Below are positions 1-64,000 of a stretch of 64,000 bases of DNA, in pieces. The DNA is from Solirubrobacter pauli. GTDB taxonomy: Bacteria > Actinomycetota > Thermoleophilia > Solirubrobacterales > Solirubrobacteraceae. The notes beneath the pieces are model-generated. The model did not search any database and was not told where the DNA came from. It saw only the letters and a list, made by a program, of their open reading frames with translations. The DNA is taken from assembly GCF_003633755.1 (NCBI RefSeq), contig NZ_RBIL01000002.1, positions 2,232,001 to 2,296,000 of the forward strand, read 5' to 3'. Position numbers and translations under genes: made by a program. How positions within the stretch are numbered: position 1 is the first letter of the stretch; every line of letters begins with the position of its first letter.

Positions 1-581
1 CGGTGCGCGGTCTCGGCGACGAGCTCCGCGTTGCGCTCGTCGCTGCGCAGCACCCAGGCGCGCGCGTACTCGGGTGTCTTGCCGAACTGGATGTGCCGCT
101 GGATGAGCCGCTGCACGCGCAGCTCCTCGTCGGTCTCGACGTACCAGCACTCGTCGAGCAGCGGCTTGATGCCGGGCCACAGCAGCAGGTAGTTGCCTTC
201 GGTGACGACGAGCGGCGTCTGGCTCGGGACCGCGATCGAGCCGGCGATCGGCTCCTCGATCTCGCGGCGGAACTCGGGCGCGTACACGACGGGCTCGTCG
301 CCGCGCAGGCGTTGCAACAGCGCGGCGTAGCCGGCGGAGTCGAACGTGTCGGGAGCGCCCATCCGGTCGCGCCGGCCCAGCCGCACGAGCTCGGGCTGCG
401 CGAGGTGGAAGCCGTCCATCGGCACGAGCCGTGCCTGCTCGCCCAGCGCGGCGACCACCGCCCGCGCGACCGTCGACTTCCCACCCCCGGGTGGACCCGC
501 GATCCCGAGGATCTGGCGCTCGCCGCGCTCCGCGAGCGCATGGGCACGCGCGAACAGCTCGTCCTCGCTGGTGATGACCAC
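1..581 (-). CDS. P-loop nucleoside/nucleotide kinase family protein (3' end outside window)
   Basis: Reads as a uridine kinase/phosphoribulokinase-like P-loop kinase. The Walker A motif GPPGGGKST lies at about residues 27-35, followed by the family's MDGFHL segment and a later TEGNYLLL strand. These features match the stand-alone 'nucleoside/nucleotide kinase family' proteins (about 210 residues), which phosphorylate an unidentified small substrate in the cytosol. The GTG start at 581 is preceded by a perfect TAGGGT-N6 hexamer, so the transcript is probably leaderless. 193 codons are visible and the reading frame is still open at base 1, so only a short C-terminus is missing. Substrate unknown; family assignment fairly sure. 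Confidence 0.85.
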   Translation of the reverse strand, partial: MVITSEDELFARAHALAERGERQILGIAGPPGGGKSTVARAVVAALGEQARLVPMDGFHLAQPELVRLGRRDRMGAPDTFDSAGYAALLQRLRGDEPVVYAPEFRREIEEPIAGSIAVPSQTPLVVTEGNYLLLWPGIKPLLDECWYVETDEELRVQRLIQRHIQFGKTPEYARAWVLRSDERNAELVAETAH

Positions 582-593
582 GGGTGCACCCTA
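582..593 (-). promoter_or_regulatory. Leaderless -10 promoter, kinase gene
   Basis: TAGGGT (588-593 on the minus strand) lies exactly six bases before the GTG start at 581. This matches TANNNT-N6-start seen at many genes in the window. Confidence 0.6.
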
Positions 594-627
594 GGCGAGC
601 ACCGTCCGCGCGGCTGCACGGCGCCGT

Positions 628-1266
628 TCACAGCCCGTCGCCGACCGTGAGCGCGTCGACGGCCCTCGCGTCTCCGGGCACGCGCGCGAGCAGCCGCACG
701 TCCCGCGCGTACTCCTGGGCGGCGACCAGGTAGACCGCGTCCGTCACCGGCACCCGCAGCGTCGCCGCGACCCGCGGCCCACCGCCGTCCTTCGCCGCGG
801 CCGGCTTGGCCGCCAGCACCTCGACGTCCTGCAGCGCGAGCCGCGTCTGCTTGTCCGTGGTCACGACGACGTCGACCCGCACGCCCGCGCTCACGCTGCC
901 CGACGCGACGACGTCGACCGCCCGCTCCCCACGCTTGACCGGCGGCTCCTCGGGCTCGCGCGCGATCAGCTCGGCCGTCACCGCGCCGCCCGCCACGACC
1001 GGCACCGCCAGCTTGCGCCCGGCGAGCGCCGCCGCGAACACCGGCTCCCCGACCGGCGCGTACCGCGCGGGCAGCGCTCGCACCCCGAGGTCCTGCAACC
1101 GCAACGTCCGCCCGGCGGGTAGGTCGACGCGCGCGACCACCACCTCCGTGAGCGGCCCGAGCTGCGCTTCGAGCGCGGCCTCACGCCGCGCCATGTGCGA
1201 CGCCGACAACGCCCCGAGCACCACCGCCAGCGCGAGCAGGACCGCGGCCCGCCGGCGCCGCGTCAC
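628..1266 (-). CDS. CpaB/RcpC-like SAF-domain protein
   Basis: 212 residues. One N-terminal membrane segment (about residues 6-23) is followed by an SAF domain (VARVDLPAGRTL...) and an RcpC/CpaB-type beta domain (GERAVDVVASGSVSAG, then VTDAVYLVAAQEY). Members of this family are Flp/Tad pilus assembly proteins on the outer face of the membrane. The GTG at 1266 overlaps the TGA of the upstream kinase gene as GTGA, so the two are probably translationally coupled. No other Flp pilus gene is visible in the window, which makes this an isolated CpaB or one used for a different surface assembly. The start was chosen because the frame upstream is only the kinase gene's shadow and the hydrophobic anchor begins right after it. 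Confidence 0.8.
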   Translation of the reverse strand: MTRRRRAAVLLALAVVLGALSASHMARREAALEAQLGPLTEVVVARVDLPAGRTLRLQDLGVRALPARYAPVGEPVFAAALAGRKLAVPVVAGGAVTAELIAREPEEPPVKRGERAVDVVASGSVSAGVRVDVVVTTDKQTRLALQDVEVLAAKPAAAKDGGGPRVAATLRVPVTDAVYLVAAQEYARDVRLLARVPGDARAVDALTVGDGL

Positions 1267-2330
1267 GAGCCCACCGACCGCTCGTCGGACGCGGCGACCG
1301 CGCGGGGCGAGCCCACGGCGAGCCCGTCGGGCGCCGCACGCCGGCGGCCAGCGTCCGCGGCACGCTCGTCGGGGGCGACAAGCGGCCGTGGCGCGCCCAC
1401 GGCGAGCCCGTCGGGCGCCGCGAGTTCGCGTGGCGAGCCCGCGGCGGAGTCGTCGGCAGCGACGAGCGGCCGTGGCGCACCCACGGCGGGCCCGTCGGAC
1501 CTCGCAAGCGCGCGGGGCGAGCCCGCGGCCGAGTCGCCGCGACCACGCGCCGGCCGTGCGGCGGTGCGGTTTGCGAGCCGGCGGAGCTTCACCCTCGCGC
1601 GGCCGCGGAACGTCAGCGGGACGGGCGTCGTCGCCGCCGGCAGCTCGAGCGCGAGCCGCGCGCCGTCGGCGGTGAGTCGGCCGCCGTGGTGCGACGCGAT
1701 GCCCGCCGCGATCGCGAGGCCGTGGCCGCGCCGACCGCGGCGGAAACGGGCCGGTGCCGTCAACGCGGTGAGTGGCGCCGGGAGGCCGGGGCCGTCGTCG
1801 CTCACCTCGATCGTGACGCGGTCCAGGGACGCCCGCACGCGCACGCGGACCTCGCCCTGGCCGTGCTCGGCCGCGTTGGCGACGAGGTTCGCGCACGCCT
1901 GGGCGATGCGCAGCGGGTCGGCCAGGACGGTCGCGGGCGCGGCGAGGTCGCCGCCACCGATCGCGAACGGCAGCACCACCGTCGGCGACTCCACGCGCAG
2001 CCGCGCGCCGTGCCCGCCGGCGAGCACGGCCCAGCCGGGCGCGTGCTCCTGCACCAGCAGCGCAAGGTCCACGCGCTCGGGGCCGCTGCGGCTCGGCCCG
2101 CCGGCGCGGGCGGCGGCGAGGTCTTCGAGCGCCCGCCCTGCGCGCCGCAGCTCGAGCTCGATCGCCGCCAGCCGCGCGGGCTCGCCGCTCAGCCCGTGCA
2201 GCCCGAGCTGCACCGCGGACAGCGGCCCACGCAGCTCATGGCTGGCCCGCGCCACCCGCACGAGCCGATGGTGGAAGCGCAGCGCAACGGCGGCCAGCGC
2301 CGCGATCAGGAGCCAGGTCGCAATCGTCAT
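1263..2330 (-). CDS. Minimal membrane-anchored sensor histidine kinase with repeat tail
   Basis: 355 residues. A single membrane helix (residues 4-17) is followed at once by the HisKA H-box SHELRGPLSA (phospho-acceptor His31), with no sensor domain. The HATPase has an N-box NLVANAAEHG, G1 DDGPGL and G2 GHGLAIA. A C-terminal Ala/Pro-rich tail from about residue 266 contains three 28-residue repeats. The likely partner is the OmpR-type regulator at 5274-6008, because both genes carry the same 14-bp inverted repeat directly against their ATG. It lies downstream of the two c-di-GMP genes and overlaps cpaB-like by four bases. The kinase call is firm; the partner is inferred. Confidence 0.85.
   Translation of the reverse strand: MTIATWLLIAALAAVALRFHHRLVRVARASHELRGPLSAVQLGLHGLSGEPARLAAIELELRRAGRALEDLAAARAGGPSRSGPERVDLALLVQEHAPGWAVLAGGHGARLRVESPTVVLPFAIGGGDLAAPATVLADPLRIAQACANLVANAAEHGQGEVRVRVRASLDRVTIEVSDDGPGLPAPLTALTAPARFRRGRRGHGLAIAAGIASHHGGRLTADGARLALELPAATTPVPLTFRGRARVKLRRLANRTAARPARGRGDSAAGSPRALARSDGPAVGAPRPLVAADDSAAGSPRELAAPDGLAVGAPRPLVAPDERAADAGRRRAAPDGLAVGSPRAVAASDERSVGS
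1266..1535 (-). repeat. 84-bp in-frame tandem repeats (3 copies plus partial)
   Basis: The kinase C-terminus encodes three consecutive 28-residue units plus six residues of a fourth. Units share the cores AAGSPR, PDGLAVGAPRPLVA and a terminal D. The first two differ at only a few positions, the third is more diverged. The 84-bp period keeps the frame. Confidence 0.8.
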
Positions 2331-2344
2331 GCCCTCTGTAGGGC
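2331..2344 (-). promoter_or_regulatory. 14-bp inverted repeat abutting kinase ATG
   Basis: On the minus strand the sequence GCCCTACAGAGGGC ends directly at the ATG at 2330. GCCCT and AGGGC are perfect 5-bp arms around ACAG. The same element with AGAG in the middle abuts the regulator ATG at 6008. It may be an operator or an RNA hairpin next to the start codon. Confidence 0.6.
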
Positions 2345-2433
2345 GGTCGCGAGGAAGTTCGCCCCACCGGTGAGCAGGCGTCGCGAGACGAGCGGCCGCG
2401 CAGGACGCGCGTCCCCGCGACGGACCCGCGCGG

Positions 2434-3426
2434 CTAGCGCGCGGCCGGCTCCGAATCGGCCACGCGGACCGCGTTGCGGCCGTCGTGCTTGGCGCGGTAC
2501 AGGGCGCGATCCGCCGACTCGACCAAGTCGTGGTCCGCGTCGCGCGGGACCTGCGCCGCCACGCCCGCGGAGATGGTGATCGGCACGGGGCCGCCGCCCC
2601 GTTCGACCGCCACGCGCACGCGCTCGGCGAGCTCCTGGGCGCCCCGGATGCCGGTGCCGGGCAGCAGCACGACGAACTCCTCGCCGCCGACGCGGGCGGT
2701 GACGTCGGCGCCGCGGGTCGCGTGCGCGAGGGTCTTGGCGACCCACTGGAGGACGCGGTCGCCGACCTCGTGGCCGTGCTCGTCGTTGACGCGCTTGAAG
2801 TGGTCGATGTCGAAGGCGGCGGCCGCCAGCGACGACTGGTCGCGCATCGCCCGCGCGGTCTCGGCGGTGAGGCGCTCGTCGAAGCCGCGGCGGTTGTGGA
2901 GCTGGGTCAGCGGGTCCACGCGCGCTTCGGTCGAGAGCTGGGCGACGAGGCGTTCGTTGCGGGCCGCGAGCACGCGCACGACGACGCCCGCCACGATCAC
3001 CGTGACCACGACGTCGACCCAGCGGTCCGGGCTGGCGGCGCCGTCAGCCAGGGCGAGCAACGCGGCGCCGTGCACGACGCCGACCCAGCCGACGACCGCG
3101 GCCGTCGCGCGCGTGCCGTAGAAGGACGCCACCCACAGCACGGGCCAGCAGTAGACGATCGCGGCGTCCGAGTAGCCGCGCGTCGTGCCGACCGCCACGC
3201 CGACGACGGTCGCGCCCACGAACCCGAACGCCAGGAACGCGCTGCGCGGCAGCCCCTGGCCGACCGTGATCGCGATGGCCGCGAGCGCCAGCGCGGTCAG
3301 CGCCGGCCAGGGCGAGAACTCCGGTCCCTCGGGGAGCAGCTCCTCGAGCGCGCCGATCGCCCCCGCGGCGACGCACATCGCCGCCGCGCTGTAGACGAGG
3401 GGCCGCTCAGCCGGGCGCCTCGGCAT
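2434..3426 (-). CDS. Membrane diguanylate cyclase (GGDEF)
   Basis: 330 residues. About five N-terminal membrane helices (residues 10-155) act as a MASE-like input region, followed by a GGDEF domain with an intact GGEEF active site (G-G-E-E-F). An RxxD inhibitory site (RGAD) stands five residues before GGEEF, so the enzyme should be a feedback-inhibited producer of c-di-GMP at the membrane. ATG 3426 was chosen because a purine-rich GGGGGA stands just before it; a GTG at 3450 is the alternative. Either start overlaps the upstream GGDEF-EAL gene (stop at 3407), indicating coupled expression. Confidence 0.88.
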   Translation of the reverse strand: MPRRPAERPLVYSAAAMCVAAGAIGALEELLPEGPEFSPWPALTALALAAIAITVGQGLPRSAFLAFGFVGATVVGVAVGTTRGYSDAAIVYCWPVLWVASFYGTRATAAVVGWVGVVHGAALLALADGAASPDRWVDVVVTVIVAGVVVRVLAARNERLVAQLSTEARVDPLTQLHNRRGFDERLTAETARAMRDQSSLAAAAFDIDHFKRVNDEHGHEVGDRVLQWVAKTLAHATRGADVTARVGGEEFVVLLPGTGIRGAQELAERVRVAVERGGGPVPITISAGVAAQVPRDADHDLVESADRALYRAKHDGRNAVRVADSEPAAR

Positions 3427-5233
3427 CGGGTCCCCCGGTCTCCCACACACGATCGAGCAGCGGCACCAGCTCGTCCACCGGCAGCGGACGGGCGAGGTGG
3501 TAGCCCTGGCCGACGTCGCACCCGCTCTCCGCGAGCTGCGCGAGCTGGCACGCCGTCTCGATGCCTTCCCCGACCGTCCGCAGCCCGAGCGCCGCCGCCA
3601 TGCCGGTGATCGCCTCCAGCAGCGCGCGGGCGCGCGCGTCCGACTCCAGCCCCGCCACGAAGCCGCGGTCGATCTTCAGCACGTCCAGCGGGAAGCGCGA
3701 CAGGTAGCTGAGCGCCGAGTAGCCGGTGCCGAAGTCGTCGAGCGCGATCTGCACGCCGAGCTCGCGCAACGCCGTCATCGAGCGCGTGTACGCCGGCCGG
3801 TCGTCGAGCAGCACGCGCTCGGTGATCTCCAGCGTCAGCGCGCCCGGCGGGACCCCATGGGCCGTGAGGATCGCGCCGACCCGCTCCGCGAACGTCGCGT
3901 TGCGCAGCTGGATCGGCGCGACGTTGACCGACACCGTCACCTCCGCGCCCTTGCGCCAGGCCGCCAGGTCCTCCGCCGCCCGCTCGAGCACCCACTCGCC
4001 CATGGCGACGATCGCGCCGGTGCGCTCGGCGACCGGGATGAACTCGTCCGGCCGAACCGCACCCAGCTCGGGATGCGTCCACCGCAGCAGCGCCTCGAAG
4101 CCCTTCAGCCCGCCACCGCGCAGGTCGACCAGCGGCTGGTAGACCACCACCAGCTCGTCGCGCTCGGCCACGCCGTGCAACGCCTGCTGAAGCCGCAGCC
4201 GGCGCGTCGCGCGGGCACGTCGCTCCGGGTCGGCACGGCCCGACCGCGGCGCGGCGCCGCGCTTGCGATGGGCGAGCGCGTCGACCGCCGCGTCGATCAG
4301 GTCGTCCGCCGACACGACGCTGCTCGCGGCGGCGACGCCGACGGTCGCGGACACCGGCACCGCATGCTCGTCGACCAGGTGCGGCACACCGGCCAGCTCG
4401 GCCTTGAGCCGGTCGCAGATCATCTCCGCCTCGGCCTCGTCGTCGAGCGCGTCGCACAGGATCAGGAACTCGTCGCCCGCGAGCCGGCAGGCGGCGTCGC
4501 CGCTGCGCAGCCCCGCGGCGAGCCGCTCGGCGACCGACCGCAGCAGCGCGTCCCCCGCCTCGTGCCCGAGCGCGTCGTTGACGAGCCGGAACCCGTCGAG
4601 CCCGACCGCCAGCACCGCGCACGCCCGGCCGCCGCGCGCGGCCCGCGCGATCGACCGCGCGACGAGCTCGCCGAACAGCCCGCGGCCCGCCAGCCCGGTC
4701 AGCGGGTCGCGCAGGTCACGCACACCGGAGCGCCGCAGCTCCAGCACGTCGACGGCGAGCGCGGCCAAGTCCTCGAGCAGCCGCACCTCGCGGTCGTCCC
4801 AGCGGTGCGGCACCTTGTCGATCGCGCAGAACGCCCCGAGCGTCTCCCCGCCCGCCAACGTCAGCGGCACGCCCGCGTAGGCCATCACCCCATAGTCCCG
4901 TACGCCGGCGTTCCCCGCCAGCAGGGCCGACTCGCGCGTGTCGTCGACCACGAGCGGCGCCTGCCGCTCGACCACGTGCCGGCAGCACGAGTGCGACAGC
5001 GGCGTCTCGCGCTCGACGTCCAACGGCGGCTCCAGCCCGCTCGCGCCCGGGATGTGCTGGCGGTCGGCAGCGATCAGCGTCACGAGCGAGATCGGCACGC
5101 CCAGCAGCTCCCCCGCCAACCGCGCGAGCCGCTCCAGGGTGGGATCGGGGTCGCCGTCGAGCAGCCCCACGTCCCGCAGTGCGCTCAACCGGGCGCTCTC
5201 GTCAGCGATCTCCACCTGTTGGTCTATCCGCAC
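3407..5233 (-). CDS. GAF-GGDEF-EAL protein, probable c-di-GMP phosphodiesterase
   Basis: 608 residues with an N-terminal GAF domain (about 15-165), a GGDEF domain (about 175-325) and an EAL domain (about 350-595). The cyclase motif is degenerate (LAGDEF instead of GGDEF). The EAL domain has all recognisable catalytic motifs: EALLRW, SVNVAPIQL, LEITE, DDFGTGYS, LKID, EGIE and GQGY. This predicts hydrolysis of c-di-GMP, with the GAF and dead GGDEF as regulatory inputs. GTG 5233 begins 40 bases after the OmpR-type regulator stop, and the 3' end overlaps the diguanylate cyclase gene, so opposing enzymes are co-transcribed. Confidence 0.9.
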   Translation of the reverse strand: MRIDQQVEIADESARLSALRDVGLLDGDPDPTLERLARLAGELLGVPISLVTLIAADRQHIPGASGLEPPLDVERETPLSHSCCRHVVERQAPLVVDDTRESALLAGNAGVRDYGVMAYAGVPLTLAGGETLGAFCAIDKVPHRWDDREVRLLEDLAALAVDVLELRRSGVRDLRDPLTGLAGRGLFGELVARSIARAARGGRACAVLAVGLDGFRLVNDALGHEAGDALLRSVAERLAAGLRSGDAACRLAGDEFLILCDALDDEAEAEMICDRLKAELAGVPHLVDEHAVPVSATVGVAAASSVVSADDLIDAAVDALAHRKRGAAPRSGRADPERRARATRRLRLQQALHGVAERDELVVVYQPLVDLRGGGLKGFEALLRWTHPELGAVRPDEFIPVAERTGAIVAMGEWVLERAAEDLAAWRKGAEVTVSVNVAPIQLRNATFAERVGAILTAHGVPPGALTLEITERVLLDDRPAYTRSMTALRELGVQIALDDFGTGYSALSYLSRFPLDVLKIDRGFVAGLESDARARALLEAITGMAAALGLRTVGEGIETACQLAQLAESGCDVGQGYHLARPLPVDELVPLLDRVWETGGPDAEAPG

Positions 5234-5273
5234 CGGCTACCCGGGCGGACGCACCCCCGCGACCTCGCGGTCA

Positions 5274-6008
5274 TCAAGGAGACCGAACAGGGAATCCTGA
5301 GGCCGGCGGTCCGTCCACCAGCCGGTAGCCGACGCCCCACACGTTGACCACGAACTCGTCCCCGTCGGCGCGCAGCTTCTGCCGCAGCCGGCACGCGTGC
5401 GAGTCCAGCGTGCGGGTCGATCCCGCCGCCCGGAACCCCCAGACGTCACGCAGCAGCTCGTCCTTGGTGAAGACCCGCGTCGGCGCCGAGGCGAGCGTCC
5501 GCAGCAGCGCGAACTCCTTCGCGGCCAGCTCCACCCGGACGCCGCGGACGGTCGCCGCGCGCCCCGCCGGGTCGATCTCCAGCGACCCGACCCGCAGCGT
5601 CCCGAGCTGCACGCGCGTCCGTGCCCGCCGCAGCACGGCGTCGATCCGCAGCCGCAGCTCCGGGTAGGCGAAGGGCTTGACCACGTAGTCGTCGGCGCCG
5701 CGCTCGAGCCCACGGACGCGGTCCAGCTCCTCCCCCGCTCCCGAGAGCAGGAGGATCGGCAGCGTCGGGTCCAGCCGCGAGGCGACGCCGTCCGAGGCGC
5801 GCACGCGCCGCAGCAGGTCCAGGCCGGAGCCGTCCGGGAGCTGCACGTCGAAGACGGCGAGGTCCGGGCGGGAGCGCTCGAGCGTGCGCCCGGCGTCTTC
5901 GACGGTCTCGGCGACGAGCACGTCGTAGCCGTCGGCGGTGAGGTTGTCGGCGAGGAAGAGCCGGATCACCGGGTCGTCCTCGAGCAGCAGGAGCGTGGCG
6001 GGTTCCAT
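5274..6008 (-). CDS. OmpR/PhoB-type response regulator
   Basis: 244 residues. The receiver has the acidic pair EDD (10-12), phospho-acceptor Asp54 in VFDVQLPDG, and the conserved Lys in VVKPF. A winged-helix DNA-binding domain follows (TRVFTKDELLRDVWG ... VWGVGYRLVDG). It heads an apparent minus-strand operon with the GAF-GGDEF-EAL protein and the diguanylate cyclase, and probably the histidine kinase at 1263-2330. The start codon directly follows a 14-bp inverted repeat shared with that kinase gene, which suggests common control. A TAGTTT hexamer about 25 bases upstream is a possible -10. Confidence 0.92.
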   Translation of the reverse strand: MEPATLLLLEDDPVIRLFLADNLTADGYDVLVAETVEDAGRTLERSRPDLAVFDVQLPDGSGLDLLRRVRASDGVASRLDPTLPILLLSGAGEELDRVRGLERGADDYVVKPFAYPELRLRIDAVLRRARTRVQLGTLRVGSLEIDPAGRAATVRGVRVELAAKEFALLRTLASAPTRVFTKDELLRDVWGFRAAGSTRTLDSHACRLRQKLRADGDEFVVNVWGVGYRLVDGPPASGFPVRSP

Positions 6009-6022
6009 GCCCTCTCTAGGGC
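6009..6022 (-). promoter_or_regulatory. 14-bp inverted repeat abutting regulator ATG
   Basis: The minus strand reads GCCCTAGAGAGGGC and then ATG (6008). It has perfect 5-bp arms with a 4-base centre and differs from the copy at 2331-2344 by one base in the centre. Confidence 0.6.
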
Positions 6023-6035
6023 ACGGCGGCGAAAA

Positions 6036-6530
6036 CTATGCGGAGCGGGTGAGGCGGACGGAGGCGGGCTTGCGGATCTCGCAGCGCGAGACGACCTTGC
6101 CGCCCGCGCGGACCTCCGCCGTGCCGCGCACGGTCGCGACCGCGACGTCGCGGTCGGTGAAACGGCCGCTGAACGTCCACGTGAAGTGCCCGGTCCGGCC
6201 CGCCACGCCGCCGACGCCGCGGGTCGTGCCCGTCAGCTCGGCGTCGAAGCGACCGTCACGCACGCGCACCTCGGGACGGGCCGCGACGTTGGACGCCCAC
6301 AGCTCGCCGAGCCCGCCGCCCTTGCACTTGCCGTGGAAGCCGAGGCTGACCTTCAGGCGCGAGCCGTCCTTCGCGCCCGTCCGCACGTGCATCTTCTGCA
6401 CGCGCGGGAAGTCGAGCTCGCCCTTCAGGACGAGGCCCTTGCGAGGCTCGACCGGGTCCGCCGCGAACGCGGGGCTCGCGACGGCGCCCGCCAGCAGCAC
6501 GCCAATGACCGTAAACCGGCAGAAAGCCAT
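6036..6530 (-). CDS. Secreted protein of unknown function
   Basis: 164 residues with a clear Sec signal peptide (hydrophobic VIGVLLAGAVASP, cleavage after AFA). The mature part is beta-rich with two cysteines (in GKCKGGG and SRCEI) that could form a disulfide. No family was recognised. The ATG at 6530 follows a perfect TAGGGT-N6 element, so the start is well supported and the message is probably leaderless. Confidence 0.75.
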   Translation of the reverse strand: MAFCRFTVIGVLLAGAVASPAFAADPVEPRKGLVLKGELDFPRVQKMHVRTGAKDGSRLKVSLGFHGKCKGGGLGELWASNVAARPEVRVRDGRFDAELTGTTRGVGGVAGRTGHFTWTFSGRFTDRDVAVATVRGTAEVRAGGKVVSRCEIRKPASVRLTRSA

Positions 6531-6542
6531 GGTTCGACCCTA
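6531..6542 (-). promoter_or_regulatory. Leaderless -10 promoter, secreted protein gene
   Basis: TAGGGT (6537-6542, minus strand) then six bases (CGAACC) then ATG. The hexamer is identical to the one in front of the kinase gene at 581. Confidence 0.65.
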
Positions 6543-6612
6543 GCCAGAATTCACAACTGGAACACGGTGCATTGCTGACACCCTGGCGGAACGTCCAGGC
6601 TTGCCGCGCAGG

Positions 6613-6624
6613 TACACTCGCGCC
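6613..6624 (+). promoter_or_regulatory. Leaderless -10 promoter, Cys-rich protein gene
   Basis: TACACT at 6613-6618, six bases, then ATG at 6625. Confidence 0.65.
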
Positions 6625-7029
6625 ATGGGCCGTACAGCCCGCCGCACCGAGGCGTCCGAGTGCCGCCAGTGCCTGACGTACTGCGATCGGGTGATCGCGC
6701 CCGCGTCCTGCGTGGCGGCGAAGTGCCCCGCGCTGTACCGCTACACAGACCCGCTCACAGGCACCCGCTACATGGGCTGCGCGCAGAACGTGTTCGCGAC
6801 GGATATCGACGTCGCGCTGTTCGAGGAGGCCGAGCGCGCCAAGGGCTACGGCACGCTGAAGCTGGCGCGAGCGCCGCTCGCGCAGTGCGCGTTCACGATC
6901 GAGAAGGCGCACGAGCGGCCGCCCGGCGAGGAGTGGGTGTGCCGCAACCGGCGCTTCGCCGACTTCCCCGACACCGCGGACGGCGCGATCCGCGCGTTCG
7001 ATCTCCGACACGGTCTGACCGCTGGATGA
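6625..7029 (+). CDS. Small cysteine-rich protein, probable metal binder
   Basis: 134 residues with no signal peptide. An N-terminal cluster C13-x2-C16-x3-C20-x8-C29-x4-C34 and further cysteines at GCAQN, AQCAF and WVCRNR suggest zinc or iron-sulfur binding, or a redox role. The family was not recognised. The start is fixed by TACACT-N6-ATG; the longer in-frame TTG at 6601 lies upstream of that promoter and is rejected. Expression is likely separate from the next gene, which has its own -10. Confidence 0.7.
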   Translation: MGRTARRTEASECRQCLTYCDRVIAPASCVAAKCPALYRYTDPLTGTRYMGCAQNVFATDIDVALFEEAERAKGYGTLKLARAPLAQCAFTIEKAHERPPGEEWVCRNRRFADFPDTADGAIRAFDLRHGLTAG

Positions 7030-7070
7030 AAGTTCCGATTCAAGGCGGGACGCGGGGGAGGAACCGCGCA

Positions 7071-7076
7071 TAAGAT
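7071..7076 (+). promoter_or_regulatory. -10 element TAAGAT
   Basis: TAAGAT fits the window's TANNNT consensus. Its start point would fall near 7083, at the edge of the inverted repeat 7084-7102. It overlaps the in-frame ATG at 7075, which argues that the real start is ATG 7114. Confidence 0.5.
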
Positions 7077-7083
7077 GCAGACG

Positions 7084-7102
7084 CCTCAGGGCACCCCTGA
7101 GG
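7084..7102 (+). promoter_or_regulatory. 8-bp perfect inverted repeat in 5' leader
   Basis: Arms CCTCAGGG and CCCTGAGG around CAC, between the TAAGAT hexamer and ATG 7114. It could be an operator or an mRNA hairpin starting at the transcription start. Confidence 0.5.
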
Positions 7103-7113
7103 CACATCTCGTT

Positions 7114-7581
7114 ATGGATCAGATTCGCCGCGGCAACTACGACTCCGGCCAGGACTACGTCCTGGAGTACGGAGACCTCCGGTTCACGTTCAACGAACGT
7201 GACTTCTCCGAGCGCGTCGAGCAGGCCGCGCACAAGCTGGGCTTCGTCGGGAACCACCTCGAGGAGACCGAGCTCGAGGACCTTGTGAACCTCACCGTCA
7301 ACGGTGAGGTCGTCGATCCCGCCTCCGGCCTCGGGGAGCACGTCAACGACTGCTGGCCCGACCTCGTCGGCCCGGCGGACCGCTCGCTCGTGCACTGGCT
7401 GCGCCGGCTCGTCTTCCGCTCCGCCTGGCTGGACCAGCGCGTGAAGGAAGGCGAGCTCGACGTGGTCTTCGACGACGCGACGCACACGTTCGGCTACGTC
7501 CAGCCCGAGCGCGATCGTGAGCCGATCGAGCTCTCGCCAGAGCCGAGTTGGCGCCGCGTCGCCTACGGCCCGCGCCCTTGA
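7114..7581 (+). CDS. Conserved-looking hypothetical protein
   Basis: 155 residues, acidic and soluble, with no signal peptide or membrane helix; not a family I recognise. The sequence is well ordered (YVLEYGDLRFTFNERDF, then a tryptophan-rich HWLRRLVFRSAWLDQR segment), so it is unlikely to be a spurious ORF. ATG 7114 is preferred over ATG 7075 because the latter sits inside the -10 hexamer and its extra codons coincide with a perfect inverted repeat. The stop codon overlaps the first copy of a dispersed repeat (7580-7615), followed by a strong terminator shared with the convergent Rho-like gene. Confidence 0.7.
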   Translation: MDQIRRGNYDSGQDYVLEYGDLRFTFNERDFSERVEQAAHKLGFVGNHLEETELEDLVNLTVNGEVVDPASGLGEHVNDCWPDLVGPADRSLVHWLRRLVFRSAWLDQRVKEGELDVVFDDATHTFGYVQPERDREPIELSPEPSWRRVAYGPRP

Positions 7582-7615
7582 ACCTGAAGCCCCAGGGCCT
7601 TTAGGTTTCCGCGCG
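7580..7615. repeat. Dispersed intergenic palindromic repeat, copy 1
   Basis: Begins GAACCTGAAG and, after about 15 variable bases, ends AGGTTTCCGCGCGGG. The copy at 19581-19616 has the same ends (GAACCTGAAG ... AGGTTCGCGCGGG). The ends are roughly complementary, giving a hairpin. Confidence 0.55.
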
Positions 7616-7635
7616 GGGGCCCGAAGGCCCCCGCG
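7612..7635. terminator. Bidirectional terminator between convergent genes
   Basis: 10-bp perfect stem CGCGGGGGCC/GGCCCCCGCG with a CGAA loop, in the 65-bp gap between the plus-strand hypothetical gene and the minus-strand Rho-like gene. No T-tract is present. Confidence 0.65.
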
Positions 7636-7646
7636 GGCATGAAGCG

Positions 7647-9236
7647 CTAGGAGGCGGCGGGCTTCTTGCGGGCCGCCGGCTTGCGCTTGGCCGTCGACGC
7701 GGCCGGCTTCTTCGCGGCGGCCGTCTTGCGCGCGGCCGCGGGCTTCTTCGCCGCCGTCTTCGTCGCGGCGGCCGGCTTCTTGGCGGCCGTCTTCGTCGCG
7801 GCGGGCTTCTTGGCCGCGGTCTTCGTCGCGGCCGGCTTGCGCTTGGCGGCGGGCTTGCGCTTCGGCGTCGCCGCCTCGGGCGCGGGCTCGGCGACGGCCT
7901 CGACGGCCGCGGCCGCCTCGACCACCGGCTCCGCCTCGGCCTTGGCCTTCGGCTTGGCCTTGGCCTTCGGCTCGGGCTTGGGCTTGGCCTTCGGCTTGGG
8001 CTTCGGGGCGACGAACTCGCCGCCGGCGGTCGCGGAGCGGATCGCCTCCACGCCCGCCTCGCCGACGAGCAGCTCGGCGCGCAGCACGCCCGAGTCCGCG
8101 AGCGACAGCGCCGGGAACGTGCCGAGCGCGGCCAGCGAGCGGTCCAGCGCGACGAGCGTCGTCTCACCGCCGACGGGCGCCGGCGACGTGGCGACGATGG
8201 TCAGCGAGCCGCCGCCGGCCAGGTTGCGGGCGGCCGCGAGCGCGCGCCGGGCGGCGCTGGACGGCAGGTACTCGAAGCCGTCGATGAGTAGCACGGCGTC
8301 CCCGCCACGCGCGGCGACGCGGCGGCCGGTCTCGACCGCCTGCTCGACGGCCTGCGCCTGCGCGTCCGCCGAGGCGGCGAACGTCAGCACGGCGCTCGGC
8401 TCGACGGCCCAGTCCGCGGCCTCCTCCGGACGCACGCCCGTGAGGACGACGCTGACCTCGAGGCCCTCCTGATCCACCAGCGCGGCCGCGAGGCGACGCA
8501 GCGCCTCGGTCTTGCCCGAGCGCGACGCGCCGGCGATGACGACGCGCGAGCCCTTGCCGAACGGGGTCAGCCACTCGATCGCGGTGACCGTGGCGTCGTC
8601 GGAGCCGAGCGCGATCCGCTCGTCCGGCCACGCGACGGCGAGGTCCTCGAAGCGCGTGCCCTCGGCGACCTCGTCGGCCGGGCGGCCGTTGATGGTGTCG
8701 ACGCGGACGAGCGACGGGAAGCGCTCGGAGCGGCGCGCGGCGCGCACCGGGCCGCTGATCTTGTCGCCCGAGACGAGCTCGCAGCGCTTGACCTGGGCGG
8801 CCGAGATGTAGATGTCGTCGTCGGACGCCTCGGTGCCGAGCACGCGCAGGAAGCCGGAGCCGTTGGCGAGCAGCTCGACGGTGCCCTCGGCGAGCTTGTC
8901 CTCGGCGGCGCCGTTGGAGCGCTCCTCGGCGACGGGCTCGCGGTCGCGGTCGCGGCCGGAGTCGGCGGCGCCGTTCTCGTCTTCGTCGCGGCGACGGCCA
9001 CGGCCACCGCGGCGGCCACGGCGGGAACGCTTGGGCGAGTCGTCCTCATCAGCACCGGTGGCGGCGGCCACGGGCTCCGCGGCGACGGCCTCCCCACCCT
9101 GGCGGGCGAGGATCGCGTCCACGAGGTCAGGCTTGCGAAGGCGGCGGAAGCCGTCGACCCCAAGCTCGTTGGCGAGCGTGTGCAGGTCGGCGAGCGGGCT
9201 TTGCTCCAAGGCGGAGCGGTCCAGGACAGTCGGCAT
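7647..9236 (-). CDS. Rho-like ATPase with altered active site and histone-H1-like tail
   Basis: 529 residues. An N-terminal Rho_N helical domain (2-47) is followed by an Arg/Asp-rich linker, an RNA-binding cold-shock-like domain (about 115-185) and a RecA-type core with Walker A GASRSGKTE (about residue 235). It ends in a 130-residue Lys/Ala/Pro tail of TAAKKPAA repeats like histone H1. Compared with E. coli Rho from memory, the segment ERPEE is VRPEE here (catalytic Glu211 replaced). The DSITR motif is DGFEYL and the Q-loop stretch is missing before ARNLAGGGSLTIVAT. It may bind RNA or DNA without normal translocation. RBS GAGGAGA lies four bases before the ATG. A canonical rho elsewhere in the genome is expected but not seen here. 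Confidence 0.8.
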   Translation of the reverse strand: MPTVLDRSALEQSPLADLHTLANELGVDGFRRLRKPDLVDAILARQGGEAVAAEPVAAATGADEDDSPKRSRRGRRGGRGRRRDEDENGAADSGRDRDREPVAEERSNGAAEDKLAEGTVELLANGSGFLRVLGTEASDDDIYISAAQVKRCELVSGDKISGPVRAARRSERFPSLVRVDTINGRPADEVAEGTRFEDLAVAWPDERIALGSDDATVTAIEWLTPFGKGSRVVIAGASRSGKTEALRRLAAALVDQEGLEVSVVLTGVRPEEAADWAVEPSAVLTFAASADAQAQAVEQAVETGRRVAARGGDAVLLIDGFEYLPSSAARRALAAARNLAGGGSLTIVATSPAPVGGETTLVALDRSLAALGTFPALSLADSGVLRAELLVGEAGVEAIRSATAGGEFVAPKPKPKAKPKPEPKAKAKPKAKAEAEPVVEAAAAVEAVAEPAPEAATPKRKPAAKRKPAATKTAAKKPAATKTAAKKPAAATKTAAKKPAAARKTAAAKKPAASTAKRKPAARKKPAAS

Positions 9237-9302
9237 TCGATCTCCTCGAATCGGTAGGCGTCCCGGCGCGTTGAGATCAGCGCCAGGCGATCGGATCGCG
9301 CC

Positions 9303-10205
9303 TCAGCCTAGCGTCAAATGCGGTGGCACACCGTCCGGATAGCGCTCGGGCGACAGGCCTTCGAGCGGCTCGAGCACCCGTTCGCCGCGCAACACGGCGC
9401 GCACGTTGAAGAAGTCACGCGCCCCCGCGACGTCGTGCACGCGCAGGATCGACGCCCCGTGCTCGACGCCATGCGCGAGCGCCGCCAGGGTCCCCGGATC
9501 CCGCTCCGCAGGCGACTTCCGCGTGATCGCGCCGACGAAGTCCTTGCGCGAGGCCGCGAGCAGGATCGGGCGCCCAAGCGCCGCGATCGCGTCCAGCCGG
9601 CGCAGGATCGCGACCGTCTGCGCGGGCGTCTTGGCGAAGTCCGGCCCCGGGTCGAGCACGAGCTGCTCGTCGGCCACGCCCGCGGCGCGCGCGACCGTCA
9701 TCCGCTCCGTCAGGAAGGCGACGACCTCCCCCACCACGTCCGCGTACGTCGCCGGGTCCAGCAGCGTTCCCTTGGGAGCGACCGCGGTGTGCATGAGCAC
9801 GAGCCCGGCGCCGGTCGCGGCGACCACCTCGGCCAGCCGCGGGTCGCGCAGCCCGGACACGTCGTTGACGATCGACGCGCCCGCCGCGATCGCCGCCTCC
9901 GCCACCTCGGGCTTGTAGGTGTCGACGGAGATCAGCGCCTCGCCGGCCAGCGCGCCGATCAGCCCGCAGACGCGCTCGATCTCCTCCCCGACGCTCACCG
10001 CCGGGCGGTCGCCGCGCGCCGACTCGCCGCCGATGTCCAGCAGGTCCGCCCCGGCCGCGATCAGCGCGCGCCCCCGCTCCACGCGCGCCGTCAGCGGCTC
10101 CTCCCCGCGCTCCTCCGAGAACGAGTCCGGCGTCGCGTTGAGGATGCCCATCAGGAGCGGGCGCGCGCCGAGCTCGATGCGCCGCGTGCCCGCCCGCAGG
10201 ATCAC
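9303..10205 (-). CDS. folP: Dihydropteroate synthase
   Basis: 300 residues. Joins p-aminobenzoate to the pterin pyrophosphate in folate synthesis (TIM barrel, cytosol). Signature motifs are all visible: GILNATPDSFS, LLDIGGESARG, NDVSG, LDPGPDFAKT, ASRKDF and RVHDV. GTG 10205 overlaps the stop of the upstream secreted-propeller gene as GTGA, so the two are translationally coupled although functionally unrelated. Other folate genes are not in the window. The much longer in-frame extension on this strand is the shadow of the upstream gene. Confidence 0.95.
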   Translation of the reverse strand: MILRAGTRRIELGARPLLMGILNATPDSFSEERGEEPLTARVERGRALIAAGADLLDIGGESARGDRPAVSVGEEIERVCGLIGALAGEALISVDTYKPEVAEAAIAAGASIVNDVSGLRDPRLAEVVAATGAGLVLMHTAVAPKGTLLDPATYADVVGEVVAFLTERMTVARAAGVADEQLVLDPGPDFAKTPAQTVAILRRLDAIAALGRPILLAASRKDFVGAITRKSPAERDPGTLAALAHGVEHGASILRVHDVAGARDFFNVRAVLRGERVLEPLEGLSPERYPDGVPPHLTLG

Positions 10206-12007
10206 GACTTCTTGATCCGGAGCCTGACTTCCTTGCGGGTCACGTTGCCCGCCTTGTCCACGGCCGCGACCTTCAGCCGGAACGTGCCGCGCTTGTAGCG
10301 GTGGCGTGTCGTGGCCTTGTCGGACTTGGCCGACTTGTCGCCGTAGTCGACCGTGATGTGGTCCAGCCCCGCGCCGCCGGCGTCCTTCGCGCGCACGGTG
10401 ACCTTCAGGCTCTGGCCCGCGACGCGCTTGCCGGAGACCTTCACGGTCAGCGTCGGCTTGACCGCGTCGATGCGCAGCGTCCGCAGGCGGCTGCGGCTCG
10501 TCTGCCCGCGCGCGTCGACCGCCTCGACCTGCCACGTGTGCTTGCCGGTGGTGAGCGGCACGCGCGGGGTGAGCGTCTCGTTGGGCGTCTCCCCGATCAG
10601 CACGTTGTCGACGAACACGCGGAAGCGCTGCGGGCCCCACAGCTCGATGCCGGCGCGCCAGCGGAAGTCCGGGCGCGTCTTGCGCTTGTAGGTGGTGGTC
10701 TCCTCGATGAACGGCGCGCCCGGAGCGCGGTCGAACACGGCACCCGTCAGCGCGTAGGCGCCGGGCGAGCCCTGGACCATGGCGACCCCGAAGTCGCCGA
10801 GGCGGTCGCCGCCCACGAACACGCCGGGATCGGCGACCGGGCCGAGCGCGGGGTTGGAGACCGTGAACTCCGGGCCGACCGCGGACTCGCCGTCCTTGAA
10901 GCGGGCGCGCGCGACGGTGCCGCCGACCGGGCCGGTGCGCCACGCGAGGGCGATGTCCCCACGGTCGCTCGCGGCGACCTCGGGCTTGGTCGGCGTCGCG
11001 CTGTCGGCGCTGTCGATCCGGGCCGGCGCCTGGAAGTGGTCACGCGAGAGCCACGAGCCGACGACGTTCGCCCCGCCCTGGCTCTGGGCCACCGCGTAAC
11101 CGACGCCGCCGCCACCCATCTGCACCTTCGGCGTGTCCGAGCTGAGGTTGGCGTCGATCGCCTCCTGCACCTCGAAGGTCGAGCCCACCAGCCGGCGCCC
11201 GAGCGTGCGCGAGACGCCCGCGACGTCCTGCCGGAACACGACCCACGCGAACGAGCCGTCGTCCTCGATGTCGATGTCCGGCGAGTCGGCGTTGCCGCCC
11301 TCGGGCAGGTTGAGCAGCTGCGGGGCGACCGACAGGTTCAGCCCGGTGATCCGGCGCGCCCACACGCGGGTGATGCCGGGGGCGACGTCGCCCCAGGTGA
11401 CGACCGCGTAGCCCTCGGCGGAGACGGCGACCTTCGGCGCGAGCCGGCCGGTGCCCGCCTCCAGCGGCACGTCGACGTCCAGCGGCTGCGGCACGAGCGT
11501 CCAGGTGGAGTCCTGCAGGCGCGCGGCGAGCACGTTGCCGTCCTGCTGCCAGGTGACGTACGCGGCGCCGTTCACGCCGAGGTCGATGTCGACGTCCTTC
11601 GCGCCCGCCCCGCCGAGCTGGACGGGGCCGGAGAAGCCGCCCGGGTCGGGCGTGCCACCGGGCGCGACGTTGGCGTACACGTTGCCGTCCGCGATCCAGG
11701 CCACGGCCATCCGATAGCCGTCACCGGTCGCGACCTTGACCTCGGTCGCCTCGCCCGAGGTCGGGTCGACGCGCTCGGGGCCGCGCCAACCGCCGCCGAT
11801 CAGGCGCGCGACGAACGCGTGCGTGACCCCGCCGTCCTTGCGCAGGTACGCGACGGCACCCGCGCCGTCGCGGGCGAGGTCGACGTTGCCGACCGCGACG
11901 ACGTCGGCGTTCGGGCCGTCGATCGGCGTCGCGGGAAACCAGTCCGCCCGCGCGGAGGCGGGGAACACGAGCAACAGCAGCAGTGGGACAAGCAGACGGG
12001 TCGGCAA
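10202..12007 (-). CDS. Secreted beta-propeller-like protein with Ig-like C-terminus
   Basis: 601 residues. The signal peptide (RLLVPLLLLLVFPASARA) is followed by about 400 residues of repeated strands with VAWxxDGN / AYVTWQQDG / AVVTWGD / FAWVVFRQD motifs typical of propeller proteins. An Ig-like region (LTTGKHTWQVEAVDARG) and a bacterial Ig-like module (VRAKDAGGAGLDHITVDYGD ... VAAVDKAGNVTRKEVRLRI) follow. Probably cell-surface or extracellular; ligand unknown. A TTG at 12007 gives a complete signal peptide and is the only reasonable start. The stop overlaps the folP start. Confidence 0.8.
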   Translation of the reverse strand: MPTRLLVPLLLLLVFPASARADWFPATPIDGPNADVVAVGNVDLARDGAGAVAYLRKDGGVTHAFVARLIGGGWRGPERVDPTSGEATEVKVATGDGYRMAVAWIADGNVYANVAPGGTPDPGGFSGPVQLGGAGAKDVDIDLGVNGAAYVTWQQDGNVLAARLQDSTWTLVPQPLDVDVPLEAGTGRLAPKVAVSAEGYAVVTWGDVAPGITRVWARRITGLNLSVAPQLLNLPEGGNADSPDIDIEDDGSFAWVVFRQDVAGVSRTLGRRLVGSTFEVQEAIDANLSSDTPKVQMGGGGVGYAVAQSQGGANVVGSWLSRDHFQAPARIDSADSATPTKPEVAASDRGDIALAWRTGPVGGTVARARFKDGESAVGPEFTVSNPALGPVADPGVFVGGDRLGDFGVAMVQGSPGAYALTGAVFDRAPGAPFIEETTTYKRKTRPDFRWRAGIELWGPQRFRVFVDNVLIGETPNETLTPRVPLTTGKHTWQVEAVDARGQTSRSRLRTLRIDAVKPTLTVKVSGKRVAGQSLKVTVRAKDAGGAGLDHITVDYGDKSAKSDKATTRHRYKRGTFRLKVAAVDKAGNVTRKEVRLRIKKS

Positions 12008-12063
12008 AACGGCTCCGGGTCGATGGGGCTCCGCCCGGTCTCAACCGGTGGACGCCCGCAAAG

Positions 12064-13692
12064 TTACGGTGCCGACAGGATGCCTTCTTCGCGGGCCTCT
12101 TCCGCGAACGCCTCGATCTCCCGCGCGCGGCGTCGCTCGTCCCAGTCGAGCTCGTCGCCGAGCACGTCCGCCACGCGTGCGAGGACCGGCGGCGTGAGCG
12201 AGCGGGCGGCGGTCAGCGCGAGCCGCGTCCGGCGCAGCAGCACATCCCCGATCGTCCGCGCCTGCTCGCGGCGGGCGGCGTACACGACCTCGGCCAGCAG
12301 GTCCGGGCGGCCGGGGACGATCGCCTCCGCCAGCTCCGGCGCGACGGCGAGCACGTCGTGCGCGACGTGCCCGTAGCGGCCGGCCAGCTGGTCACGGGCC
12401 CAGTCCGGGGCGGCGACGAGGTCCGACGACGCGACCGCCATCCCGAGCGGCAGCTCGTGCGTGATGCAGCGCGCGTCGTTGCCGTCGCGCTCGACGATCC
12501 GGTCCACGGTCTGCTTGGCCATCCGCCGCCAGGTCGTCAGCTTGCCGCCGGTGATCGTGATCATCCCGCTCGAGGTCTCGTACAGCTCCGCCTTGCGCGA
12601 GATGTCCACCGACTTGCCGCTGTCGCCGGTCGAGATCAGCGGTCGCACACCCGCGTACGCGCCCGCGAGGTCGGCGGGCGTCAGGGTCGTGCCGAAGAAG
12701 CCGTTGACCGCGTCGAGCAGGTACGCGATGTCCTCCTCGGCCGGCTTGACGTGCACGACGTCGCCGCCGTGGTCGGTGTCCGTCGTGCCGATCAGCGTCT
12801 GGCCGAGCCACGGCAGCACGAAGATCGTGCGTCCGGAGCCCGCCGGGACGATCGCGCCGGCGCCGTGCATCGGCAGCCGGTCCGCGTCGACGATGATGTG
12901 GGTGCCGCGGCTGGGCCGGATGACCGGCACCTCGGCCTCGTCGTAGAGCTCGGCCGGGCGCAGCCGGTCGGCCCACACGCCGGTGGCGTTGACGACGGTC
13001 GCGGCGCGGATCTCGAGCTCGTCGCCGGACTCCTTGTCACGCACGCGCGCGCCGGCCGCGCGGCCGCCCTCGTCGATCAGCGCGAGCGCTTCCAGCCGGT
13101 TCGCGGCCACCACGCCGAACCGGTCGGCCTCGGCCAGCACGGTCAGGACGAGACGCGAATCGTCGGTCTGGCAGTCGTAGAACAGATACCCGCTGGTGGG
13201 CGCGCGGCCGGCGAGCGCCGGGATCCGCTCGACCACCTCCTCGCCGCTGATGATCCGGTGGCGCGCCGGGCTCCAGTCGGCCTCGTCGTGCCGGCGCCGG
13301 CGCCGGCGGATCCGGTCGACCGACATCACGTCGTACGCGTTCAACCCGAGCCCGACCACGCGGTCCAGCCGCTGCCCGTCGAAGGCCGGGACGATCAGCC
13401 GCAGCGGGCGCGTCAGGTACGGCGCGACGTTGACGTTGATCTGGCGCTCGAGCAGCGCCTCGCGGACGAGCCCGAGGTCGAAGTTCTGCAGGTAGCGCAA
13501 CCCGCCGTGGACGAGCTTCGAAGACCGGGAGGACGTGCCGGACGCGTAGTCGCCGCGCTCGACGAGCGCGACCGAGTATCCGCGTGTGGCCGCGTCCAGC
13601 GCCACGCCCGCGCCCGTGATCCCACCGCCGATCACCAGCACGTCGAACGGCTCGCGAGCGAGCGTGGCGACGGCTTCGGCGCGGGGCAGCAC
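12064..13692 (-). CDS. glpD: Glycerol-3-phosphate dehydrogenase (FAD)
   Basis: 542 residues. Oxidises sn-glycerol-3-phosphate to dihydroxyacetone phosphate, passing electrons to the quinone pool at the membrane. The FAD-binding motif VIGGGITGAGVALDAATRG is at residues 20-38, followed by SSRSSKLVHGGLRYL and later TGVWADRLRP and the ITGGKLTTWRRMA segment of the family. The C-terminal helical DAO_C domain is present. Start GTG 13692 lies eight bases after a TAACGT -10 that overlaps the -10 of the divergent MOSC gene. No glycerol kinase or transporter is adjacent. Confidence 0.95.
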   Translation of the reverse strand: MLPRAEAVATLAREPFDVLVIGGGITGAGVALDAATRGYSVALVERGDYASGTSSRSSKLVHGGLRYLQNFDLGLVREALLERQINVNVAPYLTRPLRLIVPAFDGQRLDRVVGLGLNAYDVMSVDRIRRRRRRHDEADWSPARHRIISGEEVVERIPALAGRAPTSGYLFYDCQTDDSRLVLTVLAEADRFGVVAANRLEALALIDEGGRAAGARVRDKESGDELEIRAATVVNATGVWADRLRPAELYDEAEVPVIRPSRGTHIIVDADRLPMHGAGAIVPAGSGRTIFVLPWLGQTLIGTTDTDHGGDVVHVKPAEEDIAYLLDAVNGFFGTTLTPADLAGAYAGVRPLISTGDSGKSVDISRKAELYETSSGMITITGGKLTTWRRMAKQTVDRIVERDGNDARCITHELPLGMAVASSDLVAAPDWARDQLAGRYGHVAHDVLAVAPELAEAIVPGRPDLLAEVVYAARREQARTIGDVLLRRTRLALTAARSLTPPVLARVADVLGDELDWDERRRAREIEAFAEEAREEGILSAP

Positions 13693-13700
13693 GCGTCCGC

Positions 13701-13710
13701 ACGTTACCGT
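13701..13710. promoter_or_regulatory. Overlapping divergent -10 elements (glpD / MOSC gene)
   Basis: Minus-strand TAACGT (13701-13706) and plus-strand TACCGT (13705-13710) overlap by two bases. They serve glpD (start 13692) and the MOSC gene (start 13722), so the promoters should compete. Confidence 0.5.
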
Positions 13711-13721
13711 TCTCGACCGCG

Positions 13722-14306
13722 ATGACCGCAGGGTTCGTGCAATCGCTTTGGCGGTTTCCCGTGCTCGGAATGGGCGGCGAGCCGCTGCGCTCCTCCCAGA
13801 TCGACGCCCGCGGCCTGGCCGGGGACCGCCAGCACTTCGCGGCCGGGCCCGAAGGGCTGCTGACCGTGACCGACCTGCCCGGGCTCACCGACTGGCGGGC
13901 CACGTTCCCGTTCAACCCTGACGGCGCGATCCACACGCACTACGAGCCGCCGTTCCCGGTCCTGCACGGCCCGGGCGACCGCACGTACCGGTGGGGCGAC
14001 CCGCGGCTGGCGTTCGCGCTCGAGCGGTCCCTCGGCCGGCCGATCGAGCTGGTGCGTGACCTCGACGCCACCCGCGGCGTGATCGTCACGACCGTCCGGC
14101 ACGGCCTCGACCGGGCGTTCGCGGGCGTCAACGTGCAGCTCGCGCTCGAGCTGCCCGGGCACGGCGGCTGGGCGGGCGCGGAGCTCAGCTTCCGCGACGG
14201 CGTGCGGCTCAGGCTGGTCGCGTCCCGCGCCGACGGGCCGGGGATCGAGGCGCGGGTCGTCGAAGCCGGTCGCATTGTGCTCGGCGAGCCGGTCTCCCTC
14301 AGTTAG
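13722..14306 (+). CDS. MOSC-domain protein
   Basis: 194 residues. The N-terminus FVQSLWRFPVLGMGGEPL ... GLAGDRQHF is the MOSC N-terminal beta-barrel signature, and the C-terminal part (RAFAGVNVQLALELPG) continues the MOSC fold. MOSC domains carry sulfur or bind molybdenum cofactor. Here I see no cysteine, so a sulfur-carrying role is doubtful. The gene is divergent from glpD and followed 32 bases later by a hypothetical gene. Confidence 0.75.
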   Translation: MTAGFVQSLWRFPVLGMGGEPLRSSQIDARGLAGDRQHFAAGPEGLLTVTDLPGLTDWRATFPFNPDGAIHTHYEPPFPVLHGPGDRTYRWGDPRLAFALERSLGRPIELVRDLDATRGVIVTTVRHGLDRAFAGVNVQLALELPGHGGWAGAELSFRDGVRLRLVASRADGPGIEARVVEAGRIVLGEPVSLS

Positions 14307-14338
14307 GCTTCGGGTTTCCCGACCTTGCCGAGGAGGCT

Positions 14339-14953
14339 GTGACCGCCGTGCTGCGCATCGATGAGAACTCCGGAACGCTTGTAGCGCCACAGGCGTCCGG
14401 GCTCGTGGAGAGCCCCCCGGACCGCGAGGAGCTGCTCGGCCTCATCACGTCCTCGTGGGACGCCTTCTCCGCCGAGCTCGGGCTGAGCGGGATCCGCCTC
14501 GTCGCGCGCGAGCCGGTGCCGTACGTCGACCTGCTCGGCTACGACGAGCCGAACCAGCGCGTCGTCGTGATCCTCGTCACCGGGGACACGGTCGAGTGGC
14601 AGCTTGGCCGCGCGCTCGGCGCCGCCGCGGACGTCGCGTCCTGGGACCAGGAGCGCCTGCGGGAGATCGAGGCGTCGCTCGAGAACGTCGACGGCGCGCA
14701 GTCGCCGTCGCTCGTGCTGATCGCCGGCGGCTACGACCCGCGCGCGTTGACCACGATCGACTGGCTCGCGAGCCGCCACGACGTGCCGGTCTTCGCCTAC
14801 ACGGTCGCGATGGTGCGCTTCGGCAATGAACGGCTGCTGACGGTGCGCCGCGAACCCGCCGAGGACTCCGCTCCGGACGTCAACGCGATGCTGCAGCACC
14901 AGGGCACGACGCAGCGCGAGGAAGAGCCCGCGCCCGCCGAGCCGACGAGCTAG
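14339..14953 (+). CDS. Hypothetical protein with NucS-like resemblance
   Basis: 204 residues, soluble. The middle segment (YVDLLGYDEPNQRVVVILVTGDTVEWQLG...) recalls the strand-turn-strand core of PD-(D/E)XK nucleases such as NucS ('DLLGxDxxGxxVVVELK'). The catalytic E-x-K is not there (VILVTGD), so nuclease activity is unlikely or lost. The C-terminal 25 residues are disordered and Glu/Pro-rich. GAGGAGG directly precedes the GTG at 14339; a second in-frame GTG at 14348 gives better spacing and may be the true start. The gene overlaps the convergent acetyltransferase by four bases. Confidence 0.55.
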   Translation: MTAVLRIDENSGTLVAPQASGLVESPPDREELLGLITSSWDAFSAELGLSGIRLVAREPVPYVDLLGYDEPNQRVVVILVTGDTVEWQLGRALGAAADVASWDQERLREIEASLENVDGAQSPSLVLIAGGYDPRALTTIDWLASRHDVPVFAYTVAMVRFGNERLLTVRREPAEDSAPDVNAMLQHQGTTQREEEPAPAEPTS

Positions 14954-15735
14954 CCGAAGAACAACGAGAAGACGCCCCAGACGTTGTCCGGCCGCCAGTC
15001 GACGGCCCGGCCCCGGCGCATGCGCGTGACCGTCCGCTGCTCACGGGCGAGCAGGCGCAGGAGGTTGACCGCCTGCGTGTTCTCGTCGGGCACGGCGAGG
15101 CGCAGGCCGGGCTCGATCAGCGACGTCAGCAGCGTGGTCGCGGCGGCCGGGTCGCCGATGATCGGCAGCGCCGGCCAGGGCGGCCGCAACGCGACGGCCT
15201 TCAGGTCGGGCGTGGCCTTGGCGCCCTCCAGCGACGCCTCCAGCGCCAACGAGCGGTCCTCGCCGCTCGCCTGCCGGTCCAGCGCGCGGACGGCGTCCAG
15301 GTCGTCGGGCGTGAGGTCGCGCAGCTCGACCGTCCGCTCGGGCCGCCGGCTGCCGGAGGCGAAGACGCGGTAGGTGCCCTCGGCCTCGAAGCCGAGCTTC
15401 TCGTACACCGCGCGGCCCATCGGGGTCGCCAGGAGCAGGATCGTCTCACGGTCGCCGAGGGCGTCGATCGCAGCCTCGGTGAGCTCCCGGCCGAGGCCGT
15501 TGCCGCGCGCGTCCGGGCTCACCGTGATGCCGCCCAGCCAGCCCGTCGCGCCGAAGCCGACCGAGGCGGCGGTGCCGACGACCACGCCGCCGCGCTCGGC
15601 CACGAGCAGGGTGCCGTCGGACGCGCCCGCGACCAGCGTGTGAACCGTCGGCGGGCGCAGCTGCAAGCCGAAGGCGTCGCTGATCGCCGCCAGCGCGGGC
15701 TCGATGTCGTCCGGCTGGGCCTCGCGGATGATCAC
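14950..15735 (-). CDS. Two-domain GNAT N-acetyltransferase
   Basis: 261 residues. The N-terminal GNAT domain has the acetyl-CoA loop VSPDARGNGLGREL (motif A, Q/R-x-x-G-x-G/A) and a YEKLGFEAEG motif B. The C-terminal half ending RRGRAVDWRPDNVWGVFSLFFG matches the second domain of YitH/YjdJ-type GNAT proteins. Substrate unknown. GTG 15735 follows TAGGAT by eight bases, a near-leaderless start. Confidence 0.85.
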   Translation of the reverse strand: MIIREAQPDDIEPALAAISDAFGLQLRPPTVHTLVAGASDGTLLVAERGGVVVGTAASVGFGATGWLGGITVSPDARGNGLGRELTEAAIDALGDRETILLLATPMGRAVYEKLGFEAEGTYRVFASGSRRPERTVELRDLTPDDLDAVRALDRQASGEDRSLALEASLEGAKATPDLKAVALRPPWPALPIIGDPAAATTLLTSLIEPGLRLAVPDENTQAVNLLRLLAREQRTVTRMRRGRAVDWRPDNVWGVFSLFFG

Positions 15736-15782
15736 GGCCGGTGATCCTAGGAACTGCGTCGATGAGAGTCGGATGATCCGGG

Positions 15783-15794
15783 TACACGCGGCCC
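15783..15794 (+). promoter_or_regulatory. Near-consensus leaderless -10, oxidoreductase gene
   Basis: TACACG at 15783-15788, six bases, then GTG 15795. Differs from the TACACT promoter at 6613 only in the last base. Confidence 0.5.
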
Positions 15795-16745
15795 GTGCCC
15801 CGGATCGCCCTTCACTGCTCGCACGAGCAGATCCCTCCCTCGCGCCTGCTCAACTCGATCGTCCACGCCGAGCAAGCCGGCTTCACGGGCGGCATGTCGT
15901 CCGACCACTTCGCACCGTGGAGCGAGCGCCAGGGCGAGTCCGGGTTCGCGTGGTCGTTCCTCGGCGCGGCGCTCGCCTCGACGTCGCTGCCGTTCGGCGT
16001 CGTCAACGCGCCGGGACAGCGCTACCACCCCGCGATCATCGCCCAGGCGGCGGCCTCGCTGAACGAGATGTTCCCCGAGCGGCTGTGGGTCGCGCTCGGC
16101 TCGGGCGAGGCGTCCAACGAGCACATCACCGGTGACCGCTGGCCGTCGAAGGCGGAGCGCAACGCGCGGCTGCGAGAGTGCGCGGAGGTGATGCGGGCGT
16201 TGTTCGCAGGCGAGGAGGTCTCCCACGACGGGCACGTGCGCGTCGATCGCGCGCGGCTGTGGACGTTGCCGTCGGTCGCGCCCGAGCTGCTCGTCGCGGC
16301 GGTGAGCGAGAAGACGGCGGCCTGGGGCGCGGAGTGGGCGGACGGCTTCGCGACCGTCAACGCGCCGGTCGAGCATCTGCGCCGGATGCTCGACGCGTTC
16401 GGCCGCGAGGACTGCCGGCGGGTGCTGCAGGTGCACGTCAGCTGGGCGCCGACCGACGAGGAGGCGCTGGCGATCGCGCACGACCAGTGGCGCACGAACA
16501 TCTTCGACCCGCCCGTGTGCTGGGACCTGGACACGCCCGAGGCGTTCGACGCGGCCGCCGCGGTGGTCCGGCCCGACGATGTGCGCAAGTCCGTGCTGAT
16601 CTCGTCTGACCTGGCGCAGCACGTGGCGTGGCTCCAGGAGTACGCCGCGCTCGGCTTCAGCGACATCGCCATCCACCACGTCGGGCAGGACCTTGACCCG
16701 TTCATCGACGCGTTCGGCGCGCACGTCCTCCCGGAGCTGGCATGA
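15795..16745 (+). CDS. Luciferase-like (LLM) flavin oxidoreductase, TIGR03885 type
   Basis: 316 residues, a TIM-barrel flavin-dependent oxidoreductase. It closely follows the 'non-F420 flavinoid oxidoreductase' pattern I know as TIGR03885: SHEQ near the N-terminus (here CSHEQ), SSDHFAPWSERQG, PFGVVNAPGQRYHP, LGSGEASNEHITG and SWAPTDEEAL. Substrate unknown. The final codons overlap the GH13 gene start as ATGA, so the two form a coupled operon. GTG 15795 is six bases after TACACG. Confidence 0.85.
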   Translation: MPRIALHCSHEQIPPSRLLNSIVHAEQAGFTGGMSSDHFAPWSERQGESGFAWSFLGAALASTSLPFGVVNAPGQRYHPAIIAQAAASLNEMFPERLWVALGSGEASNEHITGDRWPSKAERNARLRECAEVMRALFAGEEVSHDGHVRVDRARLWTLPSVAPELLVAAVSEKTAAWGAEWADGFATVNAPVEHLRRMLDAFGREDCRRVLQVHVSWAPTDEEALAIAHDQWRTNIFDPPVCWDLDTPEAFDAAAAVVRPDDVRKSVLISSDLAQHVAWLQEYAALGFSDIAIHHVGQDLDPFIDAFGAHVLPELA

Positions 16746-18364
16746 GCGTCAAGGTCACGAGCGACCTGTGGTGGAAGAACGCGGTCGTCTACTGCCTCGA
16801 CGTCGAGATGTTCTACGACAACGACGGGGACGGGTGCGGTGACCTGCTCGGGCTGACCGAGCGCGTCGACTACCTCGCCGGGCTCGGCGTCAGCGTGCTC
16901 TGGCTGATGCCGTTCTACCCGTCGCCGAACCGCGACGACGGCTACGACATCACGGACTTCTACGCGGTCGACCCGGCGCTCGGGACGCTCGGCGACTTCA
17001 CCGAGCTCGTGCGCACGTGCCGGGATCGCGGGATCCGCGTGATCGCCGACTTCGTCATGAACCACACGTCGATCGAGCACCCGTGGTTCCAGGCGGCGCG
17101 GTCCTCCCCGGACTCGCCCTACCGCGACTTCTACGTGTGGGTGGACGAGCGGCCGCCCGAGAAGCCGGGCGACCTCGTCTTCCCCGACGCGGAGACGTCC
17201 AACTGGACGTTCGACCGCAAGGCCGGGCAGTACTACCAGCACCGCTTCTACAAGCACCAGCCCGACCTGAACCTCGCGAACCCCGCCGTGCGCGACGAGC
17301 TCGCCCAGGTGATGGGGTTCTGGCTCCAGCAGGGCCTCGCCGGGTTCCGCGTGGACGCCGTCCCGTTCCTGATCGAGGGCGCGCTCGACGATCCGCACCA
17401 GATCCTGCGCGACCTGCGCGCCTACGTGAACCGGCGCGCCGGCGACGCGGTGCTGCTCGGCGAGGTCAACCTGCCGGCCGAGCAGGTGCGCGAGTTCCTC
17501 GGCGACGAGGACGGCGACGAGCTGCACATGGTGCTCGACTTCATCGGCAACCAGGCGTTCTACCTCGCGTTGGCGCGCGGGTCCGCCGCGCCGCTCGCGG
17601 ACGCGTTGCGGTCCTATCCGCAGGTGCCGCCGTCGGCTTCGCTCGGGCGTTTCGTGCGCAACCACGACGAGCTGACGCTGGACAAGCTGAGCGAGGAGGA
17701 GCGCGCGGAGGTGTTCGCCCGCTTCGGGCCGGACGAGTCGCTGCAGCTGTACGGGCGCGGGCTGCGCCGGCGGCTGCCGACGATGTTCGACGGCGACGAG
17801 CGCGCGCTGCGGATGGCCTACTCGCTCGCGTTCTCGCTGCCCGGCACGCCGGTGCTGTTCTACGGCGAGGAGATCGGGATGGCCGAGAACCTCGAGATCG
17901 AGGGGCGCTACGCGGTGCGCGCGCCGATGCAGTGGGCGGCGGACGGCGGGTTCACGCTGCCGGGCGTGTCGTCCCGGCGCCCGATGGTCAGCGGCGCGTT
18001 CGGGCCCGAGCGGGTGAACGTGACCGACCAGCGGCGCGACGCGGGCTCGCTCCTGAACTGGTTCGAGCGCCTCATCCGGCGCCGGCGCGAGTGCCCGGAG
18101 CTGGGCTTCGGCGCGCTGACGGTGCTGGACGTGGGCGCGGAGTCCGTGTTCGCGCACCGGGTGGACTGGGACGACGCGACGATCGTCGCCGTGCACGAGC
18201 TGTCGGGCAAGCCGGTGACCGTCGAGCTGCCGGTCGAGGACGGCGAGGCGCTCGTCGACCTGTTCGGCGACCGGTCATGCTCGTTGCCCGCGACGCTCCA
18301 GCTCGAGCCGTACGGCGCGCACTGGTTCCGAGTGGCGCGCTCCGGCGTGCGGCTCCCGCCGTAG
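16742..18364 (+). CDS. GH13 alpha-amylase family enzyme (trehalose-synthase-like)
   Basis: 540 residues. All four GH13 regions are visible: DFVMNHTS (region I), GFRVDAVPF (II, nucleophile Asp near residue 205), LLGEVNLP (III, acid/base Glu near 240) and FVRNHDELT (IV). The N-terminus VYCLDVEMFYDNDGDGCGDLLGL resembles trehalose synthase/GH13 subfamily 16-like proteins. The C-terminal beta domain is short. It probably acts on maltose, trehalose or short alpha-glucans in the cytosol, as there is no signal peptide. Exact substrate cannot be decided from sequence. Translationally coupled to the LLM oxidoreductase. Confidence 0.9.
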   Translation: MSVKVTSDLWWKNAVVYCLDVEMFYDNDGDGCGDLLGLTERVDYLAGLGVSVLWLMPFYPSPNRDDGYDITDFYAVDPALGTLGDFTELVRTCRDRGIRVIADFVMNHTSIEHPWFQAARSSPDSPYRDFYVWVDERPPEKPGDLVFPDAETSNWTFDRKAGQYYQHRFYKHQPDLNLANPAVRDELAQVMGFWLQQGLAGFRVDAVPFLIEGALDDPHQILRDLRAYVNRRAGDAVLLGEVNLPAEQVREFLGDEDGDELHMVLDFIGNQAFYLALARGSAAPLADALRSYPQVPPSASLGRFVRNHDELTLDKLSEEERAEVFARFGPDESLQLYGRGLRRRLPTMFDGDERALRMAYSLAFSLPGTPVLFYGEEIGMAENLEIEGRYAVRAPMQWAADGGFTLPGVSSRRPMVSGAFGPERVNVTDQRRDAGSLLNWFERLIRRRRECPELGFGALTVLDVGAESVFAHRVDWDDATIVAVHELSGKPVTVELPVEDGEALVDLFGDRSCSLPATLQLEPYGAHWFRVARSGVRLPP

Positions 18365-18374
18365 GCCCGTCGCG

Positions 18375-18779
18375 TCAGTAGTCGTCGCGGCCGCGCAGCT
18401 TGTCGAACTGGCGGCGGTCGCGCTTCGTGGGCCGCGCGTTGCGGTCCACGCCCTGCGGGCGGGTCATCCGCATCTCCTCGATGCGCTGCTCGCGCTGGGT
18501 CCGGCTCTCCTCGGTCTCCGTGTAGAGCTGGACCGCGGCGGACGCCGGCAGCCGTCGCTCAGCGGTGCCATTGATGCGCGCGGTGATGCGGATCACGCCT
18601 TGGCTGAACTCGATCTCGTCGCCGGGCTTGACGTCCTTGCTCGGCTTCGCGGGCGCGCCGTTGACCTTCACGCGCCCGCCGCGGATGGCGTCCACGGCGA
18701 GCGCGCGCGTCTTCACCAGGCGCGCGGCCCACAGCCACTTGTCGATGCGTACGGCAGCAGTGTCCATCGTCGTTGACAT
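18375..18779 (-). CDS. S4 RNA-binding protein, HslR/Hsp15 family
   Basis: 134 residues. The S4 domain at the N-terminus (RIDKWLWAARLVKTRALAVDAIRGGRVKVNG) is followed by KPGDEIEF and a basic, coiled C-terminus (RTQREQRIEEMR ... KRDRRQFDKLRG). HslR-type proteins recycle stalled 50S subunits carrying nascent peptides. Two ATGs compete (18779 and 18767); the second begins MDTAAVRIDKW, closer to the usual family start. The gene is convergent with the GH13 gene, with a 10-bp gap. Confidence 0.85.
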   Translation of the reverse strand: MSTTMDTAAVRIDKWLWAARLVKTRALAVDAIRGGRVKVNGAPAKPSKDVKPGDEIEFSQGVIRITARINGTAERRLPASAAVQLYTETEESRTQREQRIEEMRMTRPQGVDRNARPTKRDRRQFDKLRGRDDY

Positions 18780-18820
18780 ATTGAACCCGACCCGCGCGCG
18801 AATCCCGCGTTGCCGGTTCC

Positions 18821-19531
18821 ATGAAGAGAATGATCGCGCTGCTCGCCGCGGGCTCCGTGCTCGCCGCGCCGGGAGCGGCGCTCGCGAAGCCGAAGGCCAA
18901 GGTCTACAAGGGGACGTTCGAGTACGTCGGTGCCGACGGCGATTACGTCACCGGCAAGTTCGGCAAGGTCCAGCTCGTCGACGGCAAGCGGAGCGACAAG
19001 CTCAGCGTGCACGTGCGGCGGCTCGCGTCGCGCACGACGTACGTCTACCGCTTGCAGTCGGCGCCGTCGGCGTGCGCGGCCGACGCTCCCGCCGGCGTGG
19101 ACGTGGCGGGTTGGAAGTACCGCACGCTGCGCACGTCCCGCTCCGGCGTGGCGAACGCGACCGCGCGCGCCAAGCACTTCAGCGTCGACAAGACCCAGCG
19201 CTACTTCGTCGGCGTCTTCCGGGCGGAAGCGAACGGCCAGCCGGGCGAGCTCGTGCTCTGCGCGCAACTGAACACGCCGTACAAGAAGGCCAAGAAGCCC
19301 GCCAAGCCGGCCAAGCCGACCGCGCCCGGCTCCAAGCCGGGCAAGCGCGACGACGCCCCGCAGGGCAACGCGAACGGCCAGGCCGACGACAAGCCGCGCG
19401 GCAAGAGCGAGGACGCCCCGCGCGGCAAGAGCGACGACGCGCCCCGTGGCAAGAGCGAGGACGCACCCCGCGGCAACGCCAACGGCCGCGACAAGGACAA
19501 GCCCAAGGAGACGGGCAAGCCTGCCCGCTAG
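18821..19531 (+). CDS. Secreted protein with charged DAPRGKSE repeat tail
   Basis: 236 residues. A Sec signal peptide (MIALLAAGSVLAAPGAALA) precedes a beta-rich domain (FEYVGADGDYVTGKFGKVQLVDGKRSDKL ...) with two cysteines. A highly charged, disordered tail from about residue 160 holds four imperfect 8-residue repeats (cores EDAPRGKS / DDAPRGKS). The globular part is not a family I recognise. The tail could bind polyanionic wall polymers, but that is a guess. ATG 18821 begins the signal peptide; there is no strong RBS. Confidence 0.7.
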   Translation: MKRMIALLAAGSVLAAPGAALAKPKAKVYKGTFEYVGADGDYVTGKFGKVQLVDGKRSDKLSVHVRRLASRTTYVYRLQSAPSACAADAPAGVDVAGWKYRTLRTSRSGVANATARAKHFSVDKTQRYFVGVFRAEANGQPGELVLCAQLNTPYKKAKKPAKPAKPTAPGSKPGKRDDAPQGNANGQADDKPRGKSEDAPRGKSDDAPRGKSEDAPRGNANGRDKDKPKETGKPAR

Positions 19532-19580
19532 GGAAACCGCCGGCCCGTCACCCCTGCGGCGGGTCGGCGTCCTCCCGGGC

Positions 19581-19616
19581 GAACCTGAAGCGCGACGCCC
19601 TCCAGGTTCGCGCGGG
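19581..19616. repeat. Dispersed intergenic palindromic repeat, copy 2
   Basis: Begins GAACCTGAAG and ends CCAGGTTCGCGCGGG, in the gap between convergent genes. It matches the ends of copy 1 at 7580-7615. Confidence 0.55.
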
Positions 19617-19624
19617 CGCCGGTC

Positions 19625-20143
19625 CTAGCCGAGCCAGCGGTGCAGCGCGGCGGCGCCGACCATCGTCACGTCGCCGTCCGCGTCGATCCAGTCGCGCACC
19701 CGCAGCTCCCGCACCAGGCCGAGCGCGTCGCTCGGACCCGGCCCGTCGCCGATCGAGGTCAGCATGCTCGTGCCGGGCTCGATCACCCACCGGCCGGAGT
19801 CCAGCGCGGCGAGCGCACGCCCCTGCTCGTCGGTCGGCATGTCCAGCGGGTCCGGACCGGCGCCGGTCAGCGGGTCCTGCCACTTGCCCGCCGGCTGCGT
19901 GTCCGGCGCCGACGGCGTCGCCGCGGACGGCGCATACGGCACACCGCCGAGGTTCTCGGCCTGGGCGCGCAGCCACTCGCCGGCCTCGTTCACGAACCGC
20001 TTGGCCCGGTCCGCGTCCACCCCATACGTCCGCGCGACATCCTCGAATTCGCCGGACTGGAAGCGCTGGAACCCGCGCTGCACCTCGTCGGCGATCTCGC
20101 GGAGCGCGTCCTCGAAGCTCTTCGGCTTGTCGTCGTCGTCCAT
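19625..20143 (-). CDS. Hypothetical acidic protein
   Basis: 172 residues, no membrane segment or signal. The N-terminus is a charged helical region (MDDDDKPKSFEDALREIADEVQRG). The middle has a proline-rich linker (YAPSAATPSAPDTQPAGKWQDPLTG). The C-terminus resembles a winged-helix or degenerate helical domain (LGLVRELRVRDWIDADGDVTMVGAAALHRWLG). No family recognised; the ordered ends and good codon use support a real gene. It is divergent from the lipoprotein gene at 20167 with a 23-bp gap. Confidence 0.6.
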   Translation of the reverse strand: MDDDDKPKSFEDALREIADEVQRGFQRFQSGEFEDVARTYGVDADRAKRFVNEAGEWLRAQAENLGGVPYAPSAATPSAPDTQPAGKWQDPLTGAGPDPLDMPTDEQGRALAALDSGRWVIEPGTSMLTSIGDGPGPSDALGLVRELRVRDWIDADGDVTMVGAAALHRWLG

Positions 20144-20166
20144 GGGCTCGATGATCGCAACGCAAC

Positions 20167-20610
20167 ATGTCCGTTAGATCAACGTGCCTGCTCGGAGCGC
20201 TGGCGCTCGCGATCGCGAGCTGCGGCTCCTCCTCGACGCCGGTCGCGGCCTCGTGCAAGGTCGACCGCGGCGAGCTCCCCGCCTGGGCGACGACCGGGTT
20301 CTCGGACCCGCACCCGAAGATGCCCCACGTCGTCGGTGCCGCCGGCCGCATCGCCGCGATCCTGTTCGCCGACCCGCTGCGCGCCACCGACGGGCGGGAC
20401 GGCCCGCAGAACAAGATCCTCTGGGTCGCCCGGGACCCCCAGCAGGCGATGTCCGACCTGACGATCCGCGCCGTCCACGGCGACGACACGCTCGAGCGAA
20501 CCGTCCCCGGCGGCCCGGGCCCGTCCGTCGTCGACCTCCCCAAGGGCTGCTGGACGCTCGAGCTGTCCTGGTCGGGCCGGACCGACCGGCTGAACCTGCA
20601 GTACGACTAG
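20167..20610 (+). CDS. Putative lipoprotein
   Basis: 147 residues with a lipoprotein signal peptide: LLGALALAIASC with the lipobox IASC and Cys about residue 19, followed by a Ser/Thr-rich tether. The mature domain (about 120 residues) ends in a beta-sandwich-like WTLELSWSGRTDRLNLQYD. Function unknown; surface-anchored. Convergent with the cupin gene, with a 4-bp overlap. Confidence 0.7.
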   Translation: MSVRSTCLLGALALAIASCGSSSTPVAASCKVDRGELPAWATTGFSDPHPKMPHVVGAAGRIAAILFADPLRATDGRDGPQNKILWVARDPQQAMSDLTIRAVHGDDTLERTVPGGPGPSVVDLPKGCWTLELSWSGRTDRLNLQYD

Positions 20611-21152
20611 GCGAAGGGCAGCCCGCCGAAGTCCGGAGGGCCCTTGCTCCACTTCGGGAACGGCGCGTAGGCCTCCTTGGAGTGCGGCGTGTCCTGCTCG
20701 GGGCCCGCGCCGTGCTCGAGCGCCGTCTCGTTGCGGACGTAGGTGGTGTGCGTCGAGTCGTCGCCGTTCGCCCGCGCGCCGATCGCGAACACGAGGCACG
20801 GGCCGTCCCCCGCGCCGACGAGGATGTGGTCACAGCCGGGCGGTGAGTGGAAGAAGTCCCAGGCCCGCAGTCGGCGTTCCTGGCCCTCGACGATCAGCAG
20901 GCATTCGCCCTGCAGGACGAGGAAGCCCTCCTGGTTGCCCTCGCGGTGGTACATGCCGTTCGGCTGGCCGGGCTGCAGAACGCACAGCGTGTAGCCGATC
21001 TGCGGGAAGCCGACCTCGCCGCCCTCGAAGATGCAGGCGTCGCCGAAGTACTCGTTGCGCACCCACGCCGCGTCCCGGACATTGACCGTGAACCAGCCTT
21101 CGGTCGCAGCAACGCGTCCGTATTCCGACTCTTGCATCTGCGCCTCGTCCAT
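20607..21152 (-). CDS. Cupin-domain protein
   Basis: 181 residues. A single cupin domain (about 55-130) has a metal-site-like motif (GMYHREGNQEGFLVLQGEC: His, Glu, then Glu and Gly spacing) and a second motif HSPPGCDHILVGAG. Such proteins bind a metal and act as small-molecule enzymes or sensors; the substrate is unknown. ATG 21152 is six bases after a TAGCCT element, a well-supported leaderless start. Confidence 0.8.
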   Translation of the reverse strand: MDEAQMQESEYGRVAATEGWFTVNVRDAAWVRNEYFGDACIFEGGEVGFPQIGYTLCVLQPGQPNGMYHREGNQEGFLVLQGECLLIVEGQERRLRAWDFFHSPPGCDHILVGAGDGPCLVFAIGARANGDDSTHTTYVRNETALEHGAGPEQDTPHSKEAYAPFPKWSKGPPDFGGLPFA

Positions 21153-21164
21153 TCGACCAGGCTA
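21153..21164 (-). promoter_or_regulatory. Leaderless -10 promoter, cupin gene
   Basis: TAGCCT (21159-21164, minus strand), six bases, ATG 21152. Confidence 0.6.
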
Positions 21165-21195
21165 TTTCTCACACCGGATGCGAGATGATCCACCG

Positions 21196-22875
21196 ATGAA
21201 GCGCCTTGGTGTGTTCGTCGTAGCTGCGCTCGCGTTGTTGGCCGGCACCGCTTGGGCCGCGTTCGAGCAGGAAGGCGGCCCGTACGCGACGGGCGCCGAG
21301 CCGTACGCCGTGTACGCGGGGGACTTCAGCGGTGACGGACGTTCGGACGTCATCGTCATGAACGGCTCGTCGAGCAGTCTGAATTACTACGTGCGCCAGC
21401 CAGGCGGCGGCTTCGCCGACGGCGGGACGATCGATCTGGGTCCCAACACCGGGCCCAGCTTTGCGGCGGTCGCGGACTACAACGGCGACGGCCGGGCCGA
21501 CCTCGCGGTGGCCAAGTTCGTCGGGCAGAACGTCAACGTCCTGCTTCAGCAGCCGTCCGGAGGACTCGCGCGCGAAGCCGACGCGGGCGCCAGCCTCGAC
21601 CAGCTGAGCGCGATCGGAGCCGGCGACTTCAACAGCGACGGGCGGACCGACCTCGTCGTCGCGCGGTGGAATCAGTCGGGTGTGACGCTGCTGCTGCGCA
21701 ACGCCGGCAACAACGGCTTCACGAGCAGCACGTCGTTCGCGACGGGCACCAACCCTCGCCAGATCGACGTCGCCGACTTCAACGGAGACAGCCTCCCGGA
21801 CATCGCCATCACCAACGCGGGCAGTGGCAGCGTCACGGTGCTTCGCCGCACGGGGACCACGTTCACGTCCGAAGGCAACTTCTCGGTCGGCGCGGGGCCA
21901 CAGGACCTCACGATCGCGGACTTCAACCGCGACGGTTTCCAGGACATCGCGGTGGCCAACAACACGTCAGGCACGGTCTCGATCCTGCTGCGCAACGCCG
22001 CCAACAACGGCTTCGACGCCGAAGCCGGATCGCCGATCACCGTCGGCACCGGCCCGAACGGCATCACCACGGCGGACTTCAACCTCGACGGGCTTCCCGA
22101 TCTCGCCGTCACATCGAACACGACGAACGTCCTGCTTCGCAACGCCGGAGGTGGCTTCACGGCGGACACGCCGCTCGGGCTGGACTCGTACGGGATCGCC
22201 ACTGCCGACTTCGACGGAGATGCCCGACCCGACCTTGTCATCACTTCGCTCGGTGTGAACCAGATGCGCGTATTGCGCAATCCAGGCGCGTCCCAGCCGC
22301 CTCCACCGCCCACGCCCACGCCCACGCCGCCCGTCGCGACGCCCACGCCCGTCGCCGGCACGACGGTGAACGCGGAGCCCGTCAAGGGCACGGTCAAGGT
22401 CAAGCTGCCGAAGAGCAACCGGTACGTGGACCTCAAGCAGGCCGGGTTGCTGCCGGTCGGGACGACGGTGGACACACGCAAGGGCACGATCGAGATCACC
22501 GCCGCCGGGCAGGGCGGGAAGGCGAAGTTCTTCGACGGCATCTTCCGGATCAGCCAGACGAAGGGCGCGCGGCCGCTCACCACGCTCACGCTCACGGAGG
22601 CGTTGAGCTGTCCGAAGGGGAAGAAGGCGTCGAGCGCCGCGGCCAAGAAGAAGAGCCGCAAGCTGTGGGGTGACGGGAAGGGCTCGTTCCGGACGGCCGG
22701 CAAGTACAGCGCGGCGACCGTGCGCGGGACGAAGTGGCTCGTCACGGACTACTGCGACCGGACGGTCACGAAGGTCACGCAGGGGTCGGTGCGCGTGCGC
22801 GACAACGTCAAGAAGATCAACAAGGTCGTGCGGAAGGGCAAGAGCTACACGGCGCGGGCGAAGAAGGGCCGGTAG
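21196..22875 (+). CDS. Secreted FG-GAP/VCBS propeller with FecR-like C-terminal domain
   Basis: 559 residues. A signal peptide (LGVFVVAALALLAGTAWA) is followed by seven FG-GAP/VCBS repeats, each with a calcium-binding-like DFNxDGxxD loop (DFSGDGRSD, DYNGDGRAD, DFNSDGRTD, DFNGDSLPD, DFNRDGFQD, DFNLDGLPD, DFDGDARPD). A Pro/Thr linker (PPPPPTPTPTPP) leads to a FecR-like domain (PVGTTVDTRKGTIEITAA ... RGTKWLVTDYCDRTVTKV ... GSVRVRD). Probably a seven-bladed surface propeller. ATG 21196 directly precedes the signal peptide and stands six bases after GATGAT. Ligand unknown. Confidence 0.85.
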   Translation: MKRLGVFVVAALALLAGTAWAAFEQEGGPYATGAEPYAVYAGDFSGDGRSDVIVMNGSSSSLNYYVRQPGGGFADGGTIDLGPNTGPSFAAVADYNGDGRADLAVAKFVGQNVNVLLQQPSGGLAREADAGASLDQLSAIGAGDFNSDGRTDLVVARWNQSGVTLLLRNAGNNGFTSSTSFATGTNPRQIDVADFNGDSLPDIAITNAGSGSVTVLRRTGTTFTSEGNFSVGAGPQDLTIADFNRDGFQDIAVANNTSGTVSILLRNAANNGFDAEAGSPITVGTGPNGITTADFNLDGLPDLAVTSNTTNVLLRNAGGGFTADTPLGLDSYGIATADFDGDARPDLVITSLGVNQMRVLRNPGASQPPPPPTPTPTPPVATPTPVAGTTVNAEPVKGTVKVKLPKSNRYVDLKQAGLLPVGTTVDTRKGTIEITAAGQGGKAKFFDGIFRISQTKGARPLTTLTLTEALSCPKGKKASSAAAKKKSRKLWGDGKGSFRTAGKYSAATVRGTKWLVTDYCDRTVTKVTQGSVRVRDNVKKINKVVRKGKSYTARAKKGR

Positions 22876-22886
22876 CGGGGCCTGAA

Positions 22887-22898
22887 TACGATCAGGCC
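22887..22898 (+). promoter_or_regulatory. Leaderless -10 promoter, PPOX gene
   Basis: TACGAT at 22887-22892, six bases, ATG 22899. Confidence 0.65.
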
Positions 22899-23318
22899 AT
22901 GATCGACCAGAGCACGGACTTCGGGCAGCGGGTCGCGCGGCATCTCACCGACGACGAGGTGGTGTGGCTGACAACGGTCACCGCGGGTGGGCAGCCGGTG
23001 CCGAACCCGGTGTGGTTCTGGTGGGACGGCGCGGAGACGATCCGCGTCTACACGTTGCCCGGGAGCCTGCGGGTGCGCACGCTGCGGGAGAACCCGAAGC
23101 TGTCGTTGAACTTCCGCGGGACGGAGACCGGCGGGGACGTCGTCGTGCTCAACGGGGTCGCGACGGTGCTCGGCGACGTCGAGCCGGCGAGTGAGCACGC
23201 GGCGTACGTCGAGAAGTACACGCGCGGGCTGCAGTCGCTGAACCTCACGCCCGAGGCGTTCGCGCAGCAGTACAACACCGCGGTGGACATCCGCGTGACG
23301 AAGGTGCGGGGGTTCTAG
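22899..23318 (+). CDS. Pyridoxamine 5'-phosphate oxidase family (F420/FMN-binding) protein
   Basis: 139 residues, split beta-barrel. VVWLTTVTAGGQPVPNPVWFWWDG is the typical opening of actinobacterial F420-dependent or FMN/heme PPOX-like enzymes, and SLRVRTLRENPKLSLNF and VVLNGVATVLGD follow the family. It probably reduces or oxidises a small molecule with bound flavin or F420. ATG 22899 has a perfect TACGAT-N6 promoter; the long upstream extension is rejected. The GNAT gene follows after 4 bp. Confidence 0.88.
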   Translation: MIDQSTDFGQRVARHLTDDEVVWLTTVTAGGQPVPNPVWFWWDGAETIRVYTLPGSLRVRTLRENPKLSLNFRGTETGGDVVVLNGVATVLGDVEPASEHAAYVEKYTRGLQSLNLTPEAFAQQYNTAVDIRVTKVRGF

Positions 23319-23322
23319 GCCG

Positions 23323-23769
23323 ATGGCGACCATCCGCACCGCCACGCCGGAGGACCTGGACACCGTGACCGCGCTGCTGGTCGGCTTCCGCGACTGGTGG
23401 GAGTCGACCACGCCGTCCGAGGAGACGTTCCGCACGACCGCGGCCACGCTGCTCGAGGACCCGAACACGGAGTTCCTGCTCGCCGGCGACGAGGGCTTCG
23501 CGCAGCTGCGCTTCCGGCTGTCGGCCTGGACCGGCACGGAGGACTGCTGGCTCGAGGACGTCTACGTGCGGGACTCCGCGCGCGGGACGGGCCTGGGCAA
23601 GGCGCTCGTCCAGGCGGCGATCGACCGCGCCCGCGCACGCGGGTGCAAGCGCATCGAGCTCGACGTCAACGAGACGAACACGGGCGCGATTGGCCTCTAC
23701 ACGCACCTGGGCTTCAAGACCGAGCCCAAGCCGCCCGGCCGCACCCTGTTCCTCGGGCAGAAGCTCTAG
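23323..23769 (+). CDS. GNAT N-acetyltransferase
   Basis: 148 residues with one GNAT domain: DCWLEDVYVRDSARGTGLGKAL (motif A acetyl-CoA loop) and ELDVNETNTGAIGLYTHLGF (motif B). The substrate may be a small amine. It starts four bases after the PPOX stop and is likely co-transcribed with it. Its stop overlaps the convergent DUF899 gene. Confidence 0.88.
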   Translation: MATIRTATPEDLDTVTALLVGFRDWWESTTPSEETFRTTAATLLEDPNTEFLLAGDEGFAQLRFRLSAWTGTEDCWLEDVYVRDSARGTGLGKALVQAAIDRARARGCKRIELDVNETNTGAIGLYTHLGFKTEPKPPGRTLFLGQKL

Positions 23770-24413
23770 TAGTCGTCCTTGCGGCGCCACCACTGGTACG
23801 GCGGCGACTGCGGCCGGCCGGGCGGCGTGTCCTCCCACTCCTCCTGGCGCCCGTAGGGCGTCAGGTCGAGGAACGTCCACACCGAGCCGAGCGCCTCGAC
23901 GCCGCGCGACGTCGTCTCGTAGGTCAGGTAGGCGCGGTCGCCGTCGCGGAGGAAGACCTGAAGGCGGAAGTACTCGGTCGTCCCGCACGCCTCCTGGAAG
24001 GCGAGCGTGTCCGTGTACCAGGGGATGTCCTCCCAGCCCATCCGCGCCTGGTAGGCGGCGATCCGGTCCTGCGGCGCGCGCGAGACCAGGGCGAACGTCA
24101 CGTCGCGCGCGTTCAGGTGCGCGAGCTCGGACACCTGGTCGGTGAACATGGTGCACCCCGGGCACGCGTCGCCGTCCTCGGGGAACCAGAAGTGGTAGAG
24201 GATCAGCTGGGGCCGACCCGCGAACAGGTCGAGGAAGGAGACGACGCCGGCCGGGCCCTCGAACGCGAAGTCGGTCGCGAACTCCATCGCCGGCTGCCGC
24301 CGACGCTCCGCGGCCAGCGCGTCCCGCTCACGCGTCGCCGCCTTCTCCTTCTCGATCAGCGCGGCGTTCGCGGCGCGCCAGGCCTGCTCAGTGACGATCT
24401 CCGGAAGTGCCAT
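23766..24413 (-). CDS. DUF899 thioredoxin-fold family protein
   Basis: 215 residues. It matches DUF899: LPEIVTEQAWRAANAALIEKEK at the N-terminus, the LILYHFWFPEDGDACPGCTMFTDQ core with a CPGC-like redox motif, and the C-terminal YEttSRGVEALGSVWTFLDLTPYGRQEEWEDTP signature. Predicted thioredoxin-like fold; the reaction is unknown. The first 26 bases overlap the end of the upstream membrane-protein gene. Confidence 0.9.
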   Translation of the reverse strand: MALPEIVTEQAWRAANAALIEKEKAATRERDALAAERRRQPAMEFATDFAFEGPAGVVSFLDLFAGRPQLILYHFWFPEDGDACPGCTMFTDQVSELAHLNARDVTFALVSRAPQDRIAAYQARMGWEDIPWYTDTLAFQEACGTTEYFRLQVFLRDGDRAYLTYETTSRGVEALGSVWTFLDLTPYGRQEEWEDTPPGRPQSPPYQWWRRKDDY

Positions 24414-25119
24414 GCACGCTAAGACGGCGGCCGAGCCCGCAATTCATCGCCACCGCCGCCAGCACGCCGAGCGCGACCCAGCCGGTCGACGCCACGACGA
24501 CGCAGAACGCGAAGTAGCCGCGCAGCCCGACGACGAGCCCGCCGAGCGCGTGCGCCCCCGCCGCCAGGCCGCGGACCCGCACGAGCAAGAGCACGAACGT
24601 CGTGCTGAGCGCGGGGAACGCGGCGACGATCCCGGCCGCCGCTGGCCCGAGCCGGTCCGCGACCACCAGCGAGACGCCGACGAGCACGAACACGATCGCC
24701 GCGCCCGCCCGCGGGTCCACGGGCCCGCCGGAACTTAAACGTCCAGGACGTTTAACTTCGGTGGCGAGCAGCAGGACCGGCACCGCGCAGAGCGTCGCCA
24801 CCCACGTGGGCACGAGCGCGATCAGCAGCGACACCGCGACGTACGCGAGCGCCGCCGCCGCGAACCCGGCGACCGATCCGCGCCGCACGATCACCGCGGC
24901 GAACGCCAGCGCGAACGCCACCTGCGCGACCACGTGGGCGCCGGCGCTCGCCGCCACGGCCGGTCCCTGAGCGCCGAGCGCCAGCACGATCACCGCGATC
25001 GACAGCGGCGCCGCCGCGATCACCCCCGCGGCGGCCGGGCCGGCGCGGCGTTCGACCGCGGTCACGGCGAGCATCAGGGTGGGAGCGGCGAGGAGCGGGA
25101 CGACCATGCCCCTCACCAT
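24388..25119 (-). CDS. Multi-pass membrane protein
   Basis: 243 residues with about seven or eight hydrophobic helices rich in Ala/Val/Leu. The two halves look alike: RRAGPAAAGVIAAAPLSIAVIVLAL and RLGPAAAGIVAAFPALSTTFVLLL share an RxGPAAAGxxAAxP motif, suggesting an internal duplication (inverted-repeat transporter-like). Family unrecognised. Two ATGs (25119, 25107); the second has GAGGGG just before it. The gene contains a 21-bp near-perfect palindrome at 24735-24755 encoding VKRPGRL between the halves. It is coupled to the DUF899 gene. Confidence 0.65.
   Translation of the reverse strand: MVRGMVVPLLAAPTLMLAVTAVERRAGPAAAGVIAAAPLSIAVIVLALGAQGPAVAASAGAHVVAQVAFALAFAAVIVRRGSVAGFAAAALAYVAVSLLIALVPTWVATLCAVPVLLLATEVKRPGRLSSGGPVDPRAGAAIVFVLVGVSLVVADRLGPAAAGIVAAFPALSTTFVLLLVRVRGLAAGAHALGGLVVGLRGYFAFCVVVASTGWVALGVLAAVAMNCGLGRRLSVHGTSGDRH
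24735..24755. repeat. 10-bp-arm palindrome inside the membrane-protein gene
   Basis: Arms TTAAACGTCC and GGACGTTTAA around a single A. It is AT-rich at both ends, in contrast to its surroundings, and similar in architecture to the palindromes at 50220-50276. Confidence 0.6.
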
Positions 25120-25145
25120 CGACTACCCGGGTGTTCACTTCCAGC

Positions 25146-25177
25146 GAACGTTCACGAACGAGAACCGTTCGAGAACG
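25146..25177. promoter_or_regulatory. Cluster of GAAC/GTTC inverted repeats
   Basis: The 66-bp gap upstream of the membrane-protein gene holds GAACGTTC (25146-25153) followed by GAACG, GAACCGTTC and GAACG. It is probably an operator region. The spacing does not match a LexA box (GAAC-N4-GTTC). Confidence 0.4.
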
Positions 25178-25185
25178 CGAATGGT

Positions 25186-25791
25186 TCAGCTGATCGGGCA
25201 GTCGACCGCGTACGTGCGGCCCGCGACCCGCGCCCGCGTGTAGATGAAGCCGTCCAGCTCGGTGCACTCGCGCGGCCGCGAGAGCCGGACGCGCACGCCA
25301 CCCGCGCCGTGGCCGACCGCGACGTCCTCGTGCCAGCCGCGCCAGGTCAGCGAGCGCAGCCGGAGTCGTCGCCCGTCGCACGCCAGCGTCAGCGTCCGCG
25401 GCTCCACCGCGCCGCGCCGGCATCCGACCACGCCCAGCACGCGCCGCTCGACCGGCAGCGACACCGTCAGGGTCCGCGTGCACGTGCCCGTCCCGAGCGT
25501 CTCCACGTAGCCGCCGGAGACCGTGTACGGCGCGCCGGTCAACCCGACGCTGAACGACTGCCGGAAGCCCAGCGACGGCAGGTCCGCCGACCAGCCGCGG
25601 CCCAGGCGGTCGAACACGCCGAGCGTCCACCCGGAGACCGCCGATCCCACCCCGGTCGAGGCCAGCCCGACCTCGTAGGAACGACCCGCGACGAAGGCCG
25701 CGGGGACCCCGTCCAGAGCCATTGCGGGCGGCGTGTCGGCCGGGCAGGCGGCCATCAGCGCAGCCGCCGCCAGAGTCGCCGCTACGTCCAT
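25186..25791 (-). CDS. Secreted or lipid-anchored protein of unknown function
   Basis: 201 residues. A short hydrophobic N-terminus (VAATLAAAALMAAC) could be a signal peptide, with Cys16 as a possible lipidation site (MAAC is a weak lipobox). The mature part is beta-rich with several cysteines (TCTRT, GCRRG, ACDG, ECTEL, DCPIS), suggesting disulfides. No family recognised. The ATG is six bases after TAGTCT. Confidence 0.65.
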   Translation of the reverse strand: MDVAATLAAAALMAACPADTPPAMALDGVPAAFVAGRSYEVGLASTGVGSAVSGWTLGVFDRLGRGWSADLPSLGFRQSFSVGLTGAPYTVSGGYVETLGTGTCTRTLTVSLPVERRVLGVVGCRRGAVEPRTLTLACDGRRLRLRSLTWRGWHEDVAVGHGAGGVRVRLSRPRECTELDGFIYTRARVAGRTYAVDCPIS

Positions 25792-25803
25792 TCGTCCAGA
25801 CTA
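25792..25803 (-). promoter_or_regulatory. Leaderless -10 promoter
   Basis: TAGTCT (25798-25803, minus strand), six bases, ATG 25791. Confidence 0.65.
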
Positions 25804-25875
25804 CGCCTCGGTGTGAATATTTATCGCTCGGCGGTCTAGCAAGCCGCCCGCCGAGTCGTCATATTTCCGCGCGCC

Positions 25876-27309
25876 ATGAGGAGAGCGCAGACGGTCGTGG
25901 TCGTCCCGTCCCGGACGATCGAGAAGTTCCACGAGCCCCCAGCAGAGACGCAGGCCTATGAGGAACGCCTGCTCTGCTTGCTGCTCACGCTGCGCGATCC
26001 GAGCGTCCACGTGGTCTACGTGACGTCCAACCCGGTCGCGGACGAGATCGTCGACTACTACCTCGGCCTCCTGCCCGCGGACACGCGCGCGAACGCCCGC
26101 GAGCGGCTCACGATGATCAGCGCCGACGACCCGTCCGTGCGCCCGCTGAGCGCGAAGCTGCTCGAGCGCCCGACGCTCCTCACCCGCATCCGCTGGGCGA
26201 TCGAGGACCATGAGGACGCCTACCTCGTGCCGTACGTGACCACCGAGCTCGAGTATGCGCTCGGCCGCGAGCTCGACCTGCCGGTCCAGGGCGCAGACCC
26301 CGCGCTCGCCCACCTCGGCACCAAGAGCGGCGGCCGCGAGCTCTTCGCTCGGGCCGGCGTCGCGCACCCGCTCGGCGTCGAGCACGTCCGCAGCCGCGCC
26401 GACGTGATCGCCGCGATCGCCCGGCTGCGCGCCGTGCGCGCGCGCCTCGGCCAGGTCGTCGTCAAGCTCGACGACGGCGTCTCCGGCGAGGGGAACGCCA
26501 TCGTCGAGCTGCGCGGGCTCCCGCGCTCCGGCACGCGCACCGAGCTGCACAAGATCGCCGAGCGCGTCGACGCGATGCGCCTGCAGGCGACCGGTGTCGC
26601 GCCGCACGAGTACTTCGAGCGGCTCGAGCGCGGCGGCGGCATCGTCGAGGAGCGGATCGTGGCGCGGGAGCTGCGCAGCCCCAGCGTCCAGCTCGAGCTC
26701 TCACCCGTCGGCGCTGTCGTGGTCTCCACCCACGACCAGATCCTCAGCGACGACATGTGCGTCGGCTGCCGCTTCCCGGCCGAGCCGGCCTACGCCGCGA
26801 CCATCACCGAGGCGGCCGCCCGGATCGGCGCGGAGCTGGTCCGCGAGGGCGCGATCGGCCGCGCGGCGATCGACTTCATCGTCGCCCGCAACCGCTCCGG
26901 GAGCTGGAGCGCCTACGCCATCGAGATCAACCTGCGCAAGGGCGCGACGACGCACCCGCTGTACGCGCTGGAGCTCGTGACCGGCGGCGCCTACGACCCG
27001 GCCGCCGCCAGCTTCCGCCTGCCCGACGGCTCGACCCGGCACTACGTGGCCACCGACTACCTCGCCTCACCCCGGTTGTGCGCCCTCGGGAACGGCGTCC
27101 TGCTCGCCCACGTGGACCGACCGCGTCTGGATCCTGACGGCTGTGGCGTGGTGTTCCACATGCTGAGCGGTCTGACCGAATTGGGGCGCATCGGAATGAC
27201 CGTAATCGGGAGAACCGCAGCGGACGCGCAAGAACGCTTCGAAGCGGTTCAAAGCGCTCTGCTGACCGCCGCCGCAAACCTCGAATCCGAGGTCGCCGTG
27301 GTGGCCTGA
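25876..27309 (+). CDS. PGM1-like ATP-grasp peptide ligase
   Basis: 477 residues. The N-terminal pre-ATP-grasp domain (VVVPSRTIEKFHEPPAETQAYEERLL) and the ATP-grasp core (TKSGGRELFARAGVAHPLG; QVVVKLDDGVSGEGN; AAIDFIVAR ... AIEINLRKGATTHP) match the family of PGM1, the peptide ligase of pheganomycin synthesis. A C-terminal domain (GVVFHMLSGLTELGRIGMTVIG) matches the PGM1 C-terminal module. It would join a carboxylate to an amine using ATP. No precursor peptide or other natural-product gene is adjacent, so the substrate is open. ATG 25876; no clean RBS, and a weak TATTTC stands upstream. Confidence 0.85.
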   Translation: MRRAQTVVVVPSRTIEKFHEPPAETQAYEERLLCLLLTLRDPSVHVVYVTSNPVADEIVDYYLGLLPADTRANARERLTMISADDPSVRPLSAKLLERPTLLTRIRWAIEDHEDAYLVPYVTTELEYALGRELDLPVQGADPALAHLGTKSGGRELFARAGVAHPLGVEHVRSRADVIAAIARLRAVRARLGQVVVKLDDGVSGEGNAIVELRGLPRSGTRTELHKIAERVDAMRLQATGVAPHEYFERLERGGGIVEERIVARELRSPSVQLELSPVGAVVVSTHDQILSDDMCVGCRFPAEPAYAATITEAAARIGAELVREGAIGRAAIDFIVARNRSGSWSAYAIEINLRKGATTHPLYALELVTGGAYDPAAASFRLPDGSTRHYVATDYLASPRLCALGNGVLLAHVDRPRLDPDGCGVVFHMLSGLTELGRIGMTVIGRTAADAQERFEAVQSALLTAAANLESEVAVVA

Positions 27310-27385
27310 GCGAAGGCATAAGGATCGCGATCTGGACGCGTTATGGCTGCCAGGAGGAACGTCCACCCTGTTCCTGGAGCCAACC

Positions 27386-27916
27386 GTGCGCCCTCGCTTT
27401 CTTCTTGCCACCTCGCTCACCCTCACCGCGCTCGCCGGGCCTGCTGCCGCCTCCGCGGCGTGCCCGAACGAAGACCTCATGCCTACGGCGGACAACTTGC
27501 CGCAGGTCCGGGAGGCCCTGCTGTGCCTGCACAACGAGGAGCGCGCCGGCCGCGGGCTCCCGACGCTGAAGGCCAACGGCAGGCTCCGGCGGGCGGCGAG
27601 CGGCCACTCCGACGACATGGTCGCCAACGGCTACTTCAGCCATGAGCGCGGCGACCAGACCTTCGTCGACCGCATCCTGGCCACCGGCTACACCCGCCGC
27701 GACGACGGCTGGTCCCTCGGCGAGAACCTCGCCTGGGGCACCGGTGAGCTCGCCACGCCCAAGCAGCTGATGCAGGCGTGGATGGGCTCGGCCGGCCACC
27801 GCCGCACCATCGTCAACCGCAGCTACCGCGACGTCGGGTTCGGCGTGCGCCTCGGCGTGCCCAAGGACCCGGCGACCGGCGTCACGGTCACCGCCAACTT
27901 CGGCGCCAAGCCCTGA
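27386..27916 (+). CDS. Secreted CAP/SCP domain protein
   Basis: 176 residues. A signal peptide (PRFLLATSLTLTALAGPAAASA) precedes a CAP domain with LLCLHNEERAGRGLPTLKAN, SGHSDDMVANGYFSHER, GENLAWG and WMGSAGHRRTIVNRSYRDVGFGV. The conserved His and Glu of the CAP cavity are present. Bacterial CAP proteins are extracellular with poorly defined roles. The GTG at 27386 has GGAG spaced correctly before it. Confidence 0.9.
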   Translation: MRPRFLLATSLTLTALAGPAAASAACPNEDLMPTADNLPQVREALLCLHNEERAGRGLPTLKANGRLRRAASGHSDDMVANGYFSHERGDQTFVDRILATGYTRRDDGWSLGENLAWGTGELATPKQLMQAWMGSAGHRRTIVNRSYRDVGFGVRLGVPKDPATGVTVTANFGAKP

Positions 27917-27940
27917 GACGCGCCCGAGGAGGCGGTCGCC

Positions 27941-28129
27941 TTACAGCAGGCGCTGCAGGTCGTCCCGCAGCGTCCGCAGCCCGTTCAGGTCCAGCGTCGG
28001 GTTCGTGCTCTCCTCGAGCCCGCGCTGGACCGGCTCGGGAATCATCAACGTCCCGGTGCCCAGGCTCTCCATCACCTGATCCATGGCGACGGAGATCTCT
28101 GCCTGGAGCCTCGCTCGCTCCTCCTCCAT
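27941..28129 (-). CDS. Small helical hypothetical protein (62 aa)
   Basis: MEEERARLQAEISVAMDQVM begins a helical N-terminus and LNGLRTLRDDLQRLL ends a second helix, with a Pro/Thr loop between them. No family recognised. It is supported by a perfect TAAGAT-N6-ATG promoter, in which the TAA of the hexamer is the stop codon of doxX. Confidence 0.6.
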   Translation of the reverse strand: MEEERARLQAEISVAMDQVMESLGTGTLMIPEPVQRGLEESTNPTLDLNGLRTLRDDLQRLL

Positions 28130-28141
28130 GCGGCGATCTTA
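28130..28141 (-). promoter_or_regulatory. Leaderless -10 overlapping the doxX stop codon
   Basis: TAAGAT (28136-28141, minus strand), six bases, ATG 28129. The first three bases are the doxX TAA. Confidence 0.6.
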
Positions 28142-28582
28142 CGCCAGCGTGCCGCGCTCGCCACCCGGGTAGCCCGGGACGCGCCGGCCGAGGCGCAGGG
28201 TGGCGTCGACGCTGAAGCGGCCCGCGCCCGCGATGGCGATGCCCAGGGCGGCGACGCCGAGCAGCAGCACGAGCTCGTAACCGCCGTCGGAGACGAAGAA
28301 GCCGTTGCCCGTGTGGGCGGTCAGCCCGGCGACCAGCATGTCGATGGCCAGGCCGATCGCGAACAGCGGCGCGAGCGCGCCGAGGATCAGCGCGATGCCG
28401 CCGACCGTCTCCAGCACGGCCACGAGCGGAGCCATCAGGCCAGGAGCCGGGATGCCCATCCCATCGAAGCCCTGCTCGGTGCCGGAGAGGTCGCCGAGCT
28501 TGTCCAGGCCGTGCAGCAGGAAGGTGATGCCGACGACCACGCGGACGGCGAGGAGGGCGAGGTCGGTGCGTGTGGATTCCAT
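28139..28582 (-). CDS. DoxX family membrane protein
   Basis: 147 residues, four membrane helices. LAVRVVVGITFLLHGLDKLGDL is the DoxX opening, followed by GMGIPAPGLMAPLVAVLETVGGIALILG. The DoxX fold is found in quinone-linked or redox-associated membrane proteins. ATG 28582 was chosen as the last Met before the first helix; ATG 28594 is also possible. Divergent from the histidine kinase at 28674. Confidence 0.85.
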   Translation of the reverse strand: MESTRTDLALLAVRVVVGITFLLHGLDKLGDLSGTEQGFDGMGIPAPGLMAPLVAVLETVGGIALILGALAPLFAIGLAIDMLVAGLTAHTGNGFFVSDGGYELVLLLGVAALGIAIAGAGRFSVDATLRLGRRVPGYPGGERGTLA

Positions 28583-28673
28583 GCTCTCGACCATGCCCCG
28601 GGCCGGTCCCGCGGCGACTGGGACGATCGTCCCGGTCGGATCGGTGCGTGGGTCGGGTACATGTGGTGGCGGG

Positions 28674-29906
28674 ATGCGCCGTTCGGGTGAACGCTGGGCC
28701 GTGGCCCAGTTCGTGGTGTCGGGCCTCGCGGCGGTCGCGCTGGTCGTCGTCCTCGTGCTGGTCGCGTTCGCGCGGGCCGGCCGCGAGGAGGCGGCGGCCG
28801 CCGCGACCGAGGTGACGCGGATCACGGCCACCACCGTGATCGCGCCGCTCGTCGACGCGGACGTGCTGGCGGGAGACCGCGAGGCCCTCGCCCGGCTGGA
28901 CGCGCGCCTGCGGACCGGCGTGCTGCGGGAGCCGGTGCTGCGCGTGACGATCTACCGGCCGGACGGCCGCCTCGTGTACTCGAGCAACCCGGGTTACGGT
29001 GCCTCGGGGCTCACCCAGCCGATGCGCGAGGCGCTGCGCCGCGACGACACGTACACGCGCGTGGGCGGGCCGCTCGAGCCCGGCGCCGACGTGCCGTCCA
29101 CGGTCGAGCTGCTCGACGTCTACCAGCCGGTGACCACCGCGAGCGGCGAGCGGCTGCTGATCGAGTCCTGTCGCCGGCTGACCGCCGTGCGCGCCGACGG
29201 ACGTGCGCTGCTGGACCGCTTCGCGCCGTACCTGATCGGCGGCGTGCTCGCGCTCCAGCTCGTCAACCTGCCGCTGGCGATCGTGCTGATGCGCCGGTCG
29301 CGCCGATCGCTGCAGCGGGAGATCGCCGCGTCCGACCGCGAGCGGCGGCGGCTCGCGGCCGACCTGCACAACGGCGTCATCCAGGACATGGCCGGGCTGT
29401 CGATGGCGCTCAGCGGCGCGGCCGCCGCGCACCAGAGCCCGGAGCTGCGCGCGCTGGCCGACAACTCGCGCCGCACCACCCGCGCGCTGCGCCAGGCGCT
29501 CGTGGACATCTACCCGCCGAACCTGCAGCGCGCCGGGCTGCGCAGCGCCGTCGACGACCTGCTGCAGGCGACGCCGCTGGAGGTCGCCGCCGTGCTGGAC
29601 GACGAGCTGGACGAGCTGCCGCCCGACACCGCCGCGCTCGTGTACCGGACGGTGCAGGAGGCGGTGCGCAACGTGGTCGGCCACGCCGGCGCGTCGCGGA
29701 TCGACCTGCGGATCGAGCGCGTGAACGGCTCGCTCGACGTGCTCGTCGCCGACGACGGCCGCGGCTTCACCCGGGCTCAGCCGCGGCCGGGCCACGTCGG
29801 GCTGGCGCTGATCTGCGACCTGGTCGAGTCGGCGGGCGGTGAGCTGACCGTGGACTCCGCGCCCGGCGACGGCACCGCGGTGCGCGCCCGGGTGCCGGTG
29901 CGGTGA
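28674..29906 (+). CDS. NarL-family sensor histidine kinase
   Basis: 410 residues. Membrane helix 1 (about 13-34), an extracytoplasmic sensor of about 150 residues (GADVPSTVELLDVYQPV), helix 2 (PYLIGGVLALQLVNLPLAIVLM), then a HisKA_3 dimerisation domain with ADLHNGVIQDMAGL (phospho-acceptor His) and a HATPase with EAVRNVVGHAG and DDGRGF. The partner is the regulator that follows: its GTG at 29903 overlaps this stop as GTGA. ATG 28674 gives a normal N-terminus; the longer frame is a shadow. Confidence 0.92.
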   Translation: MRRSGERWAVAQFVVSGLAAVALVVVLVLVAFARAGREEAAAAATEVTRITATTVIAPLVDADVLAGDREALARLDARLRTGVLREPVLRVTIYRPDGRLVYSSNPGYGASGLTQPMREALRRDDTYTRVGGPLEPGADVPSTVELLDVYQPVTTASGERLLIESCRRLTAVRADGRALLDRFAPYLIGGVLALQLVNLPLAIVLMRRSRRSLQREIAASDRERRRLAADLHNGVIQDMAGLSMALSGAAAAHQSPELRALADNSRRTTRALRQALVDIYPPNLQRAGLRSAVDDLLQATPLEVAAVLDDELDELPPDTAALVYRTVQEAVRNVVGHAGASRIDLRIERVNGSLDVLVADDGRGFTRAQPRPGHVGLALICDLVESAGGELTVDSAPGDGTAVRARVPVR

Positions 29907-30583
29907 TCCGGGTCCTGCTGGTCGACGACCATCCCGCGCTGCGGGCCGGGCTGGAGGCGATGCTCTCCGTCGCCGACGACCTCGAGGTCGTCGCGAGCGC
30001 GGCGGGTGGCCGCCAGGGCGTCGAGCTCGCGCGCACGGCCAAGCCCGACGTCGTCCTGATGGACCTCGAGATGCCGGACCTGGACGGCGCGGCCGCGACG
30101 CGCGCCATCCTGGCCGAGCCTCGCCCTGCGGGCTCGTTCGGCTGTCGGGATCGCCCAGAGGGCGATCCCGCGGGGATGGGCTCGCCCCGGCCGCCCGCCG
30201 TGGTGGTGCTCACCTCGTTCGGTGACCGGCCGCGCATCCTCGAGGCGTTGAACGCGGGCGCGACCGGCTACCTGCTCAAGGACGCCGAGCCGGAGGAGGT
30301 CGTGCGCGCGGTCCGTGCGGCCGCCAACGGCGACGCGCCGCTGGACCCGCGTGCGGCCCGGGAGGTCCTGTCGGCGCAGCGCGAGACGCCGCTCGACCTC
30401 ACCGACCGCGAGCGGGAGATCCTCGGCCTCGTCGCCGCCGGCCACGCCAACAAGGTGATCGCGCTGCGGCTCGGCATCAGCCACAAGACCGTGCGCAACA
30501 CGCTCTCGGGCGCCTGCCGCAAGATCGGCGCCACCGACCGCACGCAAGCCGCGCTCTGGGCGCAGCGTTCCGGCCTCGCCTGA
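29903..30583 (+). CDS. NarL/FixJ response regulator with palindromic insertion in receiver
   Basis: 226 residues. The receiver has the acidic pair DD (8-9), phospho-acceptor Asp54 in LMDLEMPDLDG, Thr in VVVLTSF and Lys in YLLKD. A LuxR HTH follows (LTDREREILGLVAAGHANKVIALRLGISHKTVRNTLS). Between ILAE (69-72) and PPAVVVLTSF are about 22 extra residues compared with the paralogue at 41248, encoded by stacked inverted repeats (30113-30169). The insertion sits in the alpha3-beta4 loop, so the fold is probably retained. Cognate to the upstream kinase. Confidence 0.9.
   Translation: MIRVLLVDDHPALRAGLEAMLSVADDLEVVASAAGGRQGVELARTAKPDVVLMDLEMPDLDGAAATRAILAEPRPAGSFGCRDRPEGDPAGMGSPRPPAVVVLTSFGDRPRILEALNAGATGYLLKDAEPEEVVRAVRAAANGDAPLDPRAAREVLSAQRETPLDLTDREREILGLVAAGHANKVIALRLGISHKTVRNTLSGACRKIGATDRTQAALWAQRSGLA
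30113..30187. repeat. In-frame palindromic element inside receiver domain
   Basis: Contains a perfect 10-bp stem GGGATCGCCC/GGGCGATCCC with an AGA loop (30147-30169) and, before it, a second stem with arms CGAGCC/GGCTCG (30115-30136). CTCGCCC occurs at both ends (30120 and 30181). It is translated without a stop as residues about 73-95. Confidence 0.65.
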
Positions 30584-30624
30584 GGAGATTCCGTGCAGGT
30601 TCGCCGCGCTGCGCCCGGCACCAC

Positions 30625-30636
30625 TAGCTTGGCGGG
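30625..30636 (+). promoter_or_regulatory. Leaderless -10 promoter, lipoprotein gene
   Basis: TAGCTT at 30625-30630, six bases, GTG 30637. Confidence 0.6.
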
Positions 30637-30972
30637 GTGCGAGCCGTCGCCCCGATCGTCTGCGCGCTCGCCTTCGCGGGTTGCGTGACGACGAAGGCCG
30701 AGTGGGACCCCGCCGCGTACCGCGCGGCCGTCGCGAGCGGCGACGCCCAGGAGATGGGGCGCCAGGCGCGCGCGGCCGAGCGGCGGCAGGCGCTGGTCGG
30801 CCTGACGCGCGAGCGCGTGCACGCGCTGCTGGGCACCCGCCCGTCCCGCCGCGGCACGACCGAGTCGTTCCCCGCGGGGGACAACGGGTCGGTCGTCGAC
30901 CGCGACGCGTTCTCCCTCCTGCTCCGCTACGACCGGTCGGGGCGCGTCGTCAGCGTCGACTACACGGGTTAG
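30637..30972 (+). CDS. Small SmpA/BamE-like lipoprotein
   Basis: 111 residues. Lipoprotein signal APIVCALAFAGC with lipobox FAGC. The mature domain (RRQALVGLTRERVHALLGTRPSRRGTT ... LLLRYDRSGRVVSVDYTG) follows the helix-then-beta pattern of the SmpA/OmlA/BamE fold. In a monoderm-type actinobacterium this would be a membrane-anchored surface protein of unknown role. The GTG start is fixed by TAGCTT-N6. The stop overlaps the convergent DoxX-like gene. Confidence 0.75.
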   Translation: MRAVAPIVCALAFAGCVTTKAEWDPAAYRAAVASGDAQEMGRQARAAERRQALVGLTRERVHALLGTRPSRRGTTESFPAGDNGSVVDRDAFSLLLRYDRSGRVVSVDYTG

Positions 30973-31379
30973 CCGCGGCGCGCTCGCCAGACGCGACGCG
31001 CGTCGGTCGCCTCCAGCGCCCACGCGACGAGCACGGGCTGGAAGAACAGCCGCGCGAAGCGCTTGGCGTCCGTGTCCAGGCCGAAGGCGTCGCGGTGCTC
31101 GGTGTACTGGGCGACGTTGCCCGGGAAGATCGCGACGTAGAACGCTGCGAGCGCCGCGCCGACGAGCGCGCGGTGCGGCTGCTTCCAGGTCGCGAGCAGC
31201 GCCGCGCCGAAGCCGATCTCCACGACCCCGGACGCGAGCACCACGAAGTCCGCGTCCAGCGGCACCCACGGCGGCACCTGCGCCTGGAACGCCTCACGCT
31301 GCACGGTGAGGTGCCCGACGCCCGCGCCCGCCATCGCGGTGCCCAAGAGCACCTGGGCGGCCGCGCGCACGCGTCTCAT
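30969..31379 (-). CDS. DoxX-like membrane protein
   Basis: 136 residues, about four helices (LLGTAMAGAGVGHL; FVVLASGVVEIGFGAALLA; ALVGAALAAFYVAIFPGNVAQY; LFFQPVLVAWAL). It resembles small DoxX/DUF4267-like proteins with HLTV and NVAQYxEHRDAFGLDT motifs. The ATG overlaps the ohr stop (ATGA), so it belongs to the ohrR-ohr operon and may help with peroxide stress at the membrane. Confidence 0.75.
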   Translation of the reverse strand: MRRVRAAAQVLLGTAMAGAGVGHLTVQREAFQAQVPPWVPLDADFVVLASGVVEIGFGAALLATWKQPHRALVGAALAAFYVAIFPGNVAQYTEHRDAFGLDTDAKRFARLFFQPVLVAWALEATDARRVWRARRG

Positions 31380-31792
31380 GCGACTTCGAGCGTGACGTCG
31401 ATGTTGCCGCGCGTGGCGTTCGAGTACGGGCACACCTGGTGGGCGGCCTCGACGAGCCGCTGGGCCTCCTCGCGCCCGAAGTCCGGGAGGTCGACGACCA
31501 GCTTGACCTCGAGGCCGAAGCCGCGGTTCTCGTTCGGGCCGATGCCGACGTGCGCGGTGATCGTCGACTCGCCCAGGTCGGTCTTCTCGCGCCGGGCGAT
31601 CGTCCGCAGCGCGCTGTGGAAGCACGCGGCGTAGCCGGCCGCGAACAGCTGCTCGGGGTTCGTCGCGCCGCCGCTGCCGCCCATCTCGGTGGGGACGGCG
31701 AGGTCGACGTCCAGCACGCCGTCCGACGTGCGGGCGTGGCCGTCGCGGCCTTCGCCGGTGACGGTCGCTTCGGCCGTGTAGAGCGTCTTCAT
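31376..31792 (-). CDS. ohr: Organic hydroperoxide resistance protein
   Basis: 138 residues, OsmC/Ohr fold. Reduces organic hydroperoxides with a reactive Cys. The catalytic cysteines are Cys57 (AACFHSAL) and Cys121 (VCPYSNATRGN), with Glu47 in NPEQLFAAGYA, as in Ohr rather than OsmC. It starts two bases after ohrR and overlaps the DoxX-like gene, so all three form one operon. Regulated by OhrR through the operator at 32253-32269. Confidence 0.95.
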   Translation of the reverse strand: MKTLYTAEATVTGEGRDGHARTSDGVLDVDLAVPTEMGGSGGATNPEQLFAAGYAACFHSALRTIARREKTDLGESTITAHVGIGPNENRGFGLEVKLVVDLPDFGREEAQRLVEAAHQVCPYSNATRGNIDVTLEVA

Positions 31793-31794
31793 CG

Positions 31795-32235
31795 TCAGGA
31801 CTCCTCGATCAGGGCTTGGCAGGCGCGGCGCAGGGCCACGAGTGTCTCGGCGTCGATGCCGGTCGCCGCGTACAGCTGCTCCGGGACGGTCTCCGCGCGC
31901 TCCCGCAAGGCGGTGCCCGCCGCGGTCAGCGCGACGAGGACCCGGCGCTCGTCGTCCGTCGAGCGCGTGCGCCGCACGAGCCCGTTCGCCTCCATCCGCT
32001 TGAGCAGCGGCGACAGCGTGCCGGACTCCAGGTGCAACGTCTCCCCCAGCTCGCGCACGGTCCGCGGAGCGCGCTCCCACAGGGCGAGCATCACCAGGTA
32101 CTGCGGATACGTCAGGCCGAGCGGCGCGAGCAGCGGCCGGTACGCGGAGGTGATCGCCCGTGACGCCGAGTAGAGCGCGAAGCAGACCTGCTGATCCAGC
32201 GCGAGCGGGTTCTCCGGTGCGGCGGTCGACGACAT
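31795..32235 (-). CDS. ohrR: MarR-family organic peroxide sensor OhrR
   Basis: 146 residues. MarR winged helix (TVRELGETLHLESGTLSPLLKRMEANGLVRRTRSTDDERRVLVALT). The N-terminal LDQQVCFALYSASRA carries the peroxide-sensing Cys18 typical of OhrR. It represses its own operon and is released on Cys oxidation. ATG 32235 was chosen over GTG 32256 because a TACCGT -10 lies between them and GTG 32256 falls in the operator. Confidence 0.93.
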   Translation of the reverse strand: MSSTAAPENPLALDQQVCFALYSASRAITSAYRPLLAPLGLTYPQYLVMLALWERAPRTVRELGETLHLESGTLSPLLKRMEANGLVRRTRSTDDERRVLVALTAAGTALRERAETVPEQLYAATGIDAETLVALRRACQALIEES

Positions 32236-32244
32236 CGACAACGA

Positions 32245-32269
32245 ACGGTAGCGCACAACTCAGTTGTGC
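32245..32269 (-). promoter_or_regulatory. ohrR promoter with OhrR operator
   Basis: Perfect inverted repeat GCACAACT/AGTTGTGC with one central base (32253-32269), directly upstream of a TACCGT -10 (32245-32250) and the ohrR ATG at 32235. The position fits autorepression. Confidence 0.7.
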
Positions 32270-32278
32270 ACGACCAAA

Positions 32279-33046
32279 CTACTCGGACGTGTACCCGCGC
32301 ACCTCCGCCCGGCCGCGCCGGCACGAGATGTCCCAGTCCGCCTCGCCGGTGCGCCCCACCTCGCACCGGTAGCCCCGGTTGCGCCGGTGCCGCGCGACGC
32401 ACAGGTCCTCGAAGCAGCGGGAGCTGGCCCAGCGCGAGACGCTCGTCAGCACCTCGCGGGCGCGCCGGCAGGAGGTGCCGGTCGCCGACACCAGGCCGAT
32501 CGACACGGAGTGGCTCCCGACGACGCCGTCGCAGCGGCGCGTCGGCGGCGCGCCGGGCCGCTGCGAGGGGCAGCCCAGCTCACGCACCGGGCGCGGCTGT
32601 GCGCCGTCCCCGGCGATCTGCACGGTGGCCGTGCCCGTCACGCGGTGCTGCTCGCTGAGCACCAGCGCCACCTCGACCGGCTGTCCGGCCTGAAGCGGCT
32701 CCGCCTTCTCGGGCAGGTAGAGGCTCTCCGAGTAGCACGTCGGCCGCCGGAACGTGGCCAGCAACCCCGGGACGTCGTGCAGTCCACCCGCCACCTCCAA
32801 CGACGCGGGCGTGTCGTCGAGCTCGCCGGGATGGCCGACCGCGCTCCGGAGCGGCCGGTTGAGCCGCACCCACACGTCCACGCTGCCCCACTCGGGCGCG
32901 TAGACGACGACCGGCGGCTTGACGAACCGCAACCCCGCCGGGTCGGGAGTGGCGGTGGCCGCGGCCGGTGCCGCAGACTCGACGCTGCCGCACGCGCCGA
33001 TGGTGACCGACAAGGCGAGCACGCTCGCCACCCGAATGCCCCTCAT
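32279..33046 (-). CDS. Putative lipoprotein of unknown function
   Basis: 255 residues from ATG 33046. Lipoprotein signal RVASVLALSVTIGAC with lipobox IGAC. A domain with paired cysteines (PTCYSES, LGCPSQ, RRCDG, TSCRRA, SRCFEDLCVARH, YRCEVG, ISCRRG) and the beta pattern WVRLNRPL ... VEVALVLSEQHRVTGTATVQI follows. No family recognised; the many cysteines imply a disulfide-rich extracellular domain. The ATG follows TAGCTT by seven bases, with a GGTGGATG element 19 bases upstream of that hexamer. Confidence 0.7.
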   Translation of the reverse strand: MRGIRVASVLALSVTIGACGSVESAAPAAATATPDPAGLRFVKPPVVVYAPEWGSVDVWVRLNRPLRSAVGHPGELDDTPASLEVAGGLHDVPGLLATFRRPTCYSESLYLPEKAEPLQAGQPVEVALVLSEQHRVTGTATVQIAGDGAQPRPVRELGCPSQRPGAPPTRRCDGVVGSHSVSIGLVSATGTSCRRAREVLTSVSRWASSRCFEDLCVARHRRNRGYRCEVGRTGEADWDISCRRGRAEVRGYTSE

Positions 33047-33078
33047 GCCGCGCAAGCTAGGCCGCGCGACGGGCGCCC

Positions 33079-33098
33079 CCATCCACCTAGGGGTGGGT
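33079..33098 (-). promoter_or_regulatory. GGTGGATG promoter element, copy 3
   Basis: The minus strand reads CCCACC, four bases, GGTGGATGG. GGATGG lies 19 bases before the -10 TAGCTT (33054-33059). It is related to the copies at 41930 and 54037. Confidence 0.45.
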
Positions 33099-33112
33099 CG
33101 GGCTCCACCTGC

Positions 33113-34486
33113 TCAGAGCGCCTGCACCTCGGTGAGGATGTCGGCCACCGAGGACTTCGCGTCGCCGAACAGCATCGCGGTCTTCGGGTCGTAGAAGAGC
33201 GGGTTGTCGATGCCGGCGAAGCCGCTGGACATCGAGCGCTTGAGCACGATCACCGACGCCGACTTGTCGACGTCGAGGATCGGCATCCCGTAGATCGGCG
33301 AGCCGGATTCCGTGCGCGCGGCCGGGTTCGTGACGTCGTTCGCGCCGATCACCAAGGAGACGTCCGTGCGGGCGAACTCGCCGTTGATGTCGTCCATCTC
33401 CTTCAGCCGGTCGTACGGGACGTCGGCCTCGGCGAGGAGGACGTTCATGTGGCCGGGCATGCGGCCCGCCACCGGGTGGATGGCGTAGAGCACCTCGACG
33501 CCGCGCTTCTCGAGCTCGGTGGCGAGGTCGGCGACCGCGCGCTGGGCCTGGGCGACCGCCATGCCGTAGCCCGGCACGACGACGACCAGCCGGGCGTAGG
33601 AGAGCTGGATCGCGACGTCGGCGGCGCTCGTCGAACGCGCCGTGCCCCCGCCCCCCGCAGCGGCCAGCGCGCTGGTCGCCCCCGTTCCCACACCGGCGAA
33701 GAACACGTTCGCGATCGAGCGGTTCATCGCGTCCGCCATCTGCTTGGTCAGGATCGAGCCCGACGCACCGACCAGCATGCCCGCGACGATCAGCGCCGTG
33801 TTGTCGAGCGCGATGCCCGCGGCGGCGGCGGACAGGCCCGTGAAGGCGTTCAGCGTGCTGATGACGACCGGCATGTCGGCGCCGCCGATCGGCACCACCG
33901 CGAGCACGCCGAGCGCCCCGGCGCTCAACAGGATCAGCCAGAACAGCAGCTCGGACTCGCTCCCGGCCGCGATCACCACGGCCAGCGCGACCGCGATCAG
34001 CAGCAGCGCGCCGTTGACCGCCGGCGGCGTGCGGATCGAGCCCTTCATCAGCTCCTGCAGCTTGAGGAAGGCGACGTTGGAACCCCAGAACGAGATCGAG
34101 CCGACGATCGCCGCGAACAGCAGCGGGATCAGCGCGTCCAGCGGCAACTCGACGTCCGCGGCGCGGAACTCGACGACCGCGATCAGCGCCACCGCGCCGC
34201 CGCCGACGCCGTTGAACAGCGCCACCATCTGCGGCATCGCGGTCATCTTCACGCTGCGCGCGGCGGGCACGCCGACCGCGACGCCGATCGCCACGCCGAT
34301 CACGATCAGCAGCCAGTCGCCGACGCCGGGTTGCGCGAGCGTCGCCCCGACCGCGATCGCCATGCCGACGGCCGCGATCTGGTTGCCGCGCACCGCCGTC
34401 CGCGGTCCCCGCAGCATCCGCAGGCCGACGATGAACAGGCTGAAGGCGACGATGTAGAGCAGGCTGATGACGTCAGCGCGGCTCAT
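33113..34486 (-). CDS. pntB: NAD(P) transhydrogenase subunit beta
   Basis: 457 residues. The N-terminal half has about eight or nine membrane helices (proton channel, domain II). The C-terminal NADP(H)-binding domain III carries VVPGYGMAVAQAQ, YAIHPVAGRMPGHMNVLLAEA, IGANDVTNPAAR and IYGMPILDVDKS. Couples proton entry to hydride transfer from NADH to NADP+. It overlaps pntAB by 14 bases at the end of the pntAA-pntAB-pntB operon. Confidence 0.96.
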   Translation of the reverse strand: MSRADVISLLYIVAFSLFIVGLRMLRGPRTAVRGNQIAAVGMAIAVGATLAQPGVGDWLLIVIGVAIGVAVGVPAARSVKMTAMPQMVALFNGVGGGAVALIAVVEFRAADVELPLDALIPLLFAAIVGSISFWGSNVAFLKLQELMKGSIRTPPAVNGALLLIAVALAVVIAAGSESELLFWLILLSAGALGVLAVVPIGGADMPVVISTLNAFTGLSAAAAGIALDNTALIVAGMLVGASGSILTKQMADAMNRSIANVFFAGVGTGATSALAAAGGGGTARSTSAADVAIQLSYARLVVVVPGYGMAVAQAQRAVADLATELEKRGVEVLYAIHPVAGRMPGHMNVLLAEADVPYDRLKEMDDINGEFARTDVSLVIGANDVTNPAARTESGSPIYGMPILDVDKSASVIVLKRSMSSGFAGIDNPLFYDPKTAMLFGDAKSSVADILTEVQAL

Positions 34487-34765
34487 CGGGCTTCTTTCCC
34501 TTGAACATCCCGAGCATCCGGTCCGTCACGAGGAAGCCGCCGATCACGTTGATCGTGCCGAACGCGATCGCGACCACGAGCAGGACGTCGTTGAGCACGC
34601 CGTCGACGTGCCCGATCAGGATCAGCCCGCCCAGCACGACGATGCCGTGGATCGCGTTGGTGCCGCTCATCAGCGGCGTGTGCAGCGTGTTCGGGACCTT
34701 CGAGATCACCTCGAAGCCGACGAACGCCGCCAGCACGAGGATCGCCAGCTCGGTCAGCAGGTCCA

Positions 34766-34766
<1 letters not shown>
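34473..34766 (-). CDS. pntAB: NAD(P) transhydrogenase subunit alpha part 2
   Basis: 97 residues, three membrane helices (TELAILVLAAFVGFEVISKVP; HGIVVLGGLILIG; VLLVVAIAFGTINVIGGFLVTDRML), with NTLHTPLMSGTNAIHGI typical of the split alpha-2 subunit. ATG 34766 overlaps the pntAA stop. Needed for the membrane part of the proton-pumping transhydrogenase. Confidence 0.95.
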
Positions 34767-35833
<1,067 letters not shown>

Positions 35834-35857
35834 CCTGGTGCGGAAACCTACATGACC

Positions 35858-36775
35858 CTACGGACCTGAGACGGGCAACGGGACGCCGCGGCCCGCTTCG
35901 ATCGCCAGCGCGAAGTGGAAGCGCAGCTGGTCCTCGGTCAGCGCGGCGGCCGCCGCGGCCACGCCGACGTCGTCCGTGCCGCTGATGATCCAGGTCGGCC
36001 GCTGCTCGAGGAACGTCGTCGCGGCGACCAGGCCGGAACCCGGCCCGAGCGTCTTCTCGACCTCGCCGTCGGCGTCGAGCAGCTGCAGCTGGTCGCCGGC
36101 GGCGTTCGGCTTGGCGAACACGCCGGACACCTGCGGCCCCTTCTCGAGCTCGCGCGCCGCGATGTCCTTGCGCAGCTCCTTCCAGGTGCCCACGAGCACC
36201 CGCAGGACCTGGCCGGGCGAGGACTCGAGGTTCGAGCGCGTGAGCCCGCGCACGCCGGCCTGCTTCAGCCGCTCCTCGACCTCGTCGCACGAGCGGTCCT
36301 CGGGCGCCATGCAGACGAGCCGGATCGGGTACTTCTTGCCGTCGATGCCGCCGGTGAACGGCTGCGGGAACGAGCCGACGACCGCCTGCACCTTCGAGCC
36401 GGTGACGTGGTGGTCGTACCAGATGCGGTCGTTCTTGTAGAGCTTGCGGTCGGCTGCGCCGTCCAGGGCGGCGATGCCGTTCACGTACGGGAACCACTGG
36501 ACGGGCTTGCCGTCCTCCATGCCGCTGGAGAGGCCGTCGACCTCGTCCACGGTCGCGCCGGTCGCCCGCACCTCGAACTGCGAGCGCTCGAGCACGTCGA
36601 GCACCGTGTCCGCGTCGGAGGCCGTCTGGCCACGCGTGGGCGCCAGACGCGTCTCCCCGAAGTCCTGGGACACGGTGACCGTCACCCGGCCGCCCGTGGG
36701 GACCTCGGCCTTGGAACCGCAACCGGCGGCGAGCAGCGCCAGCACGGCGGCGAGAAGGACGGGGGCGTGTTTCAT
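35858..36775 (-). CDS. DUF4430 (transcobalamin-like) lipoprotein
   Basis: 305 residues. Lipoprotein signal VLLAAVLALLAAGC with lipobox AAGC. The first domain has TVLDVLERSQFEVRATGATVDEVDG and GKPVQWFPYVNGIAALDGAADRKLYKNDRIWYDHH, the DUF4430 pattern related to the C-terminal beta domain of intrinsic factor/transcobalamin. A second domain of about 170 residues follows. Divergent from a cobalamin adenosyltransferase gene with only 30 bases between starts, suggesting a link to corrinoid binding; this is inferred. ATG 36775 begins the signal peptide. Confidence 0.75.
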   Translation of the reverse strand: MKHAPVLLAAVLALLAAGCGSKAEVPTGGRVTVTVSQDFGETRLAPTRGQTASDADTVLDVLERSQFEVRATGATVDEVDGLSSGMEDGKPVQWFPYVNGIAALDGAADRKLYKNDRIWYDHHVTGSKVQAVVGSFPQPFTGGIDGKKYPIRLVCMAPEDRSCDEVEERLKQAGVRGLTRSNLESSPGQVLRVLVGTWKELRKDIAARELEKGPQVSGVFAKPNAAGDQLQLLDADGEVEKTLGPGSGLVAATTFLEQRPTWIISGTDDVGVAAAAAALTEDQLRFHFALAIEAGRGVPLPVSGP

Positions 36776-36805
36776 CGGCAGAGTGGTATACGACAGTCGT
36801 AGGCG

Positions 36806-37369
36806 ATGACGGTAAATCTGACACGCATCTACACCCGTCTCGGAGACGGCGGCGAGACGCATCTCGGCGATATGAGCCGCGTCCCGAAGACCGATCCGCG
36901 GATCGAGGCCTACGGCACCGTGGACGAGCTCAACGCCCAGCTCGGCGTGACGCTCGCCGCCGGCGGGCTGCCTGCACCCTACGAGGCCTGGCTAAAGCGC
37001 ATCCAGAACGACCTGTTCGACGTGGGTGCGGACATCTCGGTCCCGGAGGGCGGCCCGCGCGAGCGGCTGCGCGTGATCCCCGAGCAGACGGCGTGGCTGG
37101 AGACCGCCTGCGACGAGGCCAACGCCCAGCTGCCGGCGCTGAAGTCGTTCGTGCTGCCCGGCGGGACGCTCGCGGCGGCCCAGCTGCACGTGTGCCGCAC
37201 GGTCTGCCGCCGCGCGGAGCGCCGCGTGCTGGCGTGCGGCGACGCGGTGAACGCCGAGACGGTCCGCTACCTGAACCGGCTCAGCGACCTGCTGTTCATC
37301 CTCTCGCGCGGTGTGAACCTGTCGGCGGGCGCCGACGAGCCGCTGTGGGAGCCGGGACGCTACCGCTGA
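36806..37369 (+). CDS. Cob(I)alamin adenosyltransferase, PduO type
   Basis: 187 residues, helical bundle. Transfers adenosyl from ATP to cob(I)alamin to make coenzyme B12. Motifs: IYTRLGDGGETHLGD (ATP loop), RIEAYGTVDELNAQLG, KSFVLPGG and CRRAERRVLACG with NRLSDLLFILSR. The ATG at 36806 is preceded by a TATACG -10 that overlaps the divergent promoter of the DUF4430 gene. The 3' end overlaps the convergent PAP2 gene by 74 bases. Confidence 0.95.
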   Translation: MTVNLTRIYTRLGDGGETHLGDMSRVPKTDPRIEAYGTVDELNAQLGVTLAAGGLPAPYEAWLKRIQNDLFDVGADISVPEGGPRERLRVIPEQTAWLETACDEANAQLPALKSFVLPGGTLAAAQLHVCRTVCRRAERRVLACGDAVNAETVRYLNRLSDLLFILSRGVNLSAGADEPLWEPGRYR

Positions 37370-38120
37370 GCACGAGCGCGGCCGCGGCGATCGCCACCGC
37401 GCCGAGCACCCACGTGGTGTTCGCGAGCGCGTAGTCGACCGCGGCGGCCGGGCGCGGGAGCACGACCAGCGCGGCGGCGCCGAGCAGCAGCACGCCGGCC
37501 CACGCCGACGCCTTCAGGTTCGGCGCGCGCAGCTCGGCGCGCAACGGGATCACCGCCAAGCAGGCCCAGAACGTCGCCACCAGCAGGCCACCGACGATGT
37601 CGCTCGGGTAGTGCCAGCCGAGCATCATGATCGAGAACGTCGTGACCACGGTCAGCACGCCGCCGAGCGTGGCGGCGAGCGCACGCACCCGCGGCGGGGC
37701 GATGATGACCAGCGCGAGCGCGAAGCTCATGACCGCGGTGGTGTGCCCGCTCGGATAGGCCTCCGGACCCATGAAGTGGTCCGGCGGGTAGTCGCGCTGG
37801 ATGGCCAGCAGCGGCTTGAGCACCTGCGTGGTGACGTTGGCGGCGAGCATCGCCCCCACGGCGAGCAGCCCGGCCTTGGTGCGGCCGAGCAGGAACGCCG
37901 CGGCGAGGATCCCGAGCACCATCACCGCGAACGGCGCCGGGTCGAACAGCCGCACGACGTCGTCGCCGACCGCCGCGCCGGGCAGCGTGTCGAGGCCCAT
38001 GAAGCCCTCCAGCACGCGCAGGTCGGCCGCGCGCAGCTCGGGCACGTGCACGAACCCGACGTAGGCGGCCACGAAGGCGACGGCGCACCAGGCCGAGAGG
38101 AGGAGCGGACGACGGGACAT
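37296..38120 (-). CDS. PAP2-family membrane phosphatase
   Basis: 274 residues, about six helices. PAP2 active-site motifs: KPLLAIQRDYP (motif 1, without the usual Pro after Arg), AYPSGHTTAVMSFA (motif 2) and SIMMLGWHYPSDIVGG (motif 3). Such enzymes dephosphorylate lipid phosphates at the outer membrane face. The tail after the last helix is Arg/Pro-rich and overlaps the PduO gene antisense. ATG 38120, with a TAAGTT -10 nine bases upstream, 12 bases after the MerR-like gene. Confidence 0.88.
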   Translation of the reverse strand: MSRRPLLLSAWCAVAFVAAYVGFVHVPELRAADLRVLEGFMGLDTLPGAAVGDDVVRLFDPAPFAVMVLGILAAAFLLGRTKAGLLAVGAMLAANVTTQVLKPLLAIQRDYPPDHFMGPEAYPSGHTTAVMSFALALVIIAPPRVRALAATLGGVLTVVTTFSIMMLGWHYPSDIVGGLLVATFWACLAVIPLRAELRAPNLKASAWAGVLLLGAAALVVLPRPAAAVDYALANTTWVLGAVAIAAAALVLSGSVPAPTAARRRPPTGSHRARG

Positions 38121-38132
38121 GCCTGAAGGAAC

Positions 38133-38540
38133 TTACCCGGCCCGCCTAAGGCGAAGACGAACGTCCTCGAGCGGTGGCGGCGCGACCATGCGCTGCCACC
38201 CGCGCGGGGTGAGCGCGTAGGCGCCGTCGTCCTCGCGCAGGACGATCTTCGGCCGCCGTCCGCCCTCGGCCGTGGCGAGCCGCGCCTCGCTCAGCGGCCA
38301 GTCGCCGTAGTCGCCCAGGTGCGCGACCGCCCGCCGGACCATCGGCCGCGACACGCCCCGGTCCAGCAGCGCCTTCACCATCAGCGCCTCGACGGCGTCC
38401 TCGAAGGCGTAGACGTGCGGGTCCCCCGTCGACCGGGACGCGCGGATGTACCCCCAGCGCGCCCACTGGCCGATCGTGGTGCCGGAGACGCCGGCGAGCT
38501 CACCTACCGCTCCGGCGAGGAGCTCGCCGTGGGTCTTCAT
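38133..38540 (-). CDS. MerR-like HTH regulator
   Basis: 135 residues. The N-terminal helix-turn-helix GELAGVSGTTIGQWARWGYIRAS and AFEDAVEALMVKALLDRGVSRPMVRRAVAHL follow the MerR winged-helix pattern. The C-terminal part is short and lacks an effector domain. It starts three bases after the response regulator stop, so it is in the HK-RR operon with the PAP2 gene. Confidence 0.8.
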   Translation of the reverse strand: MKTHGELLAGAVGELAGVSGTTIGQWARWGYIRASRSTGDPHVYAFEDAVEALMVKALLDRGVSRPMVRRAVAHLGDYGDWPLSEARLATAEGGRRPKIVLREDDGAYALTPRGWQRMVAPPPLEDVRLRLRRAG

Positions 38541-38543
38541 CGC

Positions 38544-39188
38544 TCACTCGGGTGAGTTGTCGAGCAGCCTCACTGCGGCGTCGCGGTCCGGCACGCGCAA
38601 CTTGCGCAGGATGGCGGCGACGTGCGAGCGCACCGTGGCCGGTGACACGACGAGCGTCCGCGCGATCTGCGCGGTCGTCATCTTGCGGCGCATCAGCTCG
38701 AGCACCTCCCACTCGCGGGACGTGAGCCGCGGCTCGCCCTCCCGTGCGGGCATCAGCGCGCGGCGCCGCGGCGCGCGGTCGCGGAACTCCTCGACGAGCC
38801 GGGTGACGAGCGTGACCGGCAGCGCGGCCTCGCCGTTCATGACGTCCTTGAGCGACTGCGGGAGCCGCTCGGTCTCGGTGTCCTTGAGCAGGTAGCCGGC
38901 GGCGCCCGCCCGCAGGGCCGCGAAGACGTGGCTGTCGTCCCGTGAGATCGTCAGCATCACCACGCGCGTGGACGGCAGGCGTGCGGTGATCTCCCACGCG
39001 GCGGCCAGCCCGCTGCCCGGCATGTTGACGTCCAGCAGCGCCAGGTCCGGTTGCTCGCGCAGCGCGGCGTCCACCGCGCCCGGGGCATCCTCCGCCGTGG
39101 CGATGATCTCGAACCCGCCGTCCGACCCCAGCGCCGCCGCGATGTCCTCACGCGTCGGGCCGTGATCGTCGGCGACCAGTACTCGCAC
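38544..39188 (-). CDS. NarL/FixJ response regulator
   Basis: 214 residues. Receiver with ADD (6-8), phospho-acceptor Asp53 in LLDVNMPG, VVMLT and LLKD. LuxR HTH: RLTSREWEVLELMRRKMTTAQIARTLVVSPATVRSHVAAILRKL. It is five bases downstream of the histidine kinase 39194-40522, its likely partner. Confidence 0.93.
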   Translation of the reverse strand: MRVLVADDHGPTREDIAAALGSDGGFEIIATAEDAPGAVDAALREQPDLALLDVNMPGSGLAAAWEITARLPSTRVVMLTISRDDSHVFAALRAGAAGYLLKDTETERLPQSLKDVMNGEAALPVTLVTRLVEEFRDRAPRRRALMPAREGEPRLTSREWEVLELMRRKMTTAQIARTLVVSPATVRSHVAAILRKLRVPDRDAAVRLLDNSPE

Positions 39189-39193
39189 GGGCT

Positions 39194-40522
39194 CTATGGC
39201 AGCACCACTTGCACGAGGGTACCGGCGCCACGGACGGACTCGAGGCTGAACTGCCCGCCCACCAGCTCCGCGCGCTCGCGCATCGCGATCAGGCCGTAGC
39301 CCGCGACGCCGAGGCCGCTGTTGGCGCCGTCACGGAAGCCGCTGCCGTCGTCGATGATCCGCACGGCCAGGGGCGTGCCGGTGACGTCGACCCGCACGTG
39401 GCGGGCACCGCCGTGGTGCGCGGCGTTGCGCGTCGCCTCGGAGATGATCCGCACCAGCTCGGCGCGGACCTCGGCGGAGACGTCGGCCGCACGCGCGTTG
39501 ACCTGGACCTCGAGGCCGCACTCGGTCGCCAGGCGCGCCGCGAGACGCTCCAGGGCGACGTCCAGCGGCTCCTGCGCCGGCGGGACGAGTGCCTCGATCG
39601 CGCGGCGGGAGTCCTCCAGCGCGCGGTCGGCGGCGCCGAGGATCTCCAGGCCGTCGGCGGACTCGCCGAGGCGACCGGCGCGACGGCGGATGAACGCGAG
39701 CTCCTGCGCGACGCCGTCGTGCAGCTCGCGGGCGAGCCGACGGCGCTCGAGTGCCACGGCCGCCTCGGAACGGGCGCGCAGCCGGGCACGGAGCTCGCCG
39801 AGCACGCCGACGAACAGCGCGGCCCAGGCGAGGATCCGCAGCACGTCGCCGAGGTGCACGTTCTGGGCGCCGATCGGTGGGAAGAGCGCGTAGTCGAGCT
39901 TCGCGAAGCCGCCGAGCACGACGGCCACCGCGATCCAGCGCAGCAGCGGCTCGTTGCGGCGGTTGGCGCGCCGGTTGAGGCCGAGCGCGGCGACCACGAG
40001 CGTCGCGGCGATCAGGACCTGGATCGGCACCCGGCCCGCCCCGGGGGCGGCGCCGGCGAAGAGCGCGGTGGCGGCGAAGACGGCGGCCGCGATCAGCGCT
40101 CCGGGCAGCAGGATCGTCCGTGCCCGTACGCGTAAGCGGCCGGTCGGCGCGAACGCCGCGATCGCGAGCAGCACGGTGCCCGCGAGGTTGCCGCCCATGG
40201 CGTAGCGCGCCTCGTCGCGTGACCACTCACCGGCGACGATCAGCCCGGCCACGCCGAGCGAGGTCACGGCCAGGACGACCAATCCCAGCGTCAACCACAG
40301 ATGATCGGCGCGGGAGCGCAGCCCGCATTGGCGCACCAGCAGTGCGACCGTCGTGACCGCCAGCAGCGAGCCACCAGTTTCGAGTGCCACCCGTAAGCCA
40401 GGCGCCTCGAACGACATACGCAGCCAGGGGACGGCCACGACCGCAAGCGACACCGCTGCGGCACCCACCGCAGCCAGCGACACCGTAGGAAGCGCCGGCC
40501 TCCGAGCCGGTCCATGCTCCAT
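39194..40522 (-). CDS. Membrane sensor histidine kinase, NarL class
   Basis: 442 residues from ATG 40522. About seven membrane helices (residues 12-250, a 7TM-like input region) precede HisKA_3 with ERRRLARELHDGVAQELAFI (phospho-acceptor His) and a HATPase with SEATRNAAHHGGA, IDDGSGF and GYGLIAMRERA. The start was chosen because GGAGGGTGGAACAA lies directly before ATG 40522; the longer frame is a shadow. It heads the operon HK-RR-MerR-PAP2. Confidence 0.9.
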   Translation of the reverse strand: MEHGPARRPALPTVSLAAVGAAAVSLAVVAVPWLRMSFEAPGLRVALETGGSLLAVTTVALLVRQCGLRSRADHLWLTLGLVVLAVTSLGVAGLIVAGEWSRDEARYAMGGNLAGTVLLAIAAFAPTGRLRVRARTILLPGALIAAAVFAATALFAGAAPGAGRVPIQVLIAATLVVAALGLNRRANRRNEPLLRWIAVAVVLGGFAKLDYALFPPIGAQNVHLGDVLRILAWAALFVGVLGELRARLRARSEAAVALERRRLARELHDGVAQELAFIRRRAGRLGESADGLEILGAADRALEDSRRAIEALVPPAQEPLDVALERLAARLATECGLEVQVNARAADVSAEVRAELVRIISEATRNAAHHGGARHVRVDVTGTPLAVRIIDDGSGFRDGANSGLGVAGYGLIAMRERAELVGGQFSLESVRGAGTLVQVVLP

Positions 40523-40821
40523 TTGTTCCACCCTCCGAACCTCCGAACCCGGCGGGTGTTGTACCTGAACGGCCAAACCTTGCGCAAGCCCTCCAAGAGC
40601 ATCCGGCGCACTCAGGGGTTCGCTCCCGCTCCAAAATCCATCTTTCCTGTTTCCGGTTTTTCGCACTGGGAGGCCGAATCCAGCTATTCGTTTGGCGAGT
40701 GACGGAATCGGCGCGCGGCCGTCAGTACATACGTCCAGTCTTGGAACGTAAGGGGTCTCGAGGTCGTATAAGGCACCGTTCGCCCGATGTCGGCGGCTCG
40801 CCTCAGGTCGAGACTGCAGGC
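40523..40821. other. 299-bp divergent intergenic region, relatively AT-rich
   Basis: Lower GC than its surroundings. It holds an imperfect direct repeat CCGAACCTCCGAACCC on the kinase side, and on the plus strand a TATAAG hexamer near 40767 that could serve the ParB-like gene. No convincing gene or small RNA was seen. Confidence 0.4.
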
Positions 40822-41229
40822 ATGTTCAAGACCGGCGGAGCCCTCATCGACGCGGAGACCGCGTTCACCCGAGCCCGCCGCGGTGCACGCCTTCGGCGCC
40901 TGCGCCGCGCCCGGGTCCAGCTGCCCGTGTACTCGACGCCGCACGTCGTACCCGCCCGCGGCGGCATCCGCGAGATCCCGCTCGAGTGCATCCACGGGAC
41001 GCTCGAGCCGAGCCGCGCGACCCAGTTCGACGCGGCGTTCGCCCCGGTCCGCGCGTCGGCCCGGCGGCGCTGGGAGCGTGTGTGGATCGCCGAGGAGCGT
41101 GGCGTGATGCTCCCGCCGATCTCGGTCGTGCCGGTCGCGGGCGGCTACGCCGTGCGTGACGGGCACCACCGGGTGTCGGTCGCGCGGGCGCGCGGCGCCG
41201 TCGCGATCGACGCCGCCGTCGGCTATTGA
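40822..41229 (+). CDS. ParB-like nuclease-fold protein
   Basis: 135 residues. FKTGGALIDAETAFTRARRGARL then IREIPLECIHGTLE ... RWERVWIAEERGVMLPPISVVPVAGGYAVRDGHHRVSVARARGAVAI is the ParB-like domain, with the (V)RDGHHRVSVAR loop. Stand-alone proteins of this type are common in actinobacteria; the role is not known. ATG 40822 is six bases after GAGACT; a longer frame from 40699 is possible but poorly composed. Confidence 0.75.
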   Translation: MFKTGGALIDAETAFTRARRGARLRRLRRARVQLPVYSTPHVVPARGGIREIPLECIHGTLEPSRATQFDAAFAPVRASARRRWERVWIAEERGVMLPPISVVPVAGGYAVRDGHHRVSVARARGAVAIDAAVGY

Positions 41230-41235
41230 GCCGCG

Positions 41236-41247
41236 TACGCTTGCCGC
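41236..41247 (+). promoter_or_regulatory. Leaderless -10 promoter, response regulator
   Basis: TACGCT at 41236-41241, six bases, GTG 41248. Confidence 0.65.
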
Positions 41248-41907
41248 GTGCTGAAGGTGTTCGTGGCCGAAGACGAAGCGCTGGTCCGTGGCGGCCTGGT
41301 CGCCCTGCTCGAGCTCGAGGCCGACATGGAGCTCGCCGGTGAGGCGTCCGACGGGGCCGCCGCGGTCGAGGGCGTGCTGCGCACGCACCCCGACGTCGTC
41401 CTGATGGACGTCCGGATGCCGGCGCTCGACGGGATCGAGGCGACCAAGCGGATCCTGGCCGCGGGCTCGAAGGCGCGGATCGTCATGGTCACCACCTTCG
41501 ACCAGGACGAGTACGTCTACCGCGCGCTGCAGGCCGGCGCGAGCGGCTTCCTGCTGAAGGCGCTGGCGCCCGAGCGGCTGGCGGCGGCGATCCGCACGAT
41601 CGCGTCCGGCGAGTCCGTGCTCGACCCGGCGCTCACGCGCCGGCTGATCGAGGAGTACCTCGTGCGCCCGGAGCCGGACGCGCGGCTCGCCGCCCGGCTG
41701 GAAGACCTGACCGACCGCGAGCGTGAGGTCTGGCTGCTGCTCGCCGAGGGCAAGTCCAACGCGGAGATGGGCCGTGACCTGTTCCTGAGCGACGCGACCG
41801 TCAAGTCCCACGTGACGCGGCTGCTGAGCAAGCTCGGCGTGCGCAGCCGGGTCGGCGCGGTCGTGCTCGCCTACGAGAGCGGCCTCGTGCGGCCCGGCCG
41901 GCGCTGA
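41248..41907 (+). CDS. NarL/FixJ response regulator (paralogue A)
   Basis: 219 residues. Receiver with Asp54 in LMDVRMPALDG, VTTF and LLKAL; LuxR HTH LTDREREVWLLLAEGKSNAEMGRDLFLSDATVKSHVTRLL. It is closely similar over its whole length to the regulator at 54582-55253. The GTG is fixed by TACGCT-N6. The partner is probably the double-unit kinase at 41983. Confidence 0.93.
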   Translation: MLKVFVAEDEALVRGGLVALLELEADMELAGEASDGAAAVEGVLRTHPDVVLMDVRMPALDGIEATKRILAAGSKARIVMVTTFDQDEYVYRALQAGASGFLLKALAPERLAAAIRTIASGESVLDPALTRRLIEEYLVRPEPDARLAARLEDLTDREREVWLLLAEGKSNAEMGRDLFLSDATVKSHVTRLLSKLGVRSRVGAVVLAYESGLVRPGRR

Positions 41908-41929
41908 TCGCACCGATCGTCGGGGCGCG

Positions 41930-41949
41930 CCACACCTTTCGGTGGATGT
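41930..41949 (+). promoter_or_regulatory. GGTGGATGT promoter/operator element, copy 1
   Basis: CCACACC, four bases, GGTGGATGT. GGATGT is 19 bases before CACGCT (41969-41974), which is 8 bases before the kinase ATG 41983. 16 of 20 positions match the copy at 54037-54056 (opposite strand). Confidence 0.55.
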
Positions 41950-41982
41950 GCGCGTGCGCCGCAGGCGGCACGCTGGGCGGCG

Positions 41983-43968
41983 ATGATCCTCGGGACGAGC
42001 CGCCGCGCTGCTGCGCTCGTCCTCGCGCTCGCGCTGTGGAGCGCGGGCGAGGCCTACTGGCAGCTCACGGGTCCGGGCGGCCGGGAGGCATCGGTCATCG
42101 TGGTCCTGTGGGCGCTCGCGCTGCCGCTCCCACTGGTGGCGGCGCGACGCGCCCCGGGACCGGCTTCGCTGGCCGTCGTCGCGCTCGTCGTGGCGCGCGA
42201 CGCGTTCGAGCAGCGCGCGCCGGGCGCCGCCGCGCAGACCGTGGTGCTGATCGTCGCGCTCTTCCTCTCGGAGGCGGGCGCCCGGCCACGCAGCTTCCCG
42301 GTGCGCGGGTTGGCGGCGGGCGGGCTGCTGGTGGGCGCGATCGTGACGATGGACCTGCTCGCGTTCGGGGTCTACGAGCGGGCGTCGATCGGTGGCTACG
42401 CGCACGCGCTGACGCTGGTGATCGGCGGCTTGGCCGCGGGGATCGCGATGCGCGACCGTGGCGCCGAGGCCGAGCAGCGCGAGCGGGAGGTGCGCGAGCT
42501 GGAGGCGACGTCCGAGCGGCGCCTCGACCTCGCGCTGGCCGACGAGCGCGCACGGATCGCCGGCGAGGTCGACAGCACGGTCGCGCTGCTGCTCGACGGC
42601 GTGCGGCCGCTCGCCGACCGGGCACGCCACGCGCCGGCGACCGAGCTGGCGGAGCTGATGGGCGCGGTGCACGACCGTGCGCAGGCGGCCATGCTCGAGC
42701 TGCGCCGCGCCGTGCGGCTGCTGCGCGCGCCGGACGACGAGCCCGAGCTCGCCCCTCCCCCGGCGGCCGCGCGCGTCCCGTCGGACGCGGCGGTCGGGTC
42801 GGCGCGCGCCGCGGTCCGCCGGACGCGCATCCAGCACGTGCTCGGGGTGGCGACGCCGGTGCTACTGCTGGCGCTGCTCGGGCTCGCGGACCAGCTGATG
42901 GTCCTGCAGGACCCGCTGCCGACCCCGCTGGAGATCCCCGACCCGGCGCTGGGTGCGGCCTCACCGTGGGTGACCGCCGTGCTGTGCCCGCTGCCGCTGC
43001 TGTGGCGCCGTCGCCGGCCGGTGACCGCGGCGCTGGCGGTGTTCGCGCTCGTGGTGGGCCGGATGCTGCTGCACGATCTGTCGACGCTGACGTTCACGCA
43101 GTTCTACGTCACGGTGGCGGCGACGTTCATCGGGGCGACGGCCGCGCGGACCGTGTTCGGTGGCGCCGTGGTGGTCGCCGCGGGGACGGCCACCTGCGTG
43201 GCTTCCCTCGCGCTCGAGCAGCAGCCGTACGAGGCCTACGCGTACAGCTTCATCCTGCTGCTCGCGCTGGCCTGCGGGGTCGGCGGACTGCTCGTGCGCG
43301 ACCGCGCGGTGTCCGCGGCGCGCGCCCGCCGCGCGCACGAGCGCGCCGACCGGGCGCAGGAGGCGCGGGCCCGGCAGCACGTGGCCGCCGAGCGGATCGT
43401 GGCCGCCCGCGAGCTGCACGACGTCGTCGGCCGCGCGGTCACGATCATCACGCTGCAGGCGGCCGTCGCCGTGCGCTACGCGCCGCTGGACCTCGTCCGC
43501 GCGCGGCGCGCGGGCGCGGCGGTGGCGCAGGTGGCGGGCGACGTCGAGCGCGACCTCATCCGGCTCGGCGCGACGGTCCCGGCCTCCGACGGCCTCTCGG
43601 CGCTGGTCGCCCGCTGCGGCCTGCCGGTCCGCCTGATCCAGCAGGTCGATTCCGCGTCGCTGCCGCTCCCGCTCGCCTTGACGACGGTCCGGATCGTCCA
43701 GGAGGCGCTGACGAACGTCGGCCGCCACGCCGGCGCCGTGCCGGTGACCGTCACGATCGCCGCGACCGGCGCGCGGCTGGTCGTCGAGGTGGTCAACGCA
43801 CCCGGTCGTCGGGGCGTGGGCGGCGGAAGCGGCCATGGGCTGGCGGGCATGCTCGAGCGGGTCGAGCTCTACGGAGGGGTGCTCGTGGCGGGCCCCGGGG
43901 AAGATGGCGGTTGGCGTGTCCGCGCTGAGCTGCCCGTCCCCGGGGCCGCCCGGCTCGCTGTCGCGTGA
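41983..43968 (+). CDS. Double-unit membrane histidine kinase (degenerate plus intact half)
   Basis: 661 residues in two similar halves. The first half has membrane helices (about 5-155), a coiled segment and a HisKA_3-like pair of helices where the expected ELHD is GEVDS (His replaced by Asp), without a HATPase. The second half has membrane helices (about 288-450), then RIVAARELHDVVGRAVTIITLQ with a normal His and a HATPase (VQEALTNVGRHAGA ... SGHGLAGMLERVELYGG). The first half may be a sensor or dimerisation unit. Neighbour regulator 41248 is the likely partner. Same architecture as the kinase at 52181-54040. Confidence 0.85.
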   Translation: MILGTSRRAAALVLALALWSAGEAYWQLTGPGGREASVIVVLWALALPLPLVAARRAPGPASLAVVALVVARDAFEQRAPGAAAQTVVLIVALFLSEAGARPRSFPVRGLAAGGLLVGAIVTMDLLAFGVYERASIGGYAHALTLVIGGLAAGIAMRDRGAEAEQREREVRELEATSERRLDLALADERARIAGEVDSTVALLLDGVRPLADRARHAPATELAELMGAVHDRAQAAMLELRRAVRLLRAPDDEPELAPPPAAARVPSDAAVGSARAAVRRTRIQHVLGVATPVLLLALLGLADQLMVLQDPLPTPLEIPDPALGAASPWVTAVLCPLPLLWRRRRPVTAALAVFALVVGRMLLHDLSTLTFTQFYVTVAATFIGATAARTVFGGAVVVAAGTATCVASLALEQQPYEAYAYSFILLLALACGVGGLLVRDRAVSAARARRAHERADRAQEARARQHVAAERIVAARELHDVVGRAVTIITLQAAVAVRYAPLDLVRARRAGAAVAQVAGDVERDLIRLGATVPASDGLSALVARCGLPVRLIQQVDSASLPLPLALTTVRIVQEALTNVGRHAGAVPVTVTIAATGARLVVEVVNAPGRRGVGGGSGHGLAGMLERVELYGGVLVAGPGEDGGWRVRAELPVPGAARLAVA

Positions 43969-43984
43969 ATACGCTTCGTGGCTC

Positions 43985-46852
43985 ATGGAGGAGCTGCTGG
44001 AGCGCGAGGGAGAGCTCGCGACGTTGCGTGCGCTGGTCGAGGACGCGCGCCTGGGCCGGGGCGGGACCGCCATCGTGGAAGGCGCGGCCGGGTCGGGCAA
44101 GACGGCGCTGCTGCGGGCGCTGCAGGCGGACGCGTCAGGCGTGAAGGTGCTGCGTGCGGTCGGCGGCGAGCTCGAGCGCGAGTTCCCGTTCGGGGTCGTG
44201 CGCCAGCTGTTCGAGCGCGAGGTGCACGCCTCGGACGCGGCGCGGCGCGAGCGACTGCTCGCAGGGGCGGCGGCGCACGCGGCGCCGGTCCTCGGCGCGG
44301 CCGTGGCCGAACCCGTGGCGGACGCGTCGTTCGCGACGCTGCACGGCCTGTACTGGCTCGCGGCCGCGCTGGCGGACGAGGCGCCGCTGGTGCTGGTCGT
44401 CGACGACGCGCACTGGTGTGACGCGCCGTCGCTGCGCTTCCTGGTGTTCCTCGCGCGGCGCGCGAGCGAGCTGCCGTTGCTGCTGTGCGTGGGCACGCGG
44501 TTGAACGAGCCGGGCGCGGAGCTCGAGCTGCTGGGCGCGCTGGCCGACGCGCCGGGCGCGACGGTCGTGCGCCCCGAGCCGCTGTCGTCGGCGAGTGTCC
44601 GGCGGCTGTTCGCGGACGCGGCCCCGGACGACGCGGTCGCCACCGCGATCGAGACGACGGGCGGCAACCCGCTGCTGCTGCGCGAGCTCGTGCGCTCGCT
44701 GGCCGGCTCGCCCGTGACGGCGGCCGCCGTGCGCGCCGCGGTGCCGTCGTCGGTGACGCGGTCGGTGCAGCGGCGCCTGAACCGGCTCGACCCGCAGGCG
44801 CGCGAGGTGGCGCGGGCGCTGGCCGTGCTCGGCGACGCCTCGCTGCTGCCGGACGACCCGGTGCCGGCCCTGCGCGCCTTGCGCGAGCTGGAGCTGGTGG
44901 AGGACGACCCGCCGCGCTTCGCCCACCCGCTCGTGCGGGCCGCGGTCGCCGAGCCGGTGATCGCCGCGGAGCGCGACGCCCTGCACCACGGCGCGGCGCG
45001 GGCCCTGCGCGACCGTCGCGGGCCCGAGGACGACATCGTCGTGCACCTGCTCGCCGCGCCGCCGATCGGTGAGCCGTGGGCGGCGGACCTGCTGCGCGAG
45101 GCCGCCCGGCGCGCCGCGGCCGAGGGCGCGCCCGATGCGGCCGTCCGTCGCCTCCGGCGCGCGCTGGAGGAGCTCGCGCTGAGCCCGGAGCCCGCTGAGG
45201 ACGCACGGATGGCGCTCGTGCTCGAGCTGGGGCTCACCGCGGCCACGGCCGGCGATCCGGCCGCGCGCGGATACCTGCAGCAGGCGGCGCGCGCCGACGA
45301 TCCGGCCGTGGCGGCGCAGGCGATCGAGGCGATCCGCGTCGCGCCGGGGGACGACCTCGAAGCGGCGGCGGCGACGTTGCGCGGCGCGCTCGACCGGCTC
45401 CCGCCCGGTGAGCTGCACGACCGGATCACCGGCCAGCTCCTGAACGCGCTGATGATGGACCTGCGGCTCGCGCCCCGGCGCGCGGCGGCGCTGGCCGAGC
45501 TGGCCGAGAACCGGGGCGTGCTCGCGCACCGGACCTACGACGCGGCCGCCGGGGACGCCCCGGCCTCCGAGGTGCTCGCGCTCGCCCGGCGCGCGCTCGA
45601 GGGGCGCCCGTTCACGCAGCTGCGTGCGATCGAGCGGCCGACGCTGTTCTGGGTCGTGGTCGCCTTGATCGCGACCGACGGCGCCGCGCCCGCGGACGCC
45701 GCGCTGACCGACGCGGAGGCCACCGCGCGCCGGCACCGCTCGCGGCTCGGCGGCGCGTTCGTGTCCTTCCTGCGCGCCGAGTGGGCGCTGGCGTTCGGCT
45801 CGGCCGCGCTCGCCGAGGCCGAGGCCCGCGCGGCCGCCGAGGTCTTCGGCGTGGCCACGGGGAACACGGTCGCGCTCGGCGCGGCGGGCGCGCTCGTCCG
45901 CGCGCTGGTGCTGCTCGGCCGCGTCGCCGACGCCGACGCGCTCGTGGCCGAGCTGCCGGGTGATGATCAGCTCGCGCACGGCTGGGGCGCGACCCTCGTC
46001 TGGAACGCCCGCGCCGACCTGCGCCTCGCCCAGAACCGCGCCGCCGACGCCCTGGCGGACCTCGACCGCATCGACGAGGTCACCGCCGCCTTCGGCTGGC
46101 GCCACATGGTGCCCGGGCACGACGCGGGCCGGCGCGCCCGCACGCTCCTCGCCCTCGGCCGGCCCGACGACGCCCGCGCCGACGCGCTGGCGAACGCCGA
46201 GGCCGCCCGGCGCCGGGGCATCGCCACGTTCGCCGCGCAGGCGCTGTCGGCCGCGGGCGAGGGAGCGGCCGCGGTCGCCGCCGCGAACGGCGCGCCCTGG
46301 GCGCTGCCCGGCGCCGCCGGCGCGACTCCCGCCGCCGGCCCGGTCGGCACGGTCAGCGCGGCCGGCGCGGGTACCGCGGCCGGCGCGGCCGGGAAACTCG
46401 GCGTGGGCGGCGCGGCCGGGACGGCCGGCGTGGGTGGCGCGGCCGGCGCGGCCGGCGCGGCTTCTCCCGCCCCGCGCGCGCGGGCCGAGGCCTTGTTCGC
46501 GTACGGGCTCGCGCTGCGACAGGCCGGCCGGCGGACCGACGCGCGCCGGCCGCTCACCGAGGCGCGGGACCTCGCCGCGCGGCACGACCTCGTCGTGCTG
46601 GCCGGACGGGCGTCTGAGGAGCTGGTCATCGCCGGCGGCAAGCCCCGGCGTGCCGCGGAGTCCGGGGCCGCCGCCCTCACGCCGTCGGAGCGGCGGATGG
46701 CCGAGCACGCCGCACGTGGGCTGTCGAACCGCGAGATCGCCGAGACGCTGTTCGTGACGCGCAAGACCGTCGAGTTCACGCTCGGCAACGCGTACGCCAA
46801 GCTCGGGATCCGCTCGCGCACGCAGCTCGCGGGGGCGCTCGCCCTGGGGTGA
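43985..46852 (+). CDS. LAL-class LuxR regulator with collagen-like tract (paralogue A)
   Basis: 955 residues. STAND/AAA-type ATPase at the N-terminus: Walker A GAAGSGKTA (about 35-43), Walker B LVLVVDDAHW (about 136). Then an arm and TPR-like helices, a 51-residue Gly-X-Y tract (about 776-826) and a LuxR HTH at the C-terminus (LTPSERRMAEHAARGLSNREIAETLFVTRKTVEFTLGNAYAKL). LAL proteins switch on target genes after ligand and ATP binding. ATG 43985 is nine bases after TACGCT and 16 bases after the kinase stop. Target genes unknown. Confidence 0.92.
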   Translation: MEELLEREGELATLRALVEDARLGRGGTAIVEGAAGSGKTALLRALQADASGVKVLRAVGGELEREFPFGVVRQLFEREVHASDAARRERLLAGAAAHAAPVLGAAVAEPVADASFATLHGLYWLAAALADEAPLVLVVDDAHWCDAPSLRFLVFLARRASELPLLLCVGTRLNEPGAELELLGALADAPGATVVRPEPLSSASVRRLFADAAPDDAVATAIETTGGNPLLLRELVRSLAGSPVTAAAVRAAVPSSVTRSVQRRLNRLDPQAREVARALAVLGDASLLPDDPVPALRALRELELVEDDPPRFAHPLVRAAVAEPVIAAERDALHHGAARALRDRRGPEDDIVVHLLAAPPIGEPWAADLLREAARRAAAEGAPDAAVRRLRRALEELALSPEPAEDARMALVLELGLTAATAGDPAARGYLQQAARADDPAVAAQAIEAIRVAPGDDLEAAAATLRGALDRLPPGELHDRITGQLLNALMMDLRLAPRRAAALAELAENRGVLAHRTYDAAAGDAPASEVLALARRALEGRPFTQLRAIERPTLFWVVVALIATDGAAPADAALTDAEATARRHRSRLGGAFVSFLRAEWALAFGSAALAEAEARAAAEVFGVATGNTVALGAAGALVRALVLLGRVADADALVAELPGDDQLAHGWGATLVWNARADLRLAQNRAADALADLDRIDEVTAAFGWRHMVPGHDAGRRARTLLALGRPDDARADALANAEAARRRGIATFAAQALSAAGEGAAAVAAANGAPWALPGAAGATPAAGPVGTVSAAGAGTAAGAAGKLGVGGAAGTAGVGGAAGAAGAASPAPRARAEALFAYGLALRQAGRRTDARRPLTEARDLAARHDLVVLAGRASEELVIAGGKPRRAAESGAAALTPSERRMAEHAARGLSNREIAETLFVTRKTVEFTLGNAYAKLGIRSRTQLAGALALG
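46310..46462 (+). repeat. Collagen-like Gly-X-Y tract, 17 triplets (LAL A)
   Basis: Triplets GAA, GAT, PAA, GPV, GTV, SAA, GAG, TAA, GAA, GKL, GVG, GAA, GTA, GVG, GAA, GAA, GAA. Gly is first in 14 of 17. It stands just before RARAEALFAYG. Confidence 0.7.
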
Positions 46853-46886
46853 ACTCCGGGGTGGCTCTCGGTAGCGGGCGCCCGCC

Positions 46887-47273
46887 GTGCGCGCGAGCAT
46901 GGCGGCCATGCAGGTCGAGCTGATCGCCGCCACCGACGACTACGTGCTCCTCGACGTGAGGACGCCCGCGGGGGCGACCCTGCCACCGCACGTGGCCAGC
47001 CGCGAGGACGTCGTCGTGCTCGTGCTGGTCGGCGAGCTCGAGGTCACCCTGGCGGGTGTCGCGCAGACGTTGATCGCCGGGCAGGCGCTCGCCCTCCCCC
47101 GTGACGTCGCGCGCACGCTGCGCGCGCTCACGGACCTGCGGCTGCTGTGCCTCGCCACACCCGCCGACGAGCGGTTCATGAACCTGGTCAGGCCGCCGCT
47201 GCCGGACCCGGAGGACCTGGCCGTGCTGCTGACCGCCGCCGGCATGGTGCGGCTCCCGGCGCCTCGCGCGTAG
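46887..47273 (+). CDS. Cupin-like protein
   Basis: 128 residues from GTG 46887; ATG 46899 and ATG 46908 (MQVELIAATDDYVLLDV) are alternatives. The fold reads as a small cupin: DVRTPAGATLPPHVASREDVVVLVLVGELEVTLAGVAQTLIAGQALALPRDVARTLRAL. Only one His is in the expected metal motif. It lies between the two LAL genes and may bind a small effector for them; that is a guess. A TAGCGG hexamer is nine bases before GTG 46887. Confidence 0.7.
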   Translation: MRASMAAMQVELIAATDDYVLLDVRTPAGATLPPHVASREDVVVLVLVGELEVTLAGVAQTLIAGQALALPRDVARTLRALTDLRLLCLATPADERFMNLVRPPLPDPEDLAVLLTAAGMVRLPAPRA

Positions 47274-47285
47274 GCTTCCCGCCGG

Positions 47286-50222
47286 ATGCGGCTGCTGGAG
47301 CGCGACGACGAGCTGCGGCAGCTGCACGCGCTGCTGGACGCCGCGCGGCGCGGACAGGGCGGCACGATCCTCGTCGAGGCCGCGGCGGGCACCGGCAAGA
47401 CCGCGTTGCTCGAGGCGGCTCGCGGGCAGCCCGACTTCCGCACGCTGCACGCCACGGGCGGGGAGCTCGAGCGCGAGTTCCCGTTCGGCGTCGTGCGCCA
47501 GCTGTTCGAGCGCACCGTGCTCACGCTGCCCCAGGACGAGCGCGACCGCCTGCTCGTCGGCGCCGCCGCGCAGGCCGGGCCGGCGATCGGCGCGGGCACG
47601 GCCGAACCGGTCGCGGACGCCGGCTTCGCCACCCTCCACGGCCTCTACTGGCTCACGGCCGGGCTGGCGGAGACGGCCCCGCTGCTGCTGATCGTGGACG
47701 ACGCCCACTGGAGCGACGCGCCCAGCCTGCGCTTCCTCGACTTCCTCGCCCGCCGCGTGCCCGAGCTGCCGGTCGCGCTGCTGGTCGGCACGCGCCCGGA
47801 CGAGCCCGGCGCCGAGCAGGAGCTCCTGCACGCGCTCGACGCGACGGTCGTGCGGCCGCGCCCGCTCAGCGCCGCCGCCGTGAAGGACCTGCTGGGCGAA
47901 GCGCCCGACGAGGCCGTCGGCGCCGCGTTCACCGCGACGCGCGGCAACCCGCTGCTCGTGCGCGAGCTCGTGCGCACGCTCGGCAACGCGCCGATCACGG
48001 CCGACGCGGTCCGGGCCGCCGTGCCGTCGTCGGTCACGCGCAGCGTCGAGCGGCGCCTCGCACGTGTCCCGGAGACCACCCGCCGGCTCGCCCGCGCGCT
48101 CGCCGTCCTCGGCGACCGCCGCGACCTGGAGGCGCTCGCGGCCGCCGCGCAGCTCGAGCCGCGCGCGGCCGTCGAGGCGCTCGTCACGCTCAAGGCGCTC
48201 GAGCTCGCCGACGACGACCCGCCGCGCTTCATCCACCCGCTCGTCGCGGCGGCGGTCGCCGAGCCGGTCACGACCAGCGACCGCATCCAGCTGCACCGCC
48301 GCGCGGCCGAGCACCTCCGCCACCGCCCTGGCGCGGACGAGGACGTCGTCGTCCACCTGCTCGCGGCGCCGCCGATCCGGGAGCCCTGGGCGGTCCCCAC
48401 GCTGCGCGCGGCGGCCGCCCGCGCGCTCGTGGAAGGCGCGCCGGAGGCGGCGGTCCGGCGCCTGCAGCGCGCGCTCGAGGAGGACGACGGCACCGACCGC
48501 GACGCGCTCGAGTTCGAGCTCGGCCGCGCGTCCGTGCGCGCGGGTGATCCCGAGGCGGCCGCGCGGCTGCGGGTCGCCGCCCGCTCCGCCGACCCCGAGC
48601 TGGCCGCGCTCGCGATCGAGGAGCTCGTCGCGACCGGCGGCAACCGCATCGACGAGCCGATGGACGACCTCGTCACGGCCCTCGAGGCCGCGCTCGAGCG
48701 GCTGGGCCCGGCCGGCGACCGCGAGCTGCGCGACCGCCTGTCCGGTCACCTGCTGAACGCGGTGGTCCTCGACGCCCGGCTCGCCGCCCGGCGCGCGCAG
48801 CTGCTGGACCGGGTGCTCGCCGACCCGGGCCCGAGCGTCCTCAGCCACATCGTCTTCCAGGCCGCGTGCGGCGCGCCGCCCGCCGACGAGGTCCGTCGTC
48901 TCGCGGAGCCGATCTTCGCCGCCCGCCCGTTCCGCGAGCTGCGCGGGATCGAGCACCCGTCGGCGTTCTGGGCGCTCGTCGGGATGATCGCCGTCGACGC
49001 CGCGGACGTCGCGCAGACCGCGCTCGCGGACGCCGAGGCGACCGTCCAGCGCACGCGCACCCGCCTCGGCAGCGGGTTCGTCGCCTACATGCGCGCGGAG
49101 TGGGAGCTCGCGTTCGGCTCCGCCGCCCGCGCCGAGGCCCAGGCCCGCAACGCGCTCGAGCTGCAGACCTTCGCCCCGGGCACGCACCCCGAGCTGGGCG
49201 TCCGCGGCACGCTCATCCGCGCGCTGATCCTGCGCGGCGAGCTGGTGCAGGCGGACGCGCTCGTGAACGACCTGCCGACCGACACCGGCAGCTGGGGCGC
49301 GTTGCTCACCCTCCCGGCCCGCAGCGACCTGCGGATGGCCCAGGGCCGCCCGGCGGACGCGCTCACCGAGCTGGACCGGATGCAGCGGCTGCTGGACGCC
49401 TTCGACCTGCACCGCTTCCCGTTCGGCCACCAGACCGCCCGCCGCGCCCGCGCGTTGATCGCCGCCGGCCGCGCCGACGAGGGCCGCGAGCTGGCCGAGC
49501 GCGAGCGGGACGCGGCGCGCGCCCGCGGCGTTCCCGGCGACCAGGCGCACGCCCTGATCGCGCTCGCGACCGCGCTCACGCCGACCGAGGCGCTCGCGGC
49601 GCTGCGCGAGGCCGTCGCCGTCGCGGAGGGCGACGCGACGAGCGCCGCGGCGGCGAGGCGCGGCGCGAGCGGCGCGAGCGGCGCGGCCGGCGCGGCCGGC
49701 GCGAGCGGCGCGGCCGGCGCGAGCGGCGCGGCCGGCGCGAGCGGCGCGGCCGGCGCGAGCGGCGCGGCCGGCGCGAGCGGCGCCGCCGGCCCACCCGGCG
49801 CCGCCCGAGCCAGCGGCGCCCCCGGCGTGGCCGGCGCGCCTTCTCTTCGCGTGCGCGCCGAGGCGCGGTTCGCGCTCGGCACCGCGCTTCTGCGCGTTGG
49901 CGACAAGCCCGGTGCGCGGGAGCAGCTCGCGCTCGCCCGCGACCTCGCCACGCGCGTGGACGCGACCGCGCTGGCGGCCCAGGCGGCCGACACCCTGCTG
50001 CGGGCGGGCGGCCGACCGCGCCGCGTGGCCGTCGAGGGCGCCGCCGCGCTCACGCCTGCCGAGCGCCGCACCGCCGAGCACGCCGCGCGGGGGCTCTCCA
50101 ACCGCGAGATCGCCGAGACGCTGTTCGTGACGCGCAAGACGGTCGAGTTCACGCTCGGCAACGTCTACGCCAAGCTCGGCATCCGCTCCCGCACCGAGCT
50201 CGCCGCCGCGCTCGTTTCCTAA
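47286..50222 (+). CDS. LAL-class LuxR regulator with collagen-like tract (paralogue B)
   Basis: 978 residues, collinear with LAL A: Walker A AAAGTGKTA (about 34-42), Walker B LLLIVDDAHW, GGELEREFPFGVVRQLFER identical in both, TPR-like middle, a 60-residue Gly-X-Y tract (about 793-852) and a C-terminal LuxR HTH (LTPAERRTAEHAARGLSNREIAETLFVTRKTVEFTLGNVYAKL). ATG 47286 follows TAGGCT by nine bases, the same layout as LAL A. The stop TAA lies in a palindrome. Confidence 0.92.
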   Translation: MRLLERDDELRQLHALLDAARRGQGGTILVEAAAGTGKTALLEAARGQPDFRTLHATGGELEREFPFGVVRQLFERTVLTLPQDERDRLLVGAAAQAGPAIGAGTAEPVADAGFATLHGLYWLTAGLAETAPLLLIVDDAHWSDAPSLRFLDFLARRVPELPVALLVGTRPDEPGAEQELLHALDATVVRPRPLSAAAVKDLLGEAPDEAVGAAFTATRGNPLLVRELVRTLGNAPITADAVRAAVPSSVTRSVERRLARVPETTRRLARALAVLGDRRDLEALAAAAQLEPRAAVEALVTLKALELADDDPPRFIHPLVAAAVAEPVTTSDRIQLHRRAAEHLRHRPGADEDVVVHLLAAPPIREPWAVPTLRAAAARALVEGAPEAAVRRLQRALEEDDGTDRDALEFELGRASVRAGDPEAAARLRVAARSADPELAALAIEELVATGGNRIDEPMDDLVTALEAALERLGPAGDRELRDRLSGHLLNAVVLDARLAARRAQLLDRVLADPGPSVLSHIVFQAACGAPPADEVRRLAEPIFAARPFRELRGIEHPSAFWALVGMIAVDAADVAQTALADAEATVQRTRTRLGSGFVAYMRAEWELAFGSAARAEAQARNALELQTFAPGTHPELGVRGTLIRALILRGELVQADALVNDLPTDTGSWGALLTLPARSDLRMAQGRPADALTELDRMQRLLDAFDLHRFPFGHQTARRARALIAAGRADEGRELAERERDAARARGVPGDQAHALIALATALTPTEALAALREAVAVAEGDATSAAAARRGASGASGAAGAAGASGAAGASGAAGASGAAGASGAAGASGAAGPPGAARASGAPGVAGAPSLRVRAEARFALGTALLRVGDKPGAREQLALARDLATRVDATALAAQAADTLLRAGGRPRRVAVEGAAALTPAERRTAEHAARGLSNREIAETLFVTRKTVEFTLGNVYAKLGIRSRTELAAALVS
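49662..49841 (+). repeat. Collagen-like Gly-X-Y tract, 20 triplets, with 18-bp tandem repeats (LAL B)
   Basis: Gly starts 19 of 20 triplets (mostly GAS and GAA, then GPP, GAP, GVA, GAP). The core 49701-49790 is five consecutive copies of the 18-mer GCGAGCGGCGCGGCCGGC, the last with one base changed. It stands before RVRAEARFALG, the same site as in LAL A. Confidence 0.8.
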
Positions 50223-50276
50223 AGAGGGACTGTCCCTCTTTAGCGACATCTGTCGCGTGAAGGGGTCTGACCCCTT
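50220..50276. repeat. Three adjacent perfect palindromes
   Basis: (1) Arms TAAAGAGGGAC/GTCCCTCTTTA with one central T (50220-50242), including the LAL B stop. (2) GCGACA/TGTCGC with TC between (50243-50256). (3) AAGGGGTC/GACCCCTT with central T (50260-50276). They may also act as terminator hairpins. Confidence 0.8.
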
Positions 50277-50295
50277 TAGGTGGCTTCAGGTCTCG

Positions 50296-50313
50296 GGTGC
50301 GGGCAACCGCACC
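50296..50313 (+). terminator. GNRA-loop hairpin downstream of LAL B
   Basis: GGTGCGG stem with GCAA loop and CCGCACC. No T-tract. It could be a terminator, or a structured leader of the propeller gene at 50376. Confidence 0.4.
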
Positions 50314-50375
50314 GGGGACGATTCCGGGGCGGCTCCCCGTTTCCGGGGTGCGGGCGAGCCGGGAGGCTGGATCGC

Positions 50376-51659
50376 ATGCTCCGACTCCTCTCCGCCGCAG
50401 CCCTCGCCGGGGCGCTTCTCGTACCGGCGACCGCGGCCGCCGACTCGATCGTCTACATCGACCAGGGCAACGTCTGGTCCGCCGCGCCGGACGGCTCGCG
50501 CAAGGTCCAGCTGACCGAGGGCGGCGACTGGCACTCGCCGACGCAGGCCGACGACGGGACGGTCGCGGCCGTCCAGGGCGGCGGTCCGATCAGCGTGCTG
50601 GCGCGTGACGGCCGGCCGCTGCGCACGATCACGACCGCGTTCCAGAAGTCGAGCAACGGCGGCCAGTACCCACCGCGCCCCGTCGAGCTGTCCTTCTCGC
50701 CCGACGGCACGAAGCTCGCGTACGTCTACACCGCCTACAACTGCAAGGTCGTCGCCACCTGCGGCGTGACCACGTCGACCTTCTACACGCGCGCCGACGT
50801 CACGACGGCCACGCCCGTCGAGGTCTACGGGAACCAGTTCGACGTCGCCCACCCCGAGTGGATCACGAACGAGCGCACGCTCGTGTTCGGTGGCGCCGGC
50901 TCGCAGGTGTCGATCGACGACCTCGGCCCCGGCGACTACTCCCACACCGCGTGGATGACGCCGAACGCCGACCAGGGCGACGGCGAGCTGAGCCGCGACC
51001 TGAAGAAGCTCGCGACCACGTTCTTCTACGGCAAGGACACGCTGATCGCGTTCTTCGCCGTCAGCGGCGACCCGCGGACGCAGACCCCGCCCGCGCAGCC
51101 GGAGCTCGCCTGCCAGACCAGCGCGGGCGACGAGCGGCACGCCGACCCGTCGTGGTCACCCGACTCGAGCGCGGTCGCCTTCCAGAGCTCGAAGGGCATC
51201 GAGGTCGTGCGGTTCAACGCCGTCGTCGCGGGTGCGTGCGACGTCGCCGGCGAGCACATCCTGACCGCGACCGGCAGCGAGCCCGACTGGGGCCCGGCCG
51301 ACCCGCCCGCCGCCCGCTACGCGCCGCCGTCCGGCACCACCCCCGTGCCCGCGCCCCCGGCGACCGGCCCGGCGCCCGCGCCTGTGCCGAGCGCACCGAC
51401 GCTCAGGATCACCACCGCCAAGGCCACCCGCGCCGCGCTGCGCAAGGGCCTGACCGTCAAGGTCGACGTCCCGTCGACCGGCAAGGTCACCGCGAAGCTC
51501 CTCGACGGCCGCAAGACCGTCGCCACCGGCAAGGCCACCGCGCGCAGGGCCGGCGCGCTGACCCTGCGCCTCTCCAAGACCAGGTCCCGCGCCAAGCGGC
51601 TCGCGCTGGCCGTCACCGCGGGCACGTCCACCGTCAAGCGAACCCTCACGATCCGATGA
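50376..51659 (+). CDS. Secreted TolB-like propeller protein
   Basis: 427 residues. A signal peptide (LSAAALAGALLVPATAAA) precedes TolB/WD40-like blades (IVYIDQGNVWSAAPDGSRKVQLTEGGDW; VELSFSPDGTKLAYVYT; PSWSPDSSAVAFQSSKGIEVV), then a Pro/Ala linker (PVPAPPATGPAPAPVPSAP) and a beta domain with VDVPSTGKVTAKLLDGRKTVATG, a repeat common in this class. Extracellular; ligand unknown. ATG 50376 with GGGAGG nine bases upstream. Overlaps the next gene as ATGA. Confidence 0.82.
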   Translation: MLRLLSAAALAGALLVPATAAADSIVYIDQGNVWSAAPDGSRKVQLTEGGDWHSPTQADDGTVAAVQGGGPISVLARDGRPLRTITTAFQKSSNGGQYPPRPVELSFSPDGTKLAYVYTAYNCKVVATCGVTTSTFYTRADVTTATPVEVYGNQFDVAHPEWITNERTLVFGGAGSQVSIDDLGPGDYSHTAWMTPNADQGDGELSRDLKKLATTFFYGKDTLIAFFAVSGDPRTQTPPAQPELACQTSAGDERHADPSWSPDSSAVAFQSSKGIEVVRFNAVVAGACDVAGEHILTATGSEPDWGPADPPAARYAPPSGTTPVPAPPATGPAPAPVPSAPTLRITTAKATRAALRKGLTVKVDVPSTGKVTAKLLDGRKTVATGKATARRAGALTLRLSKTRSRAKRLALAVTAGTSTVKRTLTIR

Positions 51660-52177
51660 CCCCCACCTTCTTCGGCGCCGCCGCCGCCTCCGCCGCCCTC
51701 GCCCTCACCGCCGTGCTGCAGCTCACCCACGAGCAGTCGAGCGAGTCCACCACGATCGGCGCCACCGAGCACCTGCTGGTCGCGCTGCTCAGCGTCACGC
51801 TGCTCGCGCTCGTCCCCGTGATCCACCGCCTCGGGAAGCTCGGTGCCGCCAAGCTCGCCCGCGTCCCGATCGTCGCCCAGGTCGTCCTGGCCGCGCTCGC
51901 GACCGTCTCCAACGTCAACGGCGAGGACCCGTCGTTCTTCGCCGCCGTCGCCGCGCCCGCCAACCTGGCGATCCTCGGCGGCTGGGTCGCGCTCGCGGTC
52001 GTCCTGCGCCGCCGCGGGGCGATCCCCACCTGGATCGCCGTCGCGCTGCCGCTGGCCTACATCGGGATGATCCCCGCCTCGCAGGCCGGCGGCGGGTTCG
52101 TCAGCGCAATGATCTGGCTGGCGTTCGCGGTGCGTGAGGCGTCGCCCGCCTGGTCCTCGCGCGTCAGCGCGGCGTGA
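51656..52177 (+). CDS. Small multi-pass membrane protein
   Basis: 173 residues, about five helices (FGAAAASAALALTAVLQL; HLLVALLSVTLLALVPVI; VPIVAQVVLAALATV; LAILGGWVALAVVL; WIAVALPLAYIGMIPA). Family unknown. Translationally coupled to the propeller gene. The N-terminal HEQSSESTTIGATEH segment lies between helices 1 and 2. Confidence 0.7.
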   Translation: MTPTFFGAAAASAALALTAVLQLTHEQSSESTTIGATEHLLVALLSVTLLALVPVIHRLGKLGAAKLARVPIVAQVVLAALATVSNVNGEDPSFFAAVAAPANLAILGGWVALAVVLRRRGAIPTWIAVALPLAYIGMIPASQAGGGFVSAMIWLAFAVREASPAWSSRVSAA

Positions 52178-52180
52178 TCG

Positions 52181-54040
52181 CTAGGCGGTAAGGGGGAGCA
52201 CGGCCTGGACGGTCCAGCCACCGTCGGGCCGTGGGCCGCTCGCGAACGTTCCCCCGCACGCCCGAACGCGCTGCGCCATCGAGTCCAGCCCGCGGCCGCC
52301 GCTCGGCAGGTCGTGCGTGTGCCCGCCGCTGTCGACCACCGCCAGCTCGAGCCGGTCGGCGCGTGCGTTCAGGCTCACACGCACGACGCCGCCACCGGCG
52401 TGCTTGGCGGCGTTGGTGAGCGCCTCGGCCGCCACGCAGACGACCGTGTGGCGGAGCTGGGGCGCGAGCTCGGTCGCCGGCGGATCGAGCTCGAGCTCGA
52501 CGTGCTGGCCCGTCGCCCGCGCGGTGTCGGTGACGCGTTCGAGCTCGGCGGTGAGGTCGGCTTCGTGGCCGAGCACGGTGGCGAGCCGCTGCAGCTCGAC
52601 GACGCCCTGCCGCGCCGCCTCCTCGAGCGCGCCGAACGCCGGCGCGCGGCCGTGCTTGAGCTGCGCCGTGGCGACGCCAGCCTGGATCGCGACCGCCGTC
52701 AGCGCGTGCCCGACCAAGTCGTGCAGCTCGTGTGCGACCCGCACGCGCTCTCGACGGACGGCGCGTTCCCGCAACGCCTGCAGCGCTTCGGCGGCTTCGG
52801 CGAGGCTCGCGCCGACCTGCCGTTGCTCGGCGGCGACGTCGCGCAGCAGCACGCCGAACAGCCAGTTCGCGAGGTAGACCATCGCCGACGCGACGAAGGC
52901 GAGCGCCGGCCAGTCGAACGTCGGGTCCAGGCCCTGTGAGACGAGCAGGCCACCGACGACCAGCACGAGGCTCGCGGCGGCGCGGCCCGGCCGCGCCGTG
53001 GCCCCGGTGACGATCAATGTCAGCATCGCGGAGAAGTCCGCGAGGCGCGCCGCGACCGGGATGCCGCTGTCGAGCGAGCAGACGATCGCGGTCACGGCGA
53101 CCAGCACCGAAGCGCTGACCGGCGCGCGGGCGGCGAGCAGCGGGATCAACGCGAAGGCGGCGGCGTACACGCTGAACGTGCCGGCGGCCAGCATCTCGAT
53201 CACGGCGACGACGAGCAGCAGCGCGCACGTGATCCACAACGGCGAGAGCACGCGCCGCGGCGACCGCGGCTCGGCGACCAGCGGCAGCGGCGGTTCGGGT
53301 GCGCCGAGGGCGTGGATCGTCGCCTGCATCTCGGCGAGCGCGTCGGCCGCGTGCGCGCGGATCGCCTCCAGCCGATCGCGGACGTCGGGCGCGTCCCGCG
53401 CGGCCTCGACCTGGCCGGGCAGCGCCTCGACCACGGGCTCGATCCGCTGCTCGAGCACGCTCCACATCCGGAGCTGCTCGGCGGTGGCCGCGTCGCCCGG
53501 GCCGGTGGCGAGCGCGGCGACCAGCCGGTCGCGGTCGGCGAGGATCGCCGCGAGGCGCCCGTGACGACGGCGCAGCATCGCGCCCGTGATCAACGCGCCG
53601 GAGTACACGCACGCGTCGGCGTAGAGGACGACGAACGTCTGCAGCGGCAGCGTCGTGCGCCATGCCAGGTGCGCACCGATCAGCCCCGCGATCACCCACA
53701 GCTGCCGCGTGGGCACGAGCGTGGCGGCCGCGAACATGGCGACGTACGGCGTCAACAGGGCGACCGCCGTGCCGAGCGTCGTGACGAAGACCGTCTCCTT
53801 GAGCACGACCTGCTCGAGCAGGAGCAGCCCGACGACGAGCGTCGGCGCACGCGGCAGCGCGAGGAACGTCCCCAGCACGAGCGCGTACGTCGCCAGCCGC
53901 TGCGGTACCTCCACCCCCGGTGACCGCAGGAACAGCTCGACGATCCCGAATGCGAGCAGCACGGCCGCGATCGCCGTCGTCGGAAGCTTGAGCGTCGTCC
54001 GCAACGCGGCGAGTGTCGCACCGAAAGAGAGCGGCGACAT
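52181..54040 (-). CDS. Double-unit membrane histidine kinase (second copy)
   Basis: 619 residues with the same plan as 41983-43968: membrane helices, a HisKA_3-like region without His (LEQRIEPVVEALPGQVEAAR ... DALAEMQATIHALG), second membrane set, then RVRVAHELHDLVGHALTAVAIQ (His) and a HATPase (AAEALTNAAKHAGGG; GGRGLDSMAQRVRACGG). ATG 54040 is the usual start, but it falls inside the element 54037-54056. A promoter read from that element (GGATGT, 19 bases, GACACT) would place the start at in-frame TTG 54004 (residue 13). Convergent with the gene at 51656; divergent from the pseudo-kinase gene. Confidence 0.85.
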   Translation of the reverse strand: MSPLSFGATLAALRTTLKLPTTAIAAVLLAFGIVELFLRSPGVEVPQRLATYALVLGTFLALPRAPTLVVGLLLLEQVVLKETVFVTTLGTAVALLTPYVAMFAAATLVPTRQLWVIAGLIGAHLAWRTTLPLQTFVVLYADACVYSGALITGAMLRRRHGRLAAILADRDRLVAALATGPGDAATAEQLRMWSVLEQRIEPVVEALPGQVEAARDAPDVRDRLEAIRAHAADALAEMQATIHALGAPEPPLPLVAEPRSPRRVLSPLWITCALLLVVAVIEMLAAGTFSVYAAAFALIPLLAARAPVSASVLVAVTAIVCSLDSGIPVAARLADFSAMLTLIVTGATARPGRAAASLVLVVGGLLVSQGLDPTFDWPALAFVASAMVYLANWLFGVLLRDVAAEQRQVGASLAEAAEALQALRERAVRRERVRVAHELHDLVGHALTAVAIQAGVATAQLKHGRAPAFGALEEAARQGVVELQRLATVLGHEADLTAELERVTDTARATGQHVELELDPPATELAPQLRHTVVCVAAEALTNAAKHAGGGVVRVSLNARADRLELAVVDSGGHTHDLPSGGRGLDSMAQRVRACGGTFASGPRPDGGWTVQAVLPLTA

Positions 54041-54056
54041 CCACCTTTTGGTGTGG
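54037..54056 (-). promoter_or_regulatory. GGTGGATGT promoter/operator element, copy 2
   Basis: The minus strand reads CCACACC, AAAA, GGTGGATGT. 16 of 20 positions match the copy at 41930-41949. GGATGT is 19 bases from GACACT (54012-54017, minus strand), as in the other copies. The left arm may serve the divergent gene at 54091. Confidence 0.55.
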
Positions 54057-54077
54057 GTGTGCGGGGCGTCCGGGCGT

Positions 54078-54090
54078 TAGCTTCCGGCCC
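54078..54090 (+). promoter_or_regulatory. -10 element, kinase-like gene
   Basis: TAGCTT (54078-54083), seven bases, GTG 54091. Confidence 0.5.
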
Positions 54091-54585
54091 GTGACGCGCC
54101 TTCCCAGCGGTCCGCGGCTGACGCTCGCGGCGGACCTGAACGACCTCATCACCCATCGCGTCGCGGCCGTCCAGGTGCAGGCCGCGGCGGCCGAGCGCCT
54201 GCTCGGCACGGCGGGCGGGTGCGGCGCCGCCACCGCGATCCGGGCGGTGCGCGGGCTCACCGCCGAGGCGATGGACGAGCTCCGCCGCCTCGCCCGGCTG
54301 CTCGACGACGGCACGCCGGTGCCCCTGTCCCCCATGCCCAGCGACGTCCCGGGCGTGGCGAGGACGCTGCCCGGTGGCGTCGCGGTCTGCGCCTACCGGT
54401 GCGTCGAGCTGCTCGCCGCCCACGAGCTGACGTTCGCCGTCGAGGACGCGTGGCTCGAGATCCGCTGGCACGGGACGCTGGAGAGCGCCGTCGAAGGCAG
54501 CCTGCGCGCGTTCGTCCGGCCCTGCGACGGCAGCGTCCGGCGCCGCGGCGACGCGTGGTCGATCCGACTCCCGCTCGAGCCGTGA
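54091..54585 (+). CDS. Kinase-like protein lacking the phospho-acceptor histidine
   Basis: 164 residues, no membrane part. RLTLAADLNDLITHRVAAVQVQA reads as a HisKA_3 helix where ELHDLV is DLNDLI (Asn17 for His). ATAIRAVRGLTAEAMDELRRLARLL matches the second dimerisation helix. The rest (VARTLPGGVAVCAYRCVELLAAHELTF ... WSIRLPLEP) is a worn HATPase outline without N- or G-boxes. It cannot autophosphorylate and may regulate the response regulator that overlaps it (GTGA) by binding or by phosphatase action. Confidence 0.7.
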   Translation: MTRLPSGPRLTLAADLNDLITHRVAAVQVQAAAAERLLGTAGGCGAATAIRAVRGLTAEAMDELRRLARLLDDGTPVPLSPMPSDVPGVARTLPGGVAVCAYRCVELLAAHELTFAVEDAWLEIRWHGTLESAVEGSLRAFVRPCDGSVRRRGDAWSIRLPLEP

Positions 54586-55253
54586 TCAAGGTCCTGATCG
54601 CCGACGACCAGGCGCTCCTGCGCGGCGGCCTGCGCGCGATCCTCGACGCCGAGGACGACATCGACGTCGTCGCCGAGGCCGAGGACGGCGCCGCCGCCGT
54701 CGACGAGGCGCTGCGCGTCCATCCCGACGTCGTGCTGATGGACATCCGCATGCCGCGCCTGGACGGGCTCGAGGCCACCAAGCGCCTGCTCGCGAGCGGC
54801 AGCCGTGCCCGCGTCCTCGTCATCACCACCTTCGACCGCGACGAGTACGTCTTCCGGGCGCTGCGCGCCGGCGCGTCGGGCTTCCTGCTCAAGTCGGCCT
54901 CGGGCGAGGCCTTGGCGTCCGCCGTCCGCACGGTCGCGCGCGGTGAGTCGCTGCTCGACCCGGCGATCACCACGCGCCTGATCGAGCACTTCCTCGCGCG
55001 GCCCGACCTGGACGCGTCCCTGGCCGCGCGGCTGGACGGCCTGACCGCCCGCGAGCGCGAGGTCCTGGTGCTGCTCGCGCGCGGGATGTCCAACGCCGAG
55101 ATGGGCCGCGAGCTGTTCCTCTCGGACACGACCGTCAAGTCGCACGTGACGCGCGTGCTCGGCAAGCTCGGCGTCGCCTCGCGCGTGCAGGCCGTGGTCG
55201 TGGCCTACGAGACCGGGCTCGTCCGCCCGGGCGCGACTACCCCAGCCGCCTGA
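54582..55253 (+). CDS. NarL/FixJ response regulator (paralogue B)
   Basis: 223 residues. Receiver with ADD (7-9), Asp in LMDIRMPRLDG, VITTF and LLKSA; LuxR HTH LTAREREVLVLLARGMSNAEMGRELFLSDTTVKSHVTRVLGKL. Nearly collinear with 41248-41907. Candidate kinase: 52181-54040, divergent, with the pseudo-kinase as modulator. The 3' end overlaps the convergent deacetylase gene by 17 bases. Confidence 0.93.
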   Translation: MIKVLIADDQALLRGGLRAILDAEDDIDVVAEAEDGAAAVDEALRVHPDVVLMDIRMPRLDGLEATKRLLASGSRARVLVITTFDRDEYVFRALRAGASGFLLKSASGEALASAVRTVARGESLLDPAITTRLIEHFLARPDLDASLAARLDGLTAREREVLVLLARGMSNAEMGRELFLSDTTVKSHVTRVLGKLGVASRVQAVVVAYETGLVRPGATTPAA

Positions 55254-56127
55254 GCAGCGACTCGGCCGTGTCGGTGGCGTTCACCCGCACGCGCTTGAGC
55301 GCGAACGGGTCGTCGGCGCCGCGCGCGACGCCCTCCTCGACCGTGGTCGCCGCCAGATAGCCCGCGGCGCGCGTGGCTTCCCGCACCCGCGCGTCGTTGC
55401 GGCCGGCCGGGTACGCGAAGAAGCGCACGGGCACGCCGAAGCGTTCCTGCAGCTCGGCTCGCGAGTCCTGCAGCTCGCGCTCGAGCGTCGCGTCGTCGAG
55501 CGCCGTCAGGTCCGGATGCGTGAGCGTGTGCGAGTCGATCTCCCAGCCCGCCTTGATCAGGCCCCGGATCTGCTTGACGGTGAGCCCGCCCGGCCCGATC
55601 GACTTCGTCGTCAGGTACAGCACGCCCGGCCACCCGAGCTTGCGCAGCACCGGCTTGGCGTGCGTGTAGTGCGACAGGTAGCCGTCGTCGAACGTGAGCA
55701 CGACCGGCTTGCGCGGCAGCGGCCCACCGTGCCGCCAGCCATCCCACGCCTGCTGGAGCGTGATCGCCGTGTAGCCGGCCGCCCGCAACGCCCGCATCTC
55801 GTCCGCGAACACGTCCTTGTCGACCCACAGCTCCGCGTTCGCCACCCCCGCCGGCGCCTTCGAGATCACGTGGTACATGAGGATCGGCACGGCCATCCGA
55901 CGCGCCTTGGCGCCGGTGATCTCACCGACGGCCCGTGGCTTCCTGGGCCGCGCCTTGCGCGGCGTGGCGGTGGCGGTGGCCGTGGACGTGGCGGTCGGCG
56001 CCACCGAGTGTGCGGGGTCGGGCGCGCCCGAGCGCACCGCCACCAGGACGGCGAGCCCCACCAGCACGGGGGCGCCCACGGCGATCATCCGGCTCCACCA
56101 CATCTCGGTTGAGCGTATGCGTGCCAT
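55237..56127 (-). CDS. Polysaccharide deacetylase (NodB/CE4) family
   Basis: 296 residues. One N-terminal membrane anchor (about 13-31), a Thr/Ala linker (TATSTATATATP), and a NodB domain with VPILMYHVI, VVLTFDDGY (catalytic Asp pair), IDSHTLTHPDL (metal His pair) and FFAYPAGRND. Removes acetyl groups from a cell-wall or surface glycan, outside the cell. The longest start, ATG 56127, is given; ATG 56103 (residue 9) is eight bases after TACGCT and may be the real one. Confidence 0.9.
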   Translation of the reverse strand: MARIRSTEMWWSRMIAVGAPVLVGLAVLVAVRSGAPDPAHSVAPTATSTATATATPRKARPRKPRAVGEITGAKARRMAVPILMYHVISKAPAGVANAELWVDKDVFADEMRALRAAGYTAITLQQAWDGWRHGGPLPRKPVVLTFDDGYLSHYTHAKPVLRKLGWPGVLYLTTKSIGPGGLTVKQIRGLIKAGWEIDSHTLTHPDLTALDDATLERELQDSRAELQERFGVPVRFFAYPAGRNDARVREATRAAGYLAATTVEEGVARGADDPFALKRVRVNATDTAESLLRRLG

Positions 56128-56155
56128 CGGAGGGAACGAGGAGCGCGCCGCCTGC

Positions 56156-59100
56156 CTACCGCTTCTTCAGCGTCACCCCCACCGTGGCCGTCCCGGTGTT
56201 GCGCGCGGCGTCCGTGGCGCTGACCCGCAGCACGAACGCGAGCTGCTTCTGCTTGCCCAGCGGCTTGGCGACCGCCTTGGAGACCTTGACGGTCAGCTTG
56301 AGCGTGCCGCTGCCGGTGGTCGTCGCCTTGCCGATCACGACGTACCGCTTCCCGCCGACGGTGACGGCGCTGCCCTTGACCTTGAGCTTCTTCGCGGTGG
56401 CGCTCGCCAGCAGCAGCTCCTCGGTGATCTTCGCCCGCTCGCTCACCGTGAACGACGTGGCGAGCGTGCCCTTGGCCGCGAACGTCTTGAACGCCTTGCC
56501 GGCGACCACCGCGCTGAGCTTCGACAGCTTCGGCGCGGCGGTGTCCGGGGCCGGCCCCGGGTCCGGCACGGGCGTCGACGACGGAGGCGGTGTCGGCGTC
56601 GCTTCCAACACGGGCGGCCGGTCGGCCGTGACCCGCAGCGTGTACGCCGCCGTGGCGGTGCCCACCCCGTTGCGCACGGAGAGCTCGAAGGCGAACTCGC
56701 CCGCCGTGGTCGGGACGCCGTGCACCGTGCCGTCCGGGTCGAGCGTCAGCCCGTCGGGCAGCTTCCCGGAGCCGATCGCGAACGTCGGCGAGCCGGAGCC
56801 GGTGAATGCGAACCGGTACTCGCGGCCGACCCGGGCCTCGGGCGGCGCGCCGGACGTGATGCTCGGCCCCGGCGCACCGACCGTGATCGAGAACGGGCCC
56901 TCGACGATCGTGCCGGCGGCGTTGACGATCCGGACCGAGAACGTGTGCACGCCCGTGGCGGTCGGCGTGCCGGCGAGCCGTCCGTCGGCGCCCAGCGTCA
57001 GCCCCGGCGGCAGCTGGCCGGCCGCGACCGTGAACGTCGACGGCGCCCCCGTGGCCGCGAAGACGAACGCGTACGGCGCACCGACGGCGGCGTTCGCCGT
57101 CGGCGGTCCGGAGCTGAGCACCGGGGAGGCACCGACCTGGTACGACGCCGCACCGCCGGCGGCGACCGGCATCCGCACGTCCGGCAGCTGGAACCGCTTC
57201 ATCGGCTCGACCAGCCGCACGGCGTAGCTCCCGTCTTCGACGTCCGTGAAGGCGAACACGCCTTCAGCGTTGGTGACGCCGGTGCGCTTGACCTGACCGT
57301 CCGGGCCGTACAGGGCGACGAGCACACCGAGCAGCGGATCTCCCTGGCTGTCCTTGGCGGTCGCGGTCACATCCAGTCCTGGCGCGAGCTCGACCTGCAC
57401 GGGGAGGCCGGCGGTGACCGGGAGCAGCTTCGACTTCGACCGCAGGGCCGCCGCGCCCAGGCGGTAGTCGCCCGGCGGTGCCATGAGGTCCACTCGGCCT
57501 TGGGCGTCGGTCTCCCCGAACGCGACCGTGCGATCGTCCTCGTCGAACAGCATGGCCGCCGCGCCCACCAACGGCTTGCCGGCCGCGTCGACCAGGGTGA
57601 CGGCGGTGGTCCGCGGCCGCGGGAGCGCGATCGTCCCCGCGTCGACTGGATCGTCAGCGACGACGAGCGCGGCGCTCGCCCATGCGCCGACGCCGGTCCC
57701 ACCCACCGAGGTGGCTCGCACGCGATACGTGCCGGGAGCGAGCTCGGTGAAGCTGAAGCTGCCGTCCGCCTCGACGCCGGTGTACGCCAACGTGGCGCCG
57801 TCGGAGCCGACGGCCGTGACCTGCGCCGACTGCACCGGCTCACCGGTCCCCGCCCATGTGACGCGTCCACGAAGGCCGCCCGCACGCGTGGTCGCGGATC
57901 GGGTTCCCTTGGCGGCCGAGACCGGGGCCGGCGCATCCACGCTCGGCATGTAGACGCCCTGGTTGCGCACGTAGTAGTGCGAGTCCAGGAACTCGACGAG
58001 CGGGTAGCCGGCGTCCTCCTCGACGTCCGCGTGCGACTGCAGCAGCGCGCCGTGGGCCTCGCTGCCCGACCAGCCCTTGAGCGCGACGCGCCAGACCTCG
58101 CGGTCGTCGGCGTAGTCGTTGATCGTCGCCGTCTCGCGCAGGCAGTCGTCGAAGTGGTTGGTGACCGTGGCCACCCGGATGTCCCGCGCCTGCAACATCG
58201 AGAACTCCAACCGGCGGGCCTGCACCGACGTCTTGTGCAGCAGCCACAGGTCCAGCTGGTAACGCGGGTCGAGCGAGGCGAAGTCGATCGCCAGGTCGAC
58301 CGGGACCTGCCACCACTCCGAGTCGCTCGCGCAGTGCGCGTTGATCTCCGGCAGGACCATGAGCGGATGCACGGCACCGTCGACGGTGGTGATGCCGTCG
58401 ATCAGATCGGGCCGTCCCTTGAGCACGGCTTCGAGCGCGATCCCGATCGCCTCGTAGCCGCCGAGCGAGTGGCCGACGACCGAGTACATCAGCGAGCGCC
58501 CGTGCTTGATCCGCCAGCACCGGTCGTAGTCGATCAAGCGGTTCGTGTAGTTCGACGCCGTGCCGCTGAGGTCGAGGACGACCTGGTCGACGAGCTCGCG
58601 GTACGTGTCGAACTTGCTGTAGGAGCTCGGCGTGAAGCGCGGACCGCCCGGCGCGTCGCAGTCGACCGTCGCGCCGTTGTAGGAGAACTCCAGCAACGTG
58701 CGGTTCGAAGCTCGCCGGTTGGGCCCGTTCTTGTAGCCCTGCTCCTGGAGCCACGCGACGAGGTTGCCGGTCTTGTCGCCGTTGCCATCACACGCGTTGG
58801 TCGCTGCCTGCTGGCTGAAGCCGTCGGTGTCGACGTGCGCCGGGCCCTTGCGGCTGTCGCAGCCGAGCTCGCTGGTCTTGGTGGTGATCTTGGTCTGCCC
58901 GGGACCGTCGAGGCTGCTGTTGAGGCCCATCGCCACGACCACGGCGGTCTCGCGGTTGCACTTGCCGTCGAAGGTCGCGCTCCACGTGCGCGAGTCGCCG
59001 TCGGAGTTCTTCGCCGTGACGTCGACCTTGACCGTCTGGTTGCCGGTCAGCCCGATGTCGAAGGGTGCTTGGACCTTGTGCCCGGTCAGGCCGGTCTGCT

Positions 59101-62100
59101 GCTTGACGGTGCTGCCGGACCGGATCGTGTACTCGGCGACGTCGAAGAACTCGTCCTCGAAGCTGAAGTTGATCGTGCCGGACGCCGGTCCTCCCTGCGT
59201 GACCGCGCACATGTGCTCATCGTCGCTCGGCCACCCGTACTCGGCATCGATGTCCGGGAGCGTGACGCCGTCCGCCGGCTCGCCCGAGACCAGCTTGTGG
59301 CTCATGAGCGGCTTGCCGTTGACGATCGGGCTGATCGCGTAGTAGCGCTTGGCCGCGTCGGCGAGGTTGCGGATGACCGCGCGTGGCTTGCCCGCATCGC
59401 TGGGCAGGATCTGCGCGTTCGGATCCGGGGTGGCCGGGAACTGCTCGTCCGGCGCCGCCGTCGAGTAGACCGCGTAGCCGGTGGCGCCCGGGACCGGGTC
59501 CCAGCGCAGGCCCAGCTTGTCCTTCATCGGGAAGACGCGGACCTGGGGAGCGCTGTCCGGCGGGTTGACGTCCGGGTGGGTCGTGATCGCGAACGGCATG
59601 CCCTTCACGCCGGCGCCGTAGCTGACGGCCGAGTCGTCGAGGTCCAAGCGACCGCTGAACGTCGGCACGAGCACGTAGTCGTGATCGAGTGTCGCGCCCG
59701 GCTCGAGCGTGCCCGCCGAGTGCGCGAGCTGCTCGCGCGGCTGGTAGATGAAGTTCCGCGCGCCCTGCTTGAGGAGCTCGAGCGAGACGTTGTACACCGG
59801 CACGTCCGCGACGTTCTTCAGGCCGACGGTGACGTGGAACGGGTGGCCCTCGTGCGCGGTCTCGTCGGCGTCGACGGTCAGGCGGAGCGCGGACGCGCCC
59901 CACACCTTCAGCGGGTCGTCCATCTTCGCCTGGACCGCGATCGAGCGGCCGAACGGCTCCAGCGTCGCGGCGTAGTCGGCACCGAGGGTGTACGAGCCCT
60001 CCTTGTCGCCGCGCACGATCCAGCTCACGGACGCGCTCTGGCCGCCCGCGAGGTCGGGGAACGGCTGCTGGAGGCGCTCGCCCCGCCCGGTCGGGGCGAG
60101 GCTGAGCCCCGCCTCCATCCCGAGCGTCGCCACGCCGTGGCGCAGGACGAACTGCGGGTCGGGCGCGAGGTTGTGCACCGTCATCGCCACCTCGAAGAAC
60201 TCCTTCAGCCACTTGGCCCGGCCGGGGATGACGAGCGTGGTCAGCCCCGCCTGGCCGTCGCCGAGGTCGACGTGGTCGACCACCACGCGGCCGCCGCCAC
60301 CACCGCCACCGCCTCCGGAGCAGCGCAGGCGCGTGCAGGAGAGGCCGTTGCCGCCACCGAGGAAGCCGCCGTTGCTCGCGTGGCCGGACAGCGACGTCGT
60401 GCCGAGCTTGATCGTGAACTCGACGACGTTCTGGTTGCTCGGGTCGTTCTCGTTGATCCCGAGGGCGCGGATCTCCGCGAGGCTGAGCGGGCGCGAGGTC
60501 ACCTCCGCCTTCGCGACCTCCCCCTTGGGCAGGTCCAGCGTGACCTGGCCGGAGCCGATCACCTGCGTCACCGGCGCGCTCCCGGGAAGGTGCCCGGGAG
60601 CGTAGGCGAGCGCGGTGTAGGCGCCGTCGGGCAGCCCGCGCAGGCGGGCGCGGCCGCTCGCGTCGGTCACGGCCGCCACGCGTTGCCCCGTGCTGGCGGT
60701 GATGAGGACATCGGCGTTGCGGACCGGCACTCCGGAGGAGGTCACCGTGGCGAGGATCCCGGGCGCGTCCTCGGGGCGGATCACGGTCACCGTCGCGGTG
60801 TCCGAGTCGCTCGCCGAGCCACCTTCCACGGTCAGCGTCGCGGTGTAGGTGCCGGCGTTCGCGTAGCTGTGCGTGACGACCTCACCCGTCGCGGACTGCC
60901 CGTCGCCGAACGTCCAGGTGCGGCGCTCGATCCCGGCCGGCGGCCGAGAGCCCGACCCGTCGAACGTGACCGTCTCGCCCGCGACCGCGTACAGGTCGTC
61001 GCCGGCGTTCGCGCTCAGCGGCTCCGCCAGCGACACGAGCACCGTTCGGGTCACGACGTGGGTCGCCAGCCCGTCGCCGACCTCGAGCCGGACGACGAAC
61101 GTCCCGGCGCGTGCGTAGGTGTGCGCGAGCGGGGCGTGCGGGAACGCCCCGGACTGGACCACGCCGTCCCCCCAGGCGATGCGGTAGTCCAGGTCGGTGT
61201 CGTCCGCGTCGGTCGCGCCGATCGTGGCCTGCAGCGGCTGGCCGATCGTGACCGCGTCCGGCGTCACCACCAGGCTGCCGAGCGGCGTCTCGTTGACGTA
61301 GCGGAAGGTCGTCGTCGCGGGGCTCGCGTCGACGTTGCCGGCTCGGTCGGTGGACCGTACGCGGAACGTGTGCTCACCCGGGACCAGCGCACGCAGGTCG
61401 AACGCTTGGCCGGACGTGCAGCTCGCGAAGGGCTCGCTGTCGAATGCGCACTGGAACGTGCTGGAGGCCTCAGAGGAGGTGAAGCTGAACCGCAGCTCGG
61501 CGTGCACCGGACCGTCGGGTCGGCCGGTGATGGTGGTGTCGGGAGCGGTCCGGTCGACCGTGAAGCGGCGCTCGGCCGGCGTGGCATCGACGTTGCCGGC
61601 CCGGTCCACCGCCCGCACCTGCACGACGTGCGCCCCGTCCGCGAGCCCGGGCAGCGCGAGCGGCGAGGAGCAGGCCGCGAACGTGGCGCCGTCGACCGCG
61701 CACTCGAAGTGCGCGCCAATCGTCGGCGAGCTGAAGCTCACGGCCGGCTCGGTCGCCGCGGTGACGTCGGCGGGACCGGAGTCGATCGCGGTCTCCGGCA
61801 ACCCCGTCTCGACGGTGAAGGTGCGCGTGACCGTGCTCTGGTTGCCGGCCTTGTCGGTTCCACGGATCGTGAACGAGTAGGTGCGATCGGCCAGCCCCGG
61901 GAGCGTGACCGGCGAGGCGCACGTGCCGAACGCGCCGCTGTCGAGCCGGCAGGTGAACGTCGCGGTGGCGTCCGTGGAGGACCAGGCGAACGTCGCGTCG
62001 CGCTGGTTGGTGTACTCGGGCGGCGCCTGGTCGACCGTGACCGCCGGCGGGGTCCGGTCCACCGTGAACGCGAGCCGCTCAGGCGTCGGGTCGGCGTTGC

Positions 62101-64000
62101 CCGCGGCGTCGACGGCGCGCACTTCGAACGTCCGCTCCCCCTCGGGGACGGCGATCGTCCAGGGCGACGTGCAAGCCGCGAACGCGGCGTCGTCGAGCCG
62201 ACACTCGAAGCGCGAGCCGGCCTCATCGGCGACGAAGCCGAACGTGGCGCTCGTCGTGTTGATGATCGCGGCCGGGCCGTCGGTGAGCGTCGTCTCCGGC
62301 GGGTCGGCGTCGGTGATCACCCGCAGACGCAGCGAGGTCGCCCCGACCGCCGCGCCGTCCCCCTCGAGGACGAGCCGGTACAGCTTGCCGGCTTCTATGC
62401 CGACGGTCAGCACGCGGCCGGGCGACCCGGCCGGGCATGACTGGGTCGAGCTGACCGTGGTCGCCCGCACCAGCCCGGTGAGCGTCGTGCCGGTGTACGC
62501 CGCGAGATGGACGGAGGTCGGGGAGCCGCAGCTGTCGAGCGTGAGCTGGCCGCTGTCCGTGGCCGTCCACGCGTACCAGATCGTGCGCCGGCCGCCCGCG
62601 GCGTTGTGCACGGGCTCGTTGTCCTCGGCCGAGGACCCCTCGAGCGTCCCCGCGACGGTCGTGTCGCGCCCGGTGAGGGTGACGGCCCCCGCGAAGCGGT
62701 CGTTGGCCGGCGGGTTCAGCTGCAGGCGCGCGATGCCGCCGGTGCCGCCGTAGGCGGACAGGCCGAAGTAGTACGTCGTGCCGGCGGTCGCCGTGAAGGT
62801 CACCACGCTGCGGCTGTTGCAGCCGGCGCCGAAGACGTTCTGGCCGACGCGGTTGGCGACGCTCACCGCGGTCCGGTAGACGGACAGCTGGGTCTGGTAG
62901 TCGCTGCCGCAGGCGTTCACCTCGGCGGTCCCGCTGGACGGCGCGGTCCAGCGCCACCAGACCGAGCGCGCACCTGAGCTCACGTCGGTCGGCTCGCCGT
63001 CCTGGGTCGTGGCGACGTCCGTGCGCGCCGTCCCCGAGGCGCGAGCCCCGGTGAGCGTGGTCGCATCGGCGATGTCGTCGTTGCCGGCGGCGCCGATCGA
63101 GAGCGAGAACGGGCCCGTCGCGCCTGCCTTGCCGTCGACCGCGACGAGGTAGTCCGTGCCGGCCGCGACGTCGAGCTTGATCGCCGCGCGGTCCGCGCAC
63201 GGCCCGGCCCCGCCGGCCGCCGCGGCCAGCTCGCGCAGGTCGGTGTCGTAGACGCCGAGCACCGTGGCGAAGCCGCTCGCGCAGGTCTTCAGCGAGAGCT
63301 TCTGCGTCGTCGTCGCCCGGACGCGGTACCAGACCGAGGCGGCGGCGGCCTGCCCGTCGCGGCTCGGCTCGCCCGCCTCGCTCGTGGCGAACGCGGTCGT
63401 CCCGGTGATGACCTGCTGGTCGCCCACGGTGATGGCGTCCGCGCGATCGTCGTTGGTCGGTGCCAGCGCCGCCTGCAGCGTGAACGCGTCGCCCGCGCCG
63501 TCGACCGCGATGCGGTACGTCGTGCCGCTCGTCACGCGGGTGCGGATGCGGGCTCCGTGCCCGTCCGCGCAGCCGGCGACCGGCCCGCTGGAGGCGACCG
63601 ACGCCAGCGTGGCCAGGGTCGAGCCCGTGTAGAGCGCGAGCCGGGTGTCCGACGGGCTCGCCAGGCAGGTCGACAGCTCCGCGGCGCCCGAGCGCGGCGG
63701 CGTCCACGTGTACCAGGCCGAGCGCGTCGCGACGGTTCCCGCGTGTGCCGGCTCGCCCGGCTCGGCGAGGCTGTGCGCGGTGCTGCCCGTGGCTGTCGGC
63801 GCCGCGCCGTTGATGGTCTGCGCGGCCGCGAAGAGGTCGTTGGCCGGCGGTAGCCACAGCAGGAACTCGCCCTCGGCGCCGTTCTTGCCGTCCACCGCGA
63901 CGTAGTACTCCTGCCCGGCCGTGGCCGTGAAGGTCACGCGTGCGGCGGTCGTCCCGCAGCCGTTGTCATCGGCGACCACGGGCGTGAGCGCGGTGCCTGA
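56156..64000 (-). CDS. Giant secreted multi-domain esterase (N-terminus outside window)
   Basis: 2614 visible residues; the frame is open past base 64000. Order from the N-side: about six 100-residue beta repeats with WYTWTPP / VWYRVRA / IWYAWTA motifs (64000 to about 62300), four Ig-like repeats ending TVDRTPP (to about 61300), two PKD domains, a carboxypeptidase-regulatory-like domain, CARDB- and FN3-like modules, an alpha/beta hydrolase (about 58950-57950) with nucleophile elbow GHSLGG (58457-58474), three more carboxypeptidase-regulatory-like domains, two putative-Ig domains, a Pro-rich linker and a basic C-terminus. Candidate catalytic Asp is in TVDGAVHP and His in SEAHGAL. A poly-Gly run is near 60300. 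Likely acts on an extracellular ester or wall polymer. Confidence 0.8.
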   Translation of the reverse strand, partial: SGTALTPVVADDNGCGTTAARVTFTATAGQEYYVAVDGKNGAEGEFLLWLPPANDLFAAAQTINGAAPTATGSTAHSLAEPGEPAHAGTVATRSAWYTWTPPRSGAAELSTCLASPSDTRLALYTGSTLATLASVASSGPVAGCADGHGARIRTRVTSGTTYRIAVDGAGDAFTLQAALAPTNDDRADAITVGDQQVITGTTAFATSEAGEPSRDGQAAAASVWYRVRATTTQKLSLKTCASGFATVLGVYDTDLRELAAAAGGAGPCADRAAIKLDVAAGTDYLVAVDGKAGATGPFSLSIGAAGNDDIADATTLTGARASGTARTDVATTQDGEPTDVSSGARSVWWRWTAPSSGTAEVNACGSDYQTQLSVYRTAVSVANRVGQNVFGAGCNSRSVVTFTATAGTTYYFGLSAYGGTGGIARLQLNPPANDRFAGAVTLTGRDTTVAGTLEGSSAEDNEPVHNAAGGRRTIWYAWTATDSGQLTLDSCGSPTSVHLAAYTGTTLTGLVRATTVSSTQSCPAGSPGRVLTVGIEAGKLYRLVLEGDGAAVGATSLRLRVITDADPPETTLTDGPAAIINTTSATFGFVADEAGSRFECRLDDAAFAACTSPWTIAVPEGERTFEVRAVDAAGNADPTPERLAFTVDRTPPAVTVDQAPPEYTNQRDATFAWSSTDATATFTCRLDSGAFGTCASPVTLPGLADRTYSFTIRGTDKAGNQSTVTRTFTVETGLPETAIDSGPADVTAATEPAVSFSSPTIGAHFECAVDGATFAACSSPLALPGLADGAHVVQVRAVDRAGNVDATPAERRFTVDRTAPDTTITGRPDGPVHAELRFSFTSSEASSTFQCAFDSEPFASCTSGQAFDLRALVPGEHTFRVRSTDRAGNVDASPATTTFRYVNETPLGSLVVTPDAVTIGQPLQATIGATDADDTDLDYRIAWGDGVVQSGAFPHAPLAHTYARAGTFVVRLEVGDGLATHVVTRTVLVSLAEPLSANAGDDLYAVAGETVTFDGSGSRPPAGIERRTWTFGDGQSATGEVVTHSYANAGTYTATLTVEGGSASDSDTATVTVIRPEDAPGILATVTSSGVPVRNADVLITASTGQRVAAVTDASGRARLRGLPDGAYTALAYAPGHLPGSAPVTQVIGSGQVTLDLPKGEVAKAEVTSRPLSLAEIRALGINENDPSNQNVVEFTIKLGTTSLSGHASNGGFLGGGNGLSCTRLRCSGGGGGGGGGRVVVDHVDLGDGQAGLTTLVIPGRAKWLKEFFEVAMTVHNLAPDPQFVLRHGVATLGMEAGLSLAPTGRGERLQQPFPDLAGGQSASVSWIVRGDKEGSYTLGADYAATLEPFGRSIAVQAKMDDPLKVWGASALRLTVDADETAHEGHPFHVTVGLKNVADVPVYNVSLELLKQGARNFIYQPREQLAHSAGTLEPGATLDHDYVLVPTFSGRLDLDDSAVSYGAGVKGMPFAITTHPDVNPPDSAPQVRVFPMKDKLGLRWDPVPGATGYAVYSTAAPDEQFPATPDPNAQILPSDAGKPRAVIRNLADAAKRYYAISPIVNGKPLMSHKLVSGEPADGVTLPDIDAEYGWPSDDEHMCAVTQGGPASGTINFSFEDEFFDVAEYTIRSGSTVKQQTGLTGHKVQAPFDIGLTGNQTVKVDVTAKNSDGDSRTWSATFDGKCNRETAVVVAMGLNSSLDGPGQTKITTKTSELGCDSRKGPAHVDTDGFSQQAATNACDGNGDKTGNLVAWLQEQGYKNGPNRRASNRTLLEFSYNGATVDCDAPGGPRFTPSSYSKFDTYRELVDQVVLDLSGTASNYTNRLIDYDRCWRIKHGRSLMYSVVGHSLGGYEAIGIALEAVLKGRPDLIDGITTVDGAVHPLMVLPEINAHCASDSEWWQVPVDLAIDFASLDPRYQLDLWLLHKTSVQARRLEFSMLQARDIRVATVTNHFDDCLRETATINDYADDREVWRVALKGWSGSEAHGALLQSHADVEEDAGYPLVEFLDSHYYVRNQGVYMPSVDAPAPVSAAKGTRSATTRAGGLRGRVTWAGTGEPVQSAQVTAVGSDGATLAYTGVEADGSFSFTELAPGTYRVRATSVGGTGVGAWASAALVVADDPVDAGTIALPRPRTTAVTLVDAAGKPLVGAAAMLFDEDDRTVAFGETDAQGRVDLMAPPGDYRLGAAALRSKSKLLPVTAGLPVQVELAPGLDVTATAKDSQGDPLLGVLVALYGPDGQVKRTGVTNAEGVFAFTDVEDGSYAVRLVEPMKRFQLPDVRMPVAAGGAASYQVGASPVLSSGPPTANAAVGAPYAFVFAATGAPSTFTVAAGQLPPGLTLGADGRLAGTPTATGVHTFSVRIVNAAGTIVEGPFSITVGAPGPSITSGAPPEARVGREYRFAFTGSGSPTFAIGSGKLPDGLTLDPDGTVHGVPTTAGEFAFELSVRNGVGTATAAYTLRVTADRPPVLEATPTPPPSSTPVPDPGPAPDTAAPKLSKLSAVVAGKAFKTFAAKGTLATSFTVSERAKITEELLLASATAKKLKVKGSAVTVGGKRYVVIGKATTTGSGTLKLTVKVSKAVAKPLGKQKQLAFVLRVSATDAARNTGTATVGVTLKKR

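What the first reader, a model, noticed from the sequence alone, without database searches (positions are those of the whole stretch)
7647..9236. Rho-like protein with changed catalytic residues and a histone-H1-like tail
The RNA-binding domain and Walker A are retained, but by comparison with E. coli Rho the catalytic Glu before RPEE is Val, DSITR is lost and the Q-loop is missing. The tail repeats TAAKKPAA like histone H1 or mycobacterial HupB. It could be a non-translocating RNA/DNA binding paralogue, for instance an anti-termination or nucleoid factor.
Basis: partly seen in the sequence, partly recalled or inferred. Interest (0 to 1): 0.6.

Follow-up and report, generated by a model that had tools for sequence, protein, structure and literature searches.

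The report
Motor-dead Rho, the genome's only Rho
In a soil bacterium and its whole order, the only copy of Rho, the near-universal motor that stops bacterial transcription, has lost the parts that make it a motor but is still kept as an RNA-binding protein, which suggests that a basic piece of gene-expression machinery was taken apart and reused.

Summary
It is not a paralogue: it is the only Rho in the Solirubrobacter-like genome and the orthologue of canonical rho by position and tree.

Across its order, Rho has been dismantled. All 60 aligned full-length relatives (40 f1, 10 f2, 10 f3) lack the Q-loop, the canonical R-loop and the Arg-finger position; all 29 canonical class relatives keep them. 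The window's family also lost the catalytic Glu (40 of 40) but keeps Walker A (38 of 40) and the primary RNA-binding site. Other lineages lost the P-loop lysine, the whole RNA-binding domain, or the whole ATPase domain.

It is no pseudogene: 97 of 97 good genomes of the order match and dN/dS is 0.04-0.47. The H1-like tail occurs only in its genus, with a shorter basic tail in one other.

Best reading: a Rho pseudoenzyme that binds RNA and probably ATP, cannot translocate, and plausibly acts on nascent RNA or the elongation complex. Loss of the motor is strongly inferred; the cellular role is conjecture. No account of it was found in the papers searched.

The parts
7647..9236 (-). pseudo-Rho gene, 529 aa, the only Rho-type gene found in the genome
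   Evidence: intact ATG and Shine-Dalgarno-like stretch
9093..9215 (-). Rho_N helical domain (aa 8-48)
   Evidence: Pfam PF07498 E 2.5e-8; AF2 pLDDT mostly >95
8901..9092 (-). disordered Arg-rich linker (aa 49-112), at the position of the actinobacterial N-terminal insertion
   Evidence: 13 of 64 residues Arg; pLDDT 41-55 over most of it
8676..8900 (-). OB-fold primary RNA-binding site (aa 113-187)
   Evidence: PF07497 E 7.4e-21; R88, R102, E108, Y80, F64, R66 equivalents kept
8013..8675 (-). Rho-type RecA-like core (aa 188-408) without catalytic Glu, Q-loop, canonical R-loop or canonical Arg-finger residue
8508..8531 (-). Walker A GASRSGKT (aa 236-243), kept
8421..8435 (-). VRPEE (aa 268-272): catalytic Glu replaced by Val, Arg valve kept
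8274..8300 (-). Walker B DAVLLIDGF (aa 313-321): Asp kept, DSITR lost, Q-loop missing just after it
8157..8171 (-). GGETT (aa 356-360), motif near-invariant in the family, where most of the R-loop is missing
   Evidence: columns 337-341
8067..8093 (-). SGVLRAELL (aa 382-390): canonical SGTRKEELL, Arg-finger position is Leu
7650..8012 (-). Lys/Ala/Pro-rich H1-like disordered tail (aa 409-529), net charge +28, genus-specific
7117..7578 (+). convergent neighbour, conserved 154-aa uncharacterised protein; used as synteny anchor, not a Rho partner
9306..10175 (-). folP (dihydropteroate synthase), upstream on the same strand
   Evidence: fragment used

Best explanation
This is a Rho pseudoenzyme: the orthologue and sole representative of Rho, which in the ancestor of the order lost the ring motor (Q-loop, R-loop, Arg-finger position) and in the window's family also the catalytic Glu, but kept the N-terminal domain with the primary RNA-binding site and an ATP-binding pocket. 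SHOWN by sequence: sole Rho, orthology, loss of the motor residues, retention of the RNA-binding residues and of Walker A/B, purifying selection. INFERRED: it binds pyrimidine-rich nascent RNA through the OB domain, binds ATP without productive hydrolysis, and cannot translocate. CONJECTURE: it works on the elongation complex or nascent RNA through its N-terminal domain, the part that in E. coli contacts RNAP, NusA and NusG before any translocation; it could act as a non-motor pausing, attenuation or RNA-chaperone factor. The basic linker and, in Solirubrobacter, the basic tail would add unspecific nucleic-acid affinity. My estimates: motor dead 0.85, RNA binding kept 0.75, action on the nascent RNA or elongation complex 0.4.
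For: Only Rho in the genome: one PF07497 hit; the other TIGR00767 hits outside this gene start at profile position 150 or later, which I take to be F1/FliI-type ATPases (label recalled). In E. coli numbering: all 60 pseudo-Rho (40 f1, 10 f2, 10 f3) lack residues 276-292 and have no Arg at 366; f1 E211 is V31 A8 T1, K184 K38 R2, D265 D40, R212 R39 L1; all 29 canonical class relatives keep all of these. R-loop residues 321-333 are absent in 40 of 40 f1 and mostly absent or replaced in f2 and f3. Ring-closure residues R128 and K130 (roles: PMC11018626 passages) are Ala/Ser/Val and mostly Gly in f1. Extended-site residue R88, needed for RNA binding in E. coli, is R in 60 of 60. One clade f1+f2+f3 (100/100, stem 0.83). 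Profile match in 148 of 151 genomes of the order, 97 of 97 of good quality. dN/dS 0.177 against S. phytolaccae and 0.04-0.47 over 14 further pairs, overlapping folP (0.04-0.35) and above most canonical Rho pairs (0.03-0.10). AF2: pLDDT >=90 for 310 of 529 residues; the top 23 VIA-align rows are all Rho chains (Z 25.6-30.8) before the F1 rows (Z about 21-22). Order-mates lost different domains yet keep basic regions.
Against: No biochemistry. In f1 an Arg sits one residue after the lost Arg-finger position (R367: 34 of 40), so a shifted finger cannot be excluded. f2 members keep Glu211 (9 of 10), so not every lineage lost every catalytic residue. PBS residue F62 is Ser in 39 of 40 f1, so RNA preference may have changed. 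The f4 and g35/g36 relatives have degenerate or no OB domain, so RNA binding by OB is not what the whole order shares; only Rho_N runs through all forms. The predicted loss of CDS purine bias was in the right direction (canonical 0.507, pseudo 0.498, no Rho 0.497) but not significant once GC content is a covariate (p 0.14).
Confidence: 0.6

Rival explanations
1. A still active but divergent Rho motor that uses substitute residues (for example Arg367 as finger) and performs ordinary Rho-dependent termination.
For: Walker A (38 of 40), Walker B Asp (40 of 40) and the Arg valve (39 of 40) are kept in f1; an Arg lies next to the finger position; it is the sole Rho and is under selection.
Against: The catalytic Glu is lost in 40 of 40 f1 and 10 of 10 f3; Q-loop lost in 60 of 60; R-loop residues 321-333 missing in f1; ring-closure residues R128/K130 replaced in f1; Walker Lys lost in 20 of 20 f2 and f3; sister genera lack the P-loop or the ATPase domain altogether.
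Confidence: 0.07
2. A slowly decaying relic with no important function.
For: Repeated, different domain losses within the order; relaxed dN/dS compared with canonical Rho (0.04-0.47 against 0.03-0.10); one frameshifted copy (G258).
Against: 97 of 97 good genomes of the order keep a profile match; dN/dS is below 1 in 15 of 15 pairs and overlaps folP of the same genomes; conserved new motifs such as GGE[TS]T and C89.
Confidence: 0.08
3. A nucleoid or histone-like DNA-binding protein, working through the H1/HupB-like tail.
For: Tail net charge +28 with KPAA repeats, conserved in three Solirubrobacter genomes.
Against: The tail is absent from most f1 members, which end in about 18 ordinary residues, although the gene is kept; no other DNA-binding domain is found; the RNA-binding OB site is the conserved part.
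Confidence: 0.1
4. A dominant-negative or noncatalytic subunit for a canonical Rho ring, like F1-alpha beside F1-beta.
For: The pattern (P-loop kept, catalytic Glu lost) resembles noncatalytic F1 alpha subunits (recalled); F1 chains are the next-best structural match.
Against: There is no canonical Rho in the genome to pair with.
Confidence: 0.03

Closest known systems
Canonical transcription termination factor Rho (TIGR00767; E. coli b3783)
   Same: Domain order Rho_N, OB, RecA-like core; orthologous locus; PBS residues; Walker A/B; predicted fold (Z up to 30.8).
   Different: No catalytic Glu, Q-loop, canonical R-loop or Arg-finger position; C-terminal region replaced; 165.7 bits against a 509.45 cut-off.
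Mycobacterium tuberculosis Rho (7oqh; PMC8828861, abstract and passages read)
   Same: Actinobacterial Rho with a long disordered N-terminal insertion; weak motor.
   Different: MtbRho keeps catalytic Glu, Arg valve, Arg finger and Q-loop (passages); here the Glu, finger position and Q-loop are gone.
NCBIfam NF041509 'Rho, short form' (paralog_Rho2)
   Same: A Rho-like protein outside the main Rho model.
   Different: 124.4 bits against a cut-off of 628, and not a second copy here.
F1-ATPase alpha (noncatalytic) subunits
   Same: Structural neighbour (Z about 21-22); nucleotide-binding but noncatalytic logic (recalled).
   Different: No catalytic partner in the genome; RNA-binding OB domain present.
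Rho-less Bacilli (PMC13323073, passages read)
   Same: Lineages that no longer have a working Rho.
   Different: There the gene is lost; here a protein is kept throughout the order.
Phase-separating Bacteroides Rho (PMC10284900 and PMC13269538, starts of abstracts in search listings only)
   Same: A lineage-specific disordered region in Rho.
   Different: Described there as raising termination activity; here the motor residues are lost.

Membership tests
Transcription termination factor Rho (TIGR00767) | Score over the curated cut-off | tested here: not met
   165.7 bits against 509.45; PRK09376 175.8 against 315
Transcription termination factor Rho (TIGR00767) | Rho_N and Rho_RNA_bind domains in order | tested here: met
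Transcription termination factor Rho (TIGR00767) | Rho fold of the core | tested here: met
   AF2 model, Rho chains Z 25.6-30.8
Transcription termination factor Rho (TIGR00767) | Orthologous position and descent | tested here: met
   Shared neighbours, single clade
Transcription termination factor Rho (TIGR00767) | Walker A lysine and Walker B aspartate | tested here: met
   GASRSGKT and LLID in the window protein; 38 of 40 and 40 of 40 in f1
Transcription termination factor Rho (TIGR00767) | Catalytic glutamate (E. coli E211) | tested here: not met
   Val here; lost in 40 of 40 f1, 10 of 10 f3; kept in 9 of 10 f2
Transcription termination factor Rho (TIGR00767) | Arg finger (E. coli R366) | tested here: not met
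   Leu here; no Arg at this column in 60 of 60; a neighbouring Arg367 keeps some doubt
Transcription termination factor Rho (TIGR00767) | Secondary-site Q-loop and R-loop | tested here: not met
   Q-loop residues 276-292 absent in 60 of 60; R-loop residues 321-333 absent in 40 of 40 f1
Transcription termination factor Rho (TIGR00767) | RNA-dependent ATPase, helicase and termination activity; ring formation | not testable with these tools
   Needs purified protein
NCBIfam paralog_Rho2 (NF041509) | Score over the curated cut-off | tested here: not met
   124.4 against 628
HupB / histone-H1-like nucleoid proteins | HU or other dedicated DNA-binding domain | tested here: not met
   No such Pfam match at E 1e-3; only the tail composition is similar

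The most novel reading that the evidence does not exclude
A whole bacterial order has given up the Rho motor and kept the corpse: its only Rho is an ATP-binding, RNA-binding pseudoenzyme turned into a non-motor factor of the elongation complex, and inside the order it has been stripped down in several independent ways (OB domain replaced by a poly-Arg stretch, ATPase domain deleted, P-loop erased), while other families of the class lost Rho altogether. It would be a natural dissection of which part of Rho a cell cannot lose.
Probability: 0.55. Interest if true: 0.85.

Novelty: new variant of a known kind. Interest (0 to 1): 0.7.

Why it matters
[quoted passage not shown] Here a clade with cultured members keeps one gene copy without most of them. 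It raises directly testable questions: how do these cells stop pervasive transcription without a Rho motor, which Rho function is motor-independent, and are they naturally resistant to bicyclomycin?

Tried and rejected
Paralogue next to a canonical rho: rejected. Conserved neighbour at 7117-7578 as a Rho partner: rejected, since it also occurs in families without Rho and with canonical Rho (210 of 299 genomes). 'Rho lost in f2 genera g34-g36 and in f4' (first impression): rejected, remnants sit at the syntenic site. Tail as the conserved function: rejected. Horizontal replacement: not supported, each family is one clade. Purine-bias test: right direction (Mann-Whitney p 0.011 for canonical against pseudo) but not significant with GC as covariate (p 0.14); 40 stretches from 37 genomes, phylogeny not corrected; its 'no Rho' group includes one f11 genome that has a Rho_N fusion. 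Sigma-70-type promoter and terminator scan: nothing. Rfam: nothing. tRNA scan: nothing.

Rows dropped: L092 (frameshifted, G258) and L033 (stop inside) were left out of the alignment; L047 (over-long frame) was left out of the alignments; the tree used 52 of 90 rows. Of the pseudo-Rho hits, 40 of 56 f1, 10 of 16 f2 and 10 of 13 f3 were aligned. The synteny comparison used 36 loci. Genomes of the order without a clear match such as G228, G284, G180, G240 and G294 also lack the neighbour gene, and G202 has only a weak partial hit to it, so assembly gaps are likely there.

Full report
What is there. The open frame at 9236..7647 on the minus strand encodes 529 residues. It has a Rho_N domain, a Rho_RNA_bind domain and a weak match to the RecA-like ATPase domain. 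It scores 165.7 bits against the Rho model, whose cut-off is 509.45. Its 14 matches among solved structures are all Rho chains.

It is the only Rho. In the genome of the window (7.1 Mb, 4 contigs, 96.5% complete) a search with the Rho RNA-binding domain finds this gene alone; with the whole Rho model the hits elsewhere lie only in the ATPase half. The closest named relative is Solirubrobacter phytolaccae (88% identity), whose orthologue has the same tail. NusG is present.

How far it reaches. In 299 genomes of the class, 45 have a Rho over the cut-off, none of them in families f1-f4, the window's order. In f1 (the window's family, 59 genomes) 56 have a sub-cut-off Rho. A profile of the order's own proteins matches 148 of 151 genomes of the order, 97 of 97 of the good ones, 137 of 151 at E under 1e-29. 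The same profile in 36 genomes outside the order, 34 from the four families without canonical Rho (f5, f7, f10, f11) and two f9 genomes, gives at best 60 bits, in the ATPase part, plus short Rho_N hits. In 296 genomes of the phylum 249 have a Rho over the cut-off.

What was lost. I aligned 40 f1, 10 f2, 10 f3 and 29 canonical class relatives with E. coli Rho. The 29 canonical ones keep Walker A Lys184, Glu211, Arg212, Asp265, Arg269, the Q-loop, Arg353 and Arg366. All 60 pseudo-Rho lack the Q-loop and have no Arg at 366, so this loss is best placed in their common ancestor. f1 then lost Glu211 (V31, A8, T1) and Asp210 (G37, A3) but keeps Lys184 (38 of 40) and Asp265 (40 of 40). f3 lost both Lys184 and Glu211 (10 of 10 each). 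f2 lost Lys184 (10 of 10) but keeps Glu211 (9 of 10). The names of these residues come from PMC8828861 (passages: K184, E211, R212 and K326 named; R366 by the constant offset of 175 from R541). In f1 an Arg follows one position after the lost finger (34 of 40), which leaves some doubt about that residue.

What was kept. Residues of the primary RNA-binding site (list partly recalled) are retained in f1: Phe64 35 of 40, Arg66 33 plus Lys 7, Tyr80 39, Arg102 40, Glu108 39. Arg88, whose charge reversal abolishes RNA binding in E. coli (PMC11018626, passages), is Arg in 60 of 60; Lys115, whose reversal reduces binding, is Arg in 40 of 40 f1. Phe62 is Ser in 39 of 40. The same paper describes Rho N-terminal domains touching RNAP, NusA and NusG before RNA is bound; that part is the part kept here. 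Its ring-closure residues R128 and K130 are replaced in f1.

Further dismantling. At the same locus, beside the same convergent neighbour, other members of the order have gone further. Genera g35 and g36 have Rho_N, an Arg-rich linker that usually ends in 7-8 arginines, and a core without P-loop; the OB domain is gone (five loci, one of them cut at a contig end, and six more genomes with open frames of 273-422 aa). Genus g34 (one genome) has Rho_N and OB only, 169 aa. Family f4 (three genomes read) has a degenerate OB and a core with Ala for Lys184. An AF2 model of a g35 protein still gives a Rho-like core (top VIA-align row Rho, Z 15.2, 140 aligned, rmsd 2.3; F1 rows at 12-13). Domains differ, but Rho_N and basic regions recur.

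Descent. The tree (52 rows, 378 columns) makes f1+f2+f3 one clade (100/100) on a long stem (0.83), each family a clade, and f1 sister to f3 (the bootstrap had not settled fully and letter make-up differs between groups). Position agrees: the 2-phosphoglycerate-kinase-like gene and its neighbours upstream of canonical rho are also upstream of some f3 and two of three f4 pseudo-rho genes. The convergent neighbour is beside 28 of 29 pseudo-rho loci compared.

Is it alive? Yes by sequence: dN/dS 0.177 against S. phytolaccae (Rho_N 0.05, linker 0.38, OB 0.23, core 0.11, tail 0.17), 0.360 against G232 (OB 0.75 on few changes, core 0.31), and 0.04-0.47 in 13 more pairs. folP of the same genomes gives 0.04-0.35, four canonical Rho pairs 0.03-0.10. 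So constraint is ordinary, though looser than on canonical Rho. Simple counting at very high GC may distort these ratios.

The tail. Only the genus of the window has the long KPAA tail; L052 and L054 (genus g13) have a shorter basic one; the other f1 proteins end about 17-30 residues after the core. It is predicted disordered. It is an addition to the protein, not its conserved business.

How it most likely works. The motor parts are gone and the RNA-grip parts are kept, so the protein should bind RNA, and in f1 ATP, without moving along it. Because the N-terminal domain is the part that meets the elongation complex in E. coli, a motor-free effect on nascent RNA or on RNAP is my preferred role; this step is conjecture. 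A weak genome-level check, the purine bias of coding strands that PMC13323073 (passages) ties to Rho in Bacilli, went the expected way (0.507 canonical, 0.498 pseudo, 0.497 no Rho) but did not survive correction for GC content.

Novelty. Full-text searches for Rho with Solirubrobacter, Conexibacter or Thermoleophilia returned no paper ('Thermoleophilia' is my recalled name for the class); searches for Rho loss, inactive Rho or Rho paralogues listed none whose title or abstract start describes this. The standard survey (D'Heygere 2013) is not held, so prior notice there cannot be excluded. [quoted passage not shown]

Noticed in passing
window 7117-7578 (+): A 154-aa protein without Pfam or NCBIfam match, mostly 65-96% identical across the order and present in 210 of 299 genomes of the class; convergent with rho in nearly all loci of the order compared.
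   Followed up: partly
L157:6741-7598:+ and L156:5870-6967:+ (family f11); short Rho_N hits also in f10 (G181:C30, G015:C20): Rho_N-like domain fused to an enoyl-CoA hydratase in f11, close to the 2-phosphoglycerate kinase gene that flanks canonical rho elsewhere, in lineages without Rho; the f10 hits were not read.
   Followed up: partly
family f36 of the phylum (G383, G495, G572, G582): Another family whose Rho hits are weaker than usual (5.5e-81 to 2.1e-128); could be a second lineage with altered Rho.
   Followed up: no
G012 and G030 (family f9, genus g51): Near-complete genomes without Rho although genus-mates have a canonical one.
   Followed up: no
G018:C3:511221-512279, L033, L029: Canonical Rho matches with in-frame stops (TGA or TAA) in family f9; assembly error or recoding not examined.
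   Followed up: no
window 3407-5233 (-): GAF-GGDEF-EAL protein beside a response regulator at 5274-6008 (-), near the rho locus.
   Followed up: no

What the first reader, a model, noticed from the sequence alone, without database searches (positions are those of the whole stretch)
30113..30187. Palindromic element inserted in frame into a response regulator receiver
About 22 extra residues lie between ILAE and PPAVVVLTSF when compared with the paralogue at 41248. The DNA there forms stacked hairpins, one with a perfect 10-bp stem. This is like protein-coding palindromic elements (known in Rickettsia as RPE), which I have not seen described for this group. The site is the alpha3-beta4 loop, where an insertion can be tolerated.
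Basis: partly seen in the sequence, partly recalled or inferred. Interest (0 to 1): 0.7.

Follow-up and report, generated by a model that had tools for sequence, protein, structure and literature searches.

The report
Mobile double hairpin inside a regulator gene
A roughly 63-base, two-hairpin piece of DNA that is scattered in many copies through Solirubrobacter soil bacteria has landed in frame inside a regulator gene and added 22 amino acids to a loop, much as Rickettsia palindromic elements do, but in a group where we found no report of such elements.

Summary
Window 30111-30173 is one copy of a dispersed double-hairpin element. A covariance model built without this copy finds it at E = 6e-12, finds many copies across Solirubrobacter (21 matches in this genome, 68 in one congener) and patchily in other Solirubrobacteraceae. 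Stems covary strongly between copies (14 of 24 pairs with double changes, 0/500 shuffles) while the apices stay fixed.

The S. phytolaccae orthologue and the window paralogue both lack the insert. The net gain is exactly 22 residues (66 bp) in the alpha3-beta4 loop of the receiver. Several other genes carry in-frame copies with empty orthologous sites, read from either strand.

Most copies are intergenic, oriented with the upstream gene and starting at its stop codon, where relatives often have overlapping or abutting genes.

The mobilising enzyme is unknown; RAYT (Y1_Tnp) is absent from the genome with most copies. Target duplications and host-derived stem arms are only suggestive. New variant of a known kind.

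The parts
30111..30173 (+). the element: copy of the dispersed double-hairpin repeat
   Evidence: covariance model R1, built without this copy: 64.7 bits, E 6e-12 in the window
30113..30142 (+). hairpin 1: arm GCCGAGC, fixed apex CTCGCCCTGCGGGCTCG (30120-30136), complementary arm ending GTTCGGC
   Evidence: fold; covariation of the arms between copies; exact apex also at 5 other places of this genome
30146..30170 (+). hairpin 2: perfect 11-bp stem with AGA loop
   Evidence: the same hairpin 2 occurs in L115 (S. phytolaccae) and L118 (G004)
30174..30187 (+). rest of the extra DNA, not shared with other copies; origin unclear (host loop or trailing sequence)
   Evidence: copies L115 and L118 diverge from the window copy after GCGG
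29903..30583 (+). host gene: NarL/LuxR-type response regulator (Response_reg + GerE)
   Evidence: Pfam; open frame through the insert; dN 0.038, dS 0.407 to the empty-site orthologue outside the insert
28701..29906 (+). partner histidine kinase gene (start uncertain), overlaps the regulator start
   Evidence: Pfam HisKA_3 and HATPase_c

Best explanation
Shown: the segment is a copy of a short (about 63 bp) dispersed element of two adjacent hairpins with fixed GCCC-NNN-GGGC apices and freely covarying stems. It has been gained at many unrelated sites in Solirubrobacter lineages. In the window it sits in frame in a response-regulator receiver and adds 22 residues to the alpha3-beta4 loop; both parts of the receiver stay recognisable. 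Inferred: it is a non-autonomous mobile repeat, recognised through its hairpin shape by an enzyme supplied in trans. The window copy is open in all six frames, and a gain that is a multiple of three in a surface loop leaves a working protein, so selection tolerates it. Most surviving copies lie at gene junctions beside a stop codon, where an insertion does least harm; an additional role in the RNA there (shielding or ribosome/transcript control) is possible but untested.
For: Out-of-sample model match; copies in all 7 genomes of the genus with numbers from 4 to 68; covariation beyond all shuffles and slides; empty sites for the window copy and for many other copies; in-frame gains of about 17-24 residues in other genes against element-free orthologues and in xerC; tandem arrays and patchy spread in the family; predicted receiver fold intact; open frames.
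Against: No mobilising enzyme found. Terminal inverted repeats were not seen, and target duplications are weak. Copies are diverse, so no recent burst of identical copies was seen. The strict orientation beside stop codons is more than neutral insertion predicts and points to selection or targeting not yet explained.
Confidence: 0.85

Rival explanations
1. An ordinary variable protein loop whose GC-rich DNA happens to fold.
For: Receiver loops vary in length; the genome is GC-rich, so hairpins are common; the plus-strand RNA fold alone is not extreme (z -1.7).
Against: The same DNA occurs in unrelated genes and intergenic DNA, in both orientations and several frames, and the model finds it at E 6e-12.
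Confidence: 0.02
2. A structural RNA (transcript-end hairpins, attenuator or mRNA protector) kept and duplicated for a function at gene ends; the window copy is a stray one.
For: 78 of 162 copies have a sense stop codon close to the 5' end, 24 of them at exactly the same distance, against 24 of 162 mirrored; compensatory changes; REPs within 15 nt of a stop codon stall ribosomes in E. coli (reported in PMC12306157).
Against: In-frame copies inside genes read from both strands; no excess of G-U over A-C mispairs once one column pair is set aside (54 against 43); no T run after hairpin 2; clean gains at empty sites need mobility anyway.
Confidence: 0.25
3. A REP/BIME system mobilised by a RAYT (Y1) transposase.
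For: Short palindromic repeats in hairpin pairs and tandem arrays, mostly between genes; one to three Y1_Tnp genes in six of seven congeners.
Against: G002, with the most copies, has no Y1_Tnp match; no element lies in the fetched flanks of any Y1_Tnp gene tested.
Confidence: 0.12
4. The 3' arm of hairpin 1 is an inverted copy of host target sequence made at insertion (target-templated hairpin).
For: In L005 the reverse complement of the 3' arm equals the empty-site sequence GCTGAGC of the nearest relative in 7 of 7 bases; the stop codon lies inside the 5' arm in L038, L092, L094, L095, L109 with a matching 3' arm; small mean excess over shuffles.
Against: Most copies bring their own arm (GCGAAGC type) that is not in the empty site; L074 and L221 match 0 of 7. 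Compensatory change after insertion gives the same picture.
Confidence: 0.12

Closest known systems
Rickettsia palindromic elements (RPE)
   Same: Short palindromic DNA, dispersed, in intergenic DNA and in frame inside unrelated genes, both strands usable, tolerated on protein surfaces (PMC2229807, PMC10969869).
   Different: About 63 bp with two hairpins instead of 105-150 bp with one long stem; fixed apices with free stems; mostly at stop codons; Actinomycetota host. No sequence comparison with RPE was made.
REP/BIME repeats with RAYT transposases
   Same: Short hairpins, paired or in arrays, often just after stop codons (PMC12306157).
   Different: No Y1_Tnp in the richest genome and none flanked by elements; copies also inside genes.
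Double-hairpin elements (DHE) of fungal mitochondria
   Same: GC-rich double hairpins, mobile, mostly intergenic (from memory; papers naming them were listed but not read).
   Different: Organelle genomes of fungi; no comparison of sequences made here.
Bacterial MITEs (Correia/NEMIS, ERIC, RUP)
   Same: Small non-autonomous repeats that can fuse to reading frames (PMC2229807, PMC10969869).
   Different: No terminal inverted repeats joining the two ends were seen; target duplication not established.

Membership tests
RPE | palindromic repeat inserted in frame in unrelated genes and also intergenic | tested here: met
RPE | size 105-150 bp with one long stem | tested here: not met
   65-position model with two hairpins; size of RPE from PMC2229807
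RPE | sequence relationship to a Rickettsia RPE family | not tested
   no RPE sequence was aligned; Rfam gave no match of any kind
REP/BIME with RAYT | Y1 transposase present in the genome and flanked by the repeats | tested here: not met
   absent in G002; no elements beside Y1_Tnp genes
REP/BIME with RAYT | extragenic location | tested here: inconclusive
   most copies are extragenic but 21 of 107, the window copy among them, were called inside genes
MITE | terminal inverted repeats | tested here: not met
   structure is two separate hairpins, ends do not pair
MITE | target-site duplication | tested here: inconclusive
   mean direct repeat 5.29 against 5.01 shuffled, p 0.03; 3 of 55 at 9 bp or more against 0.6, one of these probably from a tandem copy
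Intrinsic terminator | GC hairpin followed by a T run | tested here: not met
   no T run after hairpin 2 in the window copy nor in the copies printed

The most novel reading that the evidence does not exclude
The element builds part of its hairpin 1 from its target: the 5' arm is host sequence, often with the host's stop codon in it, and the 3' arm is an inverted copy of it made at insertion. Copy L005 is the clearest case: its 3' arm is the reverse complement of the empty-site sequence of the nearest relative, while its own 5' arm has since changed. This would be an insertion mechanism not known to us.
Probability: 0.12. Interest if true: 0.85.

Novelty: new variant of a known kind. Interest (0 to 1): 0.62.

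Why it matters
In-frame coding palindromes are known chiefly from Rickettsia. A second, apparently unrelated case in Actinomycetota, with a structure kept by covariation and a preference for stop codons, would show that such elements arise repeatedly and can remodel proteins and operon junctions. Many paired filled and empty sites make the cost of such insertions, and their effect on gene coupling, directly testable.

Tried and rejected
A pattern for hairpin 1 joined to hairpin 2 found only the window copy because the stems vary, so a covariance model was needed. Rfam: nothing. RAYT as mobiliser: not supported. Wobble asymmetry as a test for an RNA role: G-U 54 against A-C 43 without column pair 8-27, no clear bias. 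Target duplication: weak. General claim that the arms come from the host: small mean excess only (5' arm 3.5 of 7 against 2.9 shuffled; reverse complement of the 3' arm 3.4 against 2.9, p 0.0125); most copies bring their own arm, so not adopted. A protein-loop-only explanation was rejected by recurrence of the DNA.

Full report
Observation. The response-regulator gene at 29903-30583 carries extra DNA between ILA and VVVLT. It holds a perfect 11-bp hairpin (30146-30170) and an imperfect hairpin before it (30113-30142). The hairpin-2 pattern is found only here in the window and in none of 100 shuffles. The paralogue at 41248 and the orthologue in G003 both lack the extra residues; the net difference to the orthologue is 22 residues. 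The genus is Solirubrobacter: by record titles and matching contig lengths G003 is S. phytolaccae KCTC 29190 and G001/G006 are S. deserti CPCC 204708.

Empty site. The S. phytolaccae kinase-regulator pair aligns at 88-91% nucleotide identity on both sides of the insert. Outside the insert dN is 0.038 and dS 0.407, so the gene has been under purifying selection over the whole comparison; this does not separate the time before and after the insertion. Pfam places the break inside the receiver. A structure prediction from 40 aligned proteins (mean pLDDT 88) keeps the receiver fold and shows the insert as a low-confidence loop between helix 62-71 and strand 99-104, that is between alpha3 and beta4.

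The family. A DNA search of the genome found partial copies. The 17-base apex CTCGCCCTGCGGGCTCG occurs exactly 6 times in this genome and 18 times in G002, and not exactly in the 14 sampled genomes outside the genus. Aligned copies show a fixed layout: variable arm, 17-base apex, complementary arm, then a second hairpin with apex GCCC-NNN-GGGC and its own variable arms. On 22 copies, 14 of 24 pairs show changes on both sides and 87% of cells pair, against 76% in shuffles; no shuffle of 500 reaches any of the five measures. A covariance model built without the window copy finds it at E 6e-12 and gives 21, 26, 68, 42, 16, 4 and 26 matches in G000 to G006 at E up to 0.1 (the weakest may be chance). 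In a family sample 9 of 41 genomes match; those outside the genus carry other stem sequences and often tandem arrays. In a class-wide sample of 149, only three genomes, all of the same family, match at a stricter threshold.

Other insertions. Joined flanks of copies were searched in relatives. Empty sites were found for many copies of this genome and of G003 and G001. Inside genes, in-frame insertions with element-free orthologues include a protein kinase (+24 residues), the L040 gene, likely UspA-like (+24), the L116 gene (+24), the L219 and L082 genes, and xerC of S. phytolaccae near its N terminus. Copies are read on either strand and in several frames. A subgroup with arms of type CCRAGC (seven copies) is inside genes in five or six of seven cases against 16 of 100 for the rest (Fisher p 0.003 or 0.0002). 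This subgroup was noticed after the fact. Four of its reverse-read members share the peptide P(N/D)EPxGRGS, and L115 has PNEPVGRGL.

Gene junctions. Across 162 matches a sense stop codon lies within -12..+20 of the 5' end in 78, with 24 at exactly -2, against 24 in the mirrored position. In relatives these sites are often overlapping or abutting stop and start codons (dnaN and its downstream gene, TAGATG, ATGA), which the element separates.

Mechanism. Mobility is inferred from lineage-specific gain at many unrelated sites. The enzyme is unknown. Y1_Tnp genes occur in six congeners but not in G002, and none tested is flanked by elements. The window neighbours scanned include no transposase. 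Target duplication is only weakly supported. Covarying stems could come from selection on the hairpin, from repair of imperfect palindromes, or from copying of the target; the last is suggested by L005 but not by the average copy. A role in the RNA at gene ends is possible in addition: the position bias favours it, and the lack of wobble asymmetry gives it no support.

Known kinds. RPE are closest in behaviour (PMC2229807 and PMC10969869). Size, architecture and host differ and sequence kinship was not tested, so this is filed as a new variant of that kind and not as a member. No paper on such elements in Solirubrobacter was found in the open library, which lacks most subscription journals.

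Noticed in passing
L129, L130 (S. deserti): The kinase and the first 117 residues of this regulator are missing; the C-terminal part is joined to DNA resembling the neighbouring DoxX gene on the other strand, as after a deletion.
   Followed up: partly
L190, L191, L192 (G002); L376, L382, L389, L396 (other genera): Tandem arrays of the element; some G002 contigs end within or next to element copies, probably assembly breaks.
   Followed up: no
L115, S. phytolaccae: xerC, a recombinase gene, carries a reverse-read copy of the element in frame near its N terminus.
   Followed up: partly
L066 (S. deserti) and L092 (S. phytolaccae): The same junction carries an element in two species but not in the window's own species or G004, with different hairpin-2 stems: independent hits at one site, or loss.
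   Followed up: partly
window 8741-8799, minus strand: Weak match to the element model (16.8 bits, E 0.1).
   Followed up: no
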